Source: a virus. From it: 49,251 nt of DNA. Location of the stretch: IMG/VR virus record IMGVR_UViG_3300037156_000045, positions 1-49,251 of that record. The stretch is one strand, 5' to 3'. The notes under the pieces are model-generated. The model saw nothing but the letters and a program-made list of their open reading frames with translations. It was not told the DNA's origin and made no database searches. Every line of letters starts with the position of its first letter. Position 1 is the stretch's first letter. Below, in pieces: positions 1-49,251 of this stretch. The position numbers were made by a program, and so were the translations under genes.

Positions 1-180
1 CGAAGCTGCACGACTCGCCGAACCTGCACGACCTGACGAAGCTGCACCACCCGCCGAAGCTGCACAACTTGCCGAAGCTGCACGACTCGCCGAAGCTGCA
101 CCCCACGCTGAAGCTGCACCCCACGCCGAAGCTGCACGACTCGCCGAAGCTGCACGACTTGCCGAAGCTGCACGACTCGC
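1..180. repeat. Ten tandem copies of an 18-bp coding repeat
   Basis: Ten consecutive 18-bp units related to CGAAGCTGCACGACTCGC, differing at a few positions. Eighteen bases equal six codons, so gain or loss of a unit keeps the reading frame and only changes the length of the repeat protein. There are no unique spacers, so this is not a CRISPR array. Confidence 0.9.
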
Positions 181-280
181 CGAACTTTTTAATCGACGAG
201 TAGTCCGTATTACCCGGACACTGTTTACGCTCGTCTACGGTCGGCAAAGCATCAAATTCTATTTGTGTAATTTGTTTCAT
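1..280 (-). CDS. Hexapeptide-repeat protein, 3' end outside window
   Basis: Open reading frame read leftward from an ATG at 280, with the Shine-Dalgarno sequence AAGGAGA about 7 bases upstream, and still open at the left edge. After a unique N-terminus of about 33 residues (starting MKQITQIEFDALPTV) it becomes a run of six-residue units close to F-G-E-S-C-S, with Cys and Ser fixed and the charged positions variable. Such hexapeptide runs suggest a regular beta-solenoid. Repeat proteins of this general kind occur as hypothetical proteins in phages. It directly follows the small membrane protein gene at 295-423. Function unknown; the C-terminus cannot be seen. Confidence 0.72.
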   Translation of the reverse strand, partial: MKQITQIEFDALPTVDERKQCPGNTDYSSIKKFGESCSFGKSCSFGESCSFGVGCSFSVGCSFGESCSFGKLCSFGGWCSFVRSCRFGESCSF

Positions 281-294
281 CAGTCATCTCCTTA

Positions 295-423
295 TCAGTA
301 TCTCAACAGCAAACTCAACACGATCCACGCCACGAATGCCCACACAGCCAGCTCGCGGGTGCCGTCCCGGTATCCACCCGAGGTGAACGGTATGTCCAAG
401 CGCTTAGGTTGCCTCGACATCAT
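295..423 (-). CDS. Small single-pass membrane protein (42 aa)
   Basis: ATG at 423 overlaps the TGA of the preceding gene (ATGA), a translational coupling arrangement. The product has a polar N-terminal half and a hydrophobic C-terminal segment (ELAVWAFVAWIVLSLLL) long enough for one membrane span, ending RY. The stop is followed after a few bases by the Shine-Dalgarno of the gene at 1-280, so the three genes form one operon. No family recognised; small phage membrane proteins can be lysis, exclusion or signalling factors, but nothing here decides. Confidence 0.6.
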   Translation of the reverse strand: MMSRQPKRLDIPFTSGGYRDGTRELAVWAFVAWIVLSLLLRY

Positions 424-626
424 TCGTCTCCCGTAGGAATACACACGGCCAGGTCGAGCATATCGGTACACTCGATCTCCTGCGGCTCGCTGTCAACGCT
501 CGGCATTGGTGTCTCGGTTCGATGCAACCGTGGGGCGACAACCGTGGGGTGTCCGCCAGACACGGGGTGTATGTAAAACTCTGGGAACGGCCAGTGGCCA
601 GCACCACTGCTGTGACTGTGACTCAT
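420..626 (-). CDS. Hypothetical protein (68 aa)
   Basis: ATG at 626 preceded by a strong Shine-Dalgarno (GGAGGAT) at good spacing. The product begins MSHSHSSGAGHW, is rich in His, Pro and Ser, and ends in an acidic tail (PTGDE). No domain is recognised. It is coupled by ATGA overlap to the membrane protein gene at 295-423 and lies just downstream of 630-1067. The good ribosome binding site and the coupling support it as a real gene. Confidence 0.62.
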   Translation of the reverse strand: MSHSHSSGAGHWPFPEFYIHPVSGGHPTVVAPRLHRTETPMPSVDSEPQEIECTDMLDLAVCIPTGDE

Positions 627-629
627 GGT

Positions 630-1067
630 TTATATCCTCCGTGATTTACGCAACGCTACGCTCAAGTTACCCTGTTTGACGCCAAACTTTTCCGCCGCTT
701 GCACCTGGGTGCGGCCAGATCCTGCCTGCAGCCACAGCACGGCCTGCTGCATGGTACTCGCTCCGGCACCGCTTGTGGTATCTGGTGCGCACGGTGTCTC
801 GCCAGCTGGCAACTCGATCCAGTACCCGACGCGGCGCCGTGCGCTGACCGGGTAGATCGTCCAGTCGTGCAGGATGCGCTCGTCCTCATCGTAATATCGG
901 ACGCGCTGCTGTGCCAGGTTGCACTCGCCGACGGGCGGCATGGCGGTGTAGCGATCGTCGTGCGCTACAACGAATTGGCTATAACCCCAAGCGCTTAGGT
1001 TCGCGTGCAGTGCTTGCCACTCGGGGCTGGCAGCTGGCAGGTCGAAATGGTGGATTATGTGGGTCAT
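630..1067 (-). CDS. Protein with C-terminal helix-turn-helix-like segment (145 aa)
   Basis: The ATG at 1067 overlaps the stop of the upstream gene (ATGA); an in-frame ATG at 1076 would add three residues, and neither has a clear Shine-Dalgarno. The N-terminal two thirds are unrecognised. The last ~45 residues (around QAAEKFGVKQGNLSVALRK) look like a helix-turn-helix of the kind in plasmid KorA/TrfB regulators. The product of 5108-5590 ends in a similar segment (QAAACARFKCSQSNFKV), so the two may be diverged paralogues. Possible DNA-binding regulator; inferred from pattern only. Confidence 0.7.
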   Translation of the reverse strand: MTHIIHHFDLPAASPEWQALHANLSAWGYSQFVVAHDDRYTAMPPVGECNLAQQRVRYYDEDERILHDWTIYPVSARRRVGYWIELPAGETPCAPDTTSGAGASTMQQAVLWLQAGSGRTQVQAAEKFGVKQGNLSVALRKSRRI

Positions 1068-1306
1068 GACATGCACTCACGGGCCAGAATTGCGCCTTCA
1101 TAGTCAGCATCATCAACCAGGGCCATCGTGCGCTTGAACGGTGCGTAGGACTGGGCGCCGATTGCGACATACTCGGTCCATTCGCGCTCGATATGCACGC
1201 GGCCGGGATTGTCGGCAATTGCCTGGCGCATGTCATCGGTAACTCGTAAGCGCAATCCGCCGGCATTCGTGTCTTTGATTGTCTGGATCAATTTTTCAAT
1301 TTTCAT
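1064..1306 (-). CDS. Hypothetical protein (80 aa)
   Basis: The start was set at ATG 1306 (MKIEKLIQTIK) because GAGGAGAAC lies at correct spacing; a longer in-frame start at 1342 has no such site. The product is a mixed charged protein with no recognised domain. It overlaps the next gene by ATGA. Just upstream lie two operator-like dyads (1330-1378), so this gene is the one most directly placed to be controlled by them. Confidence 0.7.
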   Translation of the reverse strand: MKIEKLIQTIKDTNAGGLRLRVTDDMRQAIADNPGRVHIEREWTEYVAIGAQSYAPFKRTMALVDDADYEGAILARECMS

Positions 1307-1329
1307 GGTCGTTCTCCTCAGTTTGTGTT

Positions 1330-1378
1330 GGTTAGTGCTCACTGACCTTGCGGCTCGGTCAGTTAGTGCTTACTAACC
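1330..1378. promoter_or_regulatory. Pair of operator-like dyad repeats
   Basis: Two near-palindromes, GGTTAGTGCTCACTGACC (1330-1347) and GTTAGTGCTTACTAACC (1362-1378), lie directly upstream of the leftward gene starting at 1306. Related elements occur at 6035-6055, 6231-6247 and 6272-6290, inside the divergent control region. The pairs ACTGACC/GGTCAGT can also form a 7-bp hairpin with a 9-base loop. A common regulator binding both places is inferred. Confidence 0.55.
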
Positions 1379-1501
1379 TTTCGGCTATTACCTGCCCGGA
1401 CCGGTACGGCATACCCGGCGATACTGTTTAAACTGGCCACAGCAGGCCGTTTGTTATATGCCGATATACCCTAACCCATGCCGGGCTGTTTTAAGGGCAT
1501 C

Positions 1502-1648
1502 CTATGCAAGATACCGGGCAAAGGTCCATTGCTCTATCCGCGTATATTGCGACGGCCGGCCGCAAATACTGACCACTAGCGCACCCCTTACGGTATAGCG
1601 CACACGGGCGGCCGCGGTAATGCTTAGGTACTTGTTAAATTTATCCAT
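1502..1648 (-). CDS. Small basic hypothetical protein (48 aa)
   Basis: ATG at 1648 with the purine-rich Shine-Dalgarno GAGGGAG upstream. The product begins MDKFNKYLSITAAARVRY and is basic, without a clear membrane span or domain. It follows the gene at 1670-1918 by about 20 bases in the same direction. Support is the ribosome binding site, operon position and an open frame in an otherwise empty stretch; function unknown. Confidence 0.5.
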   Translation of the reverse strand: MDKFNKYLSITAAARVRYTVRGALVVSICGRPSQYTRIEQWTFARYLA

Positions 1649-1669
1649 GATGCTTACTCCCTCGTTTGA

Positions 1670-1918
1670 TTAATACTCGAATTCCAGGCCGTCAAGCGGG
1701 CTATATAACGCATAGTCACTGTGCGTATCGTGTAACCAGCTAACGGACAAGCGCGCAAGATTATCGGCATGCGCGCTGCAGGTAATCCGCACATATAAAG
1801 GGCGCGGATTGTATTCTTTAGAACAGGCCAGTATTTCAAGCGCACCGGACCGCATGCAGGTAAGGCCGCGTTTCTTGAGCATGCGAAGGGCGGCCGTTAG
1901 GGCTTTATGTTGTGCCAT
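1670..1918 (-). CDS. Hypothetical protein (82 aa)
   Basis: ATG at 1918 preceded by GGGGGAA. The product starts MAQHKALTAALRMLKKRG, a basic amphipathic helix, and ends with an acidic aromatic tail (GLEFEY). No family recognised. It starts 2 bases after the stop of 1920-2300 and belongs to the same leftward operon of small genes. Confidence 0.65.
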   Translation of the reverse strand: MAQHKALTAALRMLKKRGLTCMRSGALEILACSKEYNPRPLYVRITCSAHADNLARLSVSWLHDTHSDYALYSPLDGLEFEY

Positions 1919-1919
1919 G

Positions 1920-2300
1920 TTATTCCCCCAAGTAATAATAAATTGCGCCGGATATCCCCTCGAACAGGCAACCCGATACCTGCCCGGCTTCGGATTGTTC
2001 CTGATATTCTGCCCATGTATCGGCGCCCTTTTCGCAAATGTCGCCGGATATCAGCTGAATAAAAAGGGCATTTAATTCGTTATCAGTCCATGCGGCAATT
2101 TCTGCAGCATCCCAACCACCCGACGCACGGGCCCATGCGCGCATTGCATCCAGTTTGTCGGCGTTATCCAACAGGTTAAAATCTGCCTCTTTTGCCGCAT
2201 TCCAGGTAATAGCGCCGGCATTGTCGCCCAGCTCTGCCTTACTGGCTGAGTATGTCGCCGGATCTGCTACGGTGTAAAATTCGGTTATATTGATTTCCAT
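1920..2300 (-). CDS. Conserved-type acidic hypothetical protein (126 aa)
   Basis: ATG at 2300 with GAGGGGAAT as ribosome binding site. The product is acidic and rich in Ala, Trp and Tyr. Its middle segment, around WDAAEIAAWTDNELNALF followed by IQLISGDI, resembles accessory proteins I remember from phages and plasmids of Proteobacteria, but I cannot name the family. It is packed with neighbours 1670-1918 and 2319-2582. A role in early takeover or antidefence would fit the position but is not shown. Confidence 0.7.
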   Translation of the reverse strand: MEINITEFYTVADPATYSASKAELGDNAGAITWNAAKEADFNLLDNADKLDAMRAWARASGGWDAAEIAAWTDNELNALFIQLISGDICEKGADTWAEYQEQSEAGQVSGCLFEGISGAIYYYLGE

Positions 2301-2318
2301 GGTATTCCCCTCAAAAAA

Positions 2319-2582
2319 TTATGACGCGGATCCGAACGGGTAGAACGTGATAAAACAGACTTGGCACATTCCCCGAGGGCGCAATGTGATGCAGTCGCCA
2401 TCATTCTCAACAATGCAGCGCACGCCATTCCAGCCAATTGCCTTTTTAACCCGGCGAATTGCTGCAAGGTCTGAATAATTTTCGCCTTCTTTGCTGGGTG
2501 CAATACCGCGGCGCACCCATGAATAATTTGCTTCACCGCCAAAAGTGTCGGTTACTTCATACTGTATCTGCGTCGTTATCAT
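2319..2582 (-). CDS. Hypothetical protein, plasmid/phage accessory type (87 aa)
   Basis: ATG at 2582 with GAGAGGAA upstream. The N-terminus contains VTDTFGGEANYSWVRRG and the C-terminus RPRGMCQVCFITF with a CxxC pair. This VTDTFGGEANY..W pattern recalls small conserved proteins of proteobacterial plasmids and phages with no assigned function (memory of the pattern, not a search). It sits in the leftward small-gene operon between 1920-2300 and 2602-2757. Confidence 0.72.
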   Translation of the reverse strand: MITTQIQYEVTDTFGGEANYSWVRRGIAPSKEGENYSDLAAIRRVKKAIGWNGVRCIVENDGDCITLRPRGMCQVCFITFYPFGSAS

Positions 2583-2601
2583 TTTAAATTCCTCTCAAAA
2601 T

Positions 2602-2757
2602 TTAATGCACTGTGCATGCGTCAGAACAATCAGGCCGGCCATACATGCCGCGCACCCGTTCGTTTAATTCGCGATATTCCCGGCGGTATTCTGTAGGGGG
2701 TAGGGTTTGGATTCGGTCCATTTCTGCTAGGACTAGCTGCAGGATGTATTGGGACAT
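2602..2757 (-). CDS. Small hypothetical protein (51 aa)
   Basis: The ATG at 2757 directly abuts the TAA of the upstream gene, and GGGGG in the end of that gene serves as ribosome binding site. The product begins MSQYILQLVLAEMDRI, continues with an Arg/Glu-rich middle (EYRREYRELNERVRG), and ends with two Cys. It looks like a small helical protein; function unknown. Confidence 0.6.
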   Translation of the reverse strand: MSQYILQLVLAEMDRIQTLPPTEYRREYRELNERVRGMYGRPDCSDACTVH

Positions 2758-3342
2758 TTAAACCCCCTTCAGCACATAGCATTCAAAAACGACATAAAAT
2801 TGCGAATGTTCAGCAATGCGGAAAATTACACTTTCGGCGCCGGCGGCAATTGCCTTTTTGGTGAATTCTTGCGGATTATCCGTTTGGCCCGCATGAAATC
2901 CGTTTTCGAGATGATCCGCAAACAGCTCGTACCCTTGCGTGATTATGTCTTCAGGTGTTATCCAGTCAGGTACTGCTGACATAATGTAGTGCTCGCCATA
3001 AATTGCGCATTCATCAATCCAGGCACTAATGTCGTCATCTGGCGTGAGTACATAACCGTCGCAATAACGTACCGCGCAAACCCAGTCATAGCTGTTAGGA
3101 CTAGTCCGCCAGGCCTTGTCGTTATCGTAATCGATGTACCATTCATCGGACCATTCTAGAGAATACCCAGCATCTTCGAGGTAATCTTGCACCTCGCGTG
3201 ATATGGGGTTCCAGTCAGCAAAGAGGATGCCCGCTTCTGGATCGTTGTAGCCACGTTCACCGTATGCCGTGCAAGATTCCATGTAGTTATTATCCTGCAG
3301 GTGTTTAATGATAATTGCTGTACGCTTGTCGGTTATATGCAT
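2758..3342 (-). CDS. Acidic Trp/Tyr-rich conserved hypothetical protein (194 aa)
   Basis: ATG at 3342 with AAAGGGAGC upstream. The product is acidic, with many Asp, Trp and Tyr, for example DWNPISREVQDYLEDAGY followed by a DEWYIDYDND stretch. Charge-rich, DNA-mimic-like composition is common among phage and plasmid antirestriction proteins, but no defining motif is visible, so this is only a possibility. It lies in the operon 3344-3820 / 2758-3342 / 2602-2757, which starts from the promoter at 3870-3897. Confidence 0.75.
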   Translation of the reverse strand: MHITDKRTAIIIKHLQDNNYMESCTAYGERGYNDPEAGILFADWNPISREVQDYLEDAGYSLEWSDEWYIDYDNDKAWRTSPNSYDWVCAVRYCDGYVLTPDDDISAWIDECAIYGEHYIMSAVPDWITPEDIITQGYELFADHLENGFHAGQTDNPQEFTKKAIAAGAESVIFRIAEHSQFYVVFECYVLKGV

Positions 3343-3343
3343 T

Positions 3344-3820
3344 TTATTTGCTCCCTTTCAACGCCTTCAAAGTTGCAACACAATCCGCCTTTTGTTTCGC
3401 AACTTTTGCGCGCAGTGTCGCCGTCAGATTGTCGCACGCCACCTGCGAGTCCATCCATGCGCACAGTTCGCTATATTCACGGTCTGCACTCTTTGCAGAC
3501 TTATGCCATACGTCGCGATCCGAAACGACAGTGCCAAAGACATCGAACAGAACGTTGCGACGTTCGCGCGGGCCGGTAAAGGATCCGTGAGGCATGGATT
3601 CTTGAATAAGGCAATAGAATCCATGATGAGACGTTATGCAGCGCAAAATGCGGCATTTAAAGCCCTTCAGGGTTGCGTCGTCAACGTAATGTGTGCGGCC
3701 GTCTAATGCACGCTGTGCGCGCGGCAATGCATAGCTGCTATCGTCGCGCATGGGGTAAGTGCCGAAGGCCTTTAATGCCGATACCAGGCGGGCCGTTTTT
3801 GCATTGTCAATGATTGTCAT
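3344..3820 (-). CDS. Basic hypothetical protein (158 aa)
   Basis: The start was put at ATG 3820 because AAAGGAAA lies at proper distance; an upstream ATG at 3838 overlaps that site. The product begins MTIIDNAKTARLVSALKAFG and ends in a Lys/Ala-rich helix. No domain recognised. It is the first gene downstream of a near-perfect sigma70 promoter (3870-3897) and so probably strongly expressed early in infection. Confidence 0.72.
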   Translation of the reverse strand: MTIIDNAKTARLVSALKAFGTYPMRDDSSYALPRAQRALDGRTHYVDDATLKGFKCRILRCITSHHGFYCLIQESMPHGSFTGPRERRNVLFDVFGTVVSDRDVWHKSAKSADREYSELCAWMDSQVACDNLTATLRAKVAKQKADCVATLKALKGSK

Positions 3821-3869
3821 GATGTAGTTTCCTTTCAATTTTACCGCTATGTCGCGCGGTATGGTTGCA

Positions 3870-3897
3870 ATTATATGTATATATCTAACGGTGTCAA
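3870..3897 (-). promoter_or_regulatory. Consensus sigma70 promoter (leftward)
   Basis: Reading leftward, TTGACA (3897-3892), a 16-base spacer and TATAAT (3875-3870): both hexamers are exact consensus. It lies about 50 bases upstream of the gene starting at 3820. A strong constitutive early promoter is inferred. Confidence 0.85.
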
Positions 3898-3905
3898 TCT
3901 ATTTG

Positions 3906-4316
3906 TTAATCAGTACACAATGCCTTGCACAGCAAAGCGGCTTCACTGTCATCAATTGCCGTGCGGATCGAATCTGCCCATACCGCGGCATTTTCCCCTA
4001 TCAGGCGGTATCCCTTGCCCGTGCGCTTCTTTTGGACTATCAGGGAGCCGTCAGCCATGGCGCAAGCTACGTATGTGCCATTTTCAAAAATTACGGCGCT
4101 GGGCGGGGTGATCCTTTCCAGATAACAGGCCTTGCGGTTATTGCCGTTCGCATTGTCCCATTTGTAAAATGCGTCAAGATCCGCGCATACGGGCGATACC
4201 GCCAAAAATTCACCAGTCGCTTGCCAGTGGGCGGTATCAAAAATAAAACAGCCCTTTTGGCCTGTTGTAACGTCCACGCATTGGATCGCGTAATTTGTTA
4301 GGCATGCCACAATCAT
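3906..4316 (-). CDS. Hypothetical protein (136 aa)
   Basis: ATG at 4316 overlaps the TGA of the small gene at 4313-4420 (ATGA), with AAGGGGGA just upstream; a GTG two codons in is better spaced from that site and could be the real start. The product starts MIVACLTNYAIQCV and is beta-rich with scattered Cys. No family recognised. It ends just before the promoter at 3870-3897, which starts the next transcription unit. Confidence 0.68.
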   Translation of the reverse strand: MIVACLTNYAIQCVDVTTGQKGCFIFDTAHWQATGEFLAVSPVCADLDAFYKWDNANGNNRKACYLERITPPSAVIFENGTYVACAMADGSLIVQKKRTGKGYRLIGENAAVWADSIRTAIDDSEAALLCKALCTD

Positions 4317-4420
4317 TCCCCCTTAACGTATGAATAAATTTTTACCCCAGCCACGGCTGCCACAAATGGCGCCGTCATTGCCAGCATAGCGAATACAAAT
4401 AATGCGGTTGAGTATGTCAT
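4313..4420 (-). CDS. Tiny membrane protein (35 aa)
   Basis: ATG at 4420 preceded by AAAGGGAGC. The product begins MTYSTALFVFAMLAMTAPFV and is hydrophobic for about 25 residues, then ends polar (IYSYVKGE): one membrane span. Its stop overlaps the next gene start (ATGA). Tiny single-span proteins of this type often occur in phage early operons; function unknown. Confidence 0.55.
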   Translation of the reverse strand: MTYSTALFVFAMLAMTAPFVAAVAGVKIYSYVKGE

Positions 4421-4433
4421 TTTTGAGCTCCCT

Positions 4434-4553
4434 TTAATATACGTCGTGTGCGGCCATAGCGGCCAATTGCGCTTGTTTTACCTGTTCAATGCGGATCAAT
4501 TCCTCGAGTGTTACCAGAACAGTCCTACCGTTACTGTCTGTTGTTTTAAACAT
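4434..4553 (-). CDS. Tiny hypothetical protein (39 aa)
   Basis: ATG at 4553 with AAGAGGTGA as ribosome binding site. The product begins MFKTTDSNGRTVLVTLEELI and continues as a Gln/Ala-rich helix. Short spacing to 4313-4420 and 4571-4744 supports one operon. No function can be given. Confidence 0.52.
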   Translation of the reverse strand: MFKTTDSNGRTVLVTLEELIRIEQVKQAQLAAMAAHDVY

Positions 4554-4570
4554 GATGTCACCTCTTTAAG

Positions 4571-4744
4571 TTATGCCGCTATCAAGTCTAGCTGCAGCAT
4601 CAATTCCCGTTTGAATGGGCGATTAGGGGAGGATTCGCAAATTGTTATGATGCGCATCATTTCTGGAAAGTCTTCAGCCTGTACTGCAGCGTCATACTTT
4701 GCCACCCATTCGGCGACTATTTGCTTTGTTTTTGCGTCAATCAT
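4571..4744 (-). CDS. Small helical hypothetical protein (57 aa)
   Basis: The start was set at ATG 4744 (MIDAKTKQIVAEWVAKYD) because TGAGGA is well placed; a start at 4780 lacks one. The product is predicted helical and acidic at its centre. It lies between the genes at 4765-4923 and 4434-4553 in the operon from the promoter at 4962-4990. Confidence 0.6.
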   Translation of the reverse strand: MIDAKTKQIVAEWVAKYDAAVQAEDFPEMMRIITICESSPNRPFKRELMLQLDLIAA

Positions 4745-4764
4745 TTTATCTGATTCCTCAGTTA

Positions 4765-4923
4765 TTAAAGAATTGCGCACTTTGGCGCCTTGCTCAAGTC
4801 TGCAACATAGATACCTGATGCCGTGCGGCGATACGCACCGCTTTTAACCAGTGCGGGACCGCTATGTCCAAACTTTGCTGCTGCTGCTATCAGTGCTGCT
4901 GTGCTGTTGTATACGTGTGCCAT
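4765..4923 (-). CDS. Small hypothetical protein (52 aa)
   Basis: ATG at 4923 preceded by AAGGAG at good spacing. The product begins MAHVYNSTAALIAAAAKFG and ends KAPKCAIL. It is the first gene after the sigma70-type promoter at 4962-4990, about 40 bases away. No domain recognised; the promoter and ribosome binding site make it a convincing small gene. Confidence 0.6.
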   Translation of the reverse strand: MAHVYNSTAALIAAAAKFGHSGPALVKSGAYRRTASGIYVADLSKAPKCAIL

Positions 4924-4961
4924 GATGTCTGCTCCTTGGGTTGTTTTGTTTCGATGTCTGC

Positions 4962-4990
4962 ATAGTATATATCGGCATATAACGTGTCAA
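4962..4990 (-). promoter_or_regulatory. Sigma70-type promoter (leftward)
   Basis: Leftward TTGACA (4990-4985), a 17-base spacer and TACTAT (4967-4962). It serves the operon that begins at 4923. The spacer contains GTTATATGCCGATATA, which also occurs in the other orientation at about 1453-1468; a shared operator is possible but unproven. Confidence 0.8.
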
Positions 4991-5107
4991 GCGAATTGAT
5001 AGATATATCGCAACTATTTTATTAAGTACTTGATTATGGGCGAATCTATTTTACAATTATTTTACATTTGACGCAGATAGGGGTACGTTTGCACCCCGTC
5101 CGGCCAT

Positions 5108-5590
5108 TTATATCAACTTGCCGCGCGCAAGTAATCGATCCCTGGTGACTTTGAAATTACTTTGCGAACATTTGAACCGTGCGCACGCTGCAGCTTGACT
5201 GCCACCGTGTATATGATGGTATAGCACGGCCTGGAATAGCTTACTAGGCGCGTCGCCCTTTGGTGGACTAGCTGGCAGCCATGCTGGGCGAGTAGCGCCC
5301 CCAACAGGCATAGCGCACATTATCGCCTCAGGTGGCAGAATTACATAGTAACCGGCCCTTATATTTTCCTCGCTGGCATACTCGCACCAATCATAAATTG
5401 CCTCAAATGTGCTCTCCTCCATTCTAAAATACGTAAAATCGGCAAGCGCGCGGTATCCTAATTTTTTAGGACGATCATTTGAGAATTGCAAAGGGCGAAA
5501 TTCTGCCCTAAATTTTGCGCACATTGCCGCATAAATTGTCGCGTGCACCCTATTGGTCAAATCATATTTGTAATGTTGTATCACGTACAT
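5108..5590 (-). CDS. Protein with C-terminal helix-turn-helix-like segment (160 aa)
   Basis: ATG at 5590 with AAGGAGA upstream. The N-terminal part is unrecognised. The C-terminal ~45 residues contain GGSQAAACARFKCSQSNFKV followed by a basic helix, similar in layout to the end of the product of 630-1067. A DNA-binding role is plausible, and its place as the first leftward gene beside the divergent control region fits a regulator. No further leftward gene follows for about 180 bases, where the next promoter lies. Confidence 0.72.
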   Translation of the reverse strand: MYVIQHYKYDLTNRVHATIYAAMCAKFRAEFRPLQFSNDRPKKLGYRALADFTYFRMEESTFEAIYDWCEYASEENIRAGYYVILPPEAIMCAMPVGGATRPAWLPASPPKGDAPSKLFQAVLYHHIHGGSQAAACARFKCSQSNFKVTRDRLLARGKLI

Positions 5591-5723
5591 TTTGATTCTC
5601 CTTAATAATTAACAGATTAACAATAACCAACCCCGTACCCTACACAACCTATACTGTCTACTCCTCCCACTGATTCTAACATGTATGTAACATTCTATGT
5701 GTGTATCTTACTACATACAATCT

Positions 5724-5751
5724 ATTATACATACTACTTACTAGACAACAA
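5724..5751 (-). promoter_or_regulatory. Possible leftward promoter
   Basis: Leftward TTGTTG (5751-5746), a 16-base spacer and an exact TATAAT (5729-5724), about 130 bases upstream of the gene starting at 5590. The -35 element is poor, so an activator or an alternative start is possible. Confidence 0.42.
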
Positions 5752-6034
5752 ATTAATATGGGGTTATAGGTTACAGGTTGATAATGGTTATCAAAGCCAA
5801 TAAATACGGGCTTTTCTGTTTACCCCCTCAATGCGAGAAATAACACCCCGATACCCCACTGCCTGAAATAACGGATTAAATTGCCAGGATCGGCCCCAAT
5901 TAGCAGCATTTTTGGAACGGTCAGGGCGTGTGCAGCGTCAATCTGTGCTAGTCGCAAATGCCCGCGCGGCAAAATTCCCGTCAAAAATTGCTAACTCTTT
6001 GATTTTAAAGTTGTCGACAATTTTACCCAAATTT

Positions 6035-6055
6035 GTTAGTAAGCACTCACTAACC
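6035..6055. repeat. Operator-like dyad in control region
   Basis: GTTAGTAAGCACTCACTAAC followed by C: the halves GTTAGT and ACTAAC are inverted and share the AGCACT core with the elements at 1330-1378. This 21-bp copy lies about 8 bases before the DnaA-box-like sequence. Confidence 0.5.
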
Positions 6056-6230
6056 TACAAAGTTATCAACAAGCCCTATTTTTCCCTTAATAAACAATGC
6101 ATTTAACATAATGACCATTATGCCGCACAAATTGCGCTCTATATAAAACAATGGGTTAGCGTGTCGCTGCTCAAAATTTGAGCAAAATTGCGCACTGGCT
6201 GTGCTATCGACCAGGCAGATTGATCCATGC

Positions 6231-6290
6231 CGTGAGTGTTCACTAGCAGGCAAACTCACGCCCACATTGGATTGTGAGTGCTCACTAACC
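6231..6290. repeat. Two further operator-like dyads
   Basis: CGTGAGTGTTCACTAGC (6231-6247) and TTGTGAGTGCTCACTAACC (6272-6290) share the GTGAGTG.TCACTA core with the elements at 1330-1378 and 6035-6055. They lie 160-220 bases upstream of the rightward promoter at 6449-6478. Confidence 0.5.
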
Positions 6291-6448
6291 CAAGCGGTCA
6301 AAAACCCTATGCGCATTGTGGTTTCGGCCCGCCCCCACCCCTCGAAAAATTCTGGCAATTTTTTCAGAATTGAAAATGACCCTATAAGTTAGTCGGGTAT
6401 TCGGCGCCACCCGTACGGCCCGCACGGTAGCAATTTGCCGAAGGGGGC

Positions 6449-6478
6449 TTGACAATCTGCTACGAACCGAATTACGAT
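6449..6478 (+). promoter_or_regulatory. Rightward promoter ahead of the terminase region
   Basis: TTGACA (6449-6454), an 18-base spacer and TACGAT (6473-6478). A start about 7 bases downstream would give a leader of some 30 bases before the ATG at 6515. The -10 matches four of six consensus bases. Confidence 0.55.
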
Positions 6479-6514
6479 TGCGGCAATTTCAACGATCCAG
6501 CAGGACGAACCGCC

Positions 6515-6847
6515 ATGAGCGAAGCCAGCAACGCCACCAACGAAGCAACACAGAAACCGGCAACGGTAGCTGTTGCAACGTCTGGTCGTAACGGTGGAGC
6601 AGGCAAGCAATCCGCGTTGGACGCAGCCGCAGCACTGGGTGTCGTGCAAATCCCGCCTGACGGTGCCGTAGTGCCCGTGCAGGCTGACCCGACCGCCGAA
6701 CTCCGTGCCCTCCTGACCGAAGCCCTGACCGTCCTGACGATCTACGCCGAGGTTGCAGTGCCGGTGGTAAATTACCGTGGACAGCCACTGTCAGCACACG
6801 CCCCGCGCGAACTGGTCGAACGTATCCACCGCGCTATCGGGGTGTAA
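6515..6847 (+). CDS. Hypothetical protein upstream of terminase (110 aa)
   Basis: ATG at 6515 was chosen because AGGACGA lies at proper spacing; the frame is open further upstream but that part coincides with the promoter. The product starts with a low-complexity Ala/Thr/Asn-rich stretch (MSEASNATNEATQKPATV) and ends with a compact helical segment rich in Ala, Leu and Val. It is the first gene of the rightward operon leading to the terminase genes. No family recognised. Confidence 0.7.
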   Translation: MSEASNATNEATQKPATVAVATSGRNGGAGKQSALDAAAALGVVQIPPDGAVVPVQADPTAELRALLTEALTVLTIYAEVAVPVVNYRGQPLSAHAPRELVERIHRAIGV

Positions 6848-6851
6848 CGCC

Positions 6852-7031
6852 GTGTCACAGGCCGAGTCGGACAGCAGCGCCGCACCGATGGACGTGCAGG
6901 ATGCCGTAGCTCGATTGCGAGACGCTGCCACACAGCCCGGACCGATCAGTGGATGGCGGAAGGTTTCAGTGTACGATCTGCGAGTATTGCTGACGTACTT
7001 CGATGCTGCCGTACGGACGCAGACGCCATGA
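6852..7031 (+). CDS. Small hypothetical protein (59 aa)
   Basis: GTG at 6852 was preferred (after GGGGTG at the end of the preceding gene); an upstream in-frame ATG at 6777 lies deep inside that gene. The product contains MDVQDAVARLRDAA and ends DAAVRTQTP. It overlaps the small terminase gene by ATGA. Function unknown. Confidence 0.6.
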   Translation: MSQAESDSSAAPMDVQDAVARLRDAATQPGPISGWRKVSVYDLRVLLTYFDAAVRTQTP

Positions 7032-7621
7032 CCGGCACCGCCACCCCAGACGAAACAGCCGCGTTGCTCGCATTCTTCGTGCAGGCCGCCCAGCCAGTGC
7101 CGCCCGCACCACCCACCCAGCTCGCCACCATAACCCCCATACCCGCAGACCCCCTGCAAGTCCGCAACAGCGAAGATATCCGTGCGGCAATAATTGAATT
7201 ACTGGCCGCCGGTAAATTCCTGCGAGAAATTGCCCGTATGCCCGATATGCCGAGCACGCAAGCAATTCGCAACTGGCGCAAGGCAGATCCTGATTTTGAC
7301 AAAGAGGTCGAAGCCGCCAGGCTGGAAGGCTGCGACGTCATTGCCGAATCGTGCCTGCAGATAGCCGATGACGGCACGAACGATTATTACGACGATGACG
7401 GCGTGCGCAAGGTGGACACCGATCATATTCAGAGATCCAAGCTGCGAGTCGATACCCGCCTGCGCCTGCTGGAAAAGATGCATCCGCGTAAGTACGGCGC
7501 GAAGGTCGATGTGAACCATGGCGGGCAAGAGGGTAATCCGGTTCGACTGATCGCGGCAAATATGACCCAGGAAGAATCGACTCAGTTGTATTCGGAGATG
7601 CTGAAGGTTGGTCGGTCGTGA
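7028..7621 (+). CDS. terS: Terminase small subunit
   Basis: DNA-recognition subunit of the packaging motor. The start at ATG 7028 overlaps the previous stop (ATGA); an upstream in-frame start at 6953 is less likely. Residues ~50-95 form a helix-turn-helix-like segment (REIARMPDMPSTQAIRNW, then KADPDFDKEVEAAR), typical of phage small terminases, followed by a helical stretch around RSKLRVDTRLRLLEKM. It overlaps the large subunit gene by GTGA, the usual order. Unusually, its N-terminus carries a TAALLAFF peptide also found at the start of the large subunit. Confidence 0.85.
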   Translation: MTGTATPDETAALLAFFVQAAQPVPPAPPTQLATITPIPADPLQVRNSEDIRAAIIELLAAGKFLREIARMPDMPSTQAIRNWRKADPDFDKEVEAARLEGCDVIAESCLQIADDGTNDYYDDDGVRKVDTDHIQRSKLRVDTRLRLLEKMHPRKYGAKVDVNHGGQEGNPVRLIAANMTQEESTQLYSEMLKVGRS

Positions 7622-9345
7622 CGGCAGGCCTGGCGCCTGACACCGCCGCACTACTAGCCTTCTTCGACACGCTCCCTGAGCCCATCGCCGTCCTCCACCC
7701 CTCGCTCCCGCCACACCACCAAAACTACGATTTCAAAAATCCAGACATCGCGGGGGAGATGGCGCGGCGCGGCGCGTTGCTCGTGCATCTGCGCGAACAT
7801 CCCGAAAAATGGCCGGGAATCCGCGCGTACTACAAGACGCACCCCGCCGACTGGGCAAGTGACTGGCTCATGACGTACGACCCGCGCCTGAAAGGCGTCA
7901 AGTCTGTCCCATTCGTTCTGTTTCCCAAGCAACGTGAATGGATCGACTGGTTCCTTGCGCGCCGAGCAGCAGATGAGAACGGCATCACGCCCAAATCGCG
8001 CGAACTGGGGATGAGTTGGCTGGCCATGGCTATATCGGTCTGGATGTGCCTGTTTGAAGAGGGCATCTCGGTCGGTTTCGGCTCACAGGTCAAGGCTGAC
8101 GTGGACAACTCACAAAATCCAGACTCGCTATTCTGGAAAGGCCGTTTCATGCTGGAAAATCTGCCGGTTGAATTTACCGGCGGATGGACTGCAGCAGATA
8201 ACGCCATCGACATGCAACTGCGATTCCCGATGACCGGCGGCATGATCACTGGTGACTGCGGTGACGACATCGGGCGGGGCGGACGAAAATCTGTGGTATT
8301 TCTGGACGAAGCGGCTCACCTGGATCACCCCGAATTGGCTGAGGCCGCATTGAGTAATACGACGAATTGCCGGATCGATATTTCGTCAGTCAAAGGCAGC
8401 AATAACCCATTCGGTAGAAAAATGACCGAGGGGAAGGTTCCCTGCTTCCAACTGCATTGGCGGGACGATCCTCGCAAAGACGACGCCTGGTACGCCAAGA
8501 TGTGCGAGAAATACGATCCCGTCACCATCGCGCAGGAAGTCGATATCGACATCAGCGCCTCGGTCGAGGGTATCGTCATCCCGGCAATCTGGGTGCGCGC
8601 CGCCATCGATGCACACATCAAGCTCAAAATCACGCCGACCGGCACCCGCACCGGCTCATTCGACGTTGCCGACGAAGGCCGTGACGACTGCGCGTTCGCC
8701 GGCAAGCACGGCATCCTGCTCGAACACATGGAGGTGTGGAAAGGCAAAGGGTCCGATATTTTCGACTCGGTTAAAAAAGCGTTCAGCATTGCCGATCTCA
8801 AACGCTACCCCGACGGCATCACGTACGACGGTGACGGCCTGGGCTCCGGTGTTCGCGGCGATGCCCGTGTGATCAATGCTGCCCGTGTTGGTAAGTCGCT
8901 CGCGTTTACCGCATTCCGGGGGAGTGCTGCACCCGATCGGCCGGAAGGTTCAGACGTGGAGGGCCGGAAGAACAAGGAAATGTTCCTGAATAAAAAGGCG
9001 CAAGGCTGGTGGGCGCTCCGGTGCCGGTTCGAGCGCACGTATAAATGGGTGACGGCGGGTGTGGTGTGCGGTGCGGACGATATTATTTCGTTGAGCCGTG
9101 AATTGCCGGGGCTGCAGCAGTTGGTGTTGGAGTTGAGCCAGCCGACATACACGACGACGACTTCGGGGCGGATATTGATTGATAAGCAGCCGGAGGGGAG
9201 TAAGTCACCAAACAGGGGGGATTGCACGATGATCCTGTTCGCTGGCGGGTCGCAGAAGCCGTTGCGGATTGATCCGGCGGCGTTGGCCAGAATGGGCGTT
9301 CGGCCGGGGGTGATGATGGGGATGCGTGGTGGGCGGTTGGGATAA
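7618..9345 (+). CDS. terL: Terminase large subunit (ATPase-nuclease)
   Basis: Packaging motor and headful or site nuclease, acting at the portal. GTG start at 7618 overlaps the small-subunit stop (GTGA). At 575 residues the length is normal. The deviant Walker A (PKSRELGMSW, about 125-134) and Walker B with catalytic Glu (KSVVFLDEA, about 224-232) mark the ATPase; the nuclease part has an acidic strand FDVADEGRDD near 348-357 and a second acidic site around YDGDGLGSG. The first 25 residues share the TAALLAFF peptide with the small subunit. No inactivating change was seen. Confidence 0.96.
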   Translation: MTAGLAPDTAALLAFFDTLPEPIAVLHPSLPPHHQNYDFKNPDIAGEMARRGALLVHLREHPEKWPGIRAYYKTHPADWASDWLMTYDPRLKGVKSVPFVLFPKQREWIDWFLARRAADENGITPKSRELGMSWLAMAISVWMCLFEEGISVGFGSQVKADVDNSQNPDSLFWKGRFMLENLPVEFTGGWTAADNAIDMQLRFPMTGGMITGDCGDDIGRGGRKSVVFLDEAAHLDHPELAEAALSNTTNCRIDISSVKGSNNPFGRKMTEGKVPCFQLHWRDDPRKDDAWYAKMCEKYDPVTIAQEVDIDISASVEGIVIPAIWVRAAIDAHIKLKITPTGTRTGSFDVADEGRDDCAFAGKHGILLEHMEVWKGKGSDIFDSVKKAFSIADLKRYPDGITYDGDGLGSGVRGDARVINAARVGKSLAFTAFRGSAAPDRPEGSDVEGRKNKEMFLNKKAQGWWALRCRFERTYKWVTAGVVCGADDIISLSRELPGLQQLVLELSQPTYTTTTSGRILIDKQPEGSKSPNRGDCTMILFAGGSQKPLRIDPAALARMGVRPGVMMGMRGGRLG

Positions 9346-9382
9346 ATAACGAGGATATGCGGTAATCAATTTGCTTGACGCT

Positions 9383-9403
9383 GGTGGGCGGTGGGCGGTG
9401 GGC
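9383..9403 (+). repeat. Triple GGTGGGC repeat
   Basis: Three head-to-tail copies of GGTGGGC just after the large terminase gene. Short clustered G runs could allow a two-layer G-quadruplex on the plus strand or in its RNA. No other gene lies between 9346 and 9485 apart from the promoter. Confidence 0.5.
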
Positions 9404-9448
9404 GTAGGATGCAGCGAGTCGTGTGATGCGTATCTGTGAACAAACAAC

Positions 9449-9478
9449 TTGACAACCCACCAACCCCTAATTTACTAT
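9449..9478 (+). promoter_or_regulatory. Promoter giving a probable leaderless transcript
   Basis: TTGACA (9449-9454), an 18-base spacer and TACTAT (9473-9478). Only 7 bases separate the -10 from the ATG at 9486, so the transcript would start at or next to the start codon, and no Shine-Dalgarno is present. Confidence 0.65.
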
Positions 9479-9485
9479 CCGATCC

Positions 9486-9689
9486 ATGAACAAAGAAAAA
9501 CTCATCGCAGAATTTGGCCACACCGAAGCTGAAATGGCTCGGCAACTCAAAATGTCGCCCCAGCGCGTCAATTTGTGGTGTGACGAGCTGAACAAGCAGC
9601 AGCAGGACGGCGTGCTGTCGGCCCTAGTGCGTAACCAAACGACGCGGCCGGCATTTGTGCCGAAATGGATGTGGGATAGTTTGAAGTAA
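9486..9689 (+). CDS. Cro-like helix-turn-helix regulator (67 aa)
   Basis: A small DNA-binding protein. Residues ~13-32 (EAEMARQLKMSPQRVNLWCD) fit a Cro/YdaS-type helix-turn-helix, in which the second helix, SPQRVNLW, would enter the major groove. Its ATG follows the promoter at 9449-9478 with no room for a ribosome binding site, recalling leaderless repressor mRNAs such as lambda cI from PRM. It may regulate late genes or its own promoter; targets are unknown. Confidence 0.75.
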   Translation: MNKEKLIAEFGHTEAEMARQLKMSPQRVNLWCDELNKQQQDGVLSALVRNQTTRPAFVPKWMWDSLK

Positions 9690-9958
9690 CACAGAGCATC
9701 AAGACGCATGGAACCTGCTCATTGGAGCCTTAGCGGGCATACAATATTGTCGAAGCTTTAGTTAGGACGGGTGCGCGCTTAATCCTAACAGCGAGAGATA
9801 GCAAACAGGTTCCAGCCGTGTTGGTGCGGCATGGCGCGACCATGATACTAATCGCCCTGATCAGCGACGTAGCTAACGGTGGACCTTAAATGCGGAAAGC
9901 CGGAACCCGGATGGAATTTACAGCCATTCACCGACTTCATTAACAAGGGGGATCAAAC
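9690..9958 (+). ncRNA. Structured non-coding stretch, possible RNA element
   Basis: No convincing gene here, but inverted repeats are dense. GGAACCTG (9710-9717) pairs with CAGGTTCC (9806-9813) and encloses a perfect 7-bp hairpin GTTAGGA/TCCTAAC (9761-9767/9783-9789) and the palindrome ACAATATTGT (9741-9750). Next come hairpins GCCG/CGGC (9815-9830) and CATGG/CCATG (9830-9844). No tRNA, known ribozyme or riboswitch is recognised and no terminator is visible, so it may be part of a longer message. A 17-codon frame at 9890-9943 is possible but weak. Confidence 0.4.
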
Positions 9959-10225
9959 ATGTCGAACAGCAAATCTTGGCCGACTATGGGTAGCGGAAAT
10001 GTAGCCGTCGGTACATGCCGCCGCGCACAGGACGACGATACTCCGGGGCTGATATACCTCAAGCTCGATGCGCCGCGTGAGATTGGGGCGGATACGGGTG
10101 ATGTGTACCCACCGGGAGAGCCCGCCGCCGATGACAACGTGCTGGCATGTGTGTATTTCAAAACAGCGGAGTCGGTACAGCAAACAATCGACGTACTGCT
10201 CGAAATGAAGCGCGACCGTTTTTAA
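9959..10225 (+). CDS. Hypothetical protein (88 aa)
   Basis: ATG at 9959 with AAGGGGGATC upstream. The product has a Gly/Ser-containing N-terminus, an acidic, beta-rich middle (GLIYLKLDAPREIG) and a helical C-terminus with QQTIDVLLEMKRDRF. No family recognised. The good ribosome binding site follows the structured stretch at 9690-9958, so translation could be influenced by it. Confidence 0.7.
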   Translation: MSNSKSWPTMGSGNVAVGTCRRAQDDDTPGLIYLKLDAPREIGADTGDVYPPGEPAADDNVLACVYFKTAESVQQTIDVLLEMKRDRF

Positions 10226-10253
10226 CCAACCAACGTATCAAAAGGAGCCACAA

Positions 10254-10511
10254 ATGAAGAAAGCAGTCCCGAACATGCGTGAAATCGTAGCCGAGATCCG
10301 CGCAGCCCTCCCAGGATTCCCCGCCGCCAAACAGTCCGAACTGGACGGCTTTGCGCTGCGTATCGCCGCCGAACTGGATATTCTGGAAGGCGTCACGGAG
10401 CGTGCCGCCGAGCTGGTTGAGCCCGTCGACCCGGTTGAGCCCGTCGACCCGGGCGTTCCAGATTCCGACCCCGTGCCGGCAAAATCAGCCAAGGCACCTG
10501 CCGCTGAGTAA
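10254..10511 (+). CDS. Hypothetical protein with acidic Pro-rich tail (85 aa)
   Basis: ATG at 10254 with AAAAGGAG upstream. The N-terminal ~50 residues are predicted helical (MREIVAEIRAALPGFPAAK); the tail contains two copies of VEPVDP and then a Pro/Ala/Lys-rich end, which is likely disordered. Its stop overlaps the next start (TAATG). No function assigned. Confidence 0.68.
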   Translation: MKKAVPNMREIVAEIRAALPGFPAAKQSELDGFALRIAAELDILEGVTERAAELVEPVDPVEPVDPGVPDSDPVPAKSAKAPAAE

Positions 10512-10693
10512 TGAGCAAGGTGCTTGAGTCGTATCGTTATGGCAACCCCGAGGAAGTTGTTGACCGTATCCGTGCCAGCGATGCCGCCCGAGCCAAACGT
10601 AAGGCCGAACGGGCGGCCGAGCGTAGCCAGCAATCAACCCTCACCGAAGAGGAAAAGCAATTGATACCTGCAGACTGGATGCGCCGCAAATGA
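10511..10693 (+). CDS. Small charged hypothetical protein (60 aa)
   Basis: ATG at 10511 shares a base with the previous stop (TAATG). The product is very charged: an Arg/Lys/Ala-rich helix (ASDAARAKRKAERAAERS) followed by EEEKQLIPADWMRRK. It overlaps the next gene by ATGA. It may bind nucleic acid or a protein partner, but no domain is recognised. Confidence 0.65.
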   Translation: MSKVLESYRYGNPEEVVDRIRASDAARAKRKAERAAERSQQSTLTEEEKQLIPADWMRRK

Positions 10694-11055
10694 GAACCAG
10701 CCAAGATCGAGCAATACTTGCAGCAGACATACCGGGACTGGTCGCCGTAAAACTGGATCGTTGGGCAGCGTGGATGAGATCGGGCGCTGGCGCGCGCGGC
10801 TATCCGGGCAGATCGTGCGGCATGGAATTCGGCGGGATACACACCTCTGACGATGCCGAAGCGCAGGCCGACAGTTATGCTGCCCGTGCATGTGACGGCG
10901 CAATTATGAGTCTGGCGCCCATCCAGATTGCGGCAATTGGCGTGTACTGGCTGGGGAATGATCCGCGCGGGACACCGCCTGATGTTCTGTTCGGCTTGGT
11001 GGTGGGGGCGTTGCCTGTTATTTATCGTGGGTTGATGCAGCGGGGGTGTTTGTGA
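10690..11055 (+). CDS. Hypothetical protein, weakly antiterminator Q-like (121 aa)
   Basis: ATG at 10690 overlaps the preceding stop. The middle, around ADSYAARACDGAIMSLAPIQ followed by IAAIGVYWLG, has the order seen in small phage antitermination proteins of the Q/sigma-region-4 type (a helix, then a 'proximal P..Q..A' helix). That likeness is faint. If right, it could act at the promoter-terminator pair 13760-13863 upstream of the late genes. Otherwise a hypothetical protein. Confidence 0.62.
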   Translation: MRTSQDRAILAADIPGLVAVKLDRWAAWMRSGAGARGYPGRSCGMEFGGIHTSDDAEAQADSYAARACDGAIMSLAPIQIAAIGVYWLGNDPRGTPPDVLFGLVVGALPVIYRGLMQRGCL

Positions 11056-11237
11056 TCATGCGAGGCATAGTGTGTCCGGCATCGGTGTTTGCATTATGTC
11101 ATCTACCGGTTCTTGATGACGACAGCCTGCACCCGTCAGTTGCCGTGAGAATGTCCATAATTTCAGACATCTCGAAAGAATGGCAAAAGGACAAAGAAAA
11201 GATTGAATACCTTGAATCACTGTTACTACGAAAATAA
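11052..11237 (+). CDS. Small hypothetical protein (61 aa)
   Basis: GTG at 11052 overlaps the previous stop (GTGA) after a G-rich sequence; ATG at 11058 or an internal ATG at 11151 are alternatives. The N-terminal half is uncharged with several Cys and His; the C-terminal half (ISKEWQKDKEKIEYLESLL) is an amphipathic or coiled-coil helix. Function unknown, start uncertain. Confidence 0.5.
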   Translation: MIMRGIVCPASVFALCHLPVLDDDSLHPSVAVRMSIISDISKEWQKDKEKIEYLESLLLRK

Positions 11238-11252
11238 AGGAGCAACACCAGC

Positions 11253-11660
11253 ATGCAAAAATACACAATGAACCAACTCATGACGATGCAGGTATCCCTC
11301 GTCGCCCTGTCGCAAATCAAACTGCCCGCTCATCCAGCTGCGTACCGTATTGGCCGCGCGCTGGACGCAATCGCCTCGGCAAGCAAGCAGCCGATTGCCG
11401 ATATGCAGGCGCTGTACCAGAAACACGGCGTGCTGAACGCCGAGGGCACGCAGTACGCCCCGCCAGCCGATCCCGAAGCATTGGCCGAGTTTCAAGCGGC
11501 ATGGACTGAAATCCAGAACCGCGAGATCGAGATTGAATTGCGCCCGATCCGCGTTTCCGACCTGGGCGACGGTCTGATCGAGCCTGCACACCTGATGGCG
11601 CTGAACGGCGTGATGATTTTGGATGATTTGCCCGCGCAGGACCCCATCGCCGGGGATTAA
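11253..11660 (+). CDS. DUF1617-like protein (135 aa)
   Basis: ATG at 11253 after AAAGGAG. The order of features, a helical N-terminus with KLPAHPAAYRIGRAL, a central Gln/Tyr helix, then PEALAEFQAAWTEI and a final IEIELRPIRVSDL, resembles the DUF1617 family of small phage proteins of unknown role. This is a judgement from memory of the pattern. A strong hairpin follows the gene at 11727-11763. Confidence 0.65.
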   Translation: MQKYTMNQLMTMQVSLVALSQIKLPAHPAAYRIGRALDAIASASKQPIADMQALYQKHGVLNAEGTQYAPPADPEALAEFQAAWTEIQNREIEIELRPIRVSDLGDGLIEPAHLMALNGVMILDDLPAQDPIAGD

Positions 11661-11823
11661 AACGTAGCCGGTGGCGCCCCTTTCTCAAATTCGTGTTTGC
11701 CGCACGGCTGATGGCTTGCGCTGGTTGTGCTCTCGGTTCCGCTATTTCATTGTCCGAGAGCACGCATAACTTCAAGACTGGGCGTGTAAAGGTAACGGTC
11801 TGAAGCGTAGGAAAGGCTTTTAT
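11661..11823 (+). other. Non-coding stretch with two strong hairpins
   Basis: A perfect 10-bp stem GTGCTCTCGG/CCGAGAGCAC (11727-11736/11754-11763, 17-base loop) and a second stem CTTCA.GAC/GTCTGAAG (11770-11778/11798-11805, one bulged A) lie between two genes. Neither is followed by a T run, so they are not simple terminators. The second ends just before the ribosome binding site of the gene at 11824. Confidence 0.5.
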
Positions 11824-12018
11824 ATGATGCACGACATGAACGTCATACCCGGCATAACAGTTACGCCATTGTCGGTAGATACGCCCCTCAAACGAGGCTG
11901 TACGCCGCCCGTGATGGGTACGTTCGCACAGAATGAAGAGAAATCCAGGCGCCGGATCGCACGAATGCTGGATTTGGCAATAATTAACTATTTTGATGGA
12001 GAGGAAGAACGACCATGA
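11824..12018 (+). CDS. Small hypothetical protein (64 aa)
   Basis: ATG at 11824 (or the adjacent ATG at 11827) after AGGAAAGG. The product has a Pro/Thr-rich N-terminus (VIPGITVTPLSV) and a C-terminal helix (EEKSRRRIARMLDLAI) that is basic. It overlaps the next gene by ATGA. No family recognised. Confidence 0.6.
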   Translation: MMHDMNVIPGITVTPLSVDTPLKRGCTPPVMGTFAQNEEKSRRRIARMLDLAIINYFDGEEERP

Positions 12019-12755
12019 AAAAACACGTACATGTCGCGCACATTGTGCAATTTGCTGCGATGGCTGCCGAGGGCTATCCGGTCGGTAAGCTGGTGCAATG
12101 GGTGGGCGGAAATCGCGCCGAAGGCAATGAGATGTGGGTGACTGGTGCGCCCACGACAGGATGGCACGACGGCATGATATATCGCGTAGCCTGCGCATTT
12201 ATCGGAGACACCCCCGTATTTGACGGTGCTGAAGTGTACCTCGACGGGCAACTGGGTCGCCTTCGGTGGAACAATTGCACGGTCGTATTTGCTGGCGTGC
12301 GTACGAACCTCCCAATAGCATCGTGGCCGCCAAGCGAACAGCCGTCATTGTTGTCCTTGACTGCGCCCGCCGCCAAGCAATACGAAATAACTCACCAGAT
12401 CGGCGATGTGTCCGTAACCGTTCGTGCGCCAAGTGCTGCTGAGTGCGAACAAATGGTGGCGCGGTTGGATGAATTGGCCGAGTCGCGGGTGCCGGACCTT
12501 CAACCCCCGCGCGATATGACGCCACGCGAAAAGGAACATCTTGCCCAACTGCGTGTGATGAATTGCGGGCGCACCCCATTTCAGTTTGACCGTCGAAAAT
12601 TCATATCCAGCCTCGGCGGCATCGTAGTCAGCAATGTATCGGGGATTTTAGCGGTAGCAGTGCCTGCCGAGATGCAGGAACATGCTATTGCGGTTTTGAG
12701 CAATACCCGGACGATTGGTGTGCTTATCTCGGTAAACGGGGTCCGCGTACCATGA
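12015..12755 (+). CDS. Hypothetical protein (246 aa)
   Basis: ATG at 12015 overlaps the previous stop, with GGAGAGGAAG upstream. The first third has several Trp and Gly (GKLVQWVGGNRAEGNEMW), followed by a beta-rich middle around ITHQIGDVSVTVRAPSAAE and a C-terminal segment ending in VRVP. No domain could be named. It is the largest unrecognised gene between the terminase and portal genes. Confidence 0.7.
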   Translation: MKKHVHVAHIVQFAAMAAEGYPVGKLVQWVGGNRAEGNEMWVTGAPTTGWHDGMIYRVACAFIGDTPVFDGAEVYLDGQLGRLRWNNCTVVFAGVRTNLPIASWPPSEQPSLLSLTAPAAKQYEITHQIGDVSVTVRAPSAAECEQMVARLDELAESRVPDLQPPRDMTPREKEHLAQLRVMNCGRTPFQFDRRKFISSLGGIVVSNVSGILAVAVPAEMQEHAIAVLSNTRTIGVLISVNGVRVP

Positions 12756-12982
12756 CCCTCGAAGAAGAAATGACCGATGTTTGCGATTGGGCCTGGACGG
12801 AAGGCCTGGATGCCATCGACGCAAAAGACGAGCAATACGCCGAGGCATCCGCACATGTGGAAATGTTCCTCGTACTGGGCGCCGTGTTGGCGGATTTTGG
12901 CTGGACGCGCGAGGAACTGATCCCCCTGTTGGACGAATGCGTGTTTGAGGATATGACGCCCGCCGACGGGGTGACGCATTGA
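12752..12982 (+). CDS. Acidic hypothetical protein (76 aa)
   Basis: ATG at 12752 overlaps the previous stop. The product is strongly acidic and helical (MTLEEEMTDVCDWAWTEG, then ELIPLLDECVFEDM). Small acidic proteins in phage early or middle regions can be inhibitors, but nothing specific is visible. It overlaps the next gene. Confidence 0.65.
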   Translation: MTLEEEMTDVCDWAWTEGLDAIDAKDEQYAEASAHVEMFLVLGAVLADFGWTREELIPLLDECVFEDMTPADGVTH

Positions 12983-13170
12983 GTGCGGGTGCGTTCCAAG
13001 CAACAAATCCGCCCCTTGGCCGGAAATTTACGCAAGAGGACATCGATTCGTGCTGGCCGTATGCGCAGGCCTACTTTTTGGAAATTTTGAACGAGGAATA
13101 CGACGTTCGGCAGGCGCAGGACGACTTGACCGGCCTGATTGGCAGCAAGTACGACACACGAAACGCTTGA
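12979..13170 (+). CDS. Small hypothetical protein (63 aa)
   Basis: The TTG at 12979 overlaps the previous stop (TTGA); no alternative ATG gives a better length. The product includes KFTQEDIDSCWPYAQAYF and ends TRNA. Its last codons lie in the first copy of a 16-bp direct repeat (13157-13172). Function unknown, and the rare start lowers confidence. Confidence 0.55.
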   Translation: MSAGAFQATNPPLGRKFTQEDIDSCWPYAQAYFLEILNEEYDVRQAQDDLTGLIGSKYDTRNA

Positions 13171-13172
13171 CA
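13157..13172 (+). repeat. Direct repeat, left copy flanking the HD gene
   Basis: CACGAAACGCTTGACA matches CACGAAATGCTTGACA at 13750-13765 in 15 of 16 bases. The two copies bracket the HD phosphohydrolase gene. Confidence 0.65.
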
Positions 13173-13192
13173 CTTGAGCAGGAGATAAAATT

Positions 13193-13738
13193 ATGATGCG
13201 CCCAGACATATTGCTGTGTGATGGCCGATATTTCAGTTTCACAGAACCTGACGGGTTTCGTGTCAGTATTCACACAATTGCGCACGCACTGTCAAATATC
13301 TGCCGGTTTGGCGGGCACTGTTCCGAGTTTTACAGTGTCGCCCAGCACTCTGTGGTTGTCAGCCAGATACTGAAAAATGCGGGTTTTGATACCGGCTTGC
13401 AGATGATGGGACTCCTGCACGACGCGTCCGAGGCATTTGTCGGCGATATGCCTTCGCCGTTGAAACACATGTGCGCGGATTATTCTGCTGTAGAGAAACG
13501 TGTAGAATCGGCACTGATGGACTCGTTCGGGTACCCGCACACACATCCACTGGAAATTAAAAAGGCGGACCTCGTGGCGTTGGCAATGGAGGATCGCGAT
13601 CTGATGCCAAAGCACAATGACGTGTGGGGCATACTGGCTGGCGTGACTCCGATGATCGACACCATCGTACCGCTATCCCCGCTCGCAGCCAGAGAATTGT
13701 TTCTTTGCCGGTATGAAGAACTCGGGGGTTTGCTGTGA
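13193..13738 (+). CDS. HD-domain phosphohydrolase (YfbR-type nucleotidase)
   Basis: A metal-dependent phosphohydrolase, probably a 5'-nucleotidase acting on nucleotide pools in the cytoplasm, as in the YfbR group of HD proteins. Visible motifs are the first His (SVAQHSVVVSQ, His52), the HD pair in GLLHDASEAFVGD (76-77), and the C-terminal Asp near KKADLVALAMED. ATG at 13193 with AGGAGATA upstream; a second ATG follows at once. The gene lies between two 16-bp direct repeats, suggesting insertion as a cassette. Confidence 0.85.
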   Translation: MMRPDILLCDGRYFSFTEPDGFRVSIHTIAHALSNICRFGGHCSEFYSVAQHSVVVSQILKNAGFDTGLQMMGLLHDASEAFVGDMPSPLKHMCADYSAVEKRVESALMDSFGYPHTHPLEIKKADLVALAMEDRDLMPKHNDVWGILAGVTPMIDTIVPLSPLAARELFLCRYEELGGLL

Positions 13739-13749
13739 CACCTCCCGCA

Positions 13750-13765
13750 CGAAATGCTTGACAGT
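13750..13765 (+). repeat. Direct repeat, right copy flanking the HD gene
   Basis: CACGAAATGCTTGACA, one base different from the copy at 13157-13172. Its last six bases are the -35 element of the promoter at 13760-13788. Confidence 0.65.
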
Positions 13766-13788
13766 CATGTAATTATCACCCAATATGC
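13760..13788 (+). promoter_or_regulatory. Possible late promoter upstream of portal gene
   Basis: TTGACA (13760-13765), a 17-base spacer and a poor -10 CAATAT (13783-13788). A terminator follows about 50 bases later, so unmodified transcription would give only a short RNA, as with lambda pR'-tR'. The weak -10 keeps confidence low. Confidence 0.45.
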
Positions 13789-13838
13789 GGCCTGACGGCA
13801 CATCTGCGCCCATAATTCTCTCCTCCCTGAGAACTTCA

Positions 13839-13863
13839 TCCCGCCCAGCGCGGGATTTTTTTT
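13839..13863 (+). terminator. Rho-independent terminator before portal gene
   Basis: Perfect 6-bp stem TCCCGC/GCGGGA with loop CCAGC, followed by eight T. It ends 12 bases before the portal ATG, so it closes transcription from the upstream operon or from the promoter at 13760. Confidence 0.88.
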
Positions 13864-13875
13864 GGACAAATCCCT

Positions 13876-15480
13876 ATGACGGTCAAACGGCGCACACGCA
13901 AGGTATCCGCAGCAGCGGCACCCGTGGTCACGCCGGTAAAGCCGCCAATGAAGATGCGCCCCGACGGGATGGCAACTGCCGCGCGACCATCGCGCCGCCG
14001 CTTTAACGACTTGGATTTGATGCTGGACGAGCACGGCAAACCGCTCAATCCGTTCGTGATGCCGAAATCATTGCCTGGCGTGATACCGAAGAGCACAACA
14101 CAGTTTGCTTGTGACGATGCATCAGGCATCGCGGACATGTATGGCTTCACCACCATGCAAAGTCAATTTGTCGAGGGTGTGGCGTTTCCCGGCTTCCCGG
14201 CGCTGGCCGCTCTCTGCCAACGCAGCGAATATTTGCGCCCGTCCGAGATTCTGGCCAAGGAAATGACGCGCAAGTGGATCAAGCTGCAGTGCGCCGGTAC
14301 AACCGACAAAAGCGACAAGATCAAGCAGATCGAGACTGAATTCCGCCGCCTGGACGTTCGCGGACTGTTCTGCAAAGCTGCTGAACTGGACAACAAACAC
14401 GGTCGCGGTCAGATTTACATTGACACCGGCGACACAGACAATGTGGAAGAGTTGGCGCTACCGCTGACTCCGACCAAAGAGAAGGTCAATCCGAGCAAGC
14501 CGATCAAGTCGCTGCGCACCGTCGAGGCTATTTGGACGTATCCGGCCGACTACAATGCGACCGACCCGCTGCGCGCGGACTATTTCAAGCCGCAATCGTG
14601 GTACGTGTTCGGCAAAAAGGTGCATGACACGCGCATGCTCACCTTTGTCAGCCGCGAAGTGTCCGACCTGTTGAAGCCAGCTTATGCCTTTGCGGGCATA
14701 TCGTTGACGCAGATGCTCATTCCGTACGTGAACAACTGGCTGCGCACCCGCCAGAGCGTATCGGACATCGTTTGCGGATTCAGCCAATTTGTGCTGAAAA
14801 CCGACCTGTCCAGCGTGCTGAACATGGGCGGCGGCGAGCAGGAGGCCAATCGTGTCGCAATGTTCAATGCGAACCGCGACAACAACGGCCTGATGATTGT
14901 CAACAAAGAGACGGAAGATTTTGACAATGTGGCTGCACCGCTGGCGACATTGGACGCATTACAAGCCCAGACGCAGGAGCATTGCGCGGGCGTGGTCGGT
15001 TTGAGCCTCATCAAATATTTTGGCATCACACCCAAAGGCCTGAACAACAATTCGGACGGCGAGATCCAAGTTGGCGACGACGCCATACTGGCCGATCAGG
15101 AAAAAGTCCTGACCCCGCAGTTGAGCCGGTTGCTGACCTTGGTGCAACTGTCGCTATTTGGCGAGGTTGACCCCGATGTCGGATTTACCTGGGTGCCGTT
15201 GCGCAGCCTGGATGAAGAGTCTGGTGCGGAAGTGCGCAAGACGGACAGTGAGACAGCTTCGGCATTTATTGACCGTGGCGTAATTTCCCCGGATGAAGCC
15301 CGCCAAGTGCTGGCGCGCGACCCTCATTCACCCTACTACGGGCTGGATTTGAGCATTGAGATCACGCCGCCGGGCATGGAGTTGCTGGAAGAACAGGAAC
15401 AGGAGTCGGACAATGGCGGACAAAAGACGGATGGTAAAGAAAAAGACGGATCTGGAAACGCTAAATCCGATCCCGCCTAA
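13876..15480 (+). CDS. Portal protein (DUF1073 family)
   Basis: Forms the dodecameric portal at one head vertex, through which DNA is packaged and ejected. The 534 residues have the DUF1073 portal pattern: LRPSEILAKEMTRKWIKL in the first third, GGGEQEANRVAMFNANRDNN in the middle, and the SLIKYFGITPKGLNNNSDGE segment, typical of the family. The N-terminal ~40 residues are basic. The ATG at 13876 has only a weak ribosome binding site (GGACAAA) directly after the terminator. It precedes the Mu F-like head gene, as usual. Confidence 0.92.
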   Translation: MTVKRRTRKVSAAAAPVVTPVKPPMKMRPDGMATAARPSRRRFNDLDLMLDEHGKPLNPFVMPKSLPGVIPKSTTQFACDDASGIADMYGFTTMQSQFVEGVAFPGFPALAALCQRSEYLRPSEILAKEMTRKWIKLQCAGTTDKSDKIKQIETEFRRLDVRGLFCKAAELDNKHGRGQIYIDTGDTDNVEELALPLTPTKEKVNPSKPIKSLRTVEAIWTYPADYNATDPLRADYFKPQSWYVFGKKVHDTRMLTFVSREVSDLLKPAYAFAGISLTQMLIPYVNNWLRTRQSVSDIVCGFSQFVLKTDLSSVLNMGGGEQEANRVAMFNANRDNNGLMIVNKETEDFDNVAAPLATLDALQAQTQEHCAGVVGLSLIKYFGITPKGLNNNSDGEIQVGDDAILADQEKVLTPQLSRLLTLVQLSLFGEVDPDVGFTWVPLRSLDEESGAEVRKTDSETASAFIDRGVISPDEARQVLARDPHSPYYGLDLSIEITPPGMELLEEQEQESDNGGQKTDGKEKDGSGNAKSDPA

Positions 15481-16219
15481 CGTCGGTATTGAGTCGGCGT
15501 ATCGCCGCAAGCTGCAAAACCTGATCACGTCGATGCAAAATAGCGTCGCGTATTTTTTGCCCGCTGCGTACCGTGCCGCTAATATTGAACGCGTTGCCGG
15601 CGTTAAAAAGATTGAAACCGTGCTGGACGAGCTGAAAGCCCGCTGGCTCGCCAAATTTGATGCCGCCGCGCCGATACTGGCTGCGGAATTTGTCGCAAAA
15701 GCCTCGCAGAACCTTGATGCGAACCTGGTGCGCCAGATGCGCGACCGTAAATTTGCGATCCATTTTGAGCTCACGCCTGAAATGCGGGCGATCGTTCATA
15801 CTGAGATCGTGCAGAATGTGTCGCTCATCCAGTCCATACCGTCGCAGTATTTTACTGAGGTCGAGGGATTGGTGATGCGTTCGGTCGAGGTTGGCGGCGA
15901 TTTAAAGACACTGACGGACGAATTGCACAAGCGGTTTGGAATTACCATGGACCGCGCCGGGTTTATCGCGTTGGACCAGAACCGGAAAGTGAATGCCGCG
16001 ATGAACCGTACCCGCCAGCTTGAACTGGGGATAACGACGGCGACGTGGATTCATACCGCATCAAATCATCCGCGGCAGAGCCACATTGATTTTGACGGCA
16101 AAACGTACGATATTAAAGAGGGTGCCCTCATTGACGGTAAGCGCATCTGGCCGGGCACCGAGATAAATTGCCACTGCATGAGCCGTAGCATCATGCCGGA
16201 ACTCATGCGGCAACATTAG
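15413..16219 (+). CDS. Head morphogenesis protein (Mu F / SPP1 gp7-like)
   Basis: Minor head protein assembled with the portal. ATG at 15413 was chosen for AGGAG at good spacing, overlapping the end of the portal gene; the frame is open to 15356. The C-terminal third holds the family signature: HPRQSHIDFDGKTYDI followed by GTEINCHCMSRSIMPEL, including the Cys-His-Cys pattern of this family. It links the portal gene to the capsid genes; loss usually affects ejection or head stability in related phages. Confidence 0.88.
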   Translation: MADKRRMVKKKTDLETLNPIPPNVGIESAYRRKLQNLITSMQNSVAYFLPAAYRAANIERVAGVKKIETVLDELKARWLAKFDAAAPILAAEFVAKASQNLDANLVRQMRDRKFAIHFELTPEMRAIVHTEIVQNVSLIQSIPSQYFTEVEGLVMRSVEVGGDLKTLTDELHKRFGITMDRAGFIALDQNRKVNAAMNRTRQLELGITTATWIHTASNHPRQSHIDFDGKTYDIKEGALIDGKRIWPGTEINCHCMSRSIMPELMRQH

Positions 16220-16229
16220 GAGCGCACCG

Positions 16230-16391
16230 ATGGCCACAAAGGAACTGACAGTCACCGTGACGGCAACCCCAAAATGGTGGTTTACCCCTGCGTGGTGCGT
16301 GCTGTTCACTGTGTGCCGCATCCGCCCAAGCGCAATTGAGTCCGCCGCCGCATTTTTGACAAAACACGCATTCAACTACCGAGTTGCATAA
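16230..16391 (+). CDS. Small hypothetical protein, possibly membrane associated (53 aa)
   Basis: ATG at 16230 following TTAGGAGCG, directly after the head morphogenesis gene. The product contains a hydrophobic, aromatic segment (KWWFTPAWCVLFTVCRI) and a helical remainder (ESAAAFLTKHAFNYRVA). It could be membrane bound, though the segment is short. Not recognised; its ribosome binding site and exact fit between two head genes support it. Confidence 0.6.
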   Translation: MATKELTVTVTATPKWWFTPAWCVLFTVCRIRPSAIESAAAFLTKHAFNYRVA

Positions 16392-16400
16392 CAGGACACC

Positions 16401-18383
16401 ATGAAACGAAACAAGCGGGCCAAATTAGCGTTTGACCGGAAGCCCGCGCTCGCCCACGATATCGGCGTTATTCGTGGTGCCGGCATTTGCATGCTCGCCA
16501 AGGATACCGGCCGCGTGCTATTCCTGAAGCGTTCGCCGACCAGTTCGCATCCCGGCACCTTCGACTTGCCCGGCGGGACAACTGCACCGGGCGAGACTCC
16601 CGAACAGACCGCACGGCGCGAAACGCGCGAAGAGATTGGTGTGGACCTCCGCGCCGAGCTCGCACCGATGTCCGACACCACCATGGATGGCGTCAATTAC
16701 ACCACGCTCTACCATGAGTGCCGCACTGAATTTACGCCCAAACTGGACGAATCGGAACATACCGAGCACGTCTGGGCGTTCCCGAACGATCCTCCGCAAC
16801 CCCTACATCCAGGTGTCGCGCTTACGTTGAACGATGAGTTGGCCAAAGATGCCAACCCGCTGTCCGTTGCCGCCATTCGGCTCGGGCATAAGGGCGGCAA
16901 GAGCACGTCGCCAGCCAAGGTTGCGGCCAGTCGCATGAACGGCGCCCAGCACGGGCACGATGCGGCGCTGGCGTTTGATAAGTCACAGCCTAATCGCAGT
17001 TACGATATCGACGGTCGCCTCAAGGTCGAACAATCCAACATCAGCCGCACCATGGTGTGCGAATACCTCGGCAGCGAGATACCTGACCCGACCGGACTAC
17101 TCGGACTCATACCCGACAAGCTCTATAAGCTATTCCGAGATCCTGACGAACTGGCGAAGGCTGCCGACACGTTCAACAACATCCAATTGCTGTCCGAGCA
17201 TGTGCCCGTCAGTACGACAGACATTCAAAAAGACCTGATCATCGGCTGCACGGGCACGGATACCGTATTTGAGTTCCCCTTCCTGAAAAACTCCCTGTGC
17301 GTGTGGACGGAAGAAGGTATTGGTCGCGTCGAGAATAAAGAGGCGCAAGAGATTTCGTGTTCGTATCGCTACGATGCGGACATGACGCCCGGCGAGTTCG
17401 AAGGAATCCGCTTCGATGGCTCAATGAGAAATATACACGGGAATCATGTGATCCTCACCCCGGCCGGAAGATGTGGAAACACAGTCGTAGTCGGCGATTC
17501 AGCGCTCCCAAAAGATTTACCGCAGCAAGTACCAACCCCCAGTCGTACAACCATCAACCTTCAATTGGAGAATATAACCATGCCGCAAACTCTGAGCAAG
17601 AAGGCATTACGTGTCCGGGGCGTCTTGCATGCCGTCCTGAAACCGCAATTTGCCGCAGACAAGATGCCTGACCTGGACAAAATCCTCGTCGGCGTTACTG
17701 CAAAGAACTACGCCACCAAAAAGCCGCTGATCACCGCAGCGATCAAATCGCACATGGCGGCTGATGCCGGCGTGGGCGCTCTGGTCGAACTGCTGGACAG
17801 CCTCGAAGCCGACGGCATCGAAGATGAAGCCGATTTGAGCTTGGATGCTGACCCCATCGAAGCGATCCTCGCACATTGCCGCGGCAAGTTGAGCGACGAT
17901 GAGCTGGGCGAACTGGAAGGCAAAGTCCGTGCACTGGCACCCGCTGCCAAGGCCAACGACGAGCCGCCCGAGTTCAAAGGCGAACCGAAACCCGGCGAGA
18001 AACCCGTCGCTGCCGACGAAAAAGACGAAAAAGAGGAAAAAGACATGGTATCCAAGACCGCAATGGACGCGGCTATCGCTGCTTCCACAAAAGCTGCTGA
18101 AGATCGCGCAATCACCCGCATCAACGGCATCCACGAAGCCCGCAAGATTGCCGCACCGTTCGTTGGTGAAATTGCAGTTGCTTGCGACTCCGCCGAGGAC
18201 GTGTATCGCTCCGCACTGAAGATTCGTGGCGTCAATACCGAAGGTGTGCATCCGTCCGCATTCCGTACCATCCTGGAATGCCAGCCGAGCGCCACTGCCA
18301 AGGTTGACCCAGTGCACGCGCACGATGCCGCACACGTATCGGGCATGGATAAATTCCTGACCGATCTCGGCCTGGCCGCGTAA
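16401..18383 (+). CDS. NUDIX hydrolase fused to DUF2213 prohead/scaffold protein
   Basis: A 660-residue fusion. Residues ~20-130 form a NUDIX domain with a perfect Nudix box, G59-x5-E65-x7-REtrEEiGV to 81, the catalytic motif for cleaving nucleoside diphosphate-linked substrates. Residues ~190-370 are a DUF2213 domain (SNISRTMVCEYLGSEIPDP, then the GEFEGIRFDG region), a family found in the prohead protease/scaffold position. The C-terminal part is Lys/Glu-rich and helical like scaffolds. LAFDR (residues ~9-13) and LAFDK (~190-194) bracket the NUDIX part, as if it had been inserted. An internal start at 17580 may give a separate scaffold. Confidence 0.88.
   Translation: MKRNKRAKLAFDRKPALAHDIGVIRGAGICMLAKDTGRVLFLKRSPTSSHPGTFDLPGGTTAPGETPEQTARRETREEIGVDLRAELAPMSDTTMDGVNYTTLYHECRTEFTPKLDESEHTEHVWAFPNDPPQPLHPGVALTLNDELAKDANPLSVAAIRLGHKGGKSTSPAKVAASRMNGAQHGHDAALAFDKSQPNRSYDIDGRLKVEQSNISRTMVCEYLGSEIPDPTGLLGLIPDKLYKLFRDPDELAKAADTFNNIQLLSEHVPVSTTDIQKDLIIGCTGTDTVFEFPFLKNSLCVWTEEGIGRVENKEAQEISCSYRYDADMTPGEFEGIRFDGSMRNIHGNHVILTPAGRCGNTVVVGDSALPKDLPQQVPTPSRTTINLQLENITMPQTLSKKALRVRGVLHAVLKPQFAADKMPDLDKILVGVTAKNYATKKPLITAAIKSHMAADAGVGALVELLDSLEADGIEDEADLSLDADPIEAILAHCRGKLSDDELGELEGKVRALAPAAKANDEPPEFKGEPKPGEKPVAADEKDEKEEKDMVSKTAMDAAIAASTKAAEDRAITRINGIHEARKIAAPFVGEIAVACDSAEDVYRSALKIRGVNTEGVHPSAFRTILECQPSATAKVDPVHAHDAAHVSGMDKFLTDLGLAA
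17567..17582 (+). promoter_or_regulatory. Internal ribosome binding site and start
   Basis: GGAG (17567-17570) lies 9 bases before an in-frame ATG (17580) inside the NUDIX-DUF2213 gene. It is spaced like a genuine initiation site and marks the beginning of the charged C-terminal region. Confidence 0.6.
17580..18383 (+). CDS. Nested scaffold protein (internal start, 267 aa)
   Basis: In-frame inner gene sharing the stop of 16401-18383, comparable in plan to lambda Nu3 inside gene C. It starts MPQTLSKKALRVRGVLHAV after a linker and has a long Lys/Glu/Ala-rich middle (DEKDEKEEKDMVSK) and helical C-terminus (ending FLTDLGLAA), a composition normal for capsid scaffolds. It would be made in excess over the full fusion and removed during maturation. 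The existence of the separate protein is inferred from the ribosome binding site. Confidence 0.6.
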   Translation: MPQTLSKKALRVRGVLHAVLKPQFAADKMPDLDKILVGVTAKNYATKKPLITAAIKSHMAADAGVGALVELLDSLEADGIEDEADLSLDADPIEAILAHCRGKLSDDELGELEGKVRALAPAAKANDEPPEFKGEPKPGEKPVAADEKDEKEEKDMVSKTAMDAAIAASTKAAEDRAITRINGIHEARKIAAPFVGEIAVACDSAEDVYRSALKIRGVNTEGVHPSAFRTILECQPSATAKVDPVHAHDAAHVSGMDKFLTDLGLAA

Positions 18384-18408
18384 TTAACCCCTTTTTAGGA
18401 GAATCAAC

Positions 18409-19641
18409 ATGAGCGTAAACAACGGCGGGTTCCTGTCCAACGGTTCGAGTGGCCAAGGCTTCCCATCACAAGTAACCGGCGTACAAGCAATTGGCGTCGA
18501 GGGCGATTTCTCCGTACCCGGCAATCCCTTCCAATCCGTAAATACCCCTGGTGGCGCATCGTTCATCGCGGGCGCATCTGGCGCGGCAGTTGGCGCATTT
18601 GCTTGGACTGACGCAAATGGCGTTGTCGTAAATTCCGGCGCGGGTCTGCCCACAGGCTTCGTGCATCGCGCACAACAAGGCGTGTTCTATTCGTACGCCC
18701 TGTACGCCTCGCTGGTCGTTCCCCAAGGACTGCCAGTTACACTGATGGCCGCAGGTGACTTCTACGTCCGCAATGCCGGCTCCGTGTCTGCAACACCGGG
18801 CATGAAGGCTTACGCGCTGAATGCCTCCGGTCTGGTCACATTCAACGTGACTGCCACACCCCCGACTGATGGTTCCGCAACTGCCGCAACATTGCAAAAA
18901 GTTGTGTCGGCATCCACCGGCGGCGCATTGCCCACGACCAACACCTGCACGGGCTCTATCGCAGGTAGCACATTGACCGTTACCGCAGTCGGCGCAGGCT
19001 CCGTGCTCGGCGCTGGTCAAACTATCACCGGCACAGGCATCGACCCATCCGAAGTGGTTTCCATCGTTGCTCAGTTGACCGGCACTGCAGGCAGTACAGG
19101 TACTTACCAAGTAAGCACCGTGTTTGCAGTTCCTGTTGCATCGACAACCATCAGCATGTCTGGTGGCGGATTGACACTGACCGGTGCCAACACCACTGGC
19201 GTGTTCGCTATTGGTATGACCATCTCCGGCACGAACATTCCGACTGGCACAACCATCACCGGCTACGGCACCGCAACCGCAGGTGGCGCAGGTACGTACA
19301 CTGTTGACCGTCCGGCCACAACCGCCGCAACTGCATCTACGATCACCGCAGCCAATGCGATGTATCTGACCGTAGCGGGCACTGTGACTGGCACGTTCAA
19401 GCTGAATGAGTTGCTGACCGGCACAACCGTGACTGCACAGCACATCGCGGCTAACGGCGTGACCAACGCGAATCTGACGGGCCTGGGCGGCGCAGGTACA
19501 TACCTGACCGACCTGTACCAAGCAACTGAACTGACCGCACAAACTATCGGTACACAGGCCGGTGTTGAAACCACCTGGGTAGCGACAAGTTCTGGTGCGC
19601 CCGGTGAGTTGGTCAGCTTCAAAAACGCATCTAACGTATAA
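18409..19641 (+). CDS. Head cement/decoration protein with three beta repeats
   Basis: Residues 1-150 match the phage head cement (Gp24-like) pattern: GFPSQVTGVQAIGVEGDF, then a TPGGASFIAG turn and PQGLPVTLMAAGDFYVRN; such proteins lock onto capsomers. Residues ~180-382 hold three Gly/Thr-rich units of about 65 residues, each with G.TITGT.I..GT and GTYxV cores, and the family C-terminus (GVETTWVATSSGAPGEL) resumes after them. The insertion makes it about twice the usual length. The same unit recurs in the sheath and baseplate J proteins. Confidence 0.85.
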   Translation: MSVNNGGFLSNGSSGQGFPSQVTGVQAIGVEGDFSVPGNPFQSVNTPGGASFIAGASGAAVGAFAWTDANGVVVNSGAGLPTGFVHRAQQGVFYSYALYASLVVPQGLPVTLMAAGDFYVRNAGSVSATPGMKAYALNASGLVTFNVTATPPTDGSATAATLQKVVSASTGGALPTTNTCTGSIAGSTLTVTAVGAGSVLGAGQTITGTGIDPSEVVSIVAQLTGTAGSTGTYQVSTVFAVPVASTTISMSGGGLTLTGANTTGVFAIGMTISGTNIPTGTTITGYGTATAGGAGTYTVDRPATTAATASTITAANAMYLTVAGTVTGTFKLNELLTGTTVTAQHIAANGVTNANLTGLGGAGTYLTDLYQATELTAQTIGTQAGVETTWVATSSGAPGELVSFKNASNV

Positions 19642-19657
19642 ACGGAGAACATAAATC

Positions 19658-20758
19658 ATGAACAAAATTGATCAAAATATGGCCCGTGCCGCGCTGGCAA
19701 TGTATGCGCGTGACCACGGTATCCACTTTGGTGACTCCGTAGTTGGATTCACCGAAGATCGCAGCCTCAAGAGCACAGCGTTCGCAGCCGATGCACAACC
19801 CTCGCTGGTAACCACTCCCAGCTCGGGCATCCCGGCGTTCCTGACCACCCACATCAGCCCGAAGCACATCAAGATCCTGACAGCCAAAAATGCGGCTGCC
19901 GAGATTCTGGGTGAAGAGCGCGTTGGTTCCTTCATCGACACCAACTGGATATTCCCCGTTGTTGAGCATGACGGCCAAGTGTCCGCCTACTGCGATCACA
20001 GCAATGACGGCAATTCCAGCGCCAACATGAACTTCCCTCAACGCCAAAACTTCATCTTTCAAACCATCGGACGTTGGGGCCAGGTCGAGCTGGAACGTGC
20101 CGCGTTGGCCAAGATTGGCTGGGCGGAAGATGTGCGCGGCGCTGCGATTGACGTGTTGCAGAAATTCCTGAATCAGATGCAATTTTTTGGTGTGCAAAAT
20201 TTGGCGTGCTATGGTCTGCTCAATAGCCCAGGCCTGTTCCCCGCGATTGCCCCGGCACCGAAAGCATTCAACAACGGCACTAGCGGCCCGTGGATGACTG
20301 GTTCGGCGATCACTGCAACCTCGTTGGAAATGTACCGTGACATCCTGGCATTAGTTACTCAGGCTATTGTGCAGAGCTCTGGAAATGCAAACGTTCGCAG
20401 CCCAATGAAACTGGTGCTGTCGCCTTCTCGTATGGCCGCAATGCAGAACGCAAACGACTTCAACGTGAACGTGATGACCCTGATCGCCTCCAACTTCCCG
20501 AACATGAAGGTAATGGACGCGGTTCAGTACGGCGCCGTTTCCGCTCAGAACCCACAAGGTTCCGCCGTCGGTGAAATCATGCAGGTTATCGTCACCGAAG
20601 TCATGGGGCAACAAACCGCAACTGCAACATACAGTGAAAAGCTGCGTTCTGGTCCGGTAATTCTTGGTCTCAGCGATTACCAGCAGAAGATGTCGTCCGG
20701 CAGTTTCGGCACAGTCGTCTACCAGCCGTTTGCGATTGCAACAGGCGTAGGCTACTAG
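19658..20758 (+). CDS. Major capsid protein (DUF2184, HK97 fold)
   Basis: Main shell subunit. 366 residues, starting after GGAGAACATA, and matching the DUF2184 capsid pattern: HISPKHIKILTAKNAAAEIL in the N-terminal arm region, then RQNFIFQTIGRWGQVELERA in the middle and GVQNLACYGLLNSPGL, ending GTVVYQPFAIATGVGY. The family is an HK97-type fold. Its gene follows cement and scaffold and is closed by its own terminator (20786-20818), so it can be expressed at high level. Confidence 0.93.
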   Translation: MNKIDQNMARAALAMYARDHGIHFGDSVVGFTEDRSLKSTAFAADAQPSLVTTPSSGIPAFLTTHISPKHIKILTAKNAAAEILGEERVGSFIDTNWIFPVVEHDGQVSAYCDHSNDGNSSANMNFPQRQNFIFQTIGRWGQVELERAALAKIGWAEDVRGAAIDVLQKFLNQMQFFGVQNLACYGLLNSPGLFPAIAPAPKAFNNGTSGPWMTGSAITATSLEMYRDILALVTQAIVQSSGNANVRSPMKLVLSPSRMAAMQNANDFNVNVMTLIASNFPNMKVMDAVQYGAVSAQNPQGSAVGEIMQVIVTEVMGQQTATATYSEKLRSGPVILGLSDYQQKMSSGSFGTVVYQPFAIATGVGY

Positions 20759-20785
20759 CATCTGAGTAGCACAGTCGTAATGAAT

Positions 20786-20818
20786 CCCGTGCCAGCAATG
20801 GCGCGGGTTCTTTAATTT
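20786..20818 (+). terminator. Terminator after major capsid gene
   Basis: Stem CCCGTGCCA/TGGCGCGGG (one G-T pair) closed by a GCAA tetraloop, followed by TTCTTTAATTT. It separates the capsid operon from the small RNA unit. Confidence 0.8.
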
Positions 20819-20858
20819 GCAGTCATGCTCTCAGGTGAGATTCCAAATTAAAGAACGA

Positions 20859-20887
20859 TTGACATACAGCGAGTCACACCGTAATAT
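20859..20887 (+). promoter_or_regulatory. Promoter of the intergenic RNA unit
   Basis: TTGACA (20859-20864), a 17-base spacer and TAATAT (20882-20887). With the terminator at 21151-21176 it defines a transcript of about 280 bases with no gene longer than a few codons. Confidence 0.7.
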
Positions 20888-20923
20888 CCGCACCAGCGCC
20901 ACAACTGCGCTTGTAAATTGCGA

Positions 20924-20953
20924 GACATAAGGAGCGACGACATAAGGAGCGAC
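20924..20953 (+). repeat. Two 15-bp repeats each carrying AAGGAG
   Basis: GACATAAGGAGCGAC occurs twice without a gap (20924-20938, 20939-20953) and GACAT begins a third time. Each copy contains a perfect Shine-Dalgarno core. The second is well spaced from the minigene ATG. Confidence 0.85.
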
Positions 20954-20956
20954 GAC

Positions 20957-20968
20957 ATGCGCAAGTAA
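20957..20968 (+). CDS. Three-codon minigene (Met-Arg-Lys)
   Basis: ATG CGC AAG TAA placed 7 bases after AAGGAG, an efficient-looking initiation site for a tripeptide only. Phage lambda bar minigenes with short frames of this type trap tRNA as peptidyl-tRNA and affect host peptidyl-tRNA hydrolase needs. Whether this one is translated is unknown; the tandem ribosome binding site argues it is not chance. Confidence 0.4.
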   Translation: MRK

Positions 20969-21150
20969 TCTCGGCAGTCTCATTCAGATAGTAATAGGGG
21001 CCAAATAGGCAACAGCGGAAGCCTCCCGCTAGAATATGCCGACATCGTACACACAGAGTTTACAATTTAGGCACACTTTAGGTGCCAGTACATGTGCGGA
21101 GTCTACGGACGCCAAACCGCCGAGAGATGCACTACCTCTCACCAAATCTA

Positions 21151-21176
21151 ACGCCCAGCCAACACTGGGCGTTTTT
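21151..21176 (+). terminator. Terminator of the intergenic RNA unit
   Basis: Perfect 8-bp stem ACGCCCAG/CTGGGCGT, six-base loop CCAACA, then a T run. It closes the small RNA before the gene at 21231. Confidence 0.88.
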
Positions 21177-21230
21177 CATGTGCCCCGCAATTCACCGCGC
21201 GGCGTAACTTAGTCACCAAGGAGAAATAGC

Positions 21231-21776
21231 ATGGCTGAAGGCACACTGGGATTACCGAAAACGTCCTCCGACGAGGACAACATGGCAAAGCTGGTCGCCA
21301 TCACGGAAGGCACCCGCGAAGCGAGTGGCGACACTGTGAGTGTGGCGTGTCGCGTCCCGATGGGCATGATTCTCCGCGCGCACAAGCGCGTGATGATGCC
21401 GCACAAGACCACCGAAGGTATGATTCGTGACGTTCCCGAATACCACCAGGTTGGCAAAGAATACATGGTGTACGGCCCATCGCATCCGCAAAATGCCGGC
21501 CCCCACTGCACGATCATCGGCGACTACGCCATCACGCATGGCATCCCCAAGGAGCTGTGGGATATCTGGTCAGCCCAACATAGAGGCGACATGGTGGTAA
21601 TCAACCGCATGATCTTCGCGTACAACTCGAATAAAATTGCCGGTGCTGCCAAAGAGCACGCCGAACTGAAATCTGGCCTGGAACGTCTCGATTCGAGCCG
21701 CCTGCCAAAAAATCTGGTGCCGAGCCGCGACCACATGAGCGCCGAAGCGTTCAACGCGGTATCTGCTGGTAAATAA
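21231..21776 (+). CDS. Conserved phage protein of head-neck region (181 aa)
   Basis: ATG at 21231 after AAGGAGAAA. It has a conserved-looking centre: CRVPMGMILRAHKRV, then SHPQNAGPHCTIIGDYAITHG and IPKELWDIW, ending in a basic tail. Proteins of this design stand near head completion genes in related phages, but I cannot name the family or role. It is the first gene after the small RNA unit and leads into the neck operon. Confidence 0.75.
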   Translation: MAEGTLGLPKTSSDEDNMAKLVAITEGTREASGDTVSVACRVPMGMILRAHKRVMMPHKTTEGMIRDVPEYHQVGKEYMVYGPSHPQNAGPHCTIIGDYAITHGIPKELWDIWSAQHRGDMVVINRMIFAYNSNKIAGAAKEHAELKSGLERLDSSRLPKNLVPSRDHMSAEAFNAVSAGK

Positions 21777-21793
21777 TAAATAAGGGGATCGCC

Positions 21794-22234
21794 GTGGCTA
21801 CCGGGATTGCAGTTTTCACATACGCGACCTGGGCGGCGATCTTTCCAGAACTCGGGCTATACACAAATTCTGCTCAAGCTGGACAGTATTGGGCGGAAGC
21901 GACATTCCTGCTGGACAATACGGCAACCAGCCCCGTGCAGGACGTGACGCAGCGCACCGCCATACTCAACCTCATAGCCGCACACATTTGCTCGCTCAGA
22001 CAACCGCTGGGCGGTCAGCCGTCCTCGCCGTTGGTTGGTCGCATCAGCGAAGCAACTGAAGGTAGCGTGACAGTCAAAGCCGAGATGATCGTGGCTGCCG
22101 GATCTGCACAATTCTGGGCGCAGTCAAAGTATGGAATACTCGCGTGGCAAATGACTCTACCCTTCCGCAGTGCCAGATATTACGCAGGCCCGCGCCGGTC
22201 GTTCATGCCGGTCGGCGCGTTCTATCGCCCGTAA
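21794..22234 (+). CDS. DUF4054 head-tail adaptor-like protein
   Basis: GTG start at 21794 after AAGGGGATC. The 146-residue product has the DUF4054 layout: an N-terminal FPELGLYTNSAQAGQYWAEA segment and LLDNTA, then LNLIAAHICSLR, a helix in the middle, and an aromatic C-terminus with AQFWAQSKYG. DUF4054 proteins lie in the head-tail connector block of many myoviruses. It precedes the HK97 gp10-like gene, as expected of a connector. Confidence 0.78.
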   Translation: MATGIAVFTYATWAAIFPELGLYTNSAQAGQYWAEATFLLDNTATSPVQDVTQRTAILNLIAAHICSLRQPLGGQPSSPLVGRISEATEGSVTVKAEMIVAAGSAQFWAQSKYGILAWQMTLPFRSARYYAGPRRSFMPVGAFYRP

Positions 22235-22236
22235 CG

Positions 22237-22821
22237 ATGTCCGTCACCCTAAAAGGTAACGGTGAAAAACTAGCCGCGCTGATCAAAAAACTGTCCAATG
22301 CCACGTCTGTTGAGATTGGCTGGAACGAAGAGGCTCGGTATCCGGGCAGTCATCGGAACGGCGGCGATTTCGTGGCGAACGTGGCGGTGATCAACGAATT
22401 TGGCGGTACAGCAAAGGTGCCCGCCCACAAGCAGAGCATATATCGCAGCATTGATGAGAAATCAGGCACGTTCAAACGTGGCGCACGGTTCGTTAAGGCG
22501 AAGGCATCCAACTACGAAACGACAGCGGACGTACCGGAAGTCATTGTGACGATACCTGCTCGCCCGTTCTTCCGTACTATGATTGCCAAGAATAAAGGCA
22601 ATTACGGTAGCGATCTGGCTGCGGCAATCAAGTCGAGCAACTATGACGCTAAAATTGCGTTGGGGCTGGTGGGACAACAGGCACAGGAAGAACTGGCAGC
22701 GACAATTGACGGCTGGACATCGCCCGGTAACGCAAAGCGTACGATCGACCGAAAAGGTAAAGACGATCCGCTGAACGAATCCGGCCAGATGCAAGATACC
22801 GTCAACCATTGGGTGAAATAA
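22237..22821 (+). CDS. Neck / HK97 gp10-like tail completion protein
   Basis: ATG at 22237 two bases after the DUF4054 stop; the frame is open upstream but this start begins the fold. The 194-residue product shows the familiar elements: VAVINEFGGTAKVPAHK, then IPARPFFRTMI and a C-terminal DDPLNESGQMQDTV region, which agree with the virion-morphogenesis/HK97 gp10 group that join head and tail. Next to DUF4054 and the LIC_12616-type protein it makes a complete neck set. Confidence 0.8.
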   Translation: MSVTLKGNGEKLAALIKKLSNATSVEIGWNEEARYPGSHRNGGDFVANVAVINEFGGTAKVPAHKQSIYRSIDEKSGTFKRGARFVKAKASNYETTADVPEVIVTIPARPFFRTMIAKNKGNYGSDLAAAIKSSNYDAKIALGLVGQQAQEELAATIDGWTSPGNAKRTIDRKGKDDPLNESGQMQDTVNHWVK

Positions 22822-22822
22822 A

Positions 22823-23200
22823 TTGAATCTTCATGCGGTGGCTAGTAGCTACATCAGCTCGGTAAACAATTGGATCACCGGCCAATACCAAAAATCCACC
22901 GGTTCGGCCACCGATGCAAATTTTGACCGCCAGCCGAGTTACGCCGCCGCAGTCCCGCTACAGATTCAAATGCAGGCCATGAGCTCGGGCGACTTGCGAC
23001 AGGTGTCCGGTCTGAACCTGAACGGCGAACTGCGCGCCATGTATTGCAACGGTGCCATCGAAGGTGTCGACCGCCCGCAATCTCTCGGCGGCGACCTGAT
23101 CTCCCTGCCCGATGCGTCAATCTGGCTGGTTGCAAAAGTGCTGGAAAATTGGAACACCACGAGCGGCTGGACGAAGTTTTGCGTCGTGAGACAAAATTAA
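22823..23200 (+). CDS. Head-tail connector region protein (125 aa)
   Basis: TTG start at 22823 just after the previous stop with GGGTGA upstream. The product contains the small beta segments AAVPLQIQMQAMSSGDLRQ and LRAMYCNGAIEGVDRPQSLG, then DASIWLVAKVLENW. Similar proteins occupy this neck position in related phages and are thought to be head-closure or tail-terminator accessories; I cannot assign a named family. Confidence 0.72.
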   Translation: MNLHAVASSYISSVNNWITGQYQKSTGSATDANFDRQPSYAAAVPLQIQMQAMSSGDLRQVSGLNLNGELRAMYCNGAIEGVDRPQSLGGDLISLPDASIWLVAKVLENWNTTSGWTKFCVVRQN

Positions 23201-23221
23201 CCCGACGGAACGACACGTACA

Positions 23222-23950
23222 ATGATTTTAAGCCTAACCGAAGCGCAGATATTCAAGGCGCTCGGGTTATTCCTGACGGACGTATTGCCCGCCGGGACAC
23301 CCGTATTCAAAGCGCAGACAAATCGTGTGCCCGAGCCTCGCGAGACAAATTTTGTCTCAATGACGCCAATACTGCGCGAGCGGTTGGAAACAAACATCGA
23401 TTCGTATGATTCTGCGCAGGACGTGCAGGTATTGACGTTTGCTGCGCTGACGACGACCCCTGTTGTCGGCGACACCGTGGTGAACGGAGGCGCGACCGCT
23501 CGCGGTGTTGTTACCGCCGTGGCCGCGACAACCGTTACGGTAAACACGCTCGCCCAGCAATATTTTGCCATTGGTGACGTGGTGAGCAACACAACCCATG
23601 CTGGCGTGGTCGGCACGATGACTGGTCTGTCGTATGGCTCGGCAACATCGATGCAGCCGATCAAGATGACGATTCAACTGGACGTGCATGGCCCGCTGGC
23701 CGGCGACAACGCGCAGATCATCAGCACGCTCTTGCGTGACACGTACGGCGTTGACCAATTTGCAACCAGCGGGTTTGATGTGACCCCACTGTATACGTCA
23801 GATCCGAAGCAATTGCCATTTATTAACGGCGAGGAACAAATTGAAACCCGATACGTGGTCGATGCTGTCCTGCAATGTAATCCAGTCGTGACCCTCCCGC
23901 AGCAATACGGACAGACGGCGGTAATTGCCGTTCAGCCGGCCCTGCCATAA
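23222..23950 (+). CDS. Neck/tail terminator protein (LIC_12616-like) with insertion
   Basis: ATG at 23222. The ends match the LIC_12616/phage neck terminator pattern: TNRVPEPRETNFVSMTPILR and RERLETNIDSY near the start, IKMTIQLDVHGPLAGDNAQI in the middle, and the PKQLPFINGEEQIETRYVVD end. Between about residues 70 and 138 a Thr/Val-rich stretch (GDTVVNGGATARGVVTAV and so on) interrupts this, so the gene is longer than usual. It probably caps the tail tube before joining the head. Confidence 0.83.
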   Translation: MILSLTEAQIFKALGLFLTDVLPAGTPVFKAQTNRVPEPRETNFVSMTPILRERLETNIDSYDSAQDVQVLTFAALTTTPVVGDTVVNGGATARGVVTAVAATTVTVNTLAQQYFAIGDVVSNTTHAGVVGTMTGLSYGSATSMQPIKMTIQLDVHGPLAGDNAQIISTLLRDTYGVDQFATSGFDVTPLYTSDPKQLPFINGEEQIETRYVVDAVLQCNPVVTLPQQYGQTAVIAVQPALP

Positions 23951-23970
23951 TTTAATTTTGGAGCAATCAA

Positions 23971-25914
23971 ATGTCATCTATTCCCGCATCAGCGTTCGCA
24001 TCAATATTGCCCGGCGTCTTGAGCGCCGGTGGTTCCGCACTGGACATGAACGGCCTGTTGCTGACCCCCAACACGCGCGTACCGACCGGCCTGATCGCGT
24101 CGTTCGCCAATTTGGCGGCAGTGCAGGCATTCTTTGGCCCGACATCGGCTGAAGCGGCATTTGCGGCAATTTACTTCAAGGGCTTCACCAATAACACCGC
24201 ATTGCCTGGCGCTTTGCTGATGAGCCAGTTCAACCAATCCGCTGTAGTCGGTTACCTGCGTGGTGGTTCTGTCGGCACGATGACTCTGGCGCAACTGCAA
24301 GCACTGACCGCTCTGTCGCTGACCGTAACTGTCGGTGGCGTGGTCGTGACTGCGGCATCCATCGCGCTGGCAACCATCGGTTCGTTCAGTCTGGCTGCCG
24401 CCGCAATGACCACAGCCTTGGCATACTACGACGCAGTATCCACCAGCGCGACGACCATTGCCGCCGGTGCTGCAACCAATTCTACCGCAGCCAGCATCAC
24501 GGGCAATGTGATGACCGTGGCGGCTACCGTCACCGGTGCATTCGTGGTCGGCGGCGTGCTGTCCGGCACCGGCGTCTCTGCCGGTACAACTATCCTTGAG
24601 CAATTGACCGGCACTGCCGGCGTTGAGGGCACCTACCGCGTGTCTGCCGTGCATGATGTGGCGACCACCACTATCACCCAGGCATACGGTCTGATGACTG
24701 TCGGCGCGATGACTTCCGGCACGTTTGCCGTTGGCCAAACGATCACCGGCGGCACTATCGCCGCAAACACCACCATCACAAAAATCCTGACCGGCACTGG
24801 CGGCGCGGGAACCTACGTCACCAGCGGCGGCGCACAAACCGTGTCGGCAACTGTTGTCAGCGGCGGTCAGACCGTTGTGACCTTCGATAGCGTATCCAAC
24901 GCATTCGTCATCACCGGCGGCACACCTGGCGTGACCGGCACGATCTCGGCGGCATCTGGCACCTTGGCTGCACCGCTGTTCCTGACCGTGGCTACTGGTG
25001 CAACCCTGTCGCAAGGCGCTGCTGCGCTGACACCGGCTACCGCAATGCCGGCAATCATCGCTCAGACAACCAACTGGGCAACATTTACCACCCTGACCGA
25101 TCCTGATGCTGGATACGGCAACACACAGAAGCAAGCGTTTGCCGCATGGAACACCGCGACAGGCCCGTACGAGTTTGCCTACGTTGCTTGGGATACCGAC
25201 ATCACCCCGACAACCAGCGCGGCGGCTACTGCCAGCCTGGGCGCAATTTTGGCTGCAAATAGCAACAGCGGTACGGAATTGATCTGGGGTGTCGATAACA
25301 CCAAGGCCGCATTCTTCATGGGCGCTGCCGCATCGATCAACTTCAACGAGCCCAAGGGTCGCATCACTTTTGCGTACAAGTCGCAGGCTGGTCTGACACC
25401 TGATGTGACCACATTGCAGGCGTACAGCAACCTGCTGGCCAACCACTACAACAGTTACGTGTCCATCGCCACGGCAAATCAGCAATATCAGGATTACCAG
25501 AACGGCACGATCACCGGACCATTCGCTTGGGCCGACAGTTATATCAATCAAATCTGGCTGAATGCCGGTCTACAACTGGCCGTGCTGGACATGCTGACTT
25601 CGATCAAGGCAATGCCGTACAACGCTGACGGCTACGGCCTGCTGTACGCGGCATACCTGCAGCCAATCTTGGATGCCGTGTCGTTCGGCGCGATCAATAC
25701 TGGCGTAACATTGTCGGCATCGCAAATCGCGCAAGTGAATTACGCAGCTGGATTGAACATCAGCACTGATCTGCAAACGAAGGGCTGGTACTTGCAAATC
25801 CTGCCAGCTACGGCGGCACAGCGCGTGGCTCGTGGTACTCCCCCGTGCAAGCTGTGGTACACCGATGGCGGATCTATCCAGACCCTGAGCCTCGCTTCGA
25901 TCGCAATTCAATAA
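23971..25914 (+). CDS. Contractile tail sheath protein (DUF3383)
   Basis: Forms the sheath that contracts to drive the tube through the cell wall. 647 residues, starting after TTGGAGC. DUF3383 hallmarks are ILPGVLSAGGSALDMNGLLL and TRVPTGLIASFANLAAVQAF at the N-terminus and FAYVAWDTDITPTTS plus AYKSQAGLTPDVTTLQAY later. Residues ~174-297 are two Gly/Thr-rich units with GTYxV cores, the same unit as in the cement and baseplate J proteins, likely exposed on the sheath surface. Upstream of the tube genes, as usual. Confidence 0.92.
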   Translation: MSSIPASAFASILPGVLSAGGSALDMNGLLLTPNTRVPTGLIASFANLAAVQAFFGPTSAEAAFAAIYFKGFTNNTALPGALLMSQFNQSAVVGYLRGGSVGTMTLAQLQALTALSLTVTVGGVVVTAASIALATIGSFSLAAAAMTTALAYYDAVSTSATTIAAGAATNSTAASITGNVMTVAATVTGAFVVGGVLSGTGVSAGTTILEQLTGTAGVEGTYRVSAVHDVATTTITQAYGLMTVGAMTSGTFAVGQTITGGTIAANTTITKILTGTGGAGTYVTSGGAQTVSATVVSGGQTVVTFDSVSNAFVITGGTPGVTGTISAASGTLAAPLFLTVATGATLSQGAAALTPATAMPAIIAQTTNWATFTTLTDPDAGYGNTQKQAFAAWNTATGPYEFAYVAWDTDITPTTSAAATASLGAILAANSNSGTELIWGVDNTKAAFFMGAAASINFNEPKGRITFAYKSQAGLTPDVTTLQAYSNLLANHYNSYVSIATANQQYQDYQNGTITGPFAWADSYINQIWLNAGLQLAVLDMLTSIKAMPYNADGYGLLYAAYLQPILDAVSFGAINTGVTLSASQIAQVNYAAGLNISTDLQTKGWYLQILPATAAQRVARGTPPCKLWYTDGGSIQTLSLASIAIQ

Positions 25915-25932
25915 TTTCAGGAGCACACGTAA

Positions 25933-26367
25933 ATGTCATCCATCACGTCAGCAAATGCGGTAGTCACGCTCACAATCCCTGGTGTCTATAACACCGGCCA
26001 AAAACTGCAAGGTTTCTCGGCTGAAGATATTTTCGGCATGGACGCAATCGACCCGGCAGAAATTAGCATGGGCGTGGACGGCAACCTGTCCGCCGCGTTC
26101 ATCTTCGTGCCGACCAAGCAGGGTATCCACCTGCAGGCCGACAGTGCATCCAATGCGGTTTTTGAGGACTGGCGCGCAGCTGAAGTGGCTGCGGTCGAGA
26201 AGTTCCCGTGCTCGATGATCGTCACCTTGCCGGCGGTTAAAAAGACCTACGCCTGCATTCAAGGCTACCTGACCTCGTATCCGCAAATTTCCGATGCAAA
26301 AAAGAGCTTGCAACCGCGGAAGTACGAGATCACCTGGAACACCGTCAGCGTTTCCCGCACGCTGTAA
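25933..26367 (+). CDS. Tail tube protein, copy 1 (DUF3277)
   Basis: Hexameric tube subunit, 144 residues. It has the DUF3277 pattern: GVYNTGQKLQGFSAEDIFGM near the start, IFVPTKQGIHLQADSASNAV in the middle and DAKKSLQPRKYEITWN at the end. The next gene encodes a clear paralogue. ATG at 25933 after AGGAGC. Confidence 0.9.
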   Translation: MSSITSANAVVTLTIPGVYNTGQKLQGFSAEDIFGMDAIDPAEISMGVDGNLSAAFIFVPTKQGIHLQADSASNAVFEDWRAAEVAAVEKFPCSMIVTLPAVKKTYACIQGYLTSYPQISDAKKSLQPRKYEITWNTVSVSRTL

Positions 26368-26379
26368 CGTAGCGCTGGT

Positions 26380-26814
26380 ATGTCCCTAACCGCCGCCAAC
26401 TCAACTTTCACGCTCGCCATATCGGGCCTGTTCAGTACCCCGCAGGCACTGTCGGGGTACTCGGCAGATAACCTGCTGGGAATGGAAGAGTTGGACGCGG
26501 GACAGGTCATTATGGGCGTGGACGGCAACACCGTGGCAGGCATGATTCAGGTGCCGACCAAGCAATTGGTTTACCTGCAAGCTGATAGTCCGTCAAACCT
26601 GCTGTTCGAGGCTTGGCGCACAGCCGAATTGGCCGCTGGGCAAAAATATCAGGCCATCGGCGTCATTCAGTATCCATCGGTCAATCGGCTGTACGCATTG
26701 ACGACAGGGTGGTTGACCAAGTATCCTCAGCTTGCCGACGCTAAAAAGTCATTGCAGCCGCGCCGGTATGAAATCACCTGGCAGCAGATATTGGTCACAC
26801 CGACAAAATTGTAG
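26380..26814 (+). CDS. Tail tube protein, copy 2 (DUF3277)
   Basis: A diverged paralogue of the preceding gene with identical length (144 residues) and matching landmarks: SGLFSTPQALSGYSADNLLG, QVPTKQLVYLQADSPSNLLF and DAKKSLQPRRYEITWQ. Roughly two fifths to half of positions agree by eye. A second tube-like protein may terminate or initiate the tube or form the tube-baseplate joint. The gap to copy 1 is only 12 bases. Confidence 0.88.
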   Translation: MSLTAANSTFTLAISGLFSTPQALSGYSADNLLGMEELDAGQVIMGVDGNTVAGMIQVPTKQLVYLQADSPSNLLFEAWRTAELAAGQKYQAIGVIQYPSVNRLYALTTGWLTKYPQLADAKKSLQPRRYEITWQQILVTPTKL

Positions 26815-26824
26815 GGAGAGATAC

Positions 26825-26950
26825 ATGCCGCACGAGATATATGGTTGGATATTCCTGACGGTAATTGTCGGTGCAGGCCTGTTCGGGGCGTATCACCTGT
26901 TCCAAATGATTCGCATAGCGCACAGTATCAAACCACCACACCAGCCGTAA
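26825..26950 (+). CDS. Tiny membrane protein (41 aa)
   Basis: ATG at 26825 after GGGAGAG. The product has a single hydrophobic span (IYGWIFLTVIVGAGLFGAYH) and a short basic tail. It stands between tube and chaperone genes, a common location for small unrelated insertions. No family recognised. Confidence 0.65.
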   Translation: MPHEIYGWIFLTVIVGAGLFGAYHLFQMIRIAHSIKPPHQP

Positions 26951-26978
26951 AAAGGAGCCGTACAGATGGCACGCAAGC
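26942..26978 (+). repeat. Direct repeat, left copy (duplicated gene start)
   Basis: 37 bases running from CAGCCGTAA through AAGGAGCCGTACAG and ATGGCACGCAAGC. The copy at 27339-27374 carries the same sequence with one A fewer and one substitution. Both hold a ribosome binding site, ATG and the codons M-A-R-K. Confidence 0.8.
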
Positions 26979-27004
26979 TATTGCAAAAAACCGCAATTTA
27001 TTGA
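26966..27004 (+). pseudogene. Truncated copy of the tail chaperone start (12 codons)
   Basis: Begins ATG with M-A-R-K exactly like the chaperone gene at 27362, including its ribosome binding site, but diverges after the fourth codon and stops after 12 codons (MARKLLQKTAIY). It is best read as a remnant of a duplicated or displaced gene start. Confidence 0.6.
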
Positions 27005-27017
27005 ATAGGAGACGGAC

Positions 27018-27260
27018 ATGCACTACAGAAACGGCCGCGAGGCAAAGAACGGCGACAAAATTGTCAGACTGCAAGGCGGACAAGTTGATGCGTTTGGCGA
27101 ACTGCAAAACGCCGTAGCGGGCAATGACTACTGCAACGGCGATATTGTGCGAGCAGGAGTACAAAACACATATGCGTGCATGTGCGACTGCCTGCACCAA
27201 GACGATATCGCCGCCATGTTGGCTGAAAAAGGCCTGGACAAGCGCCCCGCAGGTATGTAA
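27018..27260 (+). CDS. Small inserted gene, moron-like (80 aa)
   Basis: ATG at 27018 after AATAGGAGAC. The product starts MHYRNGREAKNGDKIVR and contains a beta-rich start and a Cys-rich middle (NTYACMCDCLHQDDI). It sits between the two direct repeats (26942-26978 and 27339-27374) and is followed by a strong hairpin, so it is probably a cassette inserted ahead of the chaperone gene. A KOW-like or small nucleic acid-binding fold is conceivable but not shown. Confidence 0.7.
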   Translation: MHYRNGREAKNGDKIVRLQGGQVDAFGELQNAVAGNDYCNGDIVRAGVQNTYACMCDCLHQDDIAAMLAEKGLDKRPAGM

Positions 27261-27266
27261 CAAACA

Positions 27267-27332
27267 GGGCTTCGGAGAGTAGTCATTCGCCAAGACGCAT
27301 TCTAACGAGTGTCCGGCTACTGAGCGAAGCCC
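27267..27332 (+). other. Long two-part hairpin
   Basis: Perfect 8-bp stem GGGCTTCG (27267-27274)/CGAAGCCC (27325-27332) continued by AGTAG/CTACT (27278-27282/27317-27321). No T run follows, so it may be a processing, stability or translation control element rather than a terminator. Confidence 0.6.
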
Positions 27333-27338
27333 GTCACC

Positions 27339-27374
27339 CAGCCGTAAAAGGAGTCGTACAGATGGCACGCAAGC
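27339..27374 (+). repeat. Direct repeat, right copy (true gene start)
   Basis: 36 bases matching 26942-26978, including AAGGAG, GTACAG and ATGGCACGCAAGC, where the ATG is the chaperone start at 27362. Confidence 0.8.
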
Positions 27375-27766
27375 AACTCGACATCGTTATCTCAGCCGAA
27401 GGCCGTGATAAAGGCAAAATGTTCCAGATCACCGAAATGCCCGCTAGCAAGGCTGAAAAATGGGCGATTCGCACCATGCTCGCCCTGGGCAAATCGGGCG
27501 TTGATATCCCCGATGATTTGGCCGCACAAGGAATGGCGGGTATTGCATCCCTCGGCATCCGCGCGCTGACCAGCCTGAACTATGACGACGCCGAGCCCCT
27601 GCTGGCCGAAATGTTCGACTGCGTGAAATGCGTTCCAGATCCGACCCGCCCCGAAGTCACCCGCGCACTGGTCGAAGATGATATCGAAGAAGTTGCCACC
27701 CGCCTATCGCTCCGCAAGGACATCCTCTCTCTCCACATTGATTTTTTTACAGCCGTCGCCCCCTAG
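27362..27766 (+). CDS. Tail assembly chaperone, short form (gpG-like)
   Basis: The 134-residue zero-frame product of a two-frame gene between tube and tape measure, the position of lambda G/GT. It begins MARKQLDIVISAEGRDKG and is helical with acidic patches (LVEDDIEEVATRLS). It ends FFTAVAP at a stop just after a slippery seven-T tract (27742-27748). Chaperones of this type bind the tape measure and are absent from the virion. Confidence 0.82.
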   Translation: MARKQLDIVISAEGRDKGKMFQITEMPASKAEKWAIRTMLALGKSGVDIPDDLAAQGMAGIASLGIRALTSLNYDDAEPLLAEMFDCVKCVPDPTRPEVTRALVEDDIEEVATRLSLRKDILSLHIDFFTAVAP

Positions 27767-27975
27767 ACTTAGAAATTTGGGAAAGCGACGTTAAAGGTAT
27801 CCGCGATTACGTGAACGTGCCTCGAACGATAGGCACCGTCATATCTGCCGGGCGCGCATCCATGGTCGAACTGGACTCCGTGCTCGGCACCGAAGATATG
27901 TATGACCTGCTGGAAATCATCTCGGTTGACATGTACAACCAGTATGTCGTCAATAAGGCGTCACGCCCGGTGTGA
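27362..27975 (+). CDS. Tail assembly chaperone, frameshifted long form (gpGT-like)
   Basis: A -1 shift on the sequence T-TTT-TTT at 27742-27748 joins the first 129 residues to a 75-residue extension (read from 27748): YSRRPLDLEIWESDVK, then VKGIRDYVNVPRTIG and a C-terminal helix ending NKASRPV, stop at 27975. Without the shift no start or ribosome binding site serves the extension. Total about 204 residues. This two-frame arrangement upstream of the tape measure is the well-known pattern for tail chaperones (lambda and many other phages). Confidence 0.82.
27742..27748 (+). other. Slippery sequence for -1 frameshift
   Basis: Seven T, placed as T-TTT-TTT in the zero frame (X-XXY-YYZ form), 15 bases before the zero-frame stop. 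Slipping back one base on both tRNAs preserves pairing exactly. Confidence 0.8.
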
Positions 27976-27997
27976 CACCGGCACCAGCCAAAATAGC

Positions 27998-28027
27998 TTG
28001 ACCTGCACCAACTCCTAGTCCTATACT
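27998..28027 (+). promoter_or_regulatory. Promoter upstream of tape measure gene
   Basis: TTGACC (27998-28003), an 18-base spacer and TATACT (28022-28027), each five of six consensus. The leader that follows can fold (ACAGG/CCTGT within GCGCG/CGCGC), and there is no clear ribosome binding site before the ATG at 28080. Confidence 0.65.
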
Positions 28028-28079
28028 GCGCGCACAGGGGATTTTATCGCCTGTCATCCGCGCAACCTACCCCGACCCC

Positions 28080-29573
28080 ATGAAAATTGACGAGCTAGTT
28101 CTTTCTCTAGTTCTGGACGGTGCTGGCCTGAAGAAAGGGCAAGCCGCCACAGAAGCGGCGCTGGTAGCAATCCGTTCCGAATCTGAGAAAACTGACAAAT
28201 CGATGCAAGCCGGGGCGAAGAAAAACGCCGAAGCGCAGAAAAAGCAGGGCGACGCGATTGCCAAAAACTCCAAAGAAACGGAGAAGGCTGACAAAAAGAC
28301 CCAGGACGGCGCGAAGAACAACACGCACAGTTACGGCAAGTGGCTGGCGTCAATACTGAGTATTGGCGCGGCGATGGTTGCGCTGAACAAGTTTAAGAAT
28401 TTTGCCGTGGATCTGACGAACAGCGATGCCGCTGCGGGCCGCATGGCTGAGAATATCGGCATGGCCACCCGCGACCTGACCGCATTCGGTATGACGGCAG
28501 ACAAGCTCGGCGGATCGTCGGAGGCAATGACTGCCGACCTGTTTAAGTTGTCGCAGTCGATAGTTGCACTCCGTGCTGGTGGCGAGTTGCCTGATTGGCT
28601 GACCGATCCGAAGGGATTTTTCAAGTTGGGTGGCGACTTGCTCCCCAAACTGTTGGACGATTCGGTGTCCATGCTTGATAAAGCAAATATGTTACAGGAG
28701 CGGATGCAAACCGTATCACCCCAAGTCAGGCAGTATGTGGCTAGCAAGTTGAATATAAGCATGGGTACGGCCAACGCATGGGGTGACTCTCGCTGGAAGG
28801 GGCAGTACGCTACGAGCAAGCAATTTGCCCCGAACGACGCTGACGCCAAACTTGCACAGAAACGACAAGTTGCTTGGGGCGTTGTGGAGAATTCTATTAC
28901 GTCGCTCGGTCGTGGCGTTACCACGAAACTCACCCCCGCATTTCTGAAAGTGTCGGACGCGCTCGTCAAATTTTTGAGTAATAAAGAGAATCTCAAGGCG
29001 TTTCAGTCCATTGTAGACGCCATCGTTAATGCGGTTACAGGCCTGTTCACCGTAATTGACAAAGCCGTGAGCGGCATCAAGCAACTCATGGATTTGGTGA
29101 CGGGCAATAAAGCGGTGGACAATGGATTTTTGGGCAACATGCTCGCCATCCTCAAAGCTATTGCCGACACAATCAATCTCATCATCACCGGCTACAAAGA
29201 ACTCGGAGCATTGGTCGCCCCCAAGGAAGAGGATAAGTCGGACTTTGAGAAGAAAGCCGATGAAGCGATCTACAAGGTAATCAACTACGTGATTGCCCCT
29301 TTCTCAGAGGACGCCCGAGCTCGCATGGGCGGATTCGGCGGATTCGGAAAAGACGGCAAGTTCAGGCGTGAAGGTGGCATGACCACCAATACCGTACCAA
29401 CCACAGGTCAGCGTGTAGGTGCGCAGAATCCTGGCGCGCATACGGTCAATGGCGGAGATACGACAATCCACGCAAACATCAACGTGAAGAGTCCAAAAGA
29501 CGTAGGGCCTGCAGTGCGCAGTCTTAAACCGCTCGGCGGCATGGCACCGGCATTAGCTGGCGGAATGCAATAA
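28080..29573 (+). CDS. Tape measure protein
   Basis: Sets tail length and threads the tube. It begins MKIDELVLSLVLDGAGLKKG, the usual tape measure N-terminus, followed by a long Lys/Glu/Ala coiled-coil region (residues ~30-80), hydrophobic helices (WLASILSIGAAMVALNKF and near VDAIVNAVTGLFTVI) and a Gly-rich C-terminus. At 497 residues it is short, which implies a short tail. No Shine-Dalgarno is evident although the N-terminus fits the family well, so initiation may depend on coupling or the leader structure. Confidence 0.85.
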   Translation: MKIDELVLSLVLDGAGLKKGQAATEAALVAIRSESEKTDKSMQAGAKKNAEAQKKQGDAIAKNSKETEKADKKTQDGAKNNTHSYGKWLASILSIGAAMVALNKFKNFAVDLTNSDAAAGRMAENIGMATRDLTAFGMTADKLGGSSEAMTADLFKLSQSIVALRAGGELPDWLTDPKGFFKLGGDLLPKLLDDSVSMLDKANMLQERMQTVSPQVRQYVASKLNISMGTANAWGDSRWKGQYATSKQFAPNDADAKLAQKRQVAWGVVENSITSLGRGVTTKLTPAFLKVSDALVKFLSNKENLKAFQSIVDAIVNAVTGLFTVIDKAVSGIKQLMDLVTGNKAVDNGFLGNMLAILKAIADTINLIITGYKELGALVAPKEEDKSDFEKKADEAIYKVINYVIAPFSEDARARMGGFGGFGKDGKFRREGGMTTNTVPTTGQRVGAQNPGAHTVNGGDTTIHANINVKSPKDVGPAVRSLKPLGGMAPALAGGMQ

Positions 29574-30301
29574 TGGCAAACGGCATCCCCCCACTACTGG
29601 ACAAAGCCGCCTACATTGCGGATATGGCCGCGCTGTTGACTGGTGATGCGCTAATCTCGGCAAATATGTTCAAACCCTCGGGCTGGGCAGTTTACGGCTG
29701 GGTGTCAGGCGTACCTGGGATGCTTGACATCACCGACCCGGTATTTGTCGTCGCGAACGCGGCCAGCAAAATAGCATCGTCTGTCACAAACGGTTTTACC
29801 AATCCGCTCGGTCTGCGCGTCGTCCCCGGTTCAAAGATGCCTGACTCCATCATATCGATGGACTACAAGCGGGAATACAAAATTAGCGATGCGCCGCAAG
29901 AGCTGGGCGCGTTCCAGAGTTACAACAAGGTGCAGAAACCGGCAGTCATTCATTTGCGCATGGCAAAGGGCGGCTCGGCGGCGGATCGTGATGCGTTCCT
30001 CGCGTGGATCGAGTTGCAGGCGGCAGGCACTAAACTGCTGGCAATTCAGACACCCGAGCAAACATATGGCGGCTACTGCATTCAGGATTTCGACTACCGT
30101 AAATCCTCGACTGACGGGGCGGGTATTGCAATCGTGGACGTGGAATTCCTTCAGGTGCGGGAAACCGTGGTGAGCACGTTGGGTAAGGCGACGCCGAGCG
30201 TTGCAAGTGCCCAGCCGATGCCGCAGAGTGAGGTTGATGCGTTTTTGAATAAAGCGTATGGGTCAACAAATTTGTCCAACTCGACCATACTGGCGCTATA
30301 A
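29573..30301 (+). CDS. Tail/baseplate protein after tape measure (242 aa)
   Basis: Starts in TAATG overlap with the tape measure stop. The product has GSKMPDSIISMDYKREYKIS, then PQELGAFQSYNKVQKPAVIH and DVEFLQVRETVVSTLG near the end. This design is typical of the protein directly after the tape measure in small myoviruses, where it joins tape measure, tube and hub (comparable in place to Dit/gp53-type proteins). The exact family name is uncertain. Confidence 0.75.
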   Translation: MANGIPPLLDKAAYIADMAALLTGDALISANMFKPSGWAVYGWVSGVPGMLDITDPVFVVANAASKIASSVTNGFTNPLGLRVVPGSKMPDSIISMDYKREYKISDAPQELGAFQSYNKVQKPAVIHLRMAKGGSAADRDAFLAWIELQAAGTKLLAIQTPEQTYGGYCIQDFDYRKSSTDGAGIAIVDVEFLQVRETVVSTLGKATPSVASAQPMPQSEVDAFLNKAYGSTNLSNSTILAL

Positions 30302-30367
30302 AGGATTTGACAAGCCGTTTGATTTGGCGTACCTTGACAGCTCGATTGATTACTTGGGAGTTGAGAG

Positions 30368-30697
30368 ATGAACGATATTGGGCGAGGCTCAAAACGCATT
30401 ACGGTAGCAGACCTACGCGATATTGACGTGTCGCCCGCACGGGCCGAAATCAAACCCCGCAAACTCAAAGTCGTATTTTGCGTAACGGACTGCGCTACCG
30501 GAAGTGTCGTAGCTGGATCATTACCTGTTGATGGCGATGAAATGTTTCAACTGGTGGTCGAGTATCCATTTCTCGGCACTGACCGCATTCCAGACGACAG
30601 ACTTGTCGAGTGGGTTGGTGACGTTTGTTTGTCTAAAGGTGAGGTTGTGGGTAAAAAGATCGGCAGCGTTTTGACATCGTTGGTGCTGGAAAAATGA
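30368..30697 (+). CDS. Hypothetical protein, inserted cassette (109 aa)
   Basis: ATG at 30368 after GGGAG. The product starts basic (MNDIGRGSKRITVADL), then a beta-strand-rich part (KLKVVFCVTDCATGSV). It and the next gene interrupt the baseplate operon, which resumes at 30904, so they look like added genes. Two TTGACA words at 30308 and 30336 precede it, but no good -10 was found. Function unknown. Confidence 0.68.
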   Translation: MNDIGRGSKRITVADLRDIDVSPARAEIKPRKLKVVFCVTDCATGSVVAGSLPVDGDEMFQLVVEYPFLGTDRIPDDRLVEWVGDVCLSKGEVVGKKIGSVLTSLVLEK

Positions 30698-30903
30698 TTG
30701 CAATATGCGATAAATGTATGGTCGGCTCCGTAGACGCGGAACGTTATCGAACAGGGATACTTTGCAAATGCGCCTTATGCAGCGAGATTGGCGGGCATGC
30801 GCATTTCAATGAGGTGTCGATAATACGCCAGTATTTGCGGGAGGCACATCCGGATACGCACATCACCGTCAACGATACTGTGCCGCCGACATTAGGTAAA
30901 TAA
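30694..30903 (+). CDS. Small Cys-rich, zinc-knuckle-like protein (69 aa)
   Basis: ATG at 30694 overlaps the previous stop (ATGA). Cys5 and Cys8 (CDKC) with Cys24, Cys26 and Cys29 (CKCALC) could hold one zinc ion. The rest is helical and ends VPPTLGK. Coupled to 30368-30697 and, after one stop, immediately to the baseplate plug gene. Perhaps a small zinc-ribbon regulator. Confidence 0.62.
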   Translation: MIAICDKCMVGSVDAERYRTGILCKCALCSEIGGHAHFNEVSIIRQYLREAHPDTHITVNDTVPPTLGK

Positions 30904-31254
30904 ATGCTGCTCATCCCTATTCAAGACGTGCCGACCCAGCAAGTGCGGGTGACCGTGGGCACGCAAAACTGTCTGCTTAACCTGTACCAGTTGGATAATT
31001 TGACCGTTGCGGCGAACGACACGACCGAAGTGCTGCCGTTGCAAGTCCTCTACATGGATGTGTATGTCGGCACGACGCTGATCATCGGCGGTGTCGCATG
31101 CCAGAACCTGAACCGCATCATGCGCGACCTGTATCTGGGTTTCGTTGGCGACTTCGTGTTTAACGACACGCAAGGGTCGAGCGATCCAGTATCGCCAGGC
31201 CTCGGCTCGCGTTACCAGTTGATTTATCTGGAAGTCGCTGACTTACCCACCTAA
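30904..31254 (+). CDS. Baseplate plug protein (Pam3 gp18-like)
   Basis: 116 residues beginning MLLIPIQDVPTQQVRVTVG, with a beta-rich middle and a GVACQNLNRIMRDLYLGFVG segment. Its size, strand pattern and place ahead of the hub resemble the baseplate plug proteins known from small myoviruses such as cyanophage Pam3. These seal the end of the tube. Inference from pattern and order. Confidence 0.72.
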   Translation: MLLIPIQDVPTQQVRVTVGTQNCLLNLYQLDNLTVAANDTTEVLPLQVLYMDVYVGTTLIIGGVACQNLNRIMRDLYLGFVGDFVFNDTQGSSDPVSPGLGSRYQLIYLEVADLPT

Positions 31255-31255
31255 T

Positions 31256-32155
31256 ATGGCATTCGTCGAACGCGCCCTGACGCTGATATTCACGCTCGGC
31301 AATAACGGTACGTTTGCCGAGGGCCAGAATCAGTTGAAGGTTGAGGGTGTCCGTGCGAAGGTTCGCATTGAGAAAAACTCAGGCGGGAATACTTCCCACG
31401 CCAACGTGACGGTGTACGGCCTGACAATGCCCCACATGCGCGCACTGGCGGCACTGAATCCCGCGTTCATGGTGATGAAGCAGAACGTTATTGAGATACT
31501 GGCAAATGATGTGACCGATCCGGTCAGCCAGCCGACCTCAGTATTTATCGGGCAGATCACCGAGGGCGAGATTGATATCACGAACGAGCCTGAGTCTGCG
31601 TTGGTGCTGACCGCAGTTGCCGGCCTGTATTACTCGGTCGCCCCGGCGGCGGGTGAAAGTTACACAGGCCCGACCCAAGTGACGGTCATACTCGACGCCA
31701 TCGCCAAAAAAATGAATTTGACGCTAAACTCGTCCGGCCTGAGCAAGCCATACATGCTGAGTGACCCGCACCTGTTCGGCACATTGATGACGCAAGCGCA
31801 GAGTATTTGCGAGGCGTGGAATTTGAACCTGTTTATCGACGGCAAAACGATGTACGTTTACGACCGGAATGGCTCAGTGCTGGTAGGTAACGAGGCGAGC
31901 ATCCCGGTCGTGTCGGCAGAAACCGGCATGATTGGATACCCGACATTTAGCGATCATGGGTTTTTTGTACGCACACTATTCTCGCCGTTCCTCAACATGG
32001 GGCAACGGGTGGAAGTACGCAGCACGCTCGAATATGCGAACGGCACATTTGCCGTGTATGAACTTGTGAACGAATTGGAGAGTCAAGTGCCGGACGGTAA
32101 ATGGGAAACCTCATTTCATTGTAACTGGGCGGATTACGCTCTGGCTCCGAAATGA
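31256..32155 (+). CDS. Baseplate hub protein (gp27/gpD-like)
   Basis: 299 residues with the strand-rich hub pattern: AFVERALTLIFTLGNNGTF at the start, NVTVYGLTMPHMRALAAL, then DVTDPVSQPTSVFIGQITEG. Hubs connect tube, spike and wedges. It starts one base after the plug gene stop and overlaps the spike gene by ATGA, an arrangement consistent with a central baseplate complex. Confidence 0.85.
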   Translation: MAFVERALTLIFTLGNNGTFAEGQNQLKVEGVRAKVRIEKNSGGNTSHANVTVYGLTMPHMRALAALNPAFMVMKQNVIEILANDVTDPVSQPTSVFIGQITEGEIDITNEPESALVLTAVAGLYYSVAPAAGESYTGPTQVTVILDAIAKKMNLTLNSSGLSKPYMLSDPHLFGTLMTQAQSICEAWNLNLFIDGKTMYVYDRNGSVLVGNEASIPVVSAETGMIGYPTFSDHGFFVRTLFSPFLNMGQRVEVRSTLEYANGTFAVYELVNELESQVPDGKWETSFHCNWADYALAPK

Positions 32156-32871
32156 ACGACGGCGTTGCATCCTTCCAGCCAGTAGAGACACTGAGCTCGG
32201 AATATCTCGCGCAGGTGTTCCTGATCAAGTCGCTGATCGCCCGCATGGCGACCGTGACGCTGGTGCAGGTCGTCAAGGTGGCAAATACGGGCGGCGTTGC
32301 TGCCGTTGGATTTGTTGACCTGCAGCCGTTGGTATCGCAGGTTGATCCGAACATGAATCCGACAGACCACGCTGTTATCAGGAACAATCCGTATTTCCGC
32401 ATCCAGGGCGGCAAGAACGCAATAATTATCGACCCCGAGGTGGGGGATGTAGGTATCGCGCTGTTTGCCAGCCGCGACATATCTGCCGTGAATAGTACAT
32501 TGTCCGGCGGTAATGCCGCAGTTGGCCAGAAACCGATCTCGCCCGGCAGTTTCAGAAAATACGATATGGCTGATGCGCTGTACTTGGGCGGCGTGCTGAA
32601 TGGTGTGCCTACACAGTACATACAGTTTGCAGCGGGCGGTATCACAGTTACTAGTCCGCACCAGGTAACAATTAACGGTACAGACGTAAATGTGAACGCG
32701 AGCGCGGCGTGCAATGTGACCAGCACGGGTAAGACGACCGTTACGGCGAGTGAGATAGATTTGGTGGGTGGCGGCGGTACGGCAGGCGGTGCGGTGCAGA
32801 AAGACTGCGTGTGCGCGTTCACCGGCGTGCTGCATCCGATGGTCAGTTCAACAGTTAAGGCGACACTATAA
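32152..32871 (+). CDS. Membrane-puncturing spike / baseplate V-like protein (Gp138 type)
   Basis: Trimeric spike below the hub. 239 residues: an OB-fold-like N-terminal part (VTLVQVVKVANTGGVAAVG, DLQPLVSQVDPN) with RNNPYFRIQGGKNAIIIDP, then a repetitive beta-helical C-terminal part (ITVTSPHQVTINGTDVNV) and a Gly-rich turn near residue 210. It starts in ATGA overlap with the hub gene. Confidence 0.85.
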   Translation: MNDGVASFQPVETLSSEYLAQVFLIKSLIARMATVTLVQVVKVANTGGVAAVGFVDLQPLVSQVDPNMNPTDHAVIRNNPYFRIQGGKNAIIIDPEVGDVGIALFASRDISAVNSTLSGGNAAVGQKPISPGSFRKYDMADALYLGGVLNGVPTQYIQFAAGGITVTSPHQVTINGTDVNVNASAACNVTSTGKTTVTASEIDLVGGGGTAGGAVQKDCVCAFTGVLHPMVSSTVKATL

Positions 32872-33116
32872 TGGCGATGACCGGTGCAGGATTATCGGCG
32901 GCACGTGCTGCTGCATTGGCTGCAGTCACACAAGTGCAAACGTCAAACGCTGCCGCGGCGGCAGCATACGCAACAGCGCTACGACTGGCGGACAGCACGG
33001 CCATCGTGACATATATCCAGCAAAACATGGGTGTTGCCAGTTCGGTAACTATCCCCTCCACCGCGGCACCGGGATCACCCAGTACGGGAACAGCAGCATC
33101 TACGGCGGTCACATAA
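32871..33116 (+). CDS. Small Ala-rich baseplate-region protein (81 aa)
   Basis: Start in TAATG overlap with the spike gene, stop overlapping the next start. Nearly one third Ala, helical in the first half (AARAAALAAVTQVQTSNAAA) and Thr/Ser/Pro-rich at the end. It may be a spike tip accessory by position, but no PAAR motif is visible. Unrecognised. Confidence 0.65.
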   Translation: MAMTGAGLSAARAAALAAVTQVQTSNAAAAAAYATALRLADSTAIVTYIQQNMGVASSVTIPSTAAPGSPSTGTAASTAVT

Positions 33117-33463
33117 TGGACACCTTATTTTTAAGCAATGCTTGGGATCTCGCTCTCGACTCGTCAGGCAATATTGCGATGGCCAGCAATCCGTACAGTC
33201 TTGCCCAGGACGCAGCCAGTGCTTGCCGCACGGCGGTCGGAGATTTAATTTATGCACCCGCCGACGGTATCCCCTATTTCACGCAGGTGCTCGGCCAACT
33301 CCCGCCGCTGAACGATATTCGCAGCATGTACGTCGCCGCAGCAATGCAGGTGCCGGACGTGGTTGCCGCACAGGTATTTTTCTCATCATTCAACAATCGC
33401 ACGCTGTCTGGCCAGTTGCAAGTGACTGACCGCGCTGGCGTGATCACCGCTACCGGGTTCTAA
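33116..33463 (+). CDS. Baseplate wedge protein (gp25-like)
   Basis: 115 residues, begin MDTLFLSNAWDLALDSSGN; typical gp25/W-type elements follow: YSLAQDAASACRTAVGDLIY, PYFTQVLGQLPP and MQVPDVVAAQVFFSSF. ATG at 33116 shares a base with the previous stop. Wedge proteins of this class polymerise the first sheath ring. Followed directly by the J-like gene, as in most contractile tails. Confidence 0.85.
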   Translation: MDTLFLSNAWDLALDSSGNIAMASNPYSLAQDAASACRTAVGDLIYAPADGIPYFTQVLGQLPPLNDIRSMYVAAAMQVPDVVAAQVFFSSFNNRTLSGQLQVTDRAGVITATGF

Positions 33464-33465
33464 AT

Positions 33466-34872
33466 ATGACGACTTCAATACCGCAGCCGACACTCGGCGC
33501 GACGGGTTTTATCGCCCCCACAGAAGCGGCAGTATTGGCTGGCGCTCAAGCCGATTGGAACCAGGCGTTCGGCGGTAACCTCAATCCTGCACTGAACACG
33601 CCGCAAGGCCAACTCGCCAGTTCTGAAACAGCCATCGTGCTGGACAAGGACGCGCAATTTGTCGCGCTGGCAAACAGCATGGACCCCGCCTACGCAACTG
33701 GCCGGATGCAGGACGCAATTGGTCGTATCTATCTGATGACCCGTATTGCCGCAGCATCCACTACCGTCACCGCAACATGCTCGGGCTCGCCCGGCCTTCT
33801 CATCCCTGCCGGATCTCAAGCGGTCGACCAAGCAGGTAATCGATACATCAGCACGGCGGCTGGAACAATCGGCGTCGGCGGTACGGTCGATATCACCTTC
33901 TCGTCGGTGCTCACCGGCGCAATTGCCTGCCCAATTGGCTACCTGGACGCAATTTACGCATCGATACCCGGATGGGACTCAATCAATAACACCGTTGCGG
34001 GCGCCATAGGCAACGCTGTCGAGAGCCGCACAGCCTTCGAGTACCGCCGTCAGAACTCGGTAGCCCTCAACGCTGTCGGCATGATCACCGCAGTGCAGGC
34101 GGCCGTATTTGCTGTGCCCAACGTGCTGGACGTGTACGCCATTCAGAATGATCTCGGCGTAACCAGTGGCGCGACATTCACGGGCTCAATCTCAGGCACC
34201 ACACTCTCCGTGGCGAGTACACCATCAAACCCAATTCAAGTCGGCATGACGATTACCGGTGCCGGTGTGTCCGATAGCGTCACTATCACGGCGTTGGGCA
34301 CGGGCACTGGGGGCTTGGGGGATTACACTGTAGGTAAATCACAAACAATTGCCGGAGGCACGGCACTGGTGGCTTCCTTTGGCGGCAAACAACTCGTCAA
34401 AAACAGTATTTACGTTGCCGCCTACGGTGGCGCGGCACAGGCCATTGGCAATGCAATCTGGACAAAGAAAGCGCCTGGATCAAATTACAACGGGAATACG
34501 ACTGTCACCGTGGTAGATAACGTAAACTACCTGTCGCCGTACCCATCGTATCCGGTGACATTTCAAATACCAACAGCCACGCCCGTAAAATTTGCCGTGG
34601 TAATGCAGGCCAACTCGCAAGTACCGTCAGACGCGACCCTGCAGATTACGAATGCCATCACGGCGGCGTTCTATGGCACTGACGGCGGACAACGAGCCCG
34701 TATCGGTTCGTGGCTGTTTCACAGTCGATTTTACGCAGGCATCACGGCGCTCGGTTCATGGGCGGCAATCTTCTCTATCAAACTGGGCATCGCTACCGCA
34801 AACGAGGATGCCGTGTTGATGAACATTGATCAGATGCCAACGCTCGGCTCAATCTCAGTCGCATATTCGTAA
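33466..34872 (+). CDS. Baseplate J-like wedge protein with inserted beta unit
   Basis: 468 residues with the baseplate J/gp6 pattern: NPALNTPQGQLASSETAI, then the ATGRMQDAIGRIYLMTRI helix, a beta middle (LLIPAGSQAVDQAGNRYIST) and FEYRRQNSVALNAVGM. Around residues 236-305 it carries one Gly/Thr-rich unit (VGMTITGAG, then ALGTGTGGLGDYTVG) like those in the cement and sheath proteins. J-like proteins form the wedge ring around the hub. Confidence 0.9.
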   Translation: MTTSIPQPTLGATGFIAPTEAAVLAGAQADWNQAFGGNLNPALNTPQGQLASSETAIVLDKDAQFVALANSMDPAYATGRMQDAIGRIYLMTRIAAASTTVTATCSGSPGLLIPAGSQAVDQAGNRYISTAAGTIGVGGTVDITFSSVLTGAIACPIGYLDAIYASIPGWDSINNTVAGAIGNAVESRTAFEYRRQNSVALNAVGMITAVQAAVFAVPNVLDVYAIQNDLGVTSGATFTGSISGTTLSVASTPSNPIQVGMTITGAGVSDSVTITALGTGTGGLGDYTVGKSQTIAGGTALVASFGGKQLVKNSIYVAAYGGAAQAIGNAIWTKKAPGSNYNGNTTVTVVDNVNYLSPYPSYPVTFQIPTATPVKFAVVMQANSQVPSDATLQITNAITAAFYGTDGGQRARIGSWLFHSRFYAGITALGSWAAIFSIKLGIATANEDAVLMNIDQMPTLGSISVAYS

Positions 34873-35441
34873 TGTTGACACCCGAATCGACAGTCGCCGC
34901 GCAGTACGCGAACAGCCCGCGAATTCTCGCGCTGATCAACGGCATGAATTCGGCCATCGATCCGTCAGTAAATATCAATAAATTCTACAGTGACATGTGG
35001 AATATTTCGACGGCAGTTGGGTATGGGCTGGATTGTTGGGGGCGTATCGTCGGTGTATCGCGCGTCATAACAATTCCGCCCACGGTGCCAATCGGTGATT
35101 ATCTGGGATTTGCCGAATCGGGTGATGCGGACTGTTTTGGCTTCGGCGTGTGGTATTTAAGCACAGGCGGTAACAATTTCAGTCTGAGCGACGACGCGTA
35201 TAGGTTGCTGATACTAGCCAAGGCTTCGGCTAACATATCAGATTGCTCGATCGCGAGTATCAATCGAATTATGACCAGTCTGTTTCTGGGCAGAGGGAAG
35301 TGCTACGTGCAGGACAATAACGACATGACACTGACTTATGTGTTCACTTTTATAACCACCCCAGTAGAGAAGTCCGTTATCCAAGGATCTGGCGTTTTGC
35401 CAAATCCTACCGGCGTACTCGCACTGTATTCATTTGCTTAA
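34872..35441 (+). CDS. DUF2612 baseplate wedge protein
   Basis: 189 residues beginning MLTPESTVAAQYANSPRI; the family hallmarks GYGLDCWGRIVGVSR and YLGFAESGDADCFGFG, then LSDDAYRLLILAKASANIS, are clear. DUF2612 proteins follow J in this phage type, like gpI. Start in TAATG overlap with the J gene; the tail fibre gene follows 8 bases after its stop. Confidence 0.87.
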   Translation: MLTPESTVAAQYANSPRILALINGMNSAIDPSVNINKFYSDMWNISTAVGYGLDCWGRIVGVSRVITIPPTVPIGDYLGFAESGDADCFGFGVWYLSTGGNNFSLSDDAYRLLILAKASANISDCSIASINRIMTSLFLGRGKCYVQDNNDMTLTYVFTFITTPVEKSVIQGSGVLPNPTGVLALYSFA

Positions 35442-35449
35442 GGACTGAC

Positions 35450-36613
35450 ATGCAATCCTCAAATATCCCATCAGTATTTAACGTCCCATGGGCGAACAGT
35501 GCCGTTGCACCGTATATTCACGCAGTGCCAGAAGCCTCGCAGATCGGAATTACTGCTGGTGCCGCATCACTGACTGACGGTTTTGTACCGCTAAATTTTA
35601 CGGCTGTTGGTGCGGGCGGAACACCCCCATTCGGTAACGACATGAACGGGATATTGAACCAGATCACCGCATGGCTGCGTTGGAACCAGGCGGGCGGTCC
35701 AATCAAATATTCCTCGACGTTCCAGACGGCCATCGGCGGTTATCCGTTGAACGCTATCGTGCAGTCGGCTACCGTGCCGGGTAAGCTCTGGTGCAGTAGC
35801 ACTGAGAACAATGTGACCAATCCCGATACAGGCGGTGCCGGTTGGTTTCTGGTGATGAATACGGTTTATGCGCCGTTGACTGGGGCCGGGACGAGCGGGA
35901 CTTGGCCTATCACTGCGACGCATGCAACAGACGCGCTTGGACTTGTGAATGGTACAGGGTATGTGATGTTAGACAGCGCCGCTGCTGGGACTATTTTCCA
36001 TACTGGAGTGATTGGTACGGAATTAGGTGGGACTGCCGCGTATTTATTTACTAATGAGATTGGCGCGCATATCGTATCCATAAATAAAACGGGTGACATA
36101 GTGGCAGGGTCATTCTCCGGCGCAGGCACGGGTTTGACCGGAACTGCGGCAGGGTTGAGTATTGGAGGGAATGCGGCTACCGCAACCAATGCAACCAATG
36201 CAACCAATGCAACCAATTTGTCTGGTGGGTCGGTCGACGCAACCACTATTACGGCAGCCGCCTCATATTCTCTAGGCGGCAGGCTCATTGCGCGCGCGGC
36301 GGCACCCACCATCGCCAGTGGGTTTGGAACCAGCCCTTCTCTAGTTAGATCGAACGGAACTTTAGCATTTGGGATACAAATAGGAACGGGCGGTACTGCA
36401 AATTCTGGAACCCTGACAATGCCAGTGTCGGCGACTTTTTGGCATTGTATTGTGATGGAACATATAACTCCTGGAATGTCATCATTAAATAGGACTGTGG
36501 CATCCGGCACGGGAACTACAGTAACGTTTGCAAATTACGTAATAAGTAGTAATGCCGCGGCTCCGTGGGTTGCGGGTCAGTACTTGTCGGTTCTGTGTAT
36601 AGCAATACCTTAA
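35450..36613 (+). CDS. Tail fibre protein
   Basis: 387 residues. The N-terminal ~150 residues show the baseplate-attachment part common to small myovirus fibres (NIPSVFNVPWANSA, GTPPFGNDMNGILNQITAWL, and GGAGWFLVMNTVYAPLTG). The middle is Gly/Thr-rich, with four N-A-T-type repeats from 36182, and the C-terminus beta-rich (TPGMSSLNRTVASGTGT), probably for host recognition. Its stop shares TTAA with the stop of the oppositely oriented gene 36610-37041. Confidence 0.85.
   Translation: MQSSNIPSVFNVPWANSAVAPYIHAVPEASQIGITAGAASLTDGFVPLNFTAVGAGGTPPFGNDMNGILNQITAWLRWNQAGGPIKYSSTFQTAIGGYPLNAIVQSATVPGKLWCSSTENNVTNPDTGGAGWFLVMNTVYAPLTGAGTSGTWPITATHATDALGLVNGTGYVMLDSAAAGTIFHTGVIGTELGGTAAYLFTNEIGAHIVSINKTGDIVAGSFSGAGTGLTGTAAGLSIGGNAATATNATNATNATNLSGGSVDATTITAAASYSLGGRLIARAAAPTIASGFGTSPSLVRSNGTLAFGIQIGTGGTANSGTLTMPVSATFWHCIVMEHITPGMSSLNRTVASGTGTTVTFANYVISSNAAAPWVAGQYLSVLCIAIP
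36182..36217 (+). repeat. Four tandem copies of GCAACCAAT
   Basis: Nine-base unit repeated four times within the fibre gene, coding A-T-N each time. Change in copy number would keep the frame and vary the length of the linker. Confidence 0.85.
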
Positions 36614-37041
36614 AACTTAACCTTAATCCCAATAGAAAGATTGCGCCGAACAAATCCAGCTTCATAGCCAATTGAGAGGTACTGAAATGCAGCACGATAA
36701 TTTGTTGGGAGTGCGTAAGCAATACCAGTGTTTAACAGAGCCATGCCGACGAAGTATTTATCGACTTGTGATGTGGTTGGGTGTGCGCCAAGCGATGGAT
36801 TAGTTTCAAAATACTTGTCAGGATTGCGCGCAATGTTTCGAGTCTGCGCCCAGTCGGCAGCATCAAGGACAAGGAAAGTAGCCTGACGATACGTGTCGTT
36901 TGTAGTCCACTCACTTCCGGAAGCCAGATCGGTGGTGATTTGCCGATTATTGATGTCATCCAATCCAGATAAATCTGGAAGACCGTCAGCACAAGCATCC
37001 ACCACAACCAGCATCAGCAACACAGCAATAACAGTTTTCAT
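36610..37041 (-). CDS. Secreted hypothetical protein, moron-like (143 aa)
   Basis: Read against the tail genes from its own promoter (37071-37099), with GGAGAC before ATG 37041. It has an N-terminal signal peptide (KTVIAVLLMLVVVDACADG, possibly a signal peptidase I site at ACA-DG) and a mature part with DAADWAQTRNIARNPDKYFE followed by ATNYRAAF-like helices and a beta end (GIKVKF). Independent promoter and orientation mark it as a moron. It may alter the host envelope; no family recognised. Confidence 0.75.
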   Translation of the reverse strand: MKTVIAVLLMLVVVDACADGLPDLSGLDDINNRQITTDLASGSEWTTNDTYRQATFLVLDAADWAQTRNIARNPDKYFETNPSLGAHPTTSQVDKYFVGMALLNTGIAYALPTNYRAAFQYLSIGYEAGFVRRNLSIGIKVKF

Positions 37042-37070
37042 TTTAGAGTCTCCGATTAGTCAGTAACCGT

Positions 37071-37099
37071 AAGATACACCCCTAATTTTATAAAGTCAA
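37071..37099 (-). promoter_or_regulatory. Leftward promoter of the moron gene
   Basis: Leftward TTGACT (37099-37094), a 17-base spacer and TATCTT (37076-37071), about 30 bases before the ATG at 37041. Good -35, moderate -10. Confidence 0.65.
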
Positions 37100-37109
37100 T
37101 TGATAAACT

Positions 37110-37496
37110 ATGACCTACTCAATATATTTCCTCTGCCTGCTCGTCGTCATGTTCTACGGCTTTCAGTGGTACGCCGGTGCCCTGCAATCCTACCCGCGCA
37201 TGGCGTTCGTACCGCGCATGGCAACACTCGCGCTTGTTGGAGTATTTGGACTGCTCGACATCGTGTTCATGAACCTAATCGTCGGCATATTCATCTATCG
37301 CGATGCACCATTCCAAAAGATACCGCACGGTACTCGTTGGCATCACCGCCAGTGGACATTCTCACAACGCACGGAATACTGGTACAACCAATCGCACAAC
37401 GACTGGCAAAAGACCTATTTGCTCGGCGCGGATAACTGGGCGGCGCTCTTAAATGCGATATCACCAGGACACATCACCCTTTACCCACAACAATAG
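37110..37496 (+). CDS. Two-span inner membrane protein (128 aa)
   Basis: ATG at 37110. Two hydrophobic segments (residues ~4-22 and ~38-62, LVGVFGLLDIVFMNLIVGIF) followed by an aromatic, His/Trp-rich cytoplasmic tail (HHRQWTFSQRTEYWYNQSH). No clear ribosome binding site. The profile suits a superinfection-exclusion or holin-type protein but no family is recognised. Confidence 0.65.
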   Translation: MTYSIYFLCLLVVMFYGFQWYAGALQSYPRMAFVPRMATLALVGVFGLLDIVFMNLIVGIFIYRDAPFQKIPHGTRWHHRQWTFSQRTEYWYNQSHNDWQKTYLLGADNWAALLNAISPGHITLYPQQ

Positions 37497-37549
37497 ACTC
37501 AAACGTAATTATGCCGTACCATACGTGCGGTTAAATAAAGGAGATTAGC

Positions 37550-37834
37550 ATGAAAAAATTACTGATCGCTGCGCTACTGGCGCTGGTATCTATCTCAGCC
37601 GATGCCGTCCTACTGACCCCGACCAACACCGGTACGCCGTACTGCCTGCCTTCCGCGCCAACCGCGATCGTCGGCTCATTTGTCTCGGCCTACGTTGTGG
37701 CCATTGTCGGCAGTCCGATCACTTCGATTCAAGAGGTGGACAGTGCCGGTAAGTTTTACGTGACGACGTTCAATTACACGGGTAGTACGCTGACTTCGAC
37801 CAGTTGCCCTCTCCAATATTCAACCAGACAGTAA
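37550..37834 (+). CDS. Small exported protein (94 aa)
   Basis: ATG at 37550 following AAAGGAGA. It has a standard signal peptide (MKKLLIAALLALVSISADA, cleaved near ADA-V) and a mature part of about 75 residues with two Cys (one near each end) and Thr/Ser-rich strands. First of four plus-strand genes in a row with export signals. Unknown role. Confidence 0.7.
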   Translation: MKKLLIAALLALVSISADAVLLTPTNTGTPYCLPSAPTAIVGSFVSAYVVAIVGSPITSIQEVDSAGKFYVTTFNYTGSTLTSTSCPLQYSTRQ

Positions 37835-37844
37835 GGCGGATATC

Positions 37845-38573
37845 ATGAAAATCACATTTACCAAAGTAATTACGGTAGCAATCATCGGGATGGTTCTTTC
37901 CGTCCAGGCTGCGCAGGTTGTTATCGTGGCTAACCCCTCGACTGGCGGAGGAAGTTACACATTGCCGGTTGCGGCATCTGGGGTCTTGGGTGGGATTATG
38001 CCTGATGGATCCACGATTACAGTAAATGCGAGCGGGGTGGCATCGGCATCTGGTGCTGGAGCTAGTGGCCCGGCAGCAGCAGGAACTTTGACCGGCACAA
38101 CGTTAGCGCCTAACGTGGTGAATTCATCGATAATCCGTGCAGCAAGTGGAGTGCTTGGTACTGGCGCATACAACCCCGCGCCATTGGCTATATCAAGTTC
38201 AGTACCAGTTACAGACGACGCAACATTCAAAGCTGCTGGTTCTGGCGTGGTTGCAGTACCTCACGGCGCAGGTCAAGTTTACACCGGAGCGCATACGTTT
38301 ACGGCAACCGACATTAATACTACAAACGTCAATGAGTACGCAAGTTCTGTCGCAGCTTCGGGAACTATCGACACCGCTTCAAACGTGCCAGTTGCGAAGG
38401 GTGACACGATATGCGTTAAGCAGACAAGCACAGGTGCAATGTCTATTGTTGGCGCAAGCGGGGTTACAGTTGACTCCGAATCTGGAAAACACACTACTAA
38501 CGGACAATATGCTGGGGTCTGCGCACAGAACGTAGGCGCTAACCACTGGTGGCTGTTCGGTAACAGGATTTAA
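37845..38573 (+). CDS. Exported fibre-like protein (242 aa)
   Basis: Signal peptide (MKITFTKVITVAIIGMVLSV, then QAAQ) then a low-complexity Gly/Ala/Ser/Thr-rich chain with beta motifs (TLPVAASGVLGGIMPDG), like the shafts of tail fibres, and a C-terminus ending NHWWLFGNRI. A fibre-like composition with a Sec signal is unusual for a virion protein, since fibres normally fold in the cytoplasm. Only three bases separate it from the next gene. Confidence 0.7.
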   Translation: MKITFTKVITVAIIGMVLSVQAAQVVIVANPSTGGGSYTLPVAASGVLGGIMPDGSTITVNASGVASASGAGASGPAAAGTLTGTTLAPNVVNSSIIRAASGVLGTGAYNPAPLAISSSVPVTDDATFKAAGSGVVAVPHGAGQVYTGAHTFTATDINTTNVNEYASSVAASGTIDTASNVPVAKGDTICVKQTSTGAMSIVGASGVTVDSESGKHTTNGQYAGVCAQNVGANHWWLFGNRI

Positions 38574-38575
38574 CC

Positions 38576-39361
38576 ATGAAGAAAATACTTCTTGGTACTC
38601 TGCTGGTTTGTTCGCTGAATGCGAGTGCGGATAATTTCCTTGACGCTGTCATGTCTGATGGCGCTGTTGTTTCATCTGGCCCAATAGTCTTCGTTGGTAG
38701 CGGTGCAGCATCTACTGGTGGTGGTGTGGGGACAACCACTGTGACTCCTTCGATTACACCAATCGCAGGTGATTTGATTGTGATGATTGCTTCCACAAAT
38801 AACGCAGCAGGAACTCACACGTGGCCTACCGGATTTACTCAGAATGCTGCTGACGCAGTTAGTTCATACGGAACAAAGAGGATGCGGTTCGCAACAAAAA
38901 TTGCTGGGTCATCAGAACCGGCAACATATGCTGTCGGCAACAGCACTTTCAGTGCAACAGTGGCAGTGATTGCTGTTTGGCGGAATGTGAATCAAACCAC
39001 ACCGCTTGATGTAGCAGTGACTACAAACGTGGATATTACCTCAGTATCTGGAACCTATAACATAACAAACACTGGACTATCTTCAGGTTCTGCAAATAGA
39101 CAGATAGTAATTATAGATGGTCTTGCTGGGACGGGAGCTAACACGTACACAGCGGCAATTGCAGGAAGTTCGCCTTCAACATGGACTAGCGAAGTGCAAT
39201 CCGGTAATTCCACATCAGCCCCAATCATTATATTTGATGCGCTTGATGCCGCCGGAACTTATACCAGCGATACGCTACTTGGAATAGCCCAAGTTGCCCC
39301 CAATGCCGGAACAACGAATGGTCGCATGGCATTTCAACTTGCACTGAGGAAAGCACCGTGA
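38576..39361 (+). CDS. Exported beta-rich protein (261 aa)
   Basis: A signal peptide (MKKILLGTLLVCSLNASAD) precedes a Thr/Ala/Gly-rich beta protein containing VTPSITPIAGDLIVMIAST, TWPTGFTQNAAD and a final GRMAFQLALRKAP. The two middle motifs recall surface or fibre-tip sandwich domains. It overlaps the following lipoprotein gene by GTGA. Function unknown. Confidence 0.7.
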   Translation: MKKILLGTLLVCSLNASADNFLDAVMSDGAVVSSGPIVFVGSGAASTGGGVGTTTVTPSITPIAGDLIVMIASTNNAAGTHTWPTGFTQNAADAVSSYGTKRMRFATKIAGSSEPATYAVGNSTFSATVAVIAVWRNVNQTTPLDVAVTTNVDITSVSGTYNITNTGLSSGSANRQIVIIDGLAGTGANTYTAAIAGSSPSTWTSEVQSGNSTSAPIIIFDALDAAGTYTSDTLLGIAQVAPNAGTTNGRMAFQLALRKAP

Positions 39362-41256
39362 AAAAATTAATCTTAATTTTGGCTTGTTTACTTTCTGCTT
39401 GTGGTGGACAGGCTAGCGCTACTCAGTATGCCCCATTTGTAATATCCGTAACAGTACCGACATACGCAATTACCAGTACTACTGATGCAAACGGAACGAT
39501 CAGTCCTTTGGGCGTGACGCAGGTTACGTCTGGTGGATCACAGGCATACAGCATGTCCTGCAATTCTGGATACACACTGGCCTCTGTAACAGTAGATGGA
39601 TCAGCGGTGACTGTATCGAGTCCATATACCTTCGTTGGGGTGGTTACTACTCACACAATTACCTTCTCTTGTACGGTTACTCCCAATATCCCAACCTCCT
39701 ACGCTGCCGCTGTAGCAACTGCTGTTGCACTTCCAAATCTTGGCACACCGATATATTTCTGCGACTGCGGAACAAATGCTTCTGGTTCATGCGTTGCCGG
39801 TAATGATGCAAACGCAGGTACAAGTACATCAGCACCCAAGCAAACAATTGGAGCCGCTGTTACTGCGCTGAATGGATCAGCCGTGACTGTTGCCCTATGC
39901 AAAGGTGGAGCATTCAATAACACGGCACAGTACAGCATAACTCGCACCTGTACCGCCGGAACCACTTGTGCTGAACTCCGTGAATTCTCTCCTACTACAT
40001 TCACAAGCACTGCTGCACCTGTCATTAACGACACGGCATCAACTGGAATTTTCACGGTCAGTGGTAATAGAGGTGGCGTTAGATTCCTGAATATGAAGAT
40101 GGACGGCTTGACGCAAACGCAACCAGTGTTCTTCTTCTACAATGGAGCACATGACATTTCGATAATGAATGTAGAAATGGCTAACGCTGTTGATGGAATT
40201 TATGACGAGAGCGGTGGTGCTTCAGCAAACACTAACATAATCATACTCGGCAGTAAGTTTCAATCCGATAAAGCGATGGGGTATATTGGTTCTAGTCACA
40301 ACTTAAACCTGTCTGCAAACTGGTTTGAAGGTACTGGATCAGACACTATCGACGGACGAGACCACGCTATTTACCTTGGCTCTGCTCTGAACATTAACAA
40401 CGTCACAATAGCCAACAATTATTTTCACGGCGCTGCTGGCCCCGGAGGTGTTTGTACTGGCACTATGATTGTGTCGCACGCATATGTTACCGGATTGCAA
40501 GTTACCGGAAATTTACTCAACCAAGACCCCGCACTTACTACCCCTACTTGTTGGGGGATCGGATTCTCGAACGAAACTGGCAATACTCACGCAGTCGGGT
40601 ACATTAATGCCCGCTTTGCAAACAACACGATGATTAATACCGGCAACGATAGTTTAGTGGTTTCCAGTTGCCCATCTTGCGTGATTGAGGACAATTTAAT
40701 GATAGTGGATTGGCCTTCTGGTGGTGCGCTAGGTATCGATACTGCCTATCACGTTACGCGCGGGCAGGATTTGGTGCAGAATAATGCAGTCATTAGAAAT
40801 AATACCGTATGGTTCGGCCCGAATCAAACAGGCGAGAGTCGCGGGATGGCTATAGGATTTGAGGGTACTGGATACACAGTTGTCAACAACACCGTTTCGT
40901 CTGCACAGACCACAGGGAATATATGGTGTTACAAATATGACCTTGCTCTAACCTCTTACGCATTTATCAACAACAATCAATGTTCTGCAACGGTATCTAG
41001 CACGTGGGAATTGACTAGCAACTCTGCAACTTTAGCTGCTTGGAAGACATTCTCGATGGCCTACGGGTTTGATACTGCCTCAATTACGGGTGCGCCAAAC
41101 TTCATTAGCCCATCCAGTACGTACGGTTCGTTTAACTTCAAGCCGAACGCTGGTTCTCCGCTTATCGGCGCAGGTTCACACGCAAATGCACCTACAAATG
41201 ATATGACTGGAACTCCGTTTGGCAATCCGCCTGATATTGGAGCATACACACATTGA
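39358..41256 (+). CDS. Lipoprotein with repeat domain and parallel beta-helix (632 aa)
   Basis: GTG start at 39358 overlaps the previous stop. The N-terminus KKLILILACLLSACGG has a lipobox (LSAC), so it should be lipid anchored in the envelope. Residues ~35-105 form a bacterial surface repeat of the SGGSQAYSMSCNSGYTLASV type. From ~180 on, ladders such as NIIILGSKFQSDKAMGYIG, NLSANWFEG and NNVTIANNYFHG indicate a right-handed parallel beta-helix, the fold of polysaccharide lyases and depolymerases. It could be a phage-encoded surface enzyme or receptor mask; activity is not shown. Confidence 0.8.
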   Translation: MKKLILILACLLSACGGQASATQYAPFVISVTVPTYAITSTTDANGTISPLGVTQVTSGGSQAYSMSCNSGYTLASVTVDGSAVTVSSPYTFVGVVTTHTITFSCTVTPNIPTSYAAAVATAVALPNLGTPIYFCDCGTNASGSCVAGNDANAGTSTSAPKQTIGAAVTALNGSAVTVALCKGGAFNNTAQYSITRTCTAGTTCAELREFSPTTFTSTAAPVINDTASTGIFTVSGNRGGVRFLNMKMDGLTQTQPVFFFYNGAHDISIMNVEMANAVDGIYDESGGASANTNIIILGSKFQSDKAMGYIGSSHNLNLSANWFEGTGSDTIDGRDHAIYLGSALNINNVTIANNYFHGAAGPGGVCTGTMIVSHAYVTGLQVTGNLLNQDPALTTPTCWGIGFSNETGNTHAVGYINARFANNTMINTGNDSLVVSSCPSCVIEDNLMIVDWPSGGALGIDTAYHVTRGQDLVQNNAVIRNNTVWFGPNQTGESRGMAIGFEGTGYTVVNNTVSSAQTTGNIWCYKYDLALTSYAFINNNQCSATVSSTWELTSNSATLAAWKTFSMAYGFDTASITGAPNFISPSSTYGSFNFKPNAGSPLIGAGSHANAPTNDMTGTPFGNPPDIGAYTH

Positions 41257-41298
41257 TAAACTGATCTGAGAATATCGGATTCTTGAAAGGGTAATAAG

Positions 41299-41655
41299 AT
41301 GGGCGCTTCTGAATGGACATCGGTTGTAGTTACTTTAGCGACAGTCATCATGGGGCTTATTGGCTGGCTCCTAAGTAAAAAAGACGCTGCCCAGGCAAAA
41401 GAGATTGAAGAGATACGGAAGCAGATAGAGTTATTGTTCAAGAAGTACGATGCGCTTGAGGCAAAACATCAAGACTTGCGAGAATTAGTCATTGGTAAAC
41501 ACTACCAACGCGACGAGCTTGATATGAAGTTCAGAGAATTGGGAGATACGTTTCGAGACTGCTTTAAGGAAATGGGCCTAAAGCTAGATAAGCTGGCTAC
41601 TGTTTTCATGTCACACGTTGGCGAACATTCTGGAATTTTTAAGTCAAATTCATGA
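41299..41655 (+). CDS. Membrane protein with coiled coil, lysis module (118 aa)
   Basis: ATG at 41299 following AAAGGGTAA. An N-terminal membrane span (SVVVTLATVIMGLIGWLL) is followed by a charged coiled coil (AKEIEEIRKQIELLFKKYD and on). Placed directly before the endolysin, it could be a holin or spanin-type protein. The gene overlaps the next by ATGA. Confidence 0.68.
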   Translation: MGASEWTSVVVTLATVIMGLIGWLLSKKDAAQAKEIEEIRKQIELLFKKYDALEAKHQDLRELVIGKHYQRDELDMKFRELGDTFRDCFKEMGLKLDKLATVFMSHVGEHSGIFKSNS

Positions 41656-41858
41656 CCGATATTTTCGACCAAGCAAGTGAATTAGAAGAGAAGCGAAGAG
41701 AGATTGCGTTGTCGTTTCACAATCCTAAATTGACACCGTGCGGAGCGTGCTTTAACTGTTCTGAGCCCGTTGCTGGCACATTGATATTTTGCGATACCGA
41801 TTGTGCGCCGGATTACCAGCATCAAGAAAAAATGAAGATCATATGGGGTAAATTATGA
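41652..41858 (+). CDS. Small zinc-ribbon protein (68 aa)
   Basis: ATG at 41652 overlaps the previous stop. A Glu/Arg-rich helix is followed by CGACFNC (residues 30-36) and CDTDC (47-51), a likely four-Cys zinc site (CxxC, CxxxC). Small zinc-ribbon proteins of this type appear in many phages just before or in lysis modules, role unknown. It overlaps the endolysin gene by ATGA. Confidence 0.7.
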   Translation: MTDIFDQASELEEKRREIALSFHNPKLTPCGACFNCSEPVAGTLIFCDTDCAPDYQHQEKMKIIWGKL

Positions 41859-42274
41859 GCCGAGATATATCAAAGCTATCACCATTTATGCAAGAAAAGG
41901 CACATGAATACCTTACAAAATGCCACGAGCAGGAACTTGATATTGTAATCATCTGTACAGACAGAAGCGATGCAGACCAGGCGGCTTGCTATGTATCTGG
42001 GTCATCATTGTGCGGCCCTGGGCAGTCTGCCCACAATGCAAGAATTAAACAGCCTGACGGTACGTTTCTACCGGCTTCAGAGGCTTTTGATGTGGGTGTT
42101 ATCAGGCACGGAAAGTACATCGGTGATGGTCAAGATGCTGATTATCTGAAAGCTGGTATCATTGCTGAATCTATTGGTCTTATATGGGCAGGGCGATGGA
42201 CAGGTAAATTGCAAGAAACAGCCCATAATCAAAACCCGAATTGGGTTAAACCTTCAAAAGGAGTTAAATCGTGA
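41855..42274 (+). CDS. Endolysin, M15-type peptidase
   Basis: Peptidoglycan-cleaving lysis enzyme, 139 residues. It shows the zinc-peptidase pattern GQSAHN (Ser58, His60), SEAFDVGV (Asp79) and a distal His in the ETAHNQNPNW segment (His124). M15/VanY-type phage endolysins cleave the L-Ala-D-Glu bond (as T5 Lys). The final motif is AHNQ rather than the usual HFE, an oddity worth noting. No signal peptide, so a holin is needed (42271-42495). Confidence 0.85.
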   Translation: MSRDISKLSPFMQEKAHEYLTKCHEQELDIVIICTDRSDADQAACYVSGSSLCGPGQSAHNARIKQPDGTFLPASEAFDVGVIRHGKYIGDGQDADYLKAGIIAESIGLIWAGRWTGKLQETAHNQNPNWVKPSKGVKS

Positions 42275-42495
42275 ACGTTTGGCAAAAAATATTTGTAGGT
42301 TCATTGGCGACTGTTGTTTGGCTGATCTCAATTGCAGCCCATCATGTGTACCCGGACATTGACGTTTCGGCGTTGATTCTTACCGCCCAAAGCGTTATCG
42401 GTGGATTGGGAATTACCCATGTAATCACTGCAAAAAACGGGGCGCAAGAAGTCCCAAACGTAGAACTTCCGCAACCTGCGGACAAAGTTGTATAA
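42271..42495 (+). CDS. Putative holin (74 aa)
   Basis: GTG start at 42271 overlaps the endolysin stop. Two hydrophobic segments (WQKIFVGSLATVVWLISIAA and ALILTAQSVIGGLGITHVI) and a polar C-terminus match a class II holin that would form the membrane hole for the endolysin. Adjacent position supports this; the family was not identified. Confidence 0.72.
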   Translation: MNVWQKIFVGSLATVVWLISIAAHHVYPDIDVSALILTAQSVIGGLGITHVITAKNGAQEVPNVELPQPADKVV

Positions 42496-42509
42496 CAAAG
42501 GAGAGTGAA

Positions 42510-42950
42510 ATGAGCGTACTTAGTGATCTGGATTACCTGCTGAAAAAAATCGAAAGTGTTGCAGCACATTTGCTGCCTTTTCTGGCTGTTGCCAAGGCTG
42601 TAGCGCCTAATTCCACTTTGCCTACGGTTGCCGCTGTTGCAGCAGCACAGCAATTGATTCAAGTGGCGCAAACAGCAGTAACCGCTGAAGGCCAAGAACT
42701 GACCGCTGACCAGCAAGTTAACTTGGCTTTGAACGTGGCACAACAAATCCACGAACAGACTGCCGCTGCTGGTGGTACAACTCAATCGTTCGATGCCGCG
42801 GTAGAACAGCTTAAACCTGCTCTGGTAGCTGTTCAATCTGTCAACGCTGCTAATACTGCCGCTAATCTGGCTGCTGGCGTTCCTGACGTTAAGCCGGTTA
42901 CTGTTGCTGATCTGATTGCTCCGGTAGGTATCAGCGGAGTTCGTGGATAA
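42510..42950 (+). CDS. Ala-rich helical protein (146 aa)
   Basis: ATG at 42510 after AAAGGAGAG. Almost entirely helical, Ala/Val/Gln-rich (AAAQQLIQVAQTAVTAEGQ), with an N-terminal amphipathic section (DLDYLLKKIESVAAHLL). It might be a lysis or phage surface protein, but no family is recognised. It overlaps the next start as TAATG. Confidence 0.68.
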   Translation: MSVLSDLDYLLKKIESVAAHLLPFLAVAKAVAPNSTLPTVAAVAAAQQLIQVAQTAVTAEGQELTADQQVNLALNVAQQIHEQTAAAGGTTQSFDAAVEQLKPALVAVQSVNAANTAANLAAGVPDVKPVTVADLIAPVGISGVRG

Positions 42951-43372
42951 TGGGTAGGTTCCTGTCAGTTCTTCAAACCGAAGATACAGGACAAGAAACA
43001 AGTGATGGGCGGCGCATCTGGCGCGTGCTGTCGCCTTTCATTTATCAGTCTGATGTATTAGGTAAAACCATCACGGTTGAAAAAGACTTTCTTACTGATT
43101 TTGAATCTTCGCCAAGATTGCCATTTATTTATTTTTTGACCGGCGATGTAACATTTTCAGGCGCAGTGGTACATGATTGGCTATTCCATCATCACGAAGT
43201 ATGCGATGAAGAAACAGCCAATAAGGTATTGTTTGAGGCCATGCAATCTGAGGGCGTATCTTGGTGGAGAAGGAAGTTGATTTATGCTGGTGTTCAAATC
43301 GGCGGTAAAGCTCCTTGGGAAGAAGATGGAAGCGGGAATGGTCATACCGTAGTTAATGGTAGGATTGTTTAG
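42950..43372 (+). CDS. DUF1353 family protein
   Basis: 140 residues with the DUF1353 pattern: VEKDFLTDFESSPRLPFIYF, then a VHDWLFHH motif and RRKLIYAGVQIGG. The family is common near phage lysis and tail ends; its role is not known. The final base pairs of its TAG are shared with the stop of the oppositely directed gene at 43369-43860, ending the plus-strand late region. Confidence 0.83.
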   Translation: MGRFLSVLQTEDTGQETSDGRRIWRVLSPFIYQSDVLGKTITVEKDFLTDFESSPRLPFIYFLTGDVTFSGAVVHDWLFHHHEVCDEETANKVLFEAMQSEGVSWWRRKLIYAGVQIGGKAPWEEDGSGNGHTVVNGRIV

Positions 43373-43860
43373 CTTTCTTCTGGCTGTTTTGATGCGCTGG
43401 CACGGAGTTCTGAGGCCATGCTGCGCAATCCACCAGCAACGTCATAGCCTAATTTTCCGTATATCTTCGCAGAGTTATCATAGCGAATTGCCGCATCTTC
43501 CAACACCTTCGCATCCCGTTCTTTCAGCCAATCGTCTGAGGATGCGGTTGCATGGATGGCCTCGTTCAATTCTGGCAAAGTATCGCCAAAATTAGAAAGC
43601 CAATTCTTGGCCTCTATGGCAGCTTCCCGCAGCCTCGCAACGTGCGCTTTCAGCGCTGCGTTCTCTTGCTCAAGCTGTTTTGCCTTTGTCAGTTGTGCCA
43701 AGTAATTCTGCTCCATGACTTCTTTCGCCTTAACAGCCATTTCAGCGGCATACTCAGTCGCGCGGCGCTGCTTTTTATCCTCTTCCCATACTGGACAATC
43801 AGGCTTATGCCCAACAATGCAAGGGCCGCAATGGTCACAGCTAAATTTTCCAATTGCCAT
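43369..43860 (-). CDS. Hypothetical zinc-finger/coiled-coil protein (163 aa)
   Basis: ATG at 43860 with AAGGAG upstream was preferred to an unsupported start at 43923. It begins MAIGKFSCDHCG and has a second CP pair (DCPVWEE), so a small Cys cluster may bind zinc, then a coiled coil of Glu/Ala/Lys (residues ~40-95) and a helical C-terminus. Last gene of the leftward block; unrecognised. Confidence 0.68.
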   Translation of the reverse strand: MAIGKFSCDHCGPCIVGHKPDCPVWEEDKKQRRATEYAAEMAVKAKEVMEQNYLAQLTKAKQLEQENAALKAHVARLREAAIEAKNWLSNFGDTLPELNEAIHATASSDDWLKERDAKVLEDAAIRYDNSAKIYGKLGYDVAGGLRSMASELRASASKQPEES

Positions 43861-43864
43861 CTTC

Positions 43865-44038
43865 TTACTCCTTCTTGTAGGCTTTAGGTTCGCACGAAGC
43901 GAATTGAGCATGTTGTTTATCAAGGCCAGCCAATGCGGTTTTACACTCCGCTTCAGTCTCGAATGAGATGCTCGGGTAGCTCATGCAATACGCAGACGGC
44001 TGAACTATCAACAACACCCAAATGATTGCCGTGCTCAT
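43865..44038 (-). CDS. Small exported or anchored protein (57 aa)
   Basis: ATG at 44038 after AAGGAG. A hydrophobic N-terminus (MSTAIIWVLLIVQPSAYC) looks like a signal or anchor, followed by a helix rich in Glu, Lys and Cys. Ends 4 bases before the next start. Not recognised. Confidence 0.58.
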   Translation of the reverse strand: MSTAIIWVLLIVQPSAYCMSYPSISFETEAECKTALAGLDKQHAQFASCEPKAYKKE

Positions 44039-44041
44039 GGA

Positions 44042-44242
44042 TTACTCCTTATTGTATGTTGGTGCTGCGGAGAGAGCGGCTTGCAGGCTCAGAAGTGTTG
44101 CTTCTTTCACCGTGCCTGTGCGAACAAATGATGTGTTTAGCTTATCTGTCTCCTCCCAATAGGCCGTGTTTGTTGAGAGATAAGCATCAATCATTTCCTG
44201 AGTTACTTCCTGCTCTTGCTCCGGTTTCATGTTAGTTGTCAT
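44042..44242 (-). CDS. Small hypothetical protein (66 aa)
   Basis: ATG at 44242 with GGGGGAG at good spacing was preferred over 44278. Product MTTNMKPEQEQEVTQEMIDA and so on is acidic, then helical (SLQAALSAAP). Lies in the leftward accessory operon. Function unknown. Confidence 0.6.
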   Translation of the reverse strand: MTTNMKPEQEQEVTQEMIDAYLSTNTAYWEETDKLNTSFVRTGTVKEATLLSLQAALSAAPTYNKE

Positions 44243-44244
44243 GG

Positions 44245-44586
44245 CTAATGCTCCCCCGAATAAACGCAACGCCCACAAACTTTGCAGTAGTAGCCATCGC
44301 CTTTTTGTTCAACTTCTGGAATTGAATACATTGCAAAACCTCCACCCGTTTCAATCAGCAATGGATTATCAAATACTCGGCAGTTTAGGCATGCGGCTTC
44401 ATAGGTTTTTAATCTATCTTGTGCATACACCACTTTATCTTGTAACAGCTTCAAGAATTCTGCGTCTTGCTTACGGGGGAACTGTGTTGAGACACATTTT
44501 GTTCCGTCACCACACCACTCACCACAGCAAGTTCCGCCTTTGGCTTCTTTGTCACATCCGAAGGCTTCTAATCTTCTTTCGTTCAT
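44245..44586 (-). CDS. Cys-rich hypothetical protein (113 aa)
   Basis: ATG at 44586 with AAAGGAATC; a longer start has no support. The product has multiple Cys pairs (GTCCGEWCGDGTKC, then CLNC and YCKVCGRC), suggesting two zinc-binding sites, perhaps of ribbon type. It lies between a coiled-coil gene and a small gene. No family recognised. Confidence 0.65.
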   Translation of the reverse strand: MNERRLEAFGCDKEAKGGTCCGEWCGDGTKCVSTQFPRKQDAEFLKLLQDKVVYAQDRLKTYEAACLNCRVFDNPLLIETGGGFAMYSIPEVEQKGDGYYCKVCGRCVYSGEH

Positions 44587-44587
44587 A

Positions 44588-45487
44588 TCAGATTCCTTTA
44601 TTGTAGGTTGGGCGAACAATCAGTGGCATTGTCACATCACAATCTGGCTTCGTTGAACTGAATCTTACGTGCGTTATAAGCTCAACAGGCCAATTACCCT
44701 GCTTGTCACCGTTCAAGTCGCTAGTGTACTCATACCGATAGGCAACAGGCTCCATCTCGCTCAGTTCCTTCATCACATCATCCCGCCCAGCTTGCTTTGC
44801 TGCCTCACAAGCTATCAGCGACTCCTCTACTGTTACAGAGCAAAGTTTGCGACTAGCGTAGCCTTCCTCAAATCCAGCTTGCTTCGCTGCTGCTTCGCGC
44901 TTGGTGAGTTCATCCAAACCGCAATCAGATACGTCCTTACCATACAGTTTAAAGAAGTTTGCAACTATTGCCTGCTGCTCTGCCAGCTTCTTAGCTTCCC
45001 AAGCCGCTACTGTTTCGGCGGTGGCGGAGAGTGCTTTGTCAGCAATCTTCATCGCCGCTTGCGCACCAGATACATAGAGAGGGTCAAAGTCACCAGACAA
45101 ATGGATTGCAGCTTGGCAAGCGCGCAATTCTTCTCGCGTAAGTTTCAGTGCCTCACTCTGCATAGCCACCATAGCTTGAGTATCGTGCAAGATGTTCCTT
45201 ATTGCATCGAAGTTTTCGTTCGCGTCTGCAATCTCTTCCCGCAGCTTCTGCACCTCGGCTTCCAGTTCCGCAATCTTCTGTGCGTCCTTGGCGCGGAGCA
45301 TAGATGCAAACTCGATAATCTCTTGCGGAGTCACCGTGTAGTAGTCTCCATTATTGTCGGCTGGAGAGCACACGTTAGGACTAAGTCGCTTGCACACATC
45401 GACCATTAACTGCAATGTATCGACAACGTCCTGCGCATGGCTGGCGTTAGCTTCGTCAATCTCTGCTTGTGTTGGGCGTTCGCTCAT
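44588..45487 (-). CDS. Coiled-coil hypothetical protein (299 aa)
   Basis: ATG at 45487 with GGAGG upstream, overlapping the previous small gene by ATGA. A long helical core (residues ~70-170, for example KIAELEAEVQKLREEI) is followed by a beta-rich end (PVAYRYEYTSDLNGDK). Such phage proteins are widespread in accessory regions, without known function. Confidence 0.7.
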   Translation of the reverse strand: MSERPTQAEIDEANASHAQDVVDTLQLMVDVCKRLSPNVCSPADNNGDYYTVTPQEIIEFASMLRAKDAQKIAELEAEVQKLREEIADANENFDAIRNILHDTQAMVAMQSEALKLTREELRACQAAIHLSGDFDPLYVSGAQAAMKIADKALSATAETVAAWEAKKLAEQQAIVANFFKLYGKDVSDCGLDELTKREAAAKQAGFEEGYASRKLCSVTVEESLIACEAAKQAGRDDVMKELSEMEPVAYRYEYTSDLNGDKQGNWPVELITHVRFSSTKPDCDVTMPLIVRPTYNKGI

Positions 45488-45555
45488 TTACCACCTCCAC
45501 AGCCTGATTTAGCAAGTGCTTCATCCACAAGAGCGTCAAATTCTGTATCTGTCAT
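45484..45555 (-). CDS. Tiny hypothetical protein (23 aa)
   Basis: ATG at 45555 with AAGGA well spaced (an ATG at 45561 is too close). Product starts MTDTEFDALVDEAL and ends in Gly/Cys/Lys. It overlaps the next gene by ATGA, which argues for use in translational coupling. Could be a leader peptide. Confidence 0.42.
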   Translation of the reverse strand: MTDTEFDALVDEALAKSGCGGGK

Positions 45556-45566
45556 CTTCATTTTCC

Positions 45567-45650
45567 TTAGTGTAAGTGAGTAAGAATTGCTGATAACAGA
45601 AAAACAATTGCGAATAGTAGGAACACAACGCACAGTTCAAATGCTTTCAT
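45567..45650 (-). CDS. Tiny membrane peptide (27 aa)
   Basis: ATG at 45650 after AAAGGAG; overlaps the end of the previous gene. Almost the entire product is hydrophobic (FELCVVFLLFAIVFLLSAIL), one span. Not recognised; the ribosome binding site supports it. Confidence 0.48.
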   Translation of the reverse strand: MKAFELCVVFLLFAIVFLLSAILTHLH

Positions 45651-45930
45651 CTTCATTCTCCTTTAACTTCTGGTGCGAGAATCCATCCATTGGGTTAATT
45701 GGGCTTTTCATCGGAAGTCTTTGGCACAATCCGCGATGGGCTACGCAATAATCAATAGCAATATCTCGTTTGAGTTGTGGCGGCATATTGCTGATTACCT
45801 GGCCCCATGTTAATTCCGGTTTGCGCTCGTATCTCATGCCTGCGTAAAAACTTAGCAGGCAGAGAATCAACATAACACACACAAAACCGATTAGCGCATA
45901 TCTTCCGGCGTCTTTTTCGATTGGAGTCAT
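45637..45930 (-). CDS. Single-pass membrane protein (97 aa)
   Basis: ATG at 45930 overlaps the previous stop. A membrane span (YALIGFVCVMLILCLLSFYAG) follows a short N-terminus; the rest is charged and may face the periplasm (one Cys pair). In a leftward run of small membrane genes. Function unknown. Confidence 0.65.
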   Translation of the reverse strand: MTPIEKDAGRYALIGFVCVMLILCLLSFYAGMRYERKPELTWGQVISNMPPQLKRDIAIDYCVAHRGLCQRLPMKSPINPMDGFSHQKLKENEDESI

Positions 45931-46109
45931 ACGTACCTCTTCAGTTGTTCGTGAGCTACAAGCATAGCGTACACGTCTTGGTTAGCGATTGCCTTCTGCG
46001 CCAGTGCGATAGAGTGCTCAATCTTGATTGACTCGGAAGAGTATCCAACCAGATCAGCGCAACGGATAACCTGATCGTCTAGGTATTCTTGGATGGTCTT
46101 TGATTTCAT
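45927..46109 (-). CDS. Small helical hypothetical protein (60 aa)
   Basis: ATG at 46109 overlaps the preceding stop (ATGA) with GGTGA upstream. Product begins MKSKTIQEYLDDQVIRCADL and is helical and mixed-charge. Coupled to both neighbours. Not recognised. Confidence 0.62.
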   Translation of the reverse strand: MKSKTIQEYLDDQVIRCADLVGYSSESIKIEHSIALAQKAIANQDVYAMLVAHEQLKRYV

Positions 46110-46375
46110 GGCGTCACCAAAACGTTAAATGCAAAGCCGATAACAATCCCCGCACACAGCACAAACAAACACAAGACTATGAATCTATCTCGCTTGGTAC
46201 ACTGGCTGCGGAACACTTGGCCTTCAGTGGTCAAAAGCTCATTGATTCGAGCAATGTGCGTATCTCGCATTGTGGCCTGCTCAACCTGATCGAGTATCCC
46301 GCGCTCAAGATTGAAGTCGCAGATTCGCACGCATTCGATTAGCCTTTTTACTTCTGCCGATTCTTGGGGGGTCAT
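46106..46375 (-). CDS. Small membrane-anchored protein (89 aa)
   Basis: ATG at 46375 shortly after the hexapeptide-repeat gene. A helical N-terminal part is followed by a C-terminal membrane span (FIVLCLFVLCAGIVIGFAF), so it should be anchored by its tail. Weak ribosome binding site (GGATAA). Not recognised. Confidence 0.62.
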   Translation of the reverse strand: MTPQESAEVKRLIECVRICDFNLERGILDQVEQATMRDTHIARINELLTTEGQVFRSQCTKRDRFIVLCLFVLCAGIVIGFAFNVLVTP

Positions 46376-46380
46376 TTCAG

Positions 46381-46998
46381 TTATCCCTTAATAGGATGTA
46401 ATTCAGCAAAATGCCACTCGATGTAGTTAGCCAATCCGAGATAGCTTTTTTCGTGAAGAGTGCCGCCATGCCTTTTGATTACCGCAGCGCGGAAATCATC
46501 CAGTGAGCCAATGAAGCAACCGCGAGTTACAGTTATTCCTCCATCCTTATTGCGAAATGCGGTAAGCGTGCCAAGTTCGCCGCCTACTTTTGTTATCCAA
46601 AGTAACTGCGCATCGCCGGACACCCGCGCATCGCCGGACACCCGCGCATCGCCGGACACCCGCGCATCGCCGGACACCCGCGCATCGCCGGACACCCGCG
46701 CATTGCCGTACACCAACGCATTGCCGGACACCCGCGCATCGCCGAACACCAACGCATTGCCGTACACCCGCGCATCGCCGTACACCCGCGCATCGCCGGA
46801 CACCCGCGCATCGTCGAACACCAACGCATTGCCGGACACCCACGCATTGCCGGACATATCAATATTGCTTTCTTTTTCAACATAACCGCCTTCATCACCA
46901 GTTTTCACAATTCCAAAGCTAATCAATGCGCGAATGCGAAACAGTTTCACTCCGAAATAATCAATGCTCTTTTCTGCGATAAGTTCAAATTTCTTCAT
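46381..46998 (-). CDS. Hexapeptide-repeat (beta-solenoid) protein (205 aa)
   Basis: ATG at 46998 after AAAGGATA. The N-terminus (KKFELIAEKSIDYFGVKLFR) and VKTGDEGGYVEKESNIDMSG turn are those of a phage family of hexapeptide-repeat proteins; fourteen [SY]G[DN]A[RL]V units follow (residues ~49-132), which should form a left-handed beta-solenoid. A conserved C-terminal region ends ADYIEWHFAELH-like (LANYIEWHFAEL). The family occurs in phages of Gram-negative hosts, function unknown. The 18-bp DNA period equals that of the repeat gene at 1-280. Confidence 0.8.
   Translation of the reverse strand: MKKFELIAEKSIDYFGVKLFRIRALISFGIVKTGDEGGYVEKESNIDMSGNAWVSGNALVFDDARVSGDARVYGDARVYGNALVFGDARVSGNALVYGNARVSGDARVSGDARVSGDARVSGDARVSGDAQLLWITKVGGELGTLTAFRNKDGGITVTRGCFIGSLDDFRAAVIKRHGGTLHEKSYLGLANYIEWHFAELHPIKG
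46605..46856. repeat. Fourteen tandem copies of an 18-bp coding repeat
   Basis: Units related to CACCCGCGCATCGCCGGA, with five nearly identical copies in a row (46621-46710) and diverged ones on the right. Eighteen bases equal six codons of the hexapeptide protein. Uninterrupted, so not CRISPR. Confidence 0.9.
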
Positions 46999-47003
46999 TT
47001 CAG

Positions 47004-47126
47004 CTATCCTTTAGTTGTGGTTTGGGTGGTTATGCAACGATTGTTGTCCATTTTGATTTCTCGGAATTCCGCAAATAGATGCTGATCCATCAATTCTTGC
47101 GGTGGAACTAAATTTATTCTGGTCAT
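47004..47126 (-). CDS. Truncated endonuclease V-like fragment (40 aa)
   Basis: ATG at 47126 after GGGGAG. The first 25 residues (MTRINLVPPQELMDQHLFAE, then FREIK) match the N-terminus of pyrimidine-dimer glycosylases such as T4 DenV, where T2 is the catalytic nucleophile in the mature protein. The frame then leaves the family (MDNNRCITTQTTTKG) and stops, so catalytic Glu23-equivalent is kept but most of the enzyme is missing. It is either a remnant or a short new gene. Confidence 0.6.
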   Translation of the reverse strand: MTRINLVPPQELMDQHLFAEFREIKMDNNRCITTQTTTKG

Positions 47127-47193
47127 TTGACTGACTCCCCGTTGCTGATGTCCGGCATATTGCCAGCGTCATCGGCGCGTGTCAAGTGGCTTG

Positions 47194-49251
47194 TTACTTG
47201 CCGAGCCCAACGTCGCACAACAAGCTCTCGGCCTCGCGTATATACCAGTCGTAATCAATATTGGCAGGCAGCACGTCGGGTAAAGTCATCATCGGGCTAC
47301 AACCCACCGTACGTGGCACCAGGTTGCCTTCTGGCGTCAGGATGCAGCCTTGCGATCCGGCCGTATATATCCACCGCACAACTTTTCCCAAAAACTCCGT
47401 GCTCGCCATCCTGTGCTGGCGCAGCAACTCGTATTGCACGCGCAACTCGGCATTGTTGCCAGTCACGGTTGTGCCCAATGCAGCACGCATCGCAGTCAGC
47501 GTGGTTGTCTTTGGCAATACCTGCACGGGGCAATACGATCCGCCACCTTTAACGGTGCGCACGTACACAAATTGCCGGATGTCGGTGCATGCTCGAATGG
47601 TGTCTGCCAGCGGCGTGCCGTTACGTATGTAGGCAACAACAGCATCCACACAAACCTGTCCGGTCGGATTTGGCCAGCCGGACGCGCCTGGCTCGGGTGG
47701 TGCAAACGCACCTTTCAGTTTGAGTTCGTTGTCAGTAGTGATGCTGAGATACGAATTGACATCGCGCGCGGCCAGTAATTTAAACGCAGTCGTTTCCATC
47801 GTGAATCCTGTGACGGATTCCCACCACTGAATCACCGAGTCGGCAAACCAATCGAGATCGCGGTCAGCATAGATAACGATACCATCCGTGTTTGCACTGA
47901 CCACCGTTATGCCTGCACTGTGTAACGCTTCGATCAGCATAAACAATGCGAGCTGCCCGGTGATGGTCACATTCAACAGACCTTGCGGTGTGAAAAATAT
48001 TGAATAACGAGATCCCAATTTTCCAAAGGTCCCATTATTTTTCGTCTTATATGTGTTTGATTTTTTCTTTTGCTTGGTGGATTTGTAGTAATCACGTTTG
48101 CGTTTATCTTCTGCGTAATTAACCGCAAACAGCGGCCCGATCTGCGGCGGGTAAACTCCGAGTCGGACAATCAGGCTGGGATAGTACGCAGCCACGTCAG
48201 GAAGGCGCAGGGACTTGCTGGGCGATGCTCGCCATGTCACACACGCCTCGGTGCTGTGCAGGCCGCCTGTACCCATCGCGTAACTCGTTTCGCCGATACG
48301 TACGAGTTCGTGCTGCCAGCCCGCCGGTTTCTTCGACCATTGACCGTGCACGTCAAGCCTCATTTGATCGCTACCCCAATCGACCAAATGATTCGTGTGC
48401 GATGCAACGACAGATCCACTGTGGGTTATGGTAAACGGTTCAGTCACCATCCGTGCCAGAACACCTTGCAGATATGGCGTATTAAATTTCAACCAGTCGG
48501 GCGGCACGTAATTGAACTGCGTCCCTGCCGGTATGCTCGGCACTTGCACCTTGAACGGCACAATAGATTTCATTACGGCTTCGGCAATCTGCGCATCCGA
48601 TTTGCTGCGCAGGTCGATGCCATATTCGTCGGACATTTCGACGCGCAATGCTAGTTGTTCTTGGAACGTGTTGAACAGTTCCAGTGTGCCGGACAGATCG
48701 TTCGGACAGTATTCTTCGCGCAAGACTTTGCGCATCGCTTCGTCAACAATTGCGTTCGGATCGTACGGCAAGTCGCGCAAGGTCTTAGAGTGGAGCTTGC
48801 CCATATATGCCTTCAAACTTGCTTGGCCTGGGGCTACCTCGATAAGATCAATATGATCCACGCTGGTCGGCTCTTGCAACCTATATTCGCGATAAAATTC
48901 CCAATGCTTCATTTGCCCGACAATCAGTTGGTCGTTGGCAAATTTCAATTGCTGCGTTGTCGCACCGGACAGCGCAAGCGTTGTCATCGGCATGTCGTAA
49001 TGGATGCCGTTAAAGCTGACCATCGTGTGCGTGGTGAGTAAATTGCGCAGGCCGATAGCGTCGAGCGGATGACCGTCGTACAGTTCAAAAATATGCGTAA
49101 CGCGGGTGAGTGGATCGAGCGCTTCAAAAAGCCAATACGAAGCGTAACACTCTGTATCAAAAACAAGCGGCTTGAGTGTGAGTGGTTGCACGTCGGAACT
49201 GTTGCAGTACGGGCATTGGTGCAACAACGCATCATAACCAGCACCGCATGT
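47194..49251 (-). CDS. Family B DNA polymerase with proofreading, 5' end outside window
   Basis: Replicative polymerase, open at the right edge (the frame continues past the TTG at 49227, including CPYC, so the true start is upstream). Counted from that codon, exonuclease motifs are FDTE (23-26), FNGIHYD (72-78) and YCPND (173-177). Polymerase motif A is DVAAYYPS (344-351), motif B lies at KTKNNGTFGKLG, and motif C is SANTDGIV (444-451), with Asn where most family B enzymes have the first Asp. An N-terminal Cys cluster may be a zinc site. It heads a replication module that lies beyond the window. Confidence 0.9.
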   Translation of the reverse strand, partial: TCGAGYDALLHQCPYCNSSDVQPLTLKPLVFDTECYASYWLFEALDPLTRVTHIFELYDGHPLDAIGLRNLLTTHTMVSFNGIHYDMPMTTLALSGATTQQLKFANDQLIVGQMKHWEFYREYRLQEPTSVDHIDLIEVAPGQASLKAYMGKLHSKTLRDLPYDPNAIVDEAMRKVLREEYCPNDLSGTLELFNTFQEQLALRVEMSDEYGIDLRSKSDAQIAEAVMKSIVPFKVQVPSIPAGTQFNYVPPDWLKFNTPYLQGVLARMVTEPFTITHSGSVVASHTNHLVDWGSDQMRLDVHGQWSKKPAGWQHELVRIGETSYAMGTGGLHSTEACVTWRASPSKSLRLPDVAAYYPSLIVRLGVYPPQIGPLFAVNYAEDKRKRDYYKSTKQKKKSNTYKTKNNGTFGKLGSRYSIFFTPQGLLNVTITGQLALFMLIEALHSAGITVVSANTDGIVIYADRDLDWFADSVIQWWESVTGFTMETTAFKLLAARDVNSYLSITTDNELKLKGAFAPPEPGASGWPNPTGQVCVDAVVAYIRNGTPLADTIRACTDIRQFVYVRTVKGGGSYCPVQVLPKTTTLTAMRAALGTTVTGNNAELRVQYELLRQHRMASTEFLGKVVRWIYTAGSQGCILTPEGNLVPRTVGCSPMMTLPDVLPANIDYDWYIREAESLLCDVGLGK

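Follow-up and report, generated by a model that had tools for sequence, protein, structure and literature searches.

With phage morons, reportedly described by Juhala and co-workers in 2000, the locus analyzed here shares extra DNA that lies between conserved neighbors, that is, between genes adjacent in relatives, and carries a promoter and a terminator, both predicted from sequence. It differs from them in lacking a protein gene, in its position between capsid and neck genes and in its mini-ORF preceded by a Shine-Dalgarno (SD) sequence. RNA genes are found at such sites as well, namely the sRNA genes AgvB and AsxR at moron sites of lambdoid prophages; anti-sRNAs of this type measure 51-60 nt, whereas the RNA predicted here is much longer (PMC4104026). 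Closer in size is misc_4 of phiR1-37 (296 nt), a phage sRNA of little-known function, and none of the phage sRNAs in the table of the review that covers it is described with a tandem SD or a minigene (PMC12197685). The minigenes of phage lambda, such as barI (AUG AUA UAA), have in common with the present locus an SD followed by an ORF of few codons ending in UAA within a phage genome (PMC8012679). The minigene described here differs from these in having three codons and a Lys end, in its dedicated promoter-terminator unit and in not recurring in viral contigs. In leader minigenes such as axe-txe mg2, LEE1 and LEE4, a strong SD with an ORF of 2-6 codons captures ribosomes and shields the RNA or adjusts the expression of the gene that follows (PMC8708949), whereas here a terminator stands between the mini-ORF and the next gene, which are 262 nt apart.

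The source record, that of an uncultivated virus, comprises 49,251 bases (the window). Genes for portal, protease, major capsid protein (MCP, phrog_264), sheath, tape-measure and baseplate are present, and the phage is therefore taken to be a myovirus. In the MCP it shares about 40% identity with Aeromonas and Pseudomonas phages. From the MCP stop codon (20758) to the next gene (21231) extends a gap of 472 nt, which contains the unit (Table 1). The original prediction had placed a promoter, tandem 15-mers, a minigene and a terminator in this stretch and had described it as free of any normal gene. Each of these elements is indeed present at the position claimed for it, and the ORFs of the gap are devoid of coding signal. 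As judged from these elements, the locus is a well-formed candidate for a gene-less RNA unit, which would most likely yield a short RNA of ~280 nt.

Table 1. Features of the gap between the capsid and neck genes and of the flanking genes (window coordinates).
Feature	Position	Strand	Details
Major capsid protein gene (phrog_264), upstream neighbor	19658..20758	+	PHROGs E 1.6e-48
Terminator-like hairpin of capsid transcript	20786..20807	+	9 pairs, 7 GC, U-rich tail
Long hairpin GTTCTTTAATTTG...CAAATTAAAGAAC	20807..20856	+	Inverted repeat, 18-nt arms, 89% complementary; predicted by folding
Sigma70-like promoter TTGACA-N17-TAATAT	20859..20887	+	10/12 match; predicted start about 20894
5'-end hairpin AGCGC...GCGCT of predicted RNA	20895..20911	+	Predicted by folding
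Two exact tandem 15-mers GACATAAGGAGCGAC	20924-20938, 20939-20953	+	Each with a 7-nt anti-SD complement
Three-codon mini-ORF ATG CGC AAG TAA (fMet-Arg-Lys)	20957..20968	+	AAGGAG at 7-nt spacing
Non-coding body	20969..21149	+	No frame scores as coding; without match in PHROGs or Rfam and without meaningful match in DNA
Intrinsic terminator	21150..21176	+	Perfect 9-bp stem 21150-21173, T5 at 21172-21176
Head/neck-region gene (phrog_2085), downstream neighbor	21231..21776	+	Own SD AAGGAG at 21218

The promoter is the only site of the window with no mismatch to TTGACA-N17-TAWWWT, and the motif TAAGGAG is confined, over the 49 kb of the plus strand, to the two copies of the repeat. The T-run of the terminator is only moderate. 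When the gap was dinucleotide-shuffled 3000 times to provide a null, with the limitation that the features had been chosen post hoc, a terminator stem of at least 8 pairs, a promoter followed by a terminator and a 15-mer repeat were each found in none, while an SD with ATG, one to five codons and a stop arose in 8 (0.3%) and a promoter matching at least 10/12 positions in 95 (3%). Across the whole window 11 sigma70-like sites reach at least 10/12, not far above the ~7 extrapolated from the shuffle rate. Tandem repeats of 15 bp are common products of slippage. The G+C content of the unit is 51% as compared to 53% in its neighbors, the unit being too short for its composition to be judged, and a search for further copies elsewhere in the window gave chance matches of 11-12 nt only.

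Alignment of the MCP led to 80 loci in viral contigs, 67 of which were examined, five annotated phages among them. In these relatives (~40% MCP identity) the gap after the MCP gene has a median length of 57 nt, so that the 472 nt of the window amount to eight times the median. Only one of the 67 gaps exceeds 150 nt, and it holds annotated small genes. A terminator follows the MCP gene in 18 of them by a strict test, and a promoter of at least 10/12 is found in none of the 67 post-MCP gaps. Since these gaps are typically short and free of a comparable promoter, the promoter-bearing block is regarded as an insertion relative to the examined phages.

No close relative was found by searches with the MCP and the neck protein. 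Two near relatives, L090 and L091, were found by means of the large terminase subunit (TerL); their terminase proteins are 93-99% identical to those of the window over the matched segments, and their contigs do not extend to the locus. Between the genes of the small and large terminase subunits L090 carries a cytosine-methyltransferase-like gene (487-2292) and L091 an unrelated ORF of 235 amino acids (398-1105), while neither insert is present between the terminase genes of the window. As these inserts separate otherwise adjacent genes, the lineage evidently accepts insertions of this kind and both acquires and loses them between adjacent conserved genes. In L091, terL itself is interrupted by an in-frame insert of ~370 codons (1937-3049) that ends in ...VVTHN before a Cys and is by its look a putative intein, in contrast to the uninterrupted terL of the window.

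Stop-to-stop frames of at least 15 codons within the gap score between -0.53 and +0.05 per codon on the two strands, without coding signal, as compared to +0.08 to +0.36 for the real genes. None of the frames searched, a read-through of the mini-ORF included, matches a protein family in PHROGs or the phage collection, and with neither coding signal nor family match a hidden or broken protein is unsupported. At the nucleotide level, Rfam returned nothing above the gathering threshold (best E 9.7), phages and plasmids gave chance matches of 24 nt and 28 nt, respectively, with nothing meaningful in either, and the repeat-minigene core has no DNA match in viral or genome contigs. A type III antitoxin-like arrangement, with repeats preceding a toxin gene, was discarded, since it is a head/neck-region homolog that follows the unit.

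Without its terminator the predicted RNA folds like its shuffles (z = -0.29), and with the terminator z is -2.1; the fold signal is thus carried by the terminator, and no structured core is detectable by folding against shuffles. The terminator forms at near-full probability, opening of its arm costs 9.3 kcal/mol, and no alternative pairing that would compete with it is seen in the fold, which speaks against a transcription attenuator. Nor is a sponge for CsrA/RsmA indicated, as five GGA motifs compared to 3.0 ± 1.5 in shuffles represent no enrichment. Among possible antisense contacts to the phage's own translation starts, the best duplex, calculated with a crude model, did not surpass chance, as it was reached by 11 of 40 shuffles.

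At 20943-20968 the layout of a lambda bar-type minigene is found, with an SD, ATG, a few codons and a stop. Translation of the mini-ORF is plausible, because the 7-nt anti-SD complement lies at a spacing of 7 nt and the modeled opening energy of the SD (3.4 kcal/mol) falls inside the span covered by genuine genes of this phage. Among 2.9 million viral contigs an SD-MRK-stop minigene is matched once, in an unrelated context and at chance level, and the tandem-SD layout four times, likewise in unrelated contexts and at about the rate expected by chance, with the matches in L116 and L117 falling within one and the same gene region. As the recurrence of both motifs resembles chance, the tandem repeat is provisionally read as a slippage duplication.

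The reading that is tentatively preferred, although its probability is put somewhat below one half, is that of a moron-like insertion, specific to this lineage and devoid of a gene, that makes an RNA of ~283 nt and in which ribosome loading is mostly cis-protective. The insertion would have placed the unit between two genes that are neighbors in relatives, and host sigma70 RNA polymerase would produce a discrete RNA apart from the capsid transcript. The strong SD would recruit ribosomes, which would translate fMet-Arg-Lys and then dissociate. Such loading would most likely act in cis, the ribosome and the 5' hairpin near the RNA 5' end guarding against decay, as suggested by analogy to LEE4 and axe-txe; minigenes behind strong SDs also work in cis, and the mRNA was stabilized in the published cases (PMC8708949). 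Any regulatory work would reside in the ~180-nt body, either in trans or upon read-through into the neck gene. For the additional copy of the SD the 15-bp slippage duplication would be the best explanation, and sequestration of tRNA would represent a possible side effect, not an established function. If the RNA is made, the locus would represent a moron that encodes an RNA in place of a protein, located inside a conserved structural block.

Several other explanations have to be weighed against this preferred reading. The block may be a decayed, empty moron, whose promoter, ribosome-binding site, start codon and terminator were left over from a deleted or scrambled small gene. A moron with a single gene would indeed consist of promoter, SD, ATG and terminator, the frame of the ATG, when read through two stops (TAA and TAG), ends with a TAA at the terminator stem, and gene inserts have been gained elsewhere in the lineage. 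However, two stops in ~63 codons are not much below the random expectation of about three, the codon score of the read-through frame is negative, and its peptide is among those without a match, so that decay appears rather unlikely. Unlikely, too, is a cis-acting leader, in which the neck-tail genes would be transcribed from the promoter and an attenuator composed of mini-ORF and terminator would control passage into 21231. The co-oriented operon directly downstream, the moderate T-run and the known regulation of downstream genes by leader mini-ORFs (PMC8708949) are consistent with it, but ~180 nt separate the end of the mini-ORF from the terminator, antiterminator pairing is not seen and the terminator arm is costly to open, and the neck gene has a good SD of its own. 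Pure chance would mean that the spacer is non-coding, that its terminator is genuine and serves the capsid transcript as a second one, and that promoter and mini-ORF are accidental. It would agree with the frequent post-MCP terminators of the relatives, with the promoter rate in shuffles and with the near-expected number of promoter-like sites in the window. It is considered very improbable in view of the gap length relative to the median of relatives and of the rarity in shuffles of the SD mini-ORF and of the terminator.

The original prediction went further and proposed bar-like depletion of tRNA or titration of ribosomes. Abortive translation of AUG CGC AAG UAA would release fMet-Arg-Lys-tRNA(Lys), drain tRNA(Lys) and slow host translation, with the tandem SD boosting initiation. 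The perfect SD, its 7-nt spacing and the UAA stop fit this proposal, a strong SD and UAA being known to raise minigene toxicity (PMC8708949). The Lys ending would also suit a bar-like effect, as Lys-tRNA is quickly depleted upon loss of Pth in E. coli (PMC10192219). On the other hand, toxicity decreases with length, two codons being most toxic, and one minigene of 'toxic' profile, which acted in cis, did no harm upon overexpression (PMC8708949). Moreover, the SD-MRK minigene has a single match in an unrelated context, and an RNA of ~280 nt is not needed for such an effect. With motifs at chance level, no structured core and published minigenes acting in cis, depletion or titration did not find support; the tRNA-sequestering reading is possible but unsupported and is judged quite improbable. 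A very low probability is given to the reading in which the locus encodes an RNA whose dedicated task is to capture ribosomes or sequester tRNA(Lys) via tandem SD and three-codon minigene. If the minigene does act on tRNA, the lambda bar minigenes would have in it a natural counterpart that stands on its own. What stands of the original prediction is the self-contained unit, in agreement with the sequence statistics and the absence of the insert in relatives, whereas its functional claim has the anatomy alone behind it.

The strongest structure near the unit lies upstream of it and had gone without mention in the original prediction. The double hairpin at 20786-20857, at the 3' end of the capsid mRNA, reaches z = -6.95 when its fold is compared to shuffles. 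The outer stem of the long second hairpin is perfect over 13 bp, and its 3' arm stops two bases 5' of the -35 box of the unit. From the predicted fold, this hairpin adjoining the -35 box could be a processing or stabilizing site.

Further observations concern other parts of the window. Two sigma70 promoter sequences point toward a block of minus-strand genes, a perfect one (12/12) at 3870-3897 (-) and one of 10/12 at 4962-4990 (-), and both are candidate early promoters by sequence. Another promoter-like site, at 9449-9478 (+), is located directly 5' of a small ORF at 9486, and its hexamers are identical in L090. Coding-type tandem repeats of 18 bp form two arrays, at 1-200 and 46554-46910, the latter within a protein with YdcK beta-solenoid repeats. 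Finally, two genes of the tail region have in common a near-identical start region of 29 nt (AAAAGGAG.CGTACAGATGGCACGCAAGC), at 26950-26978 and 27346-27374.
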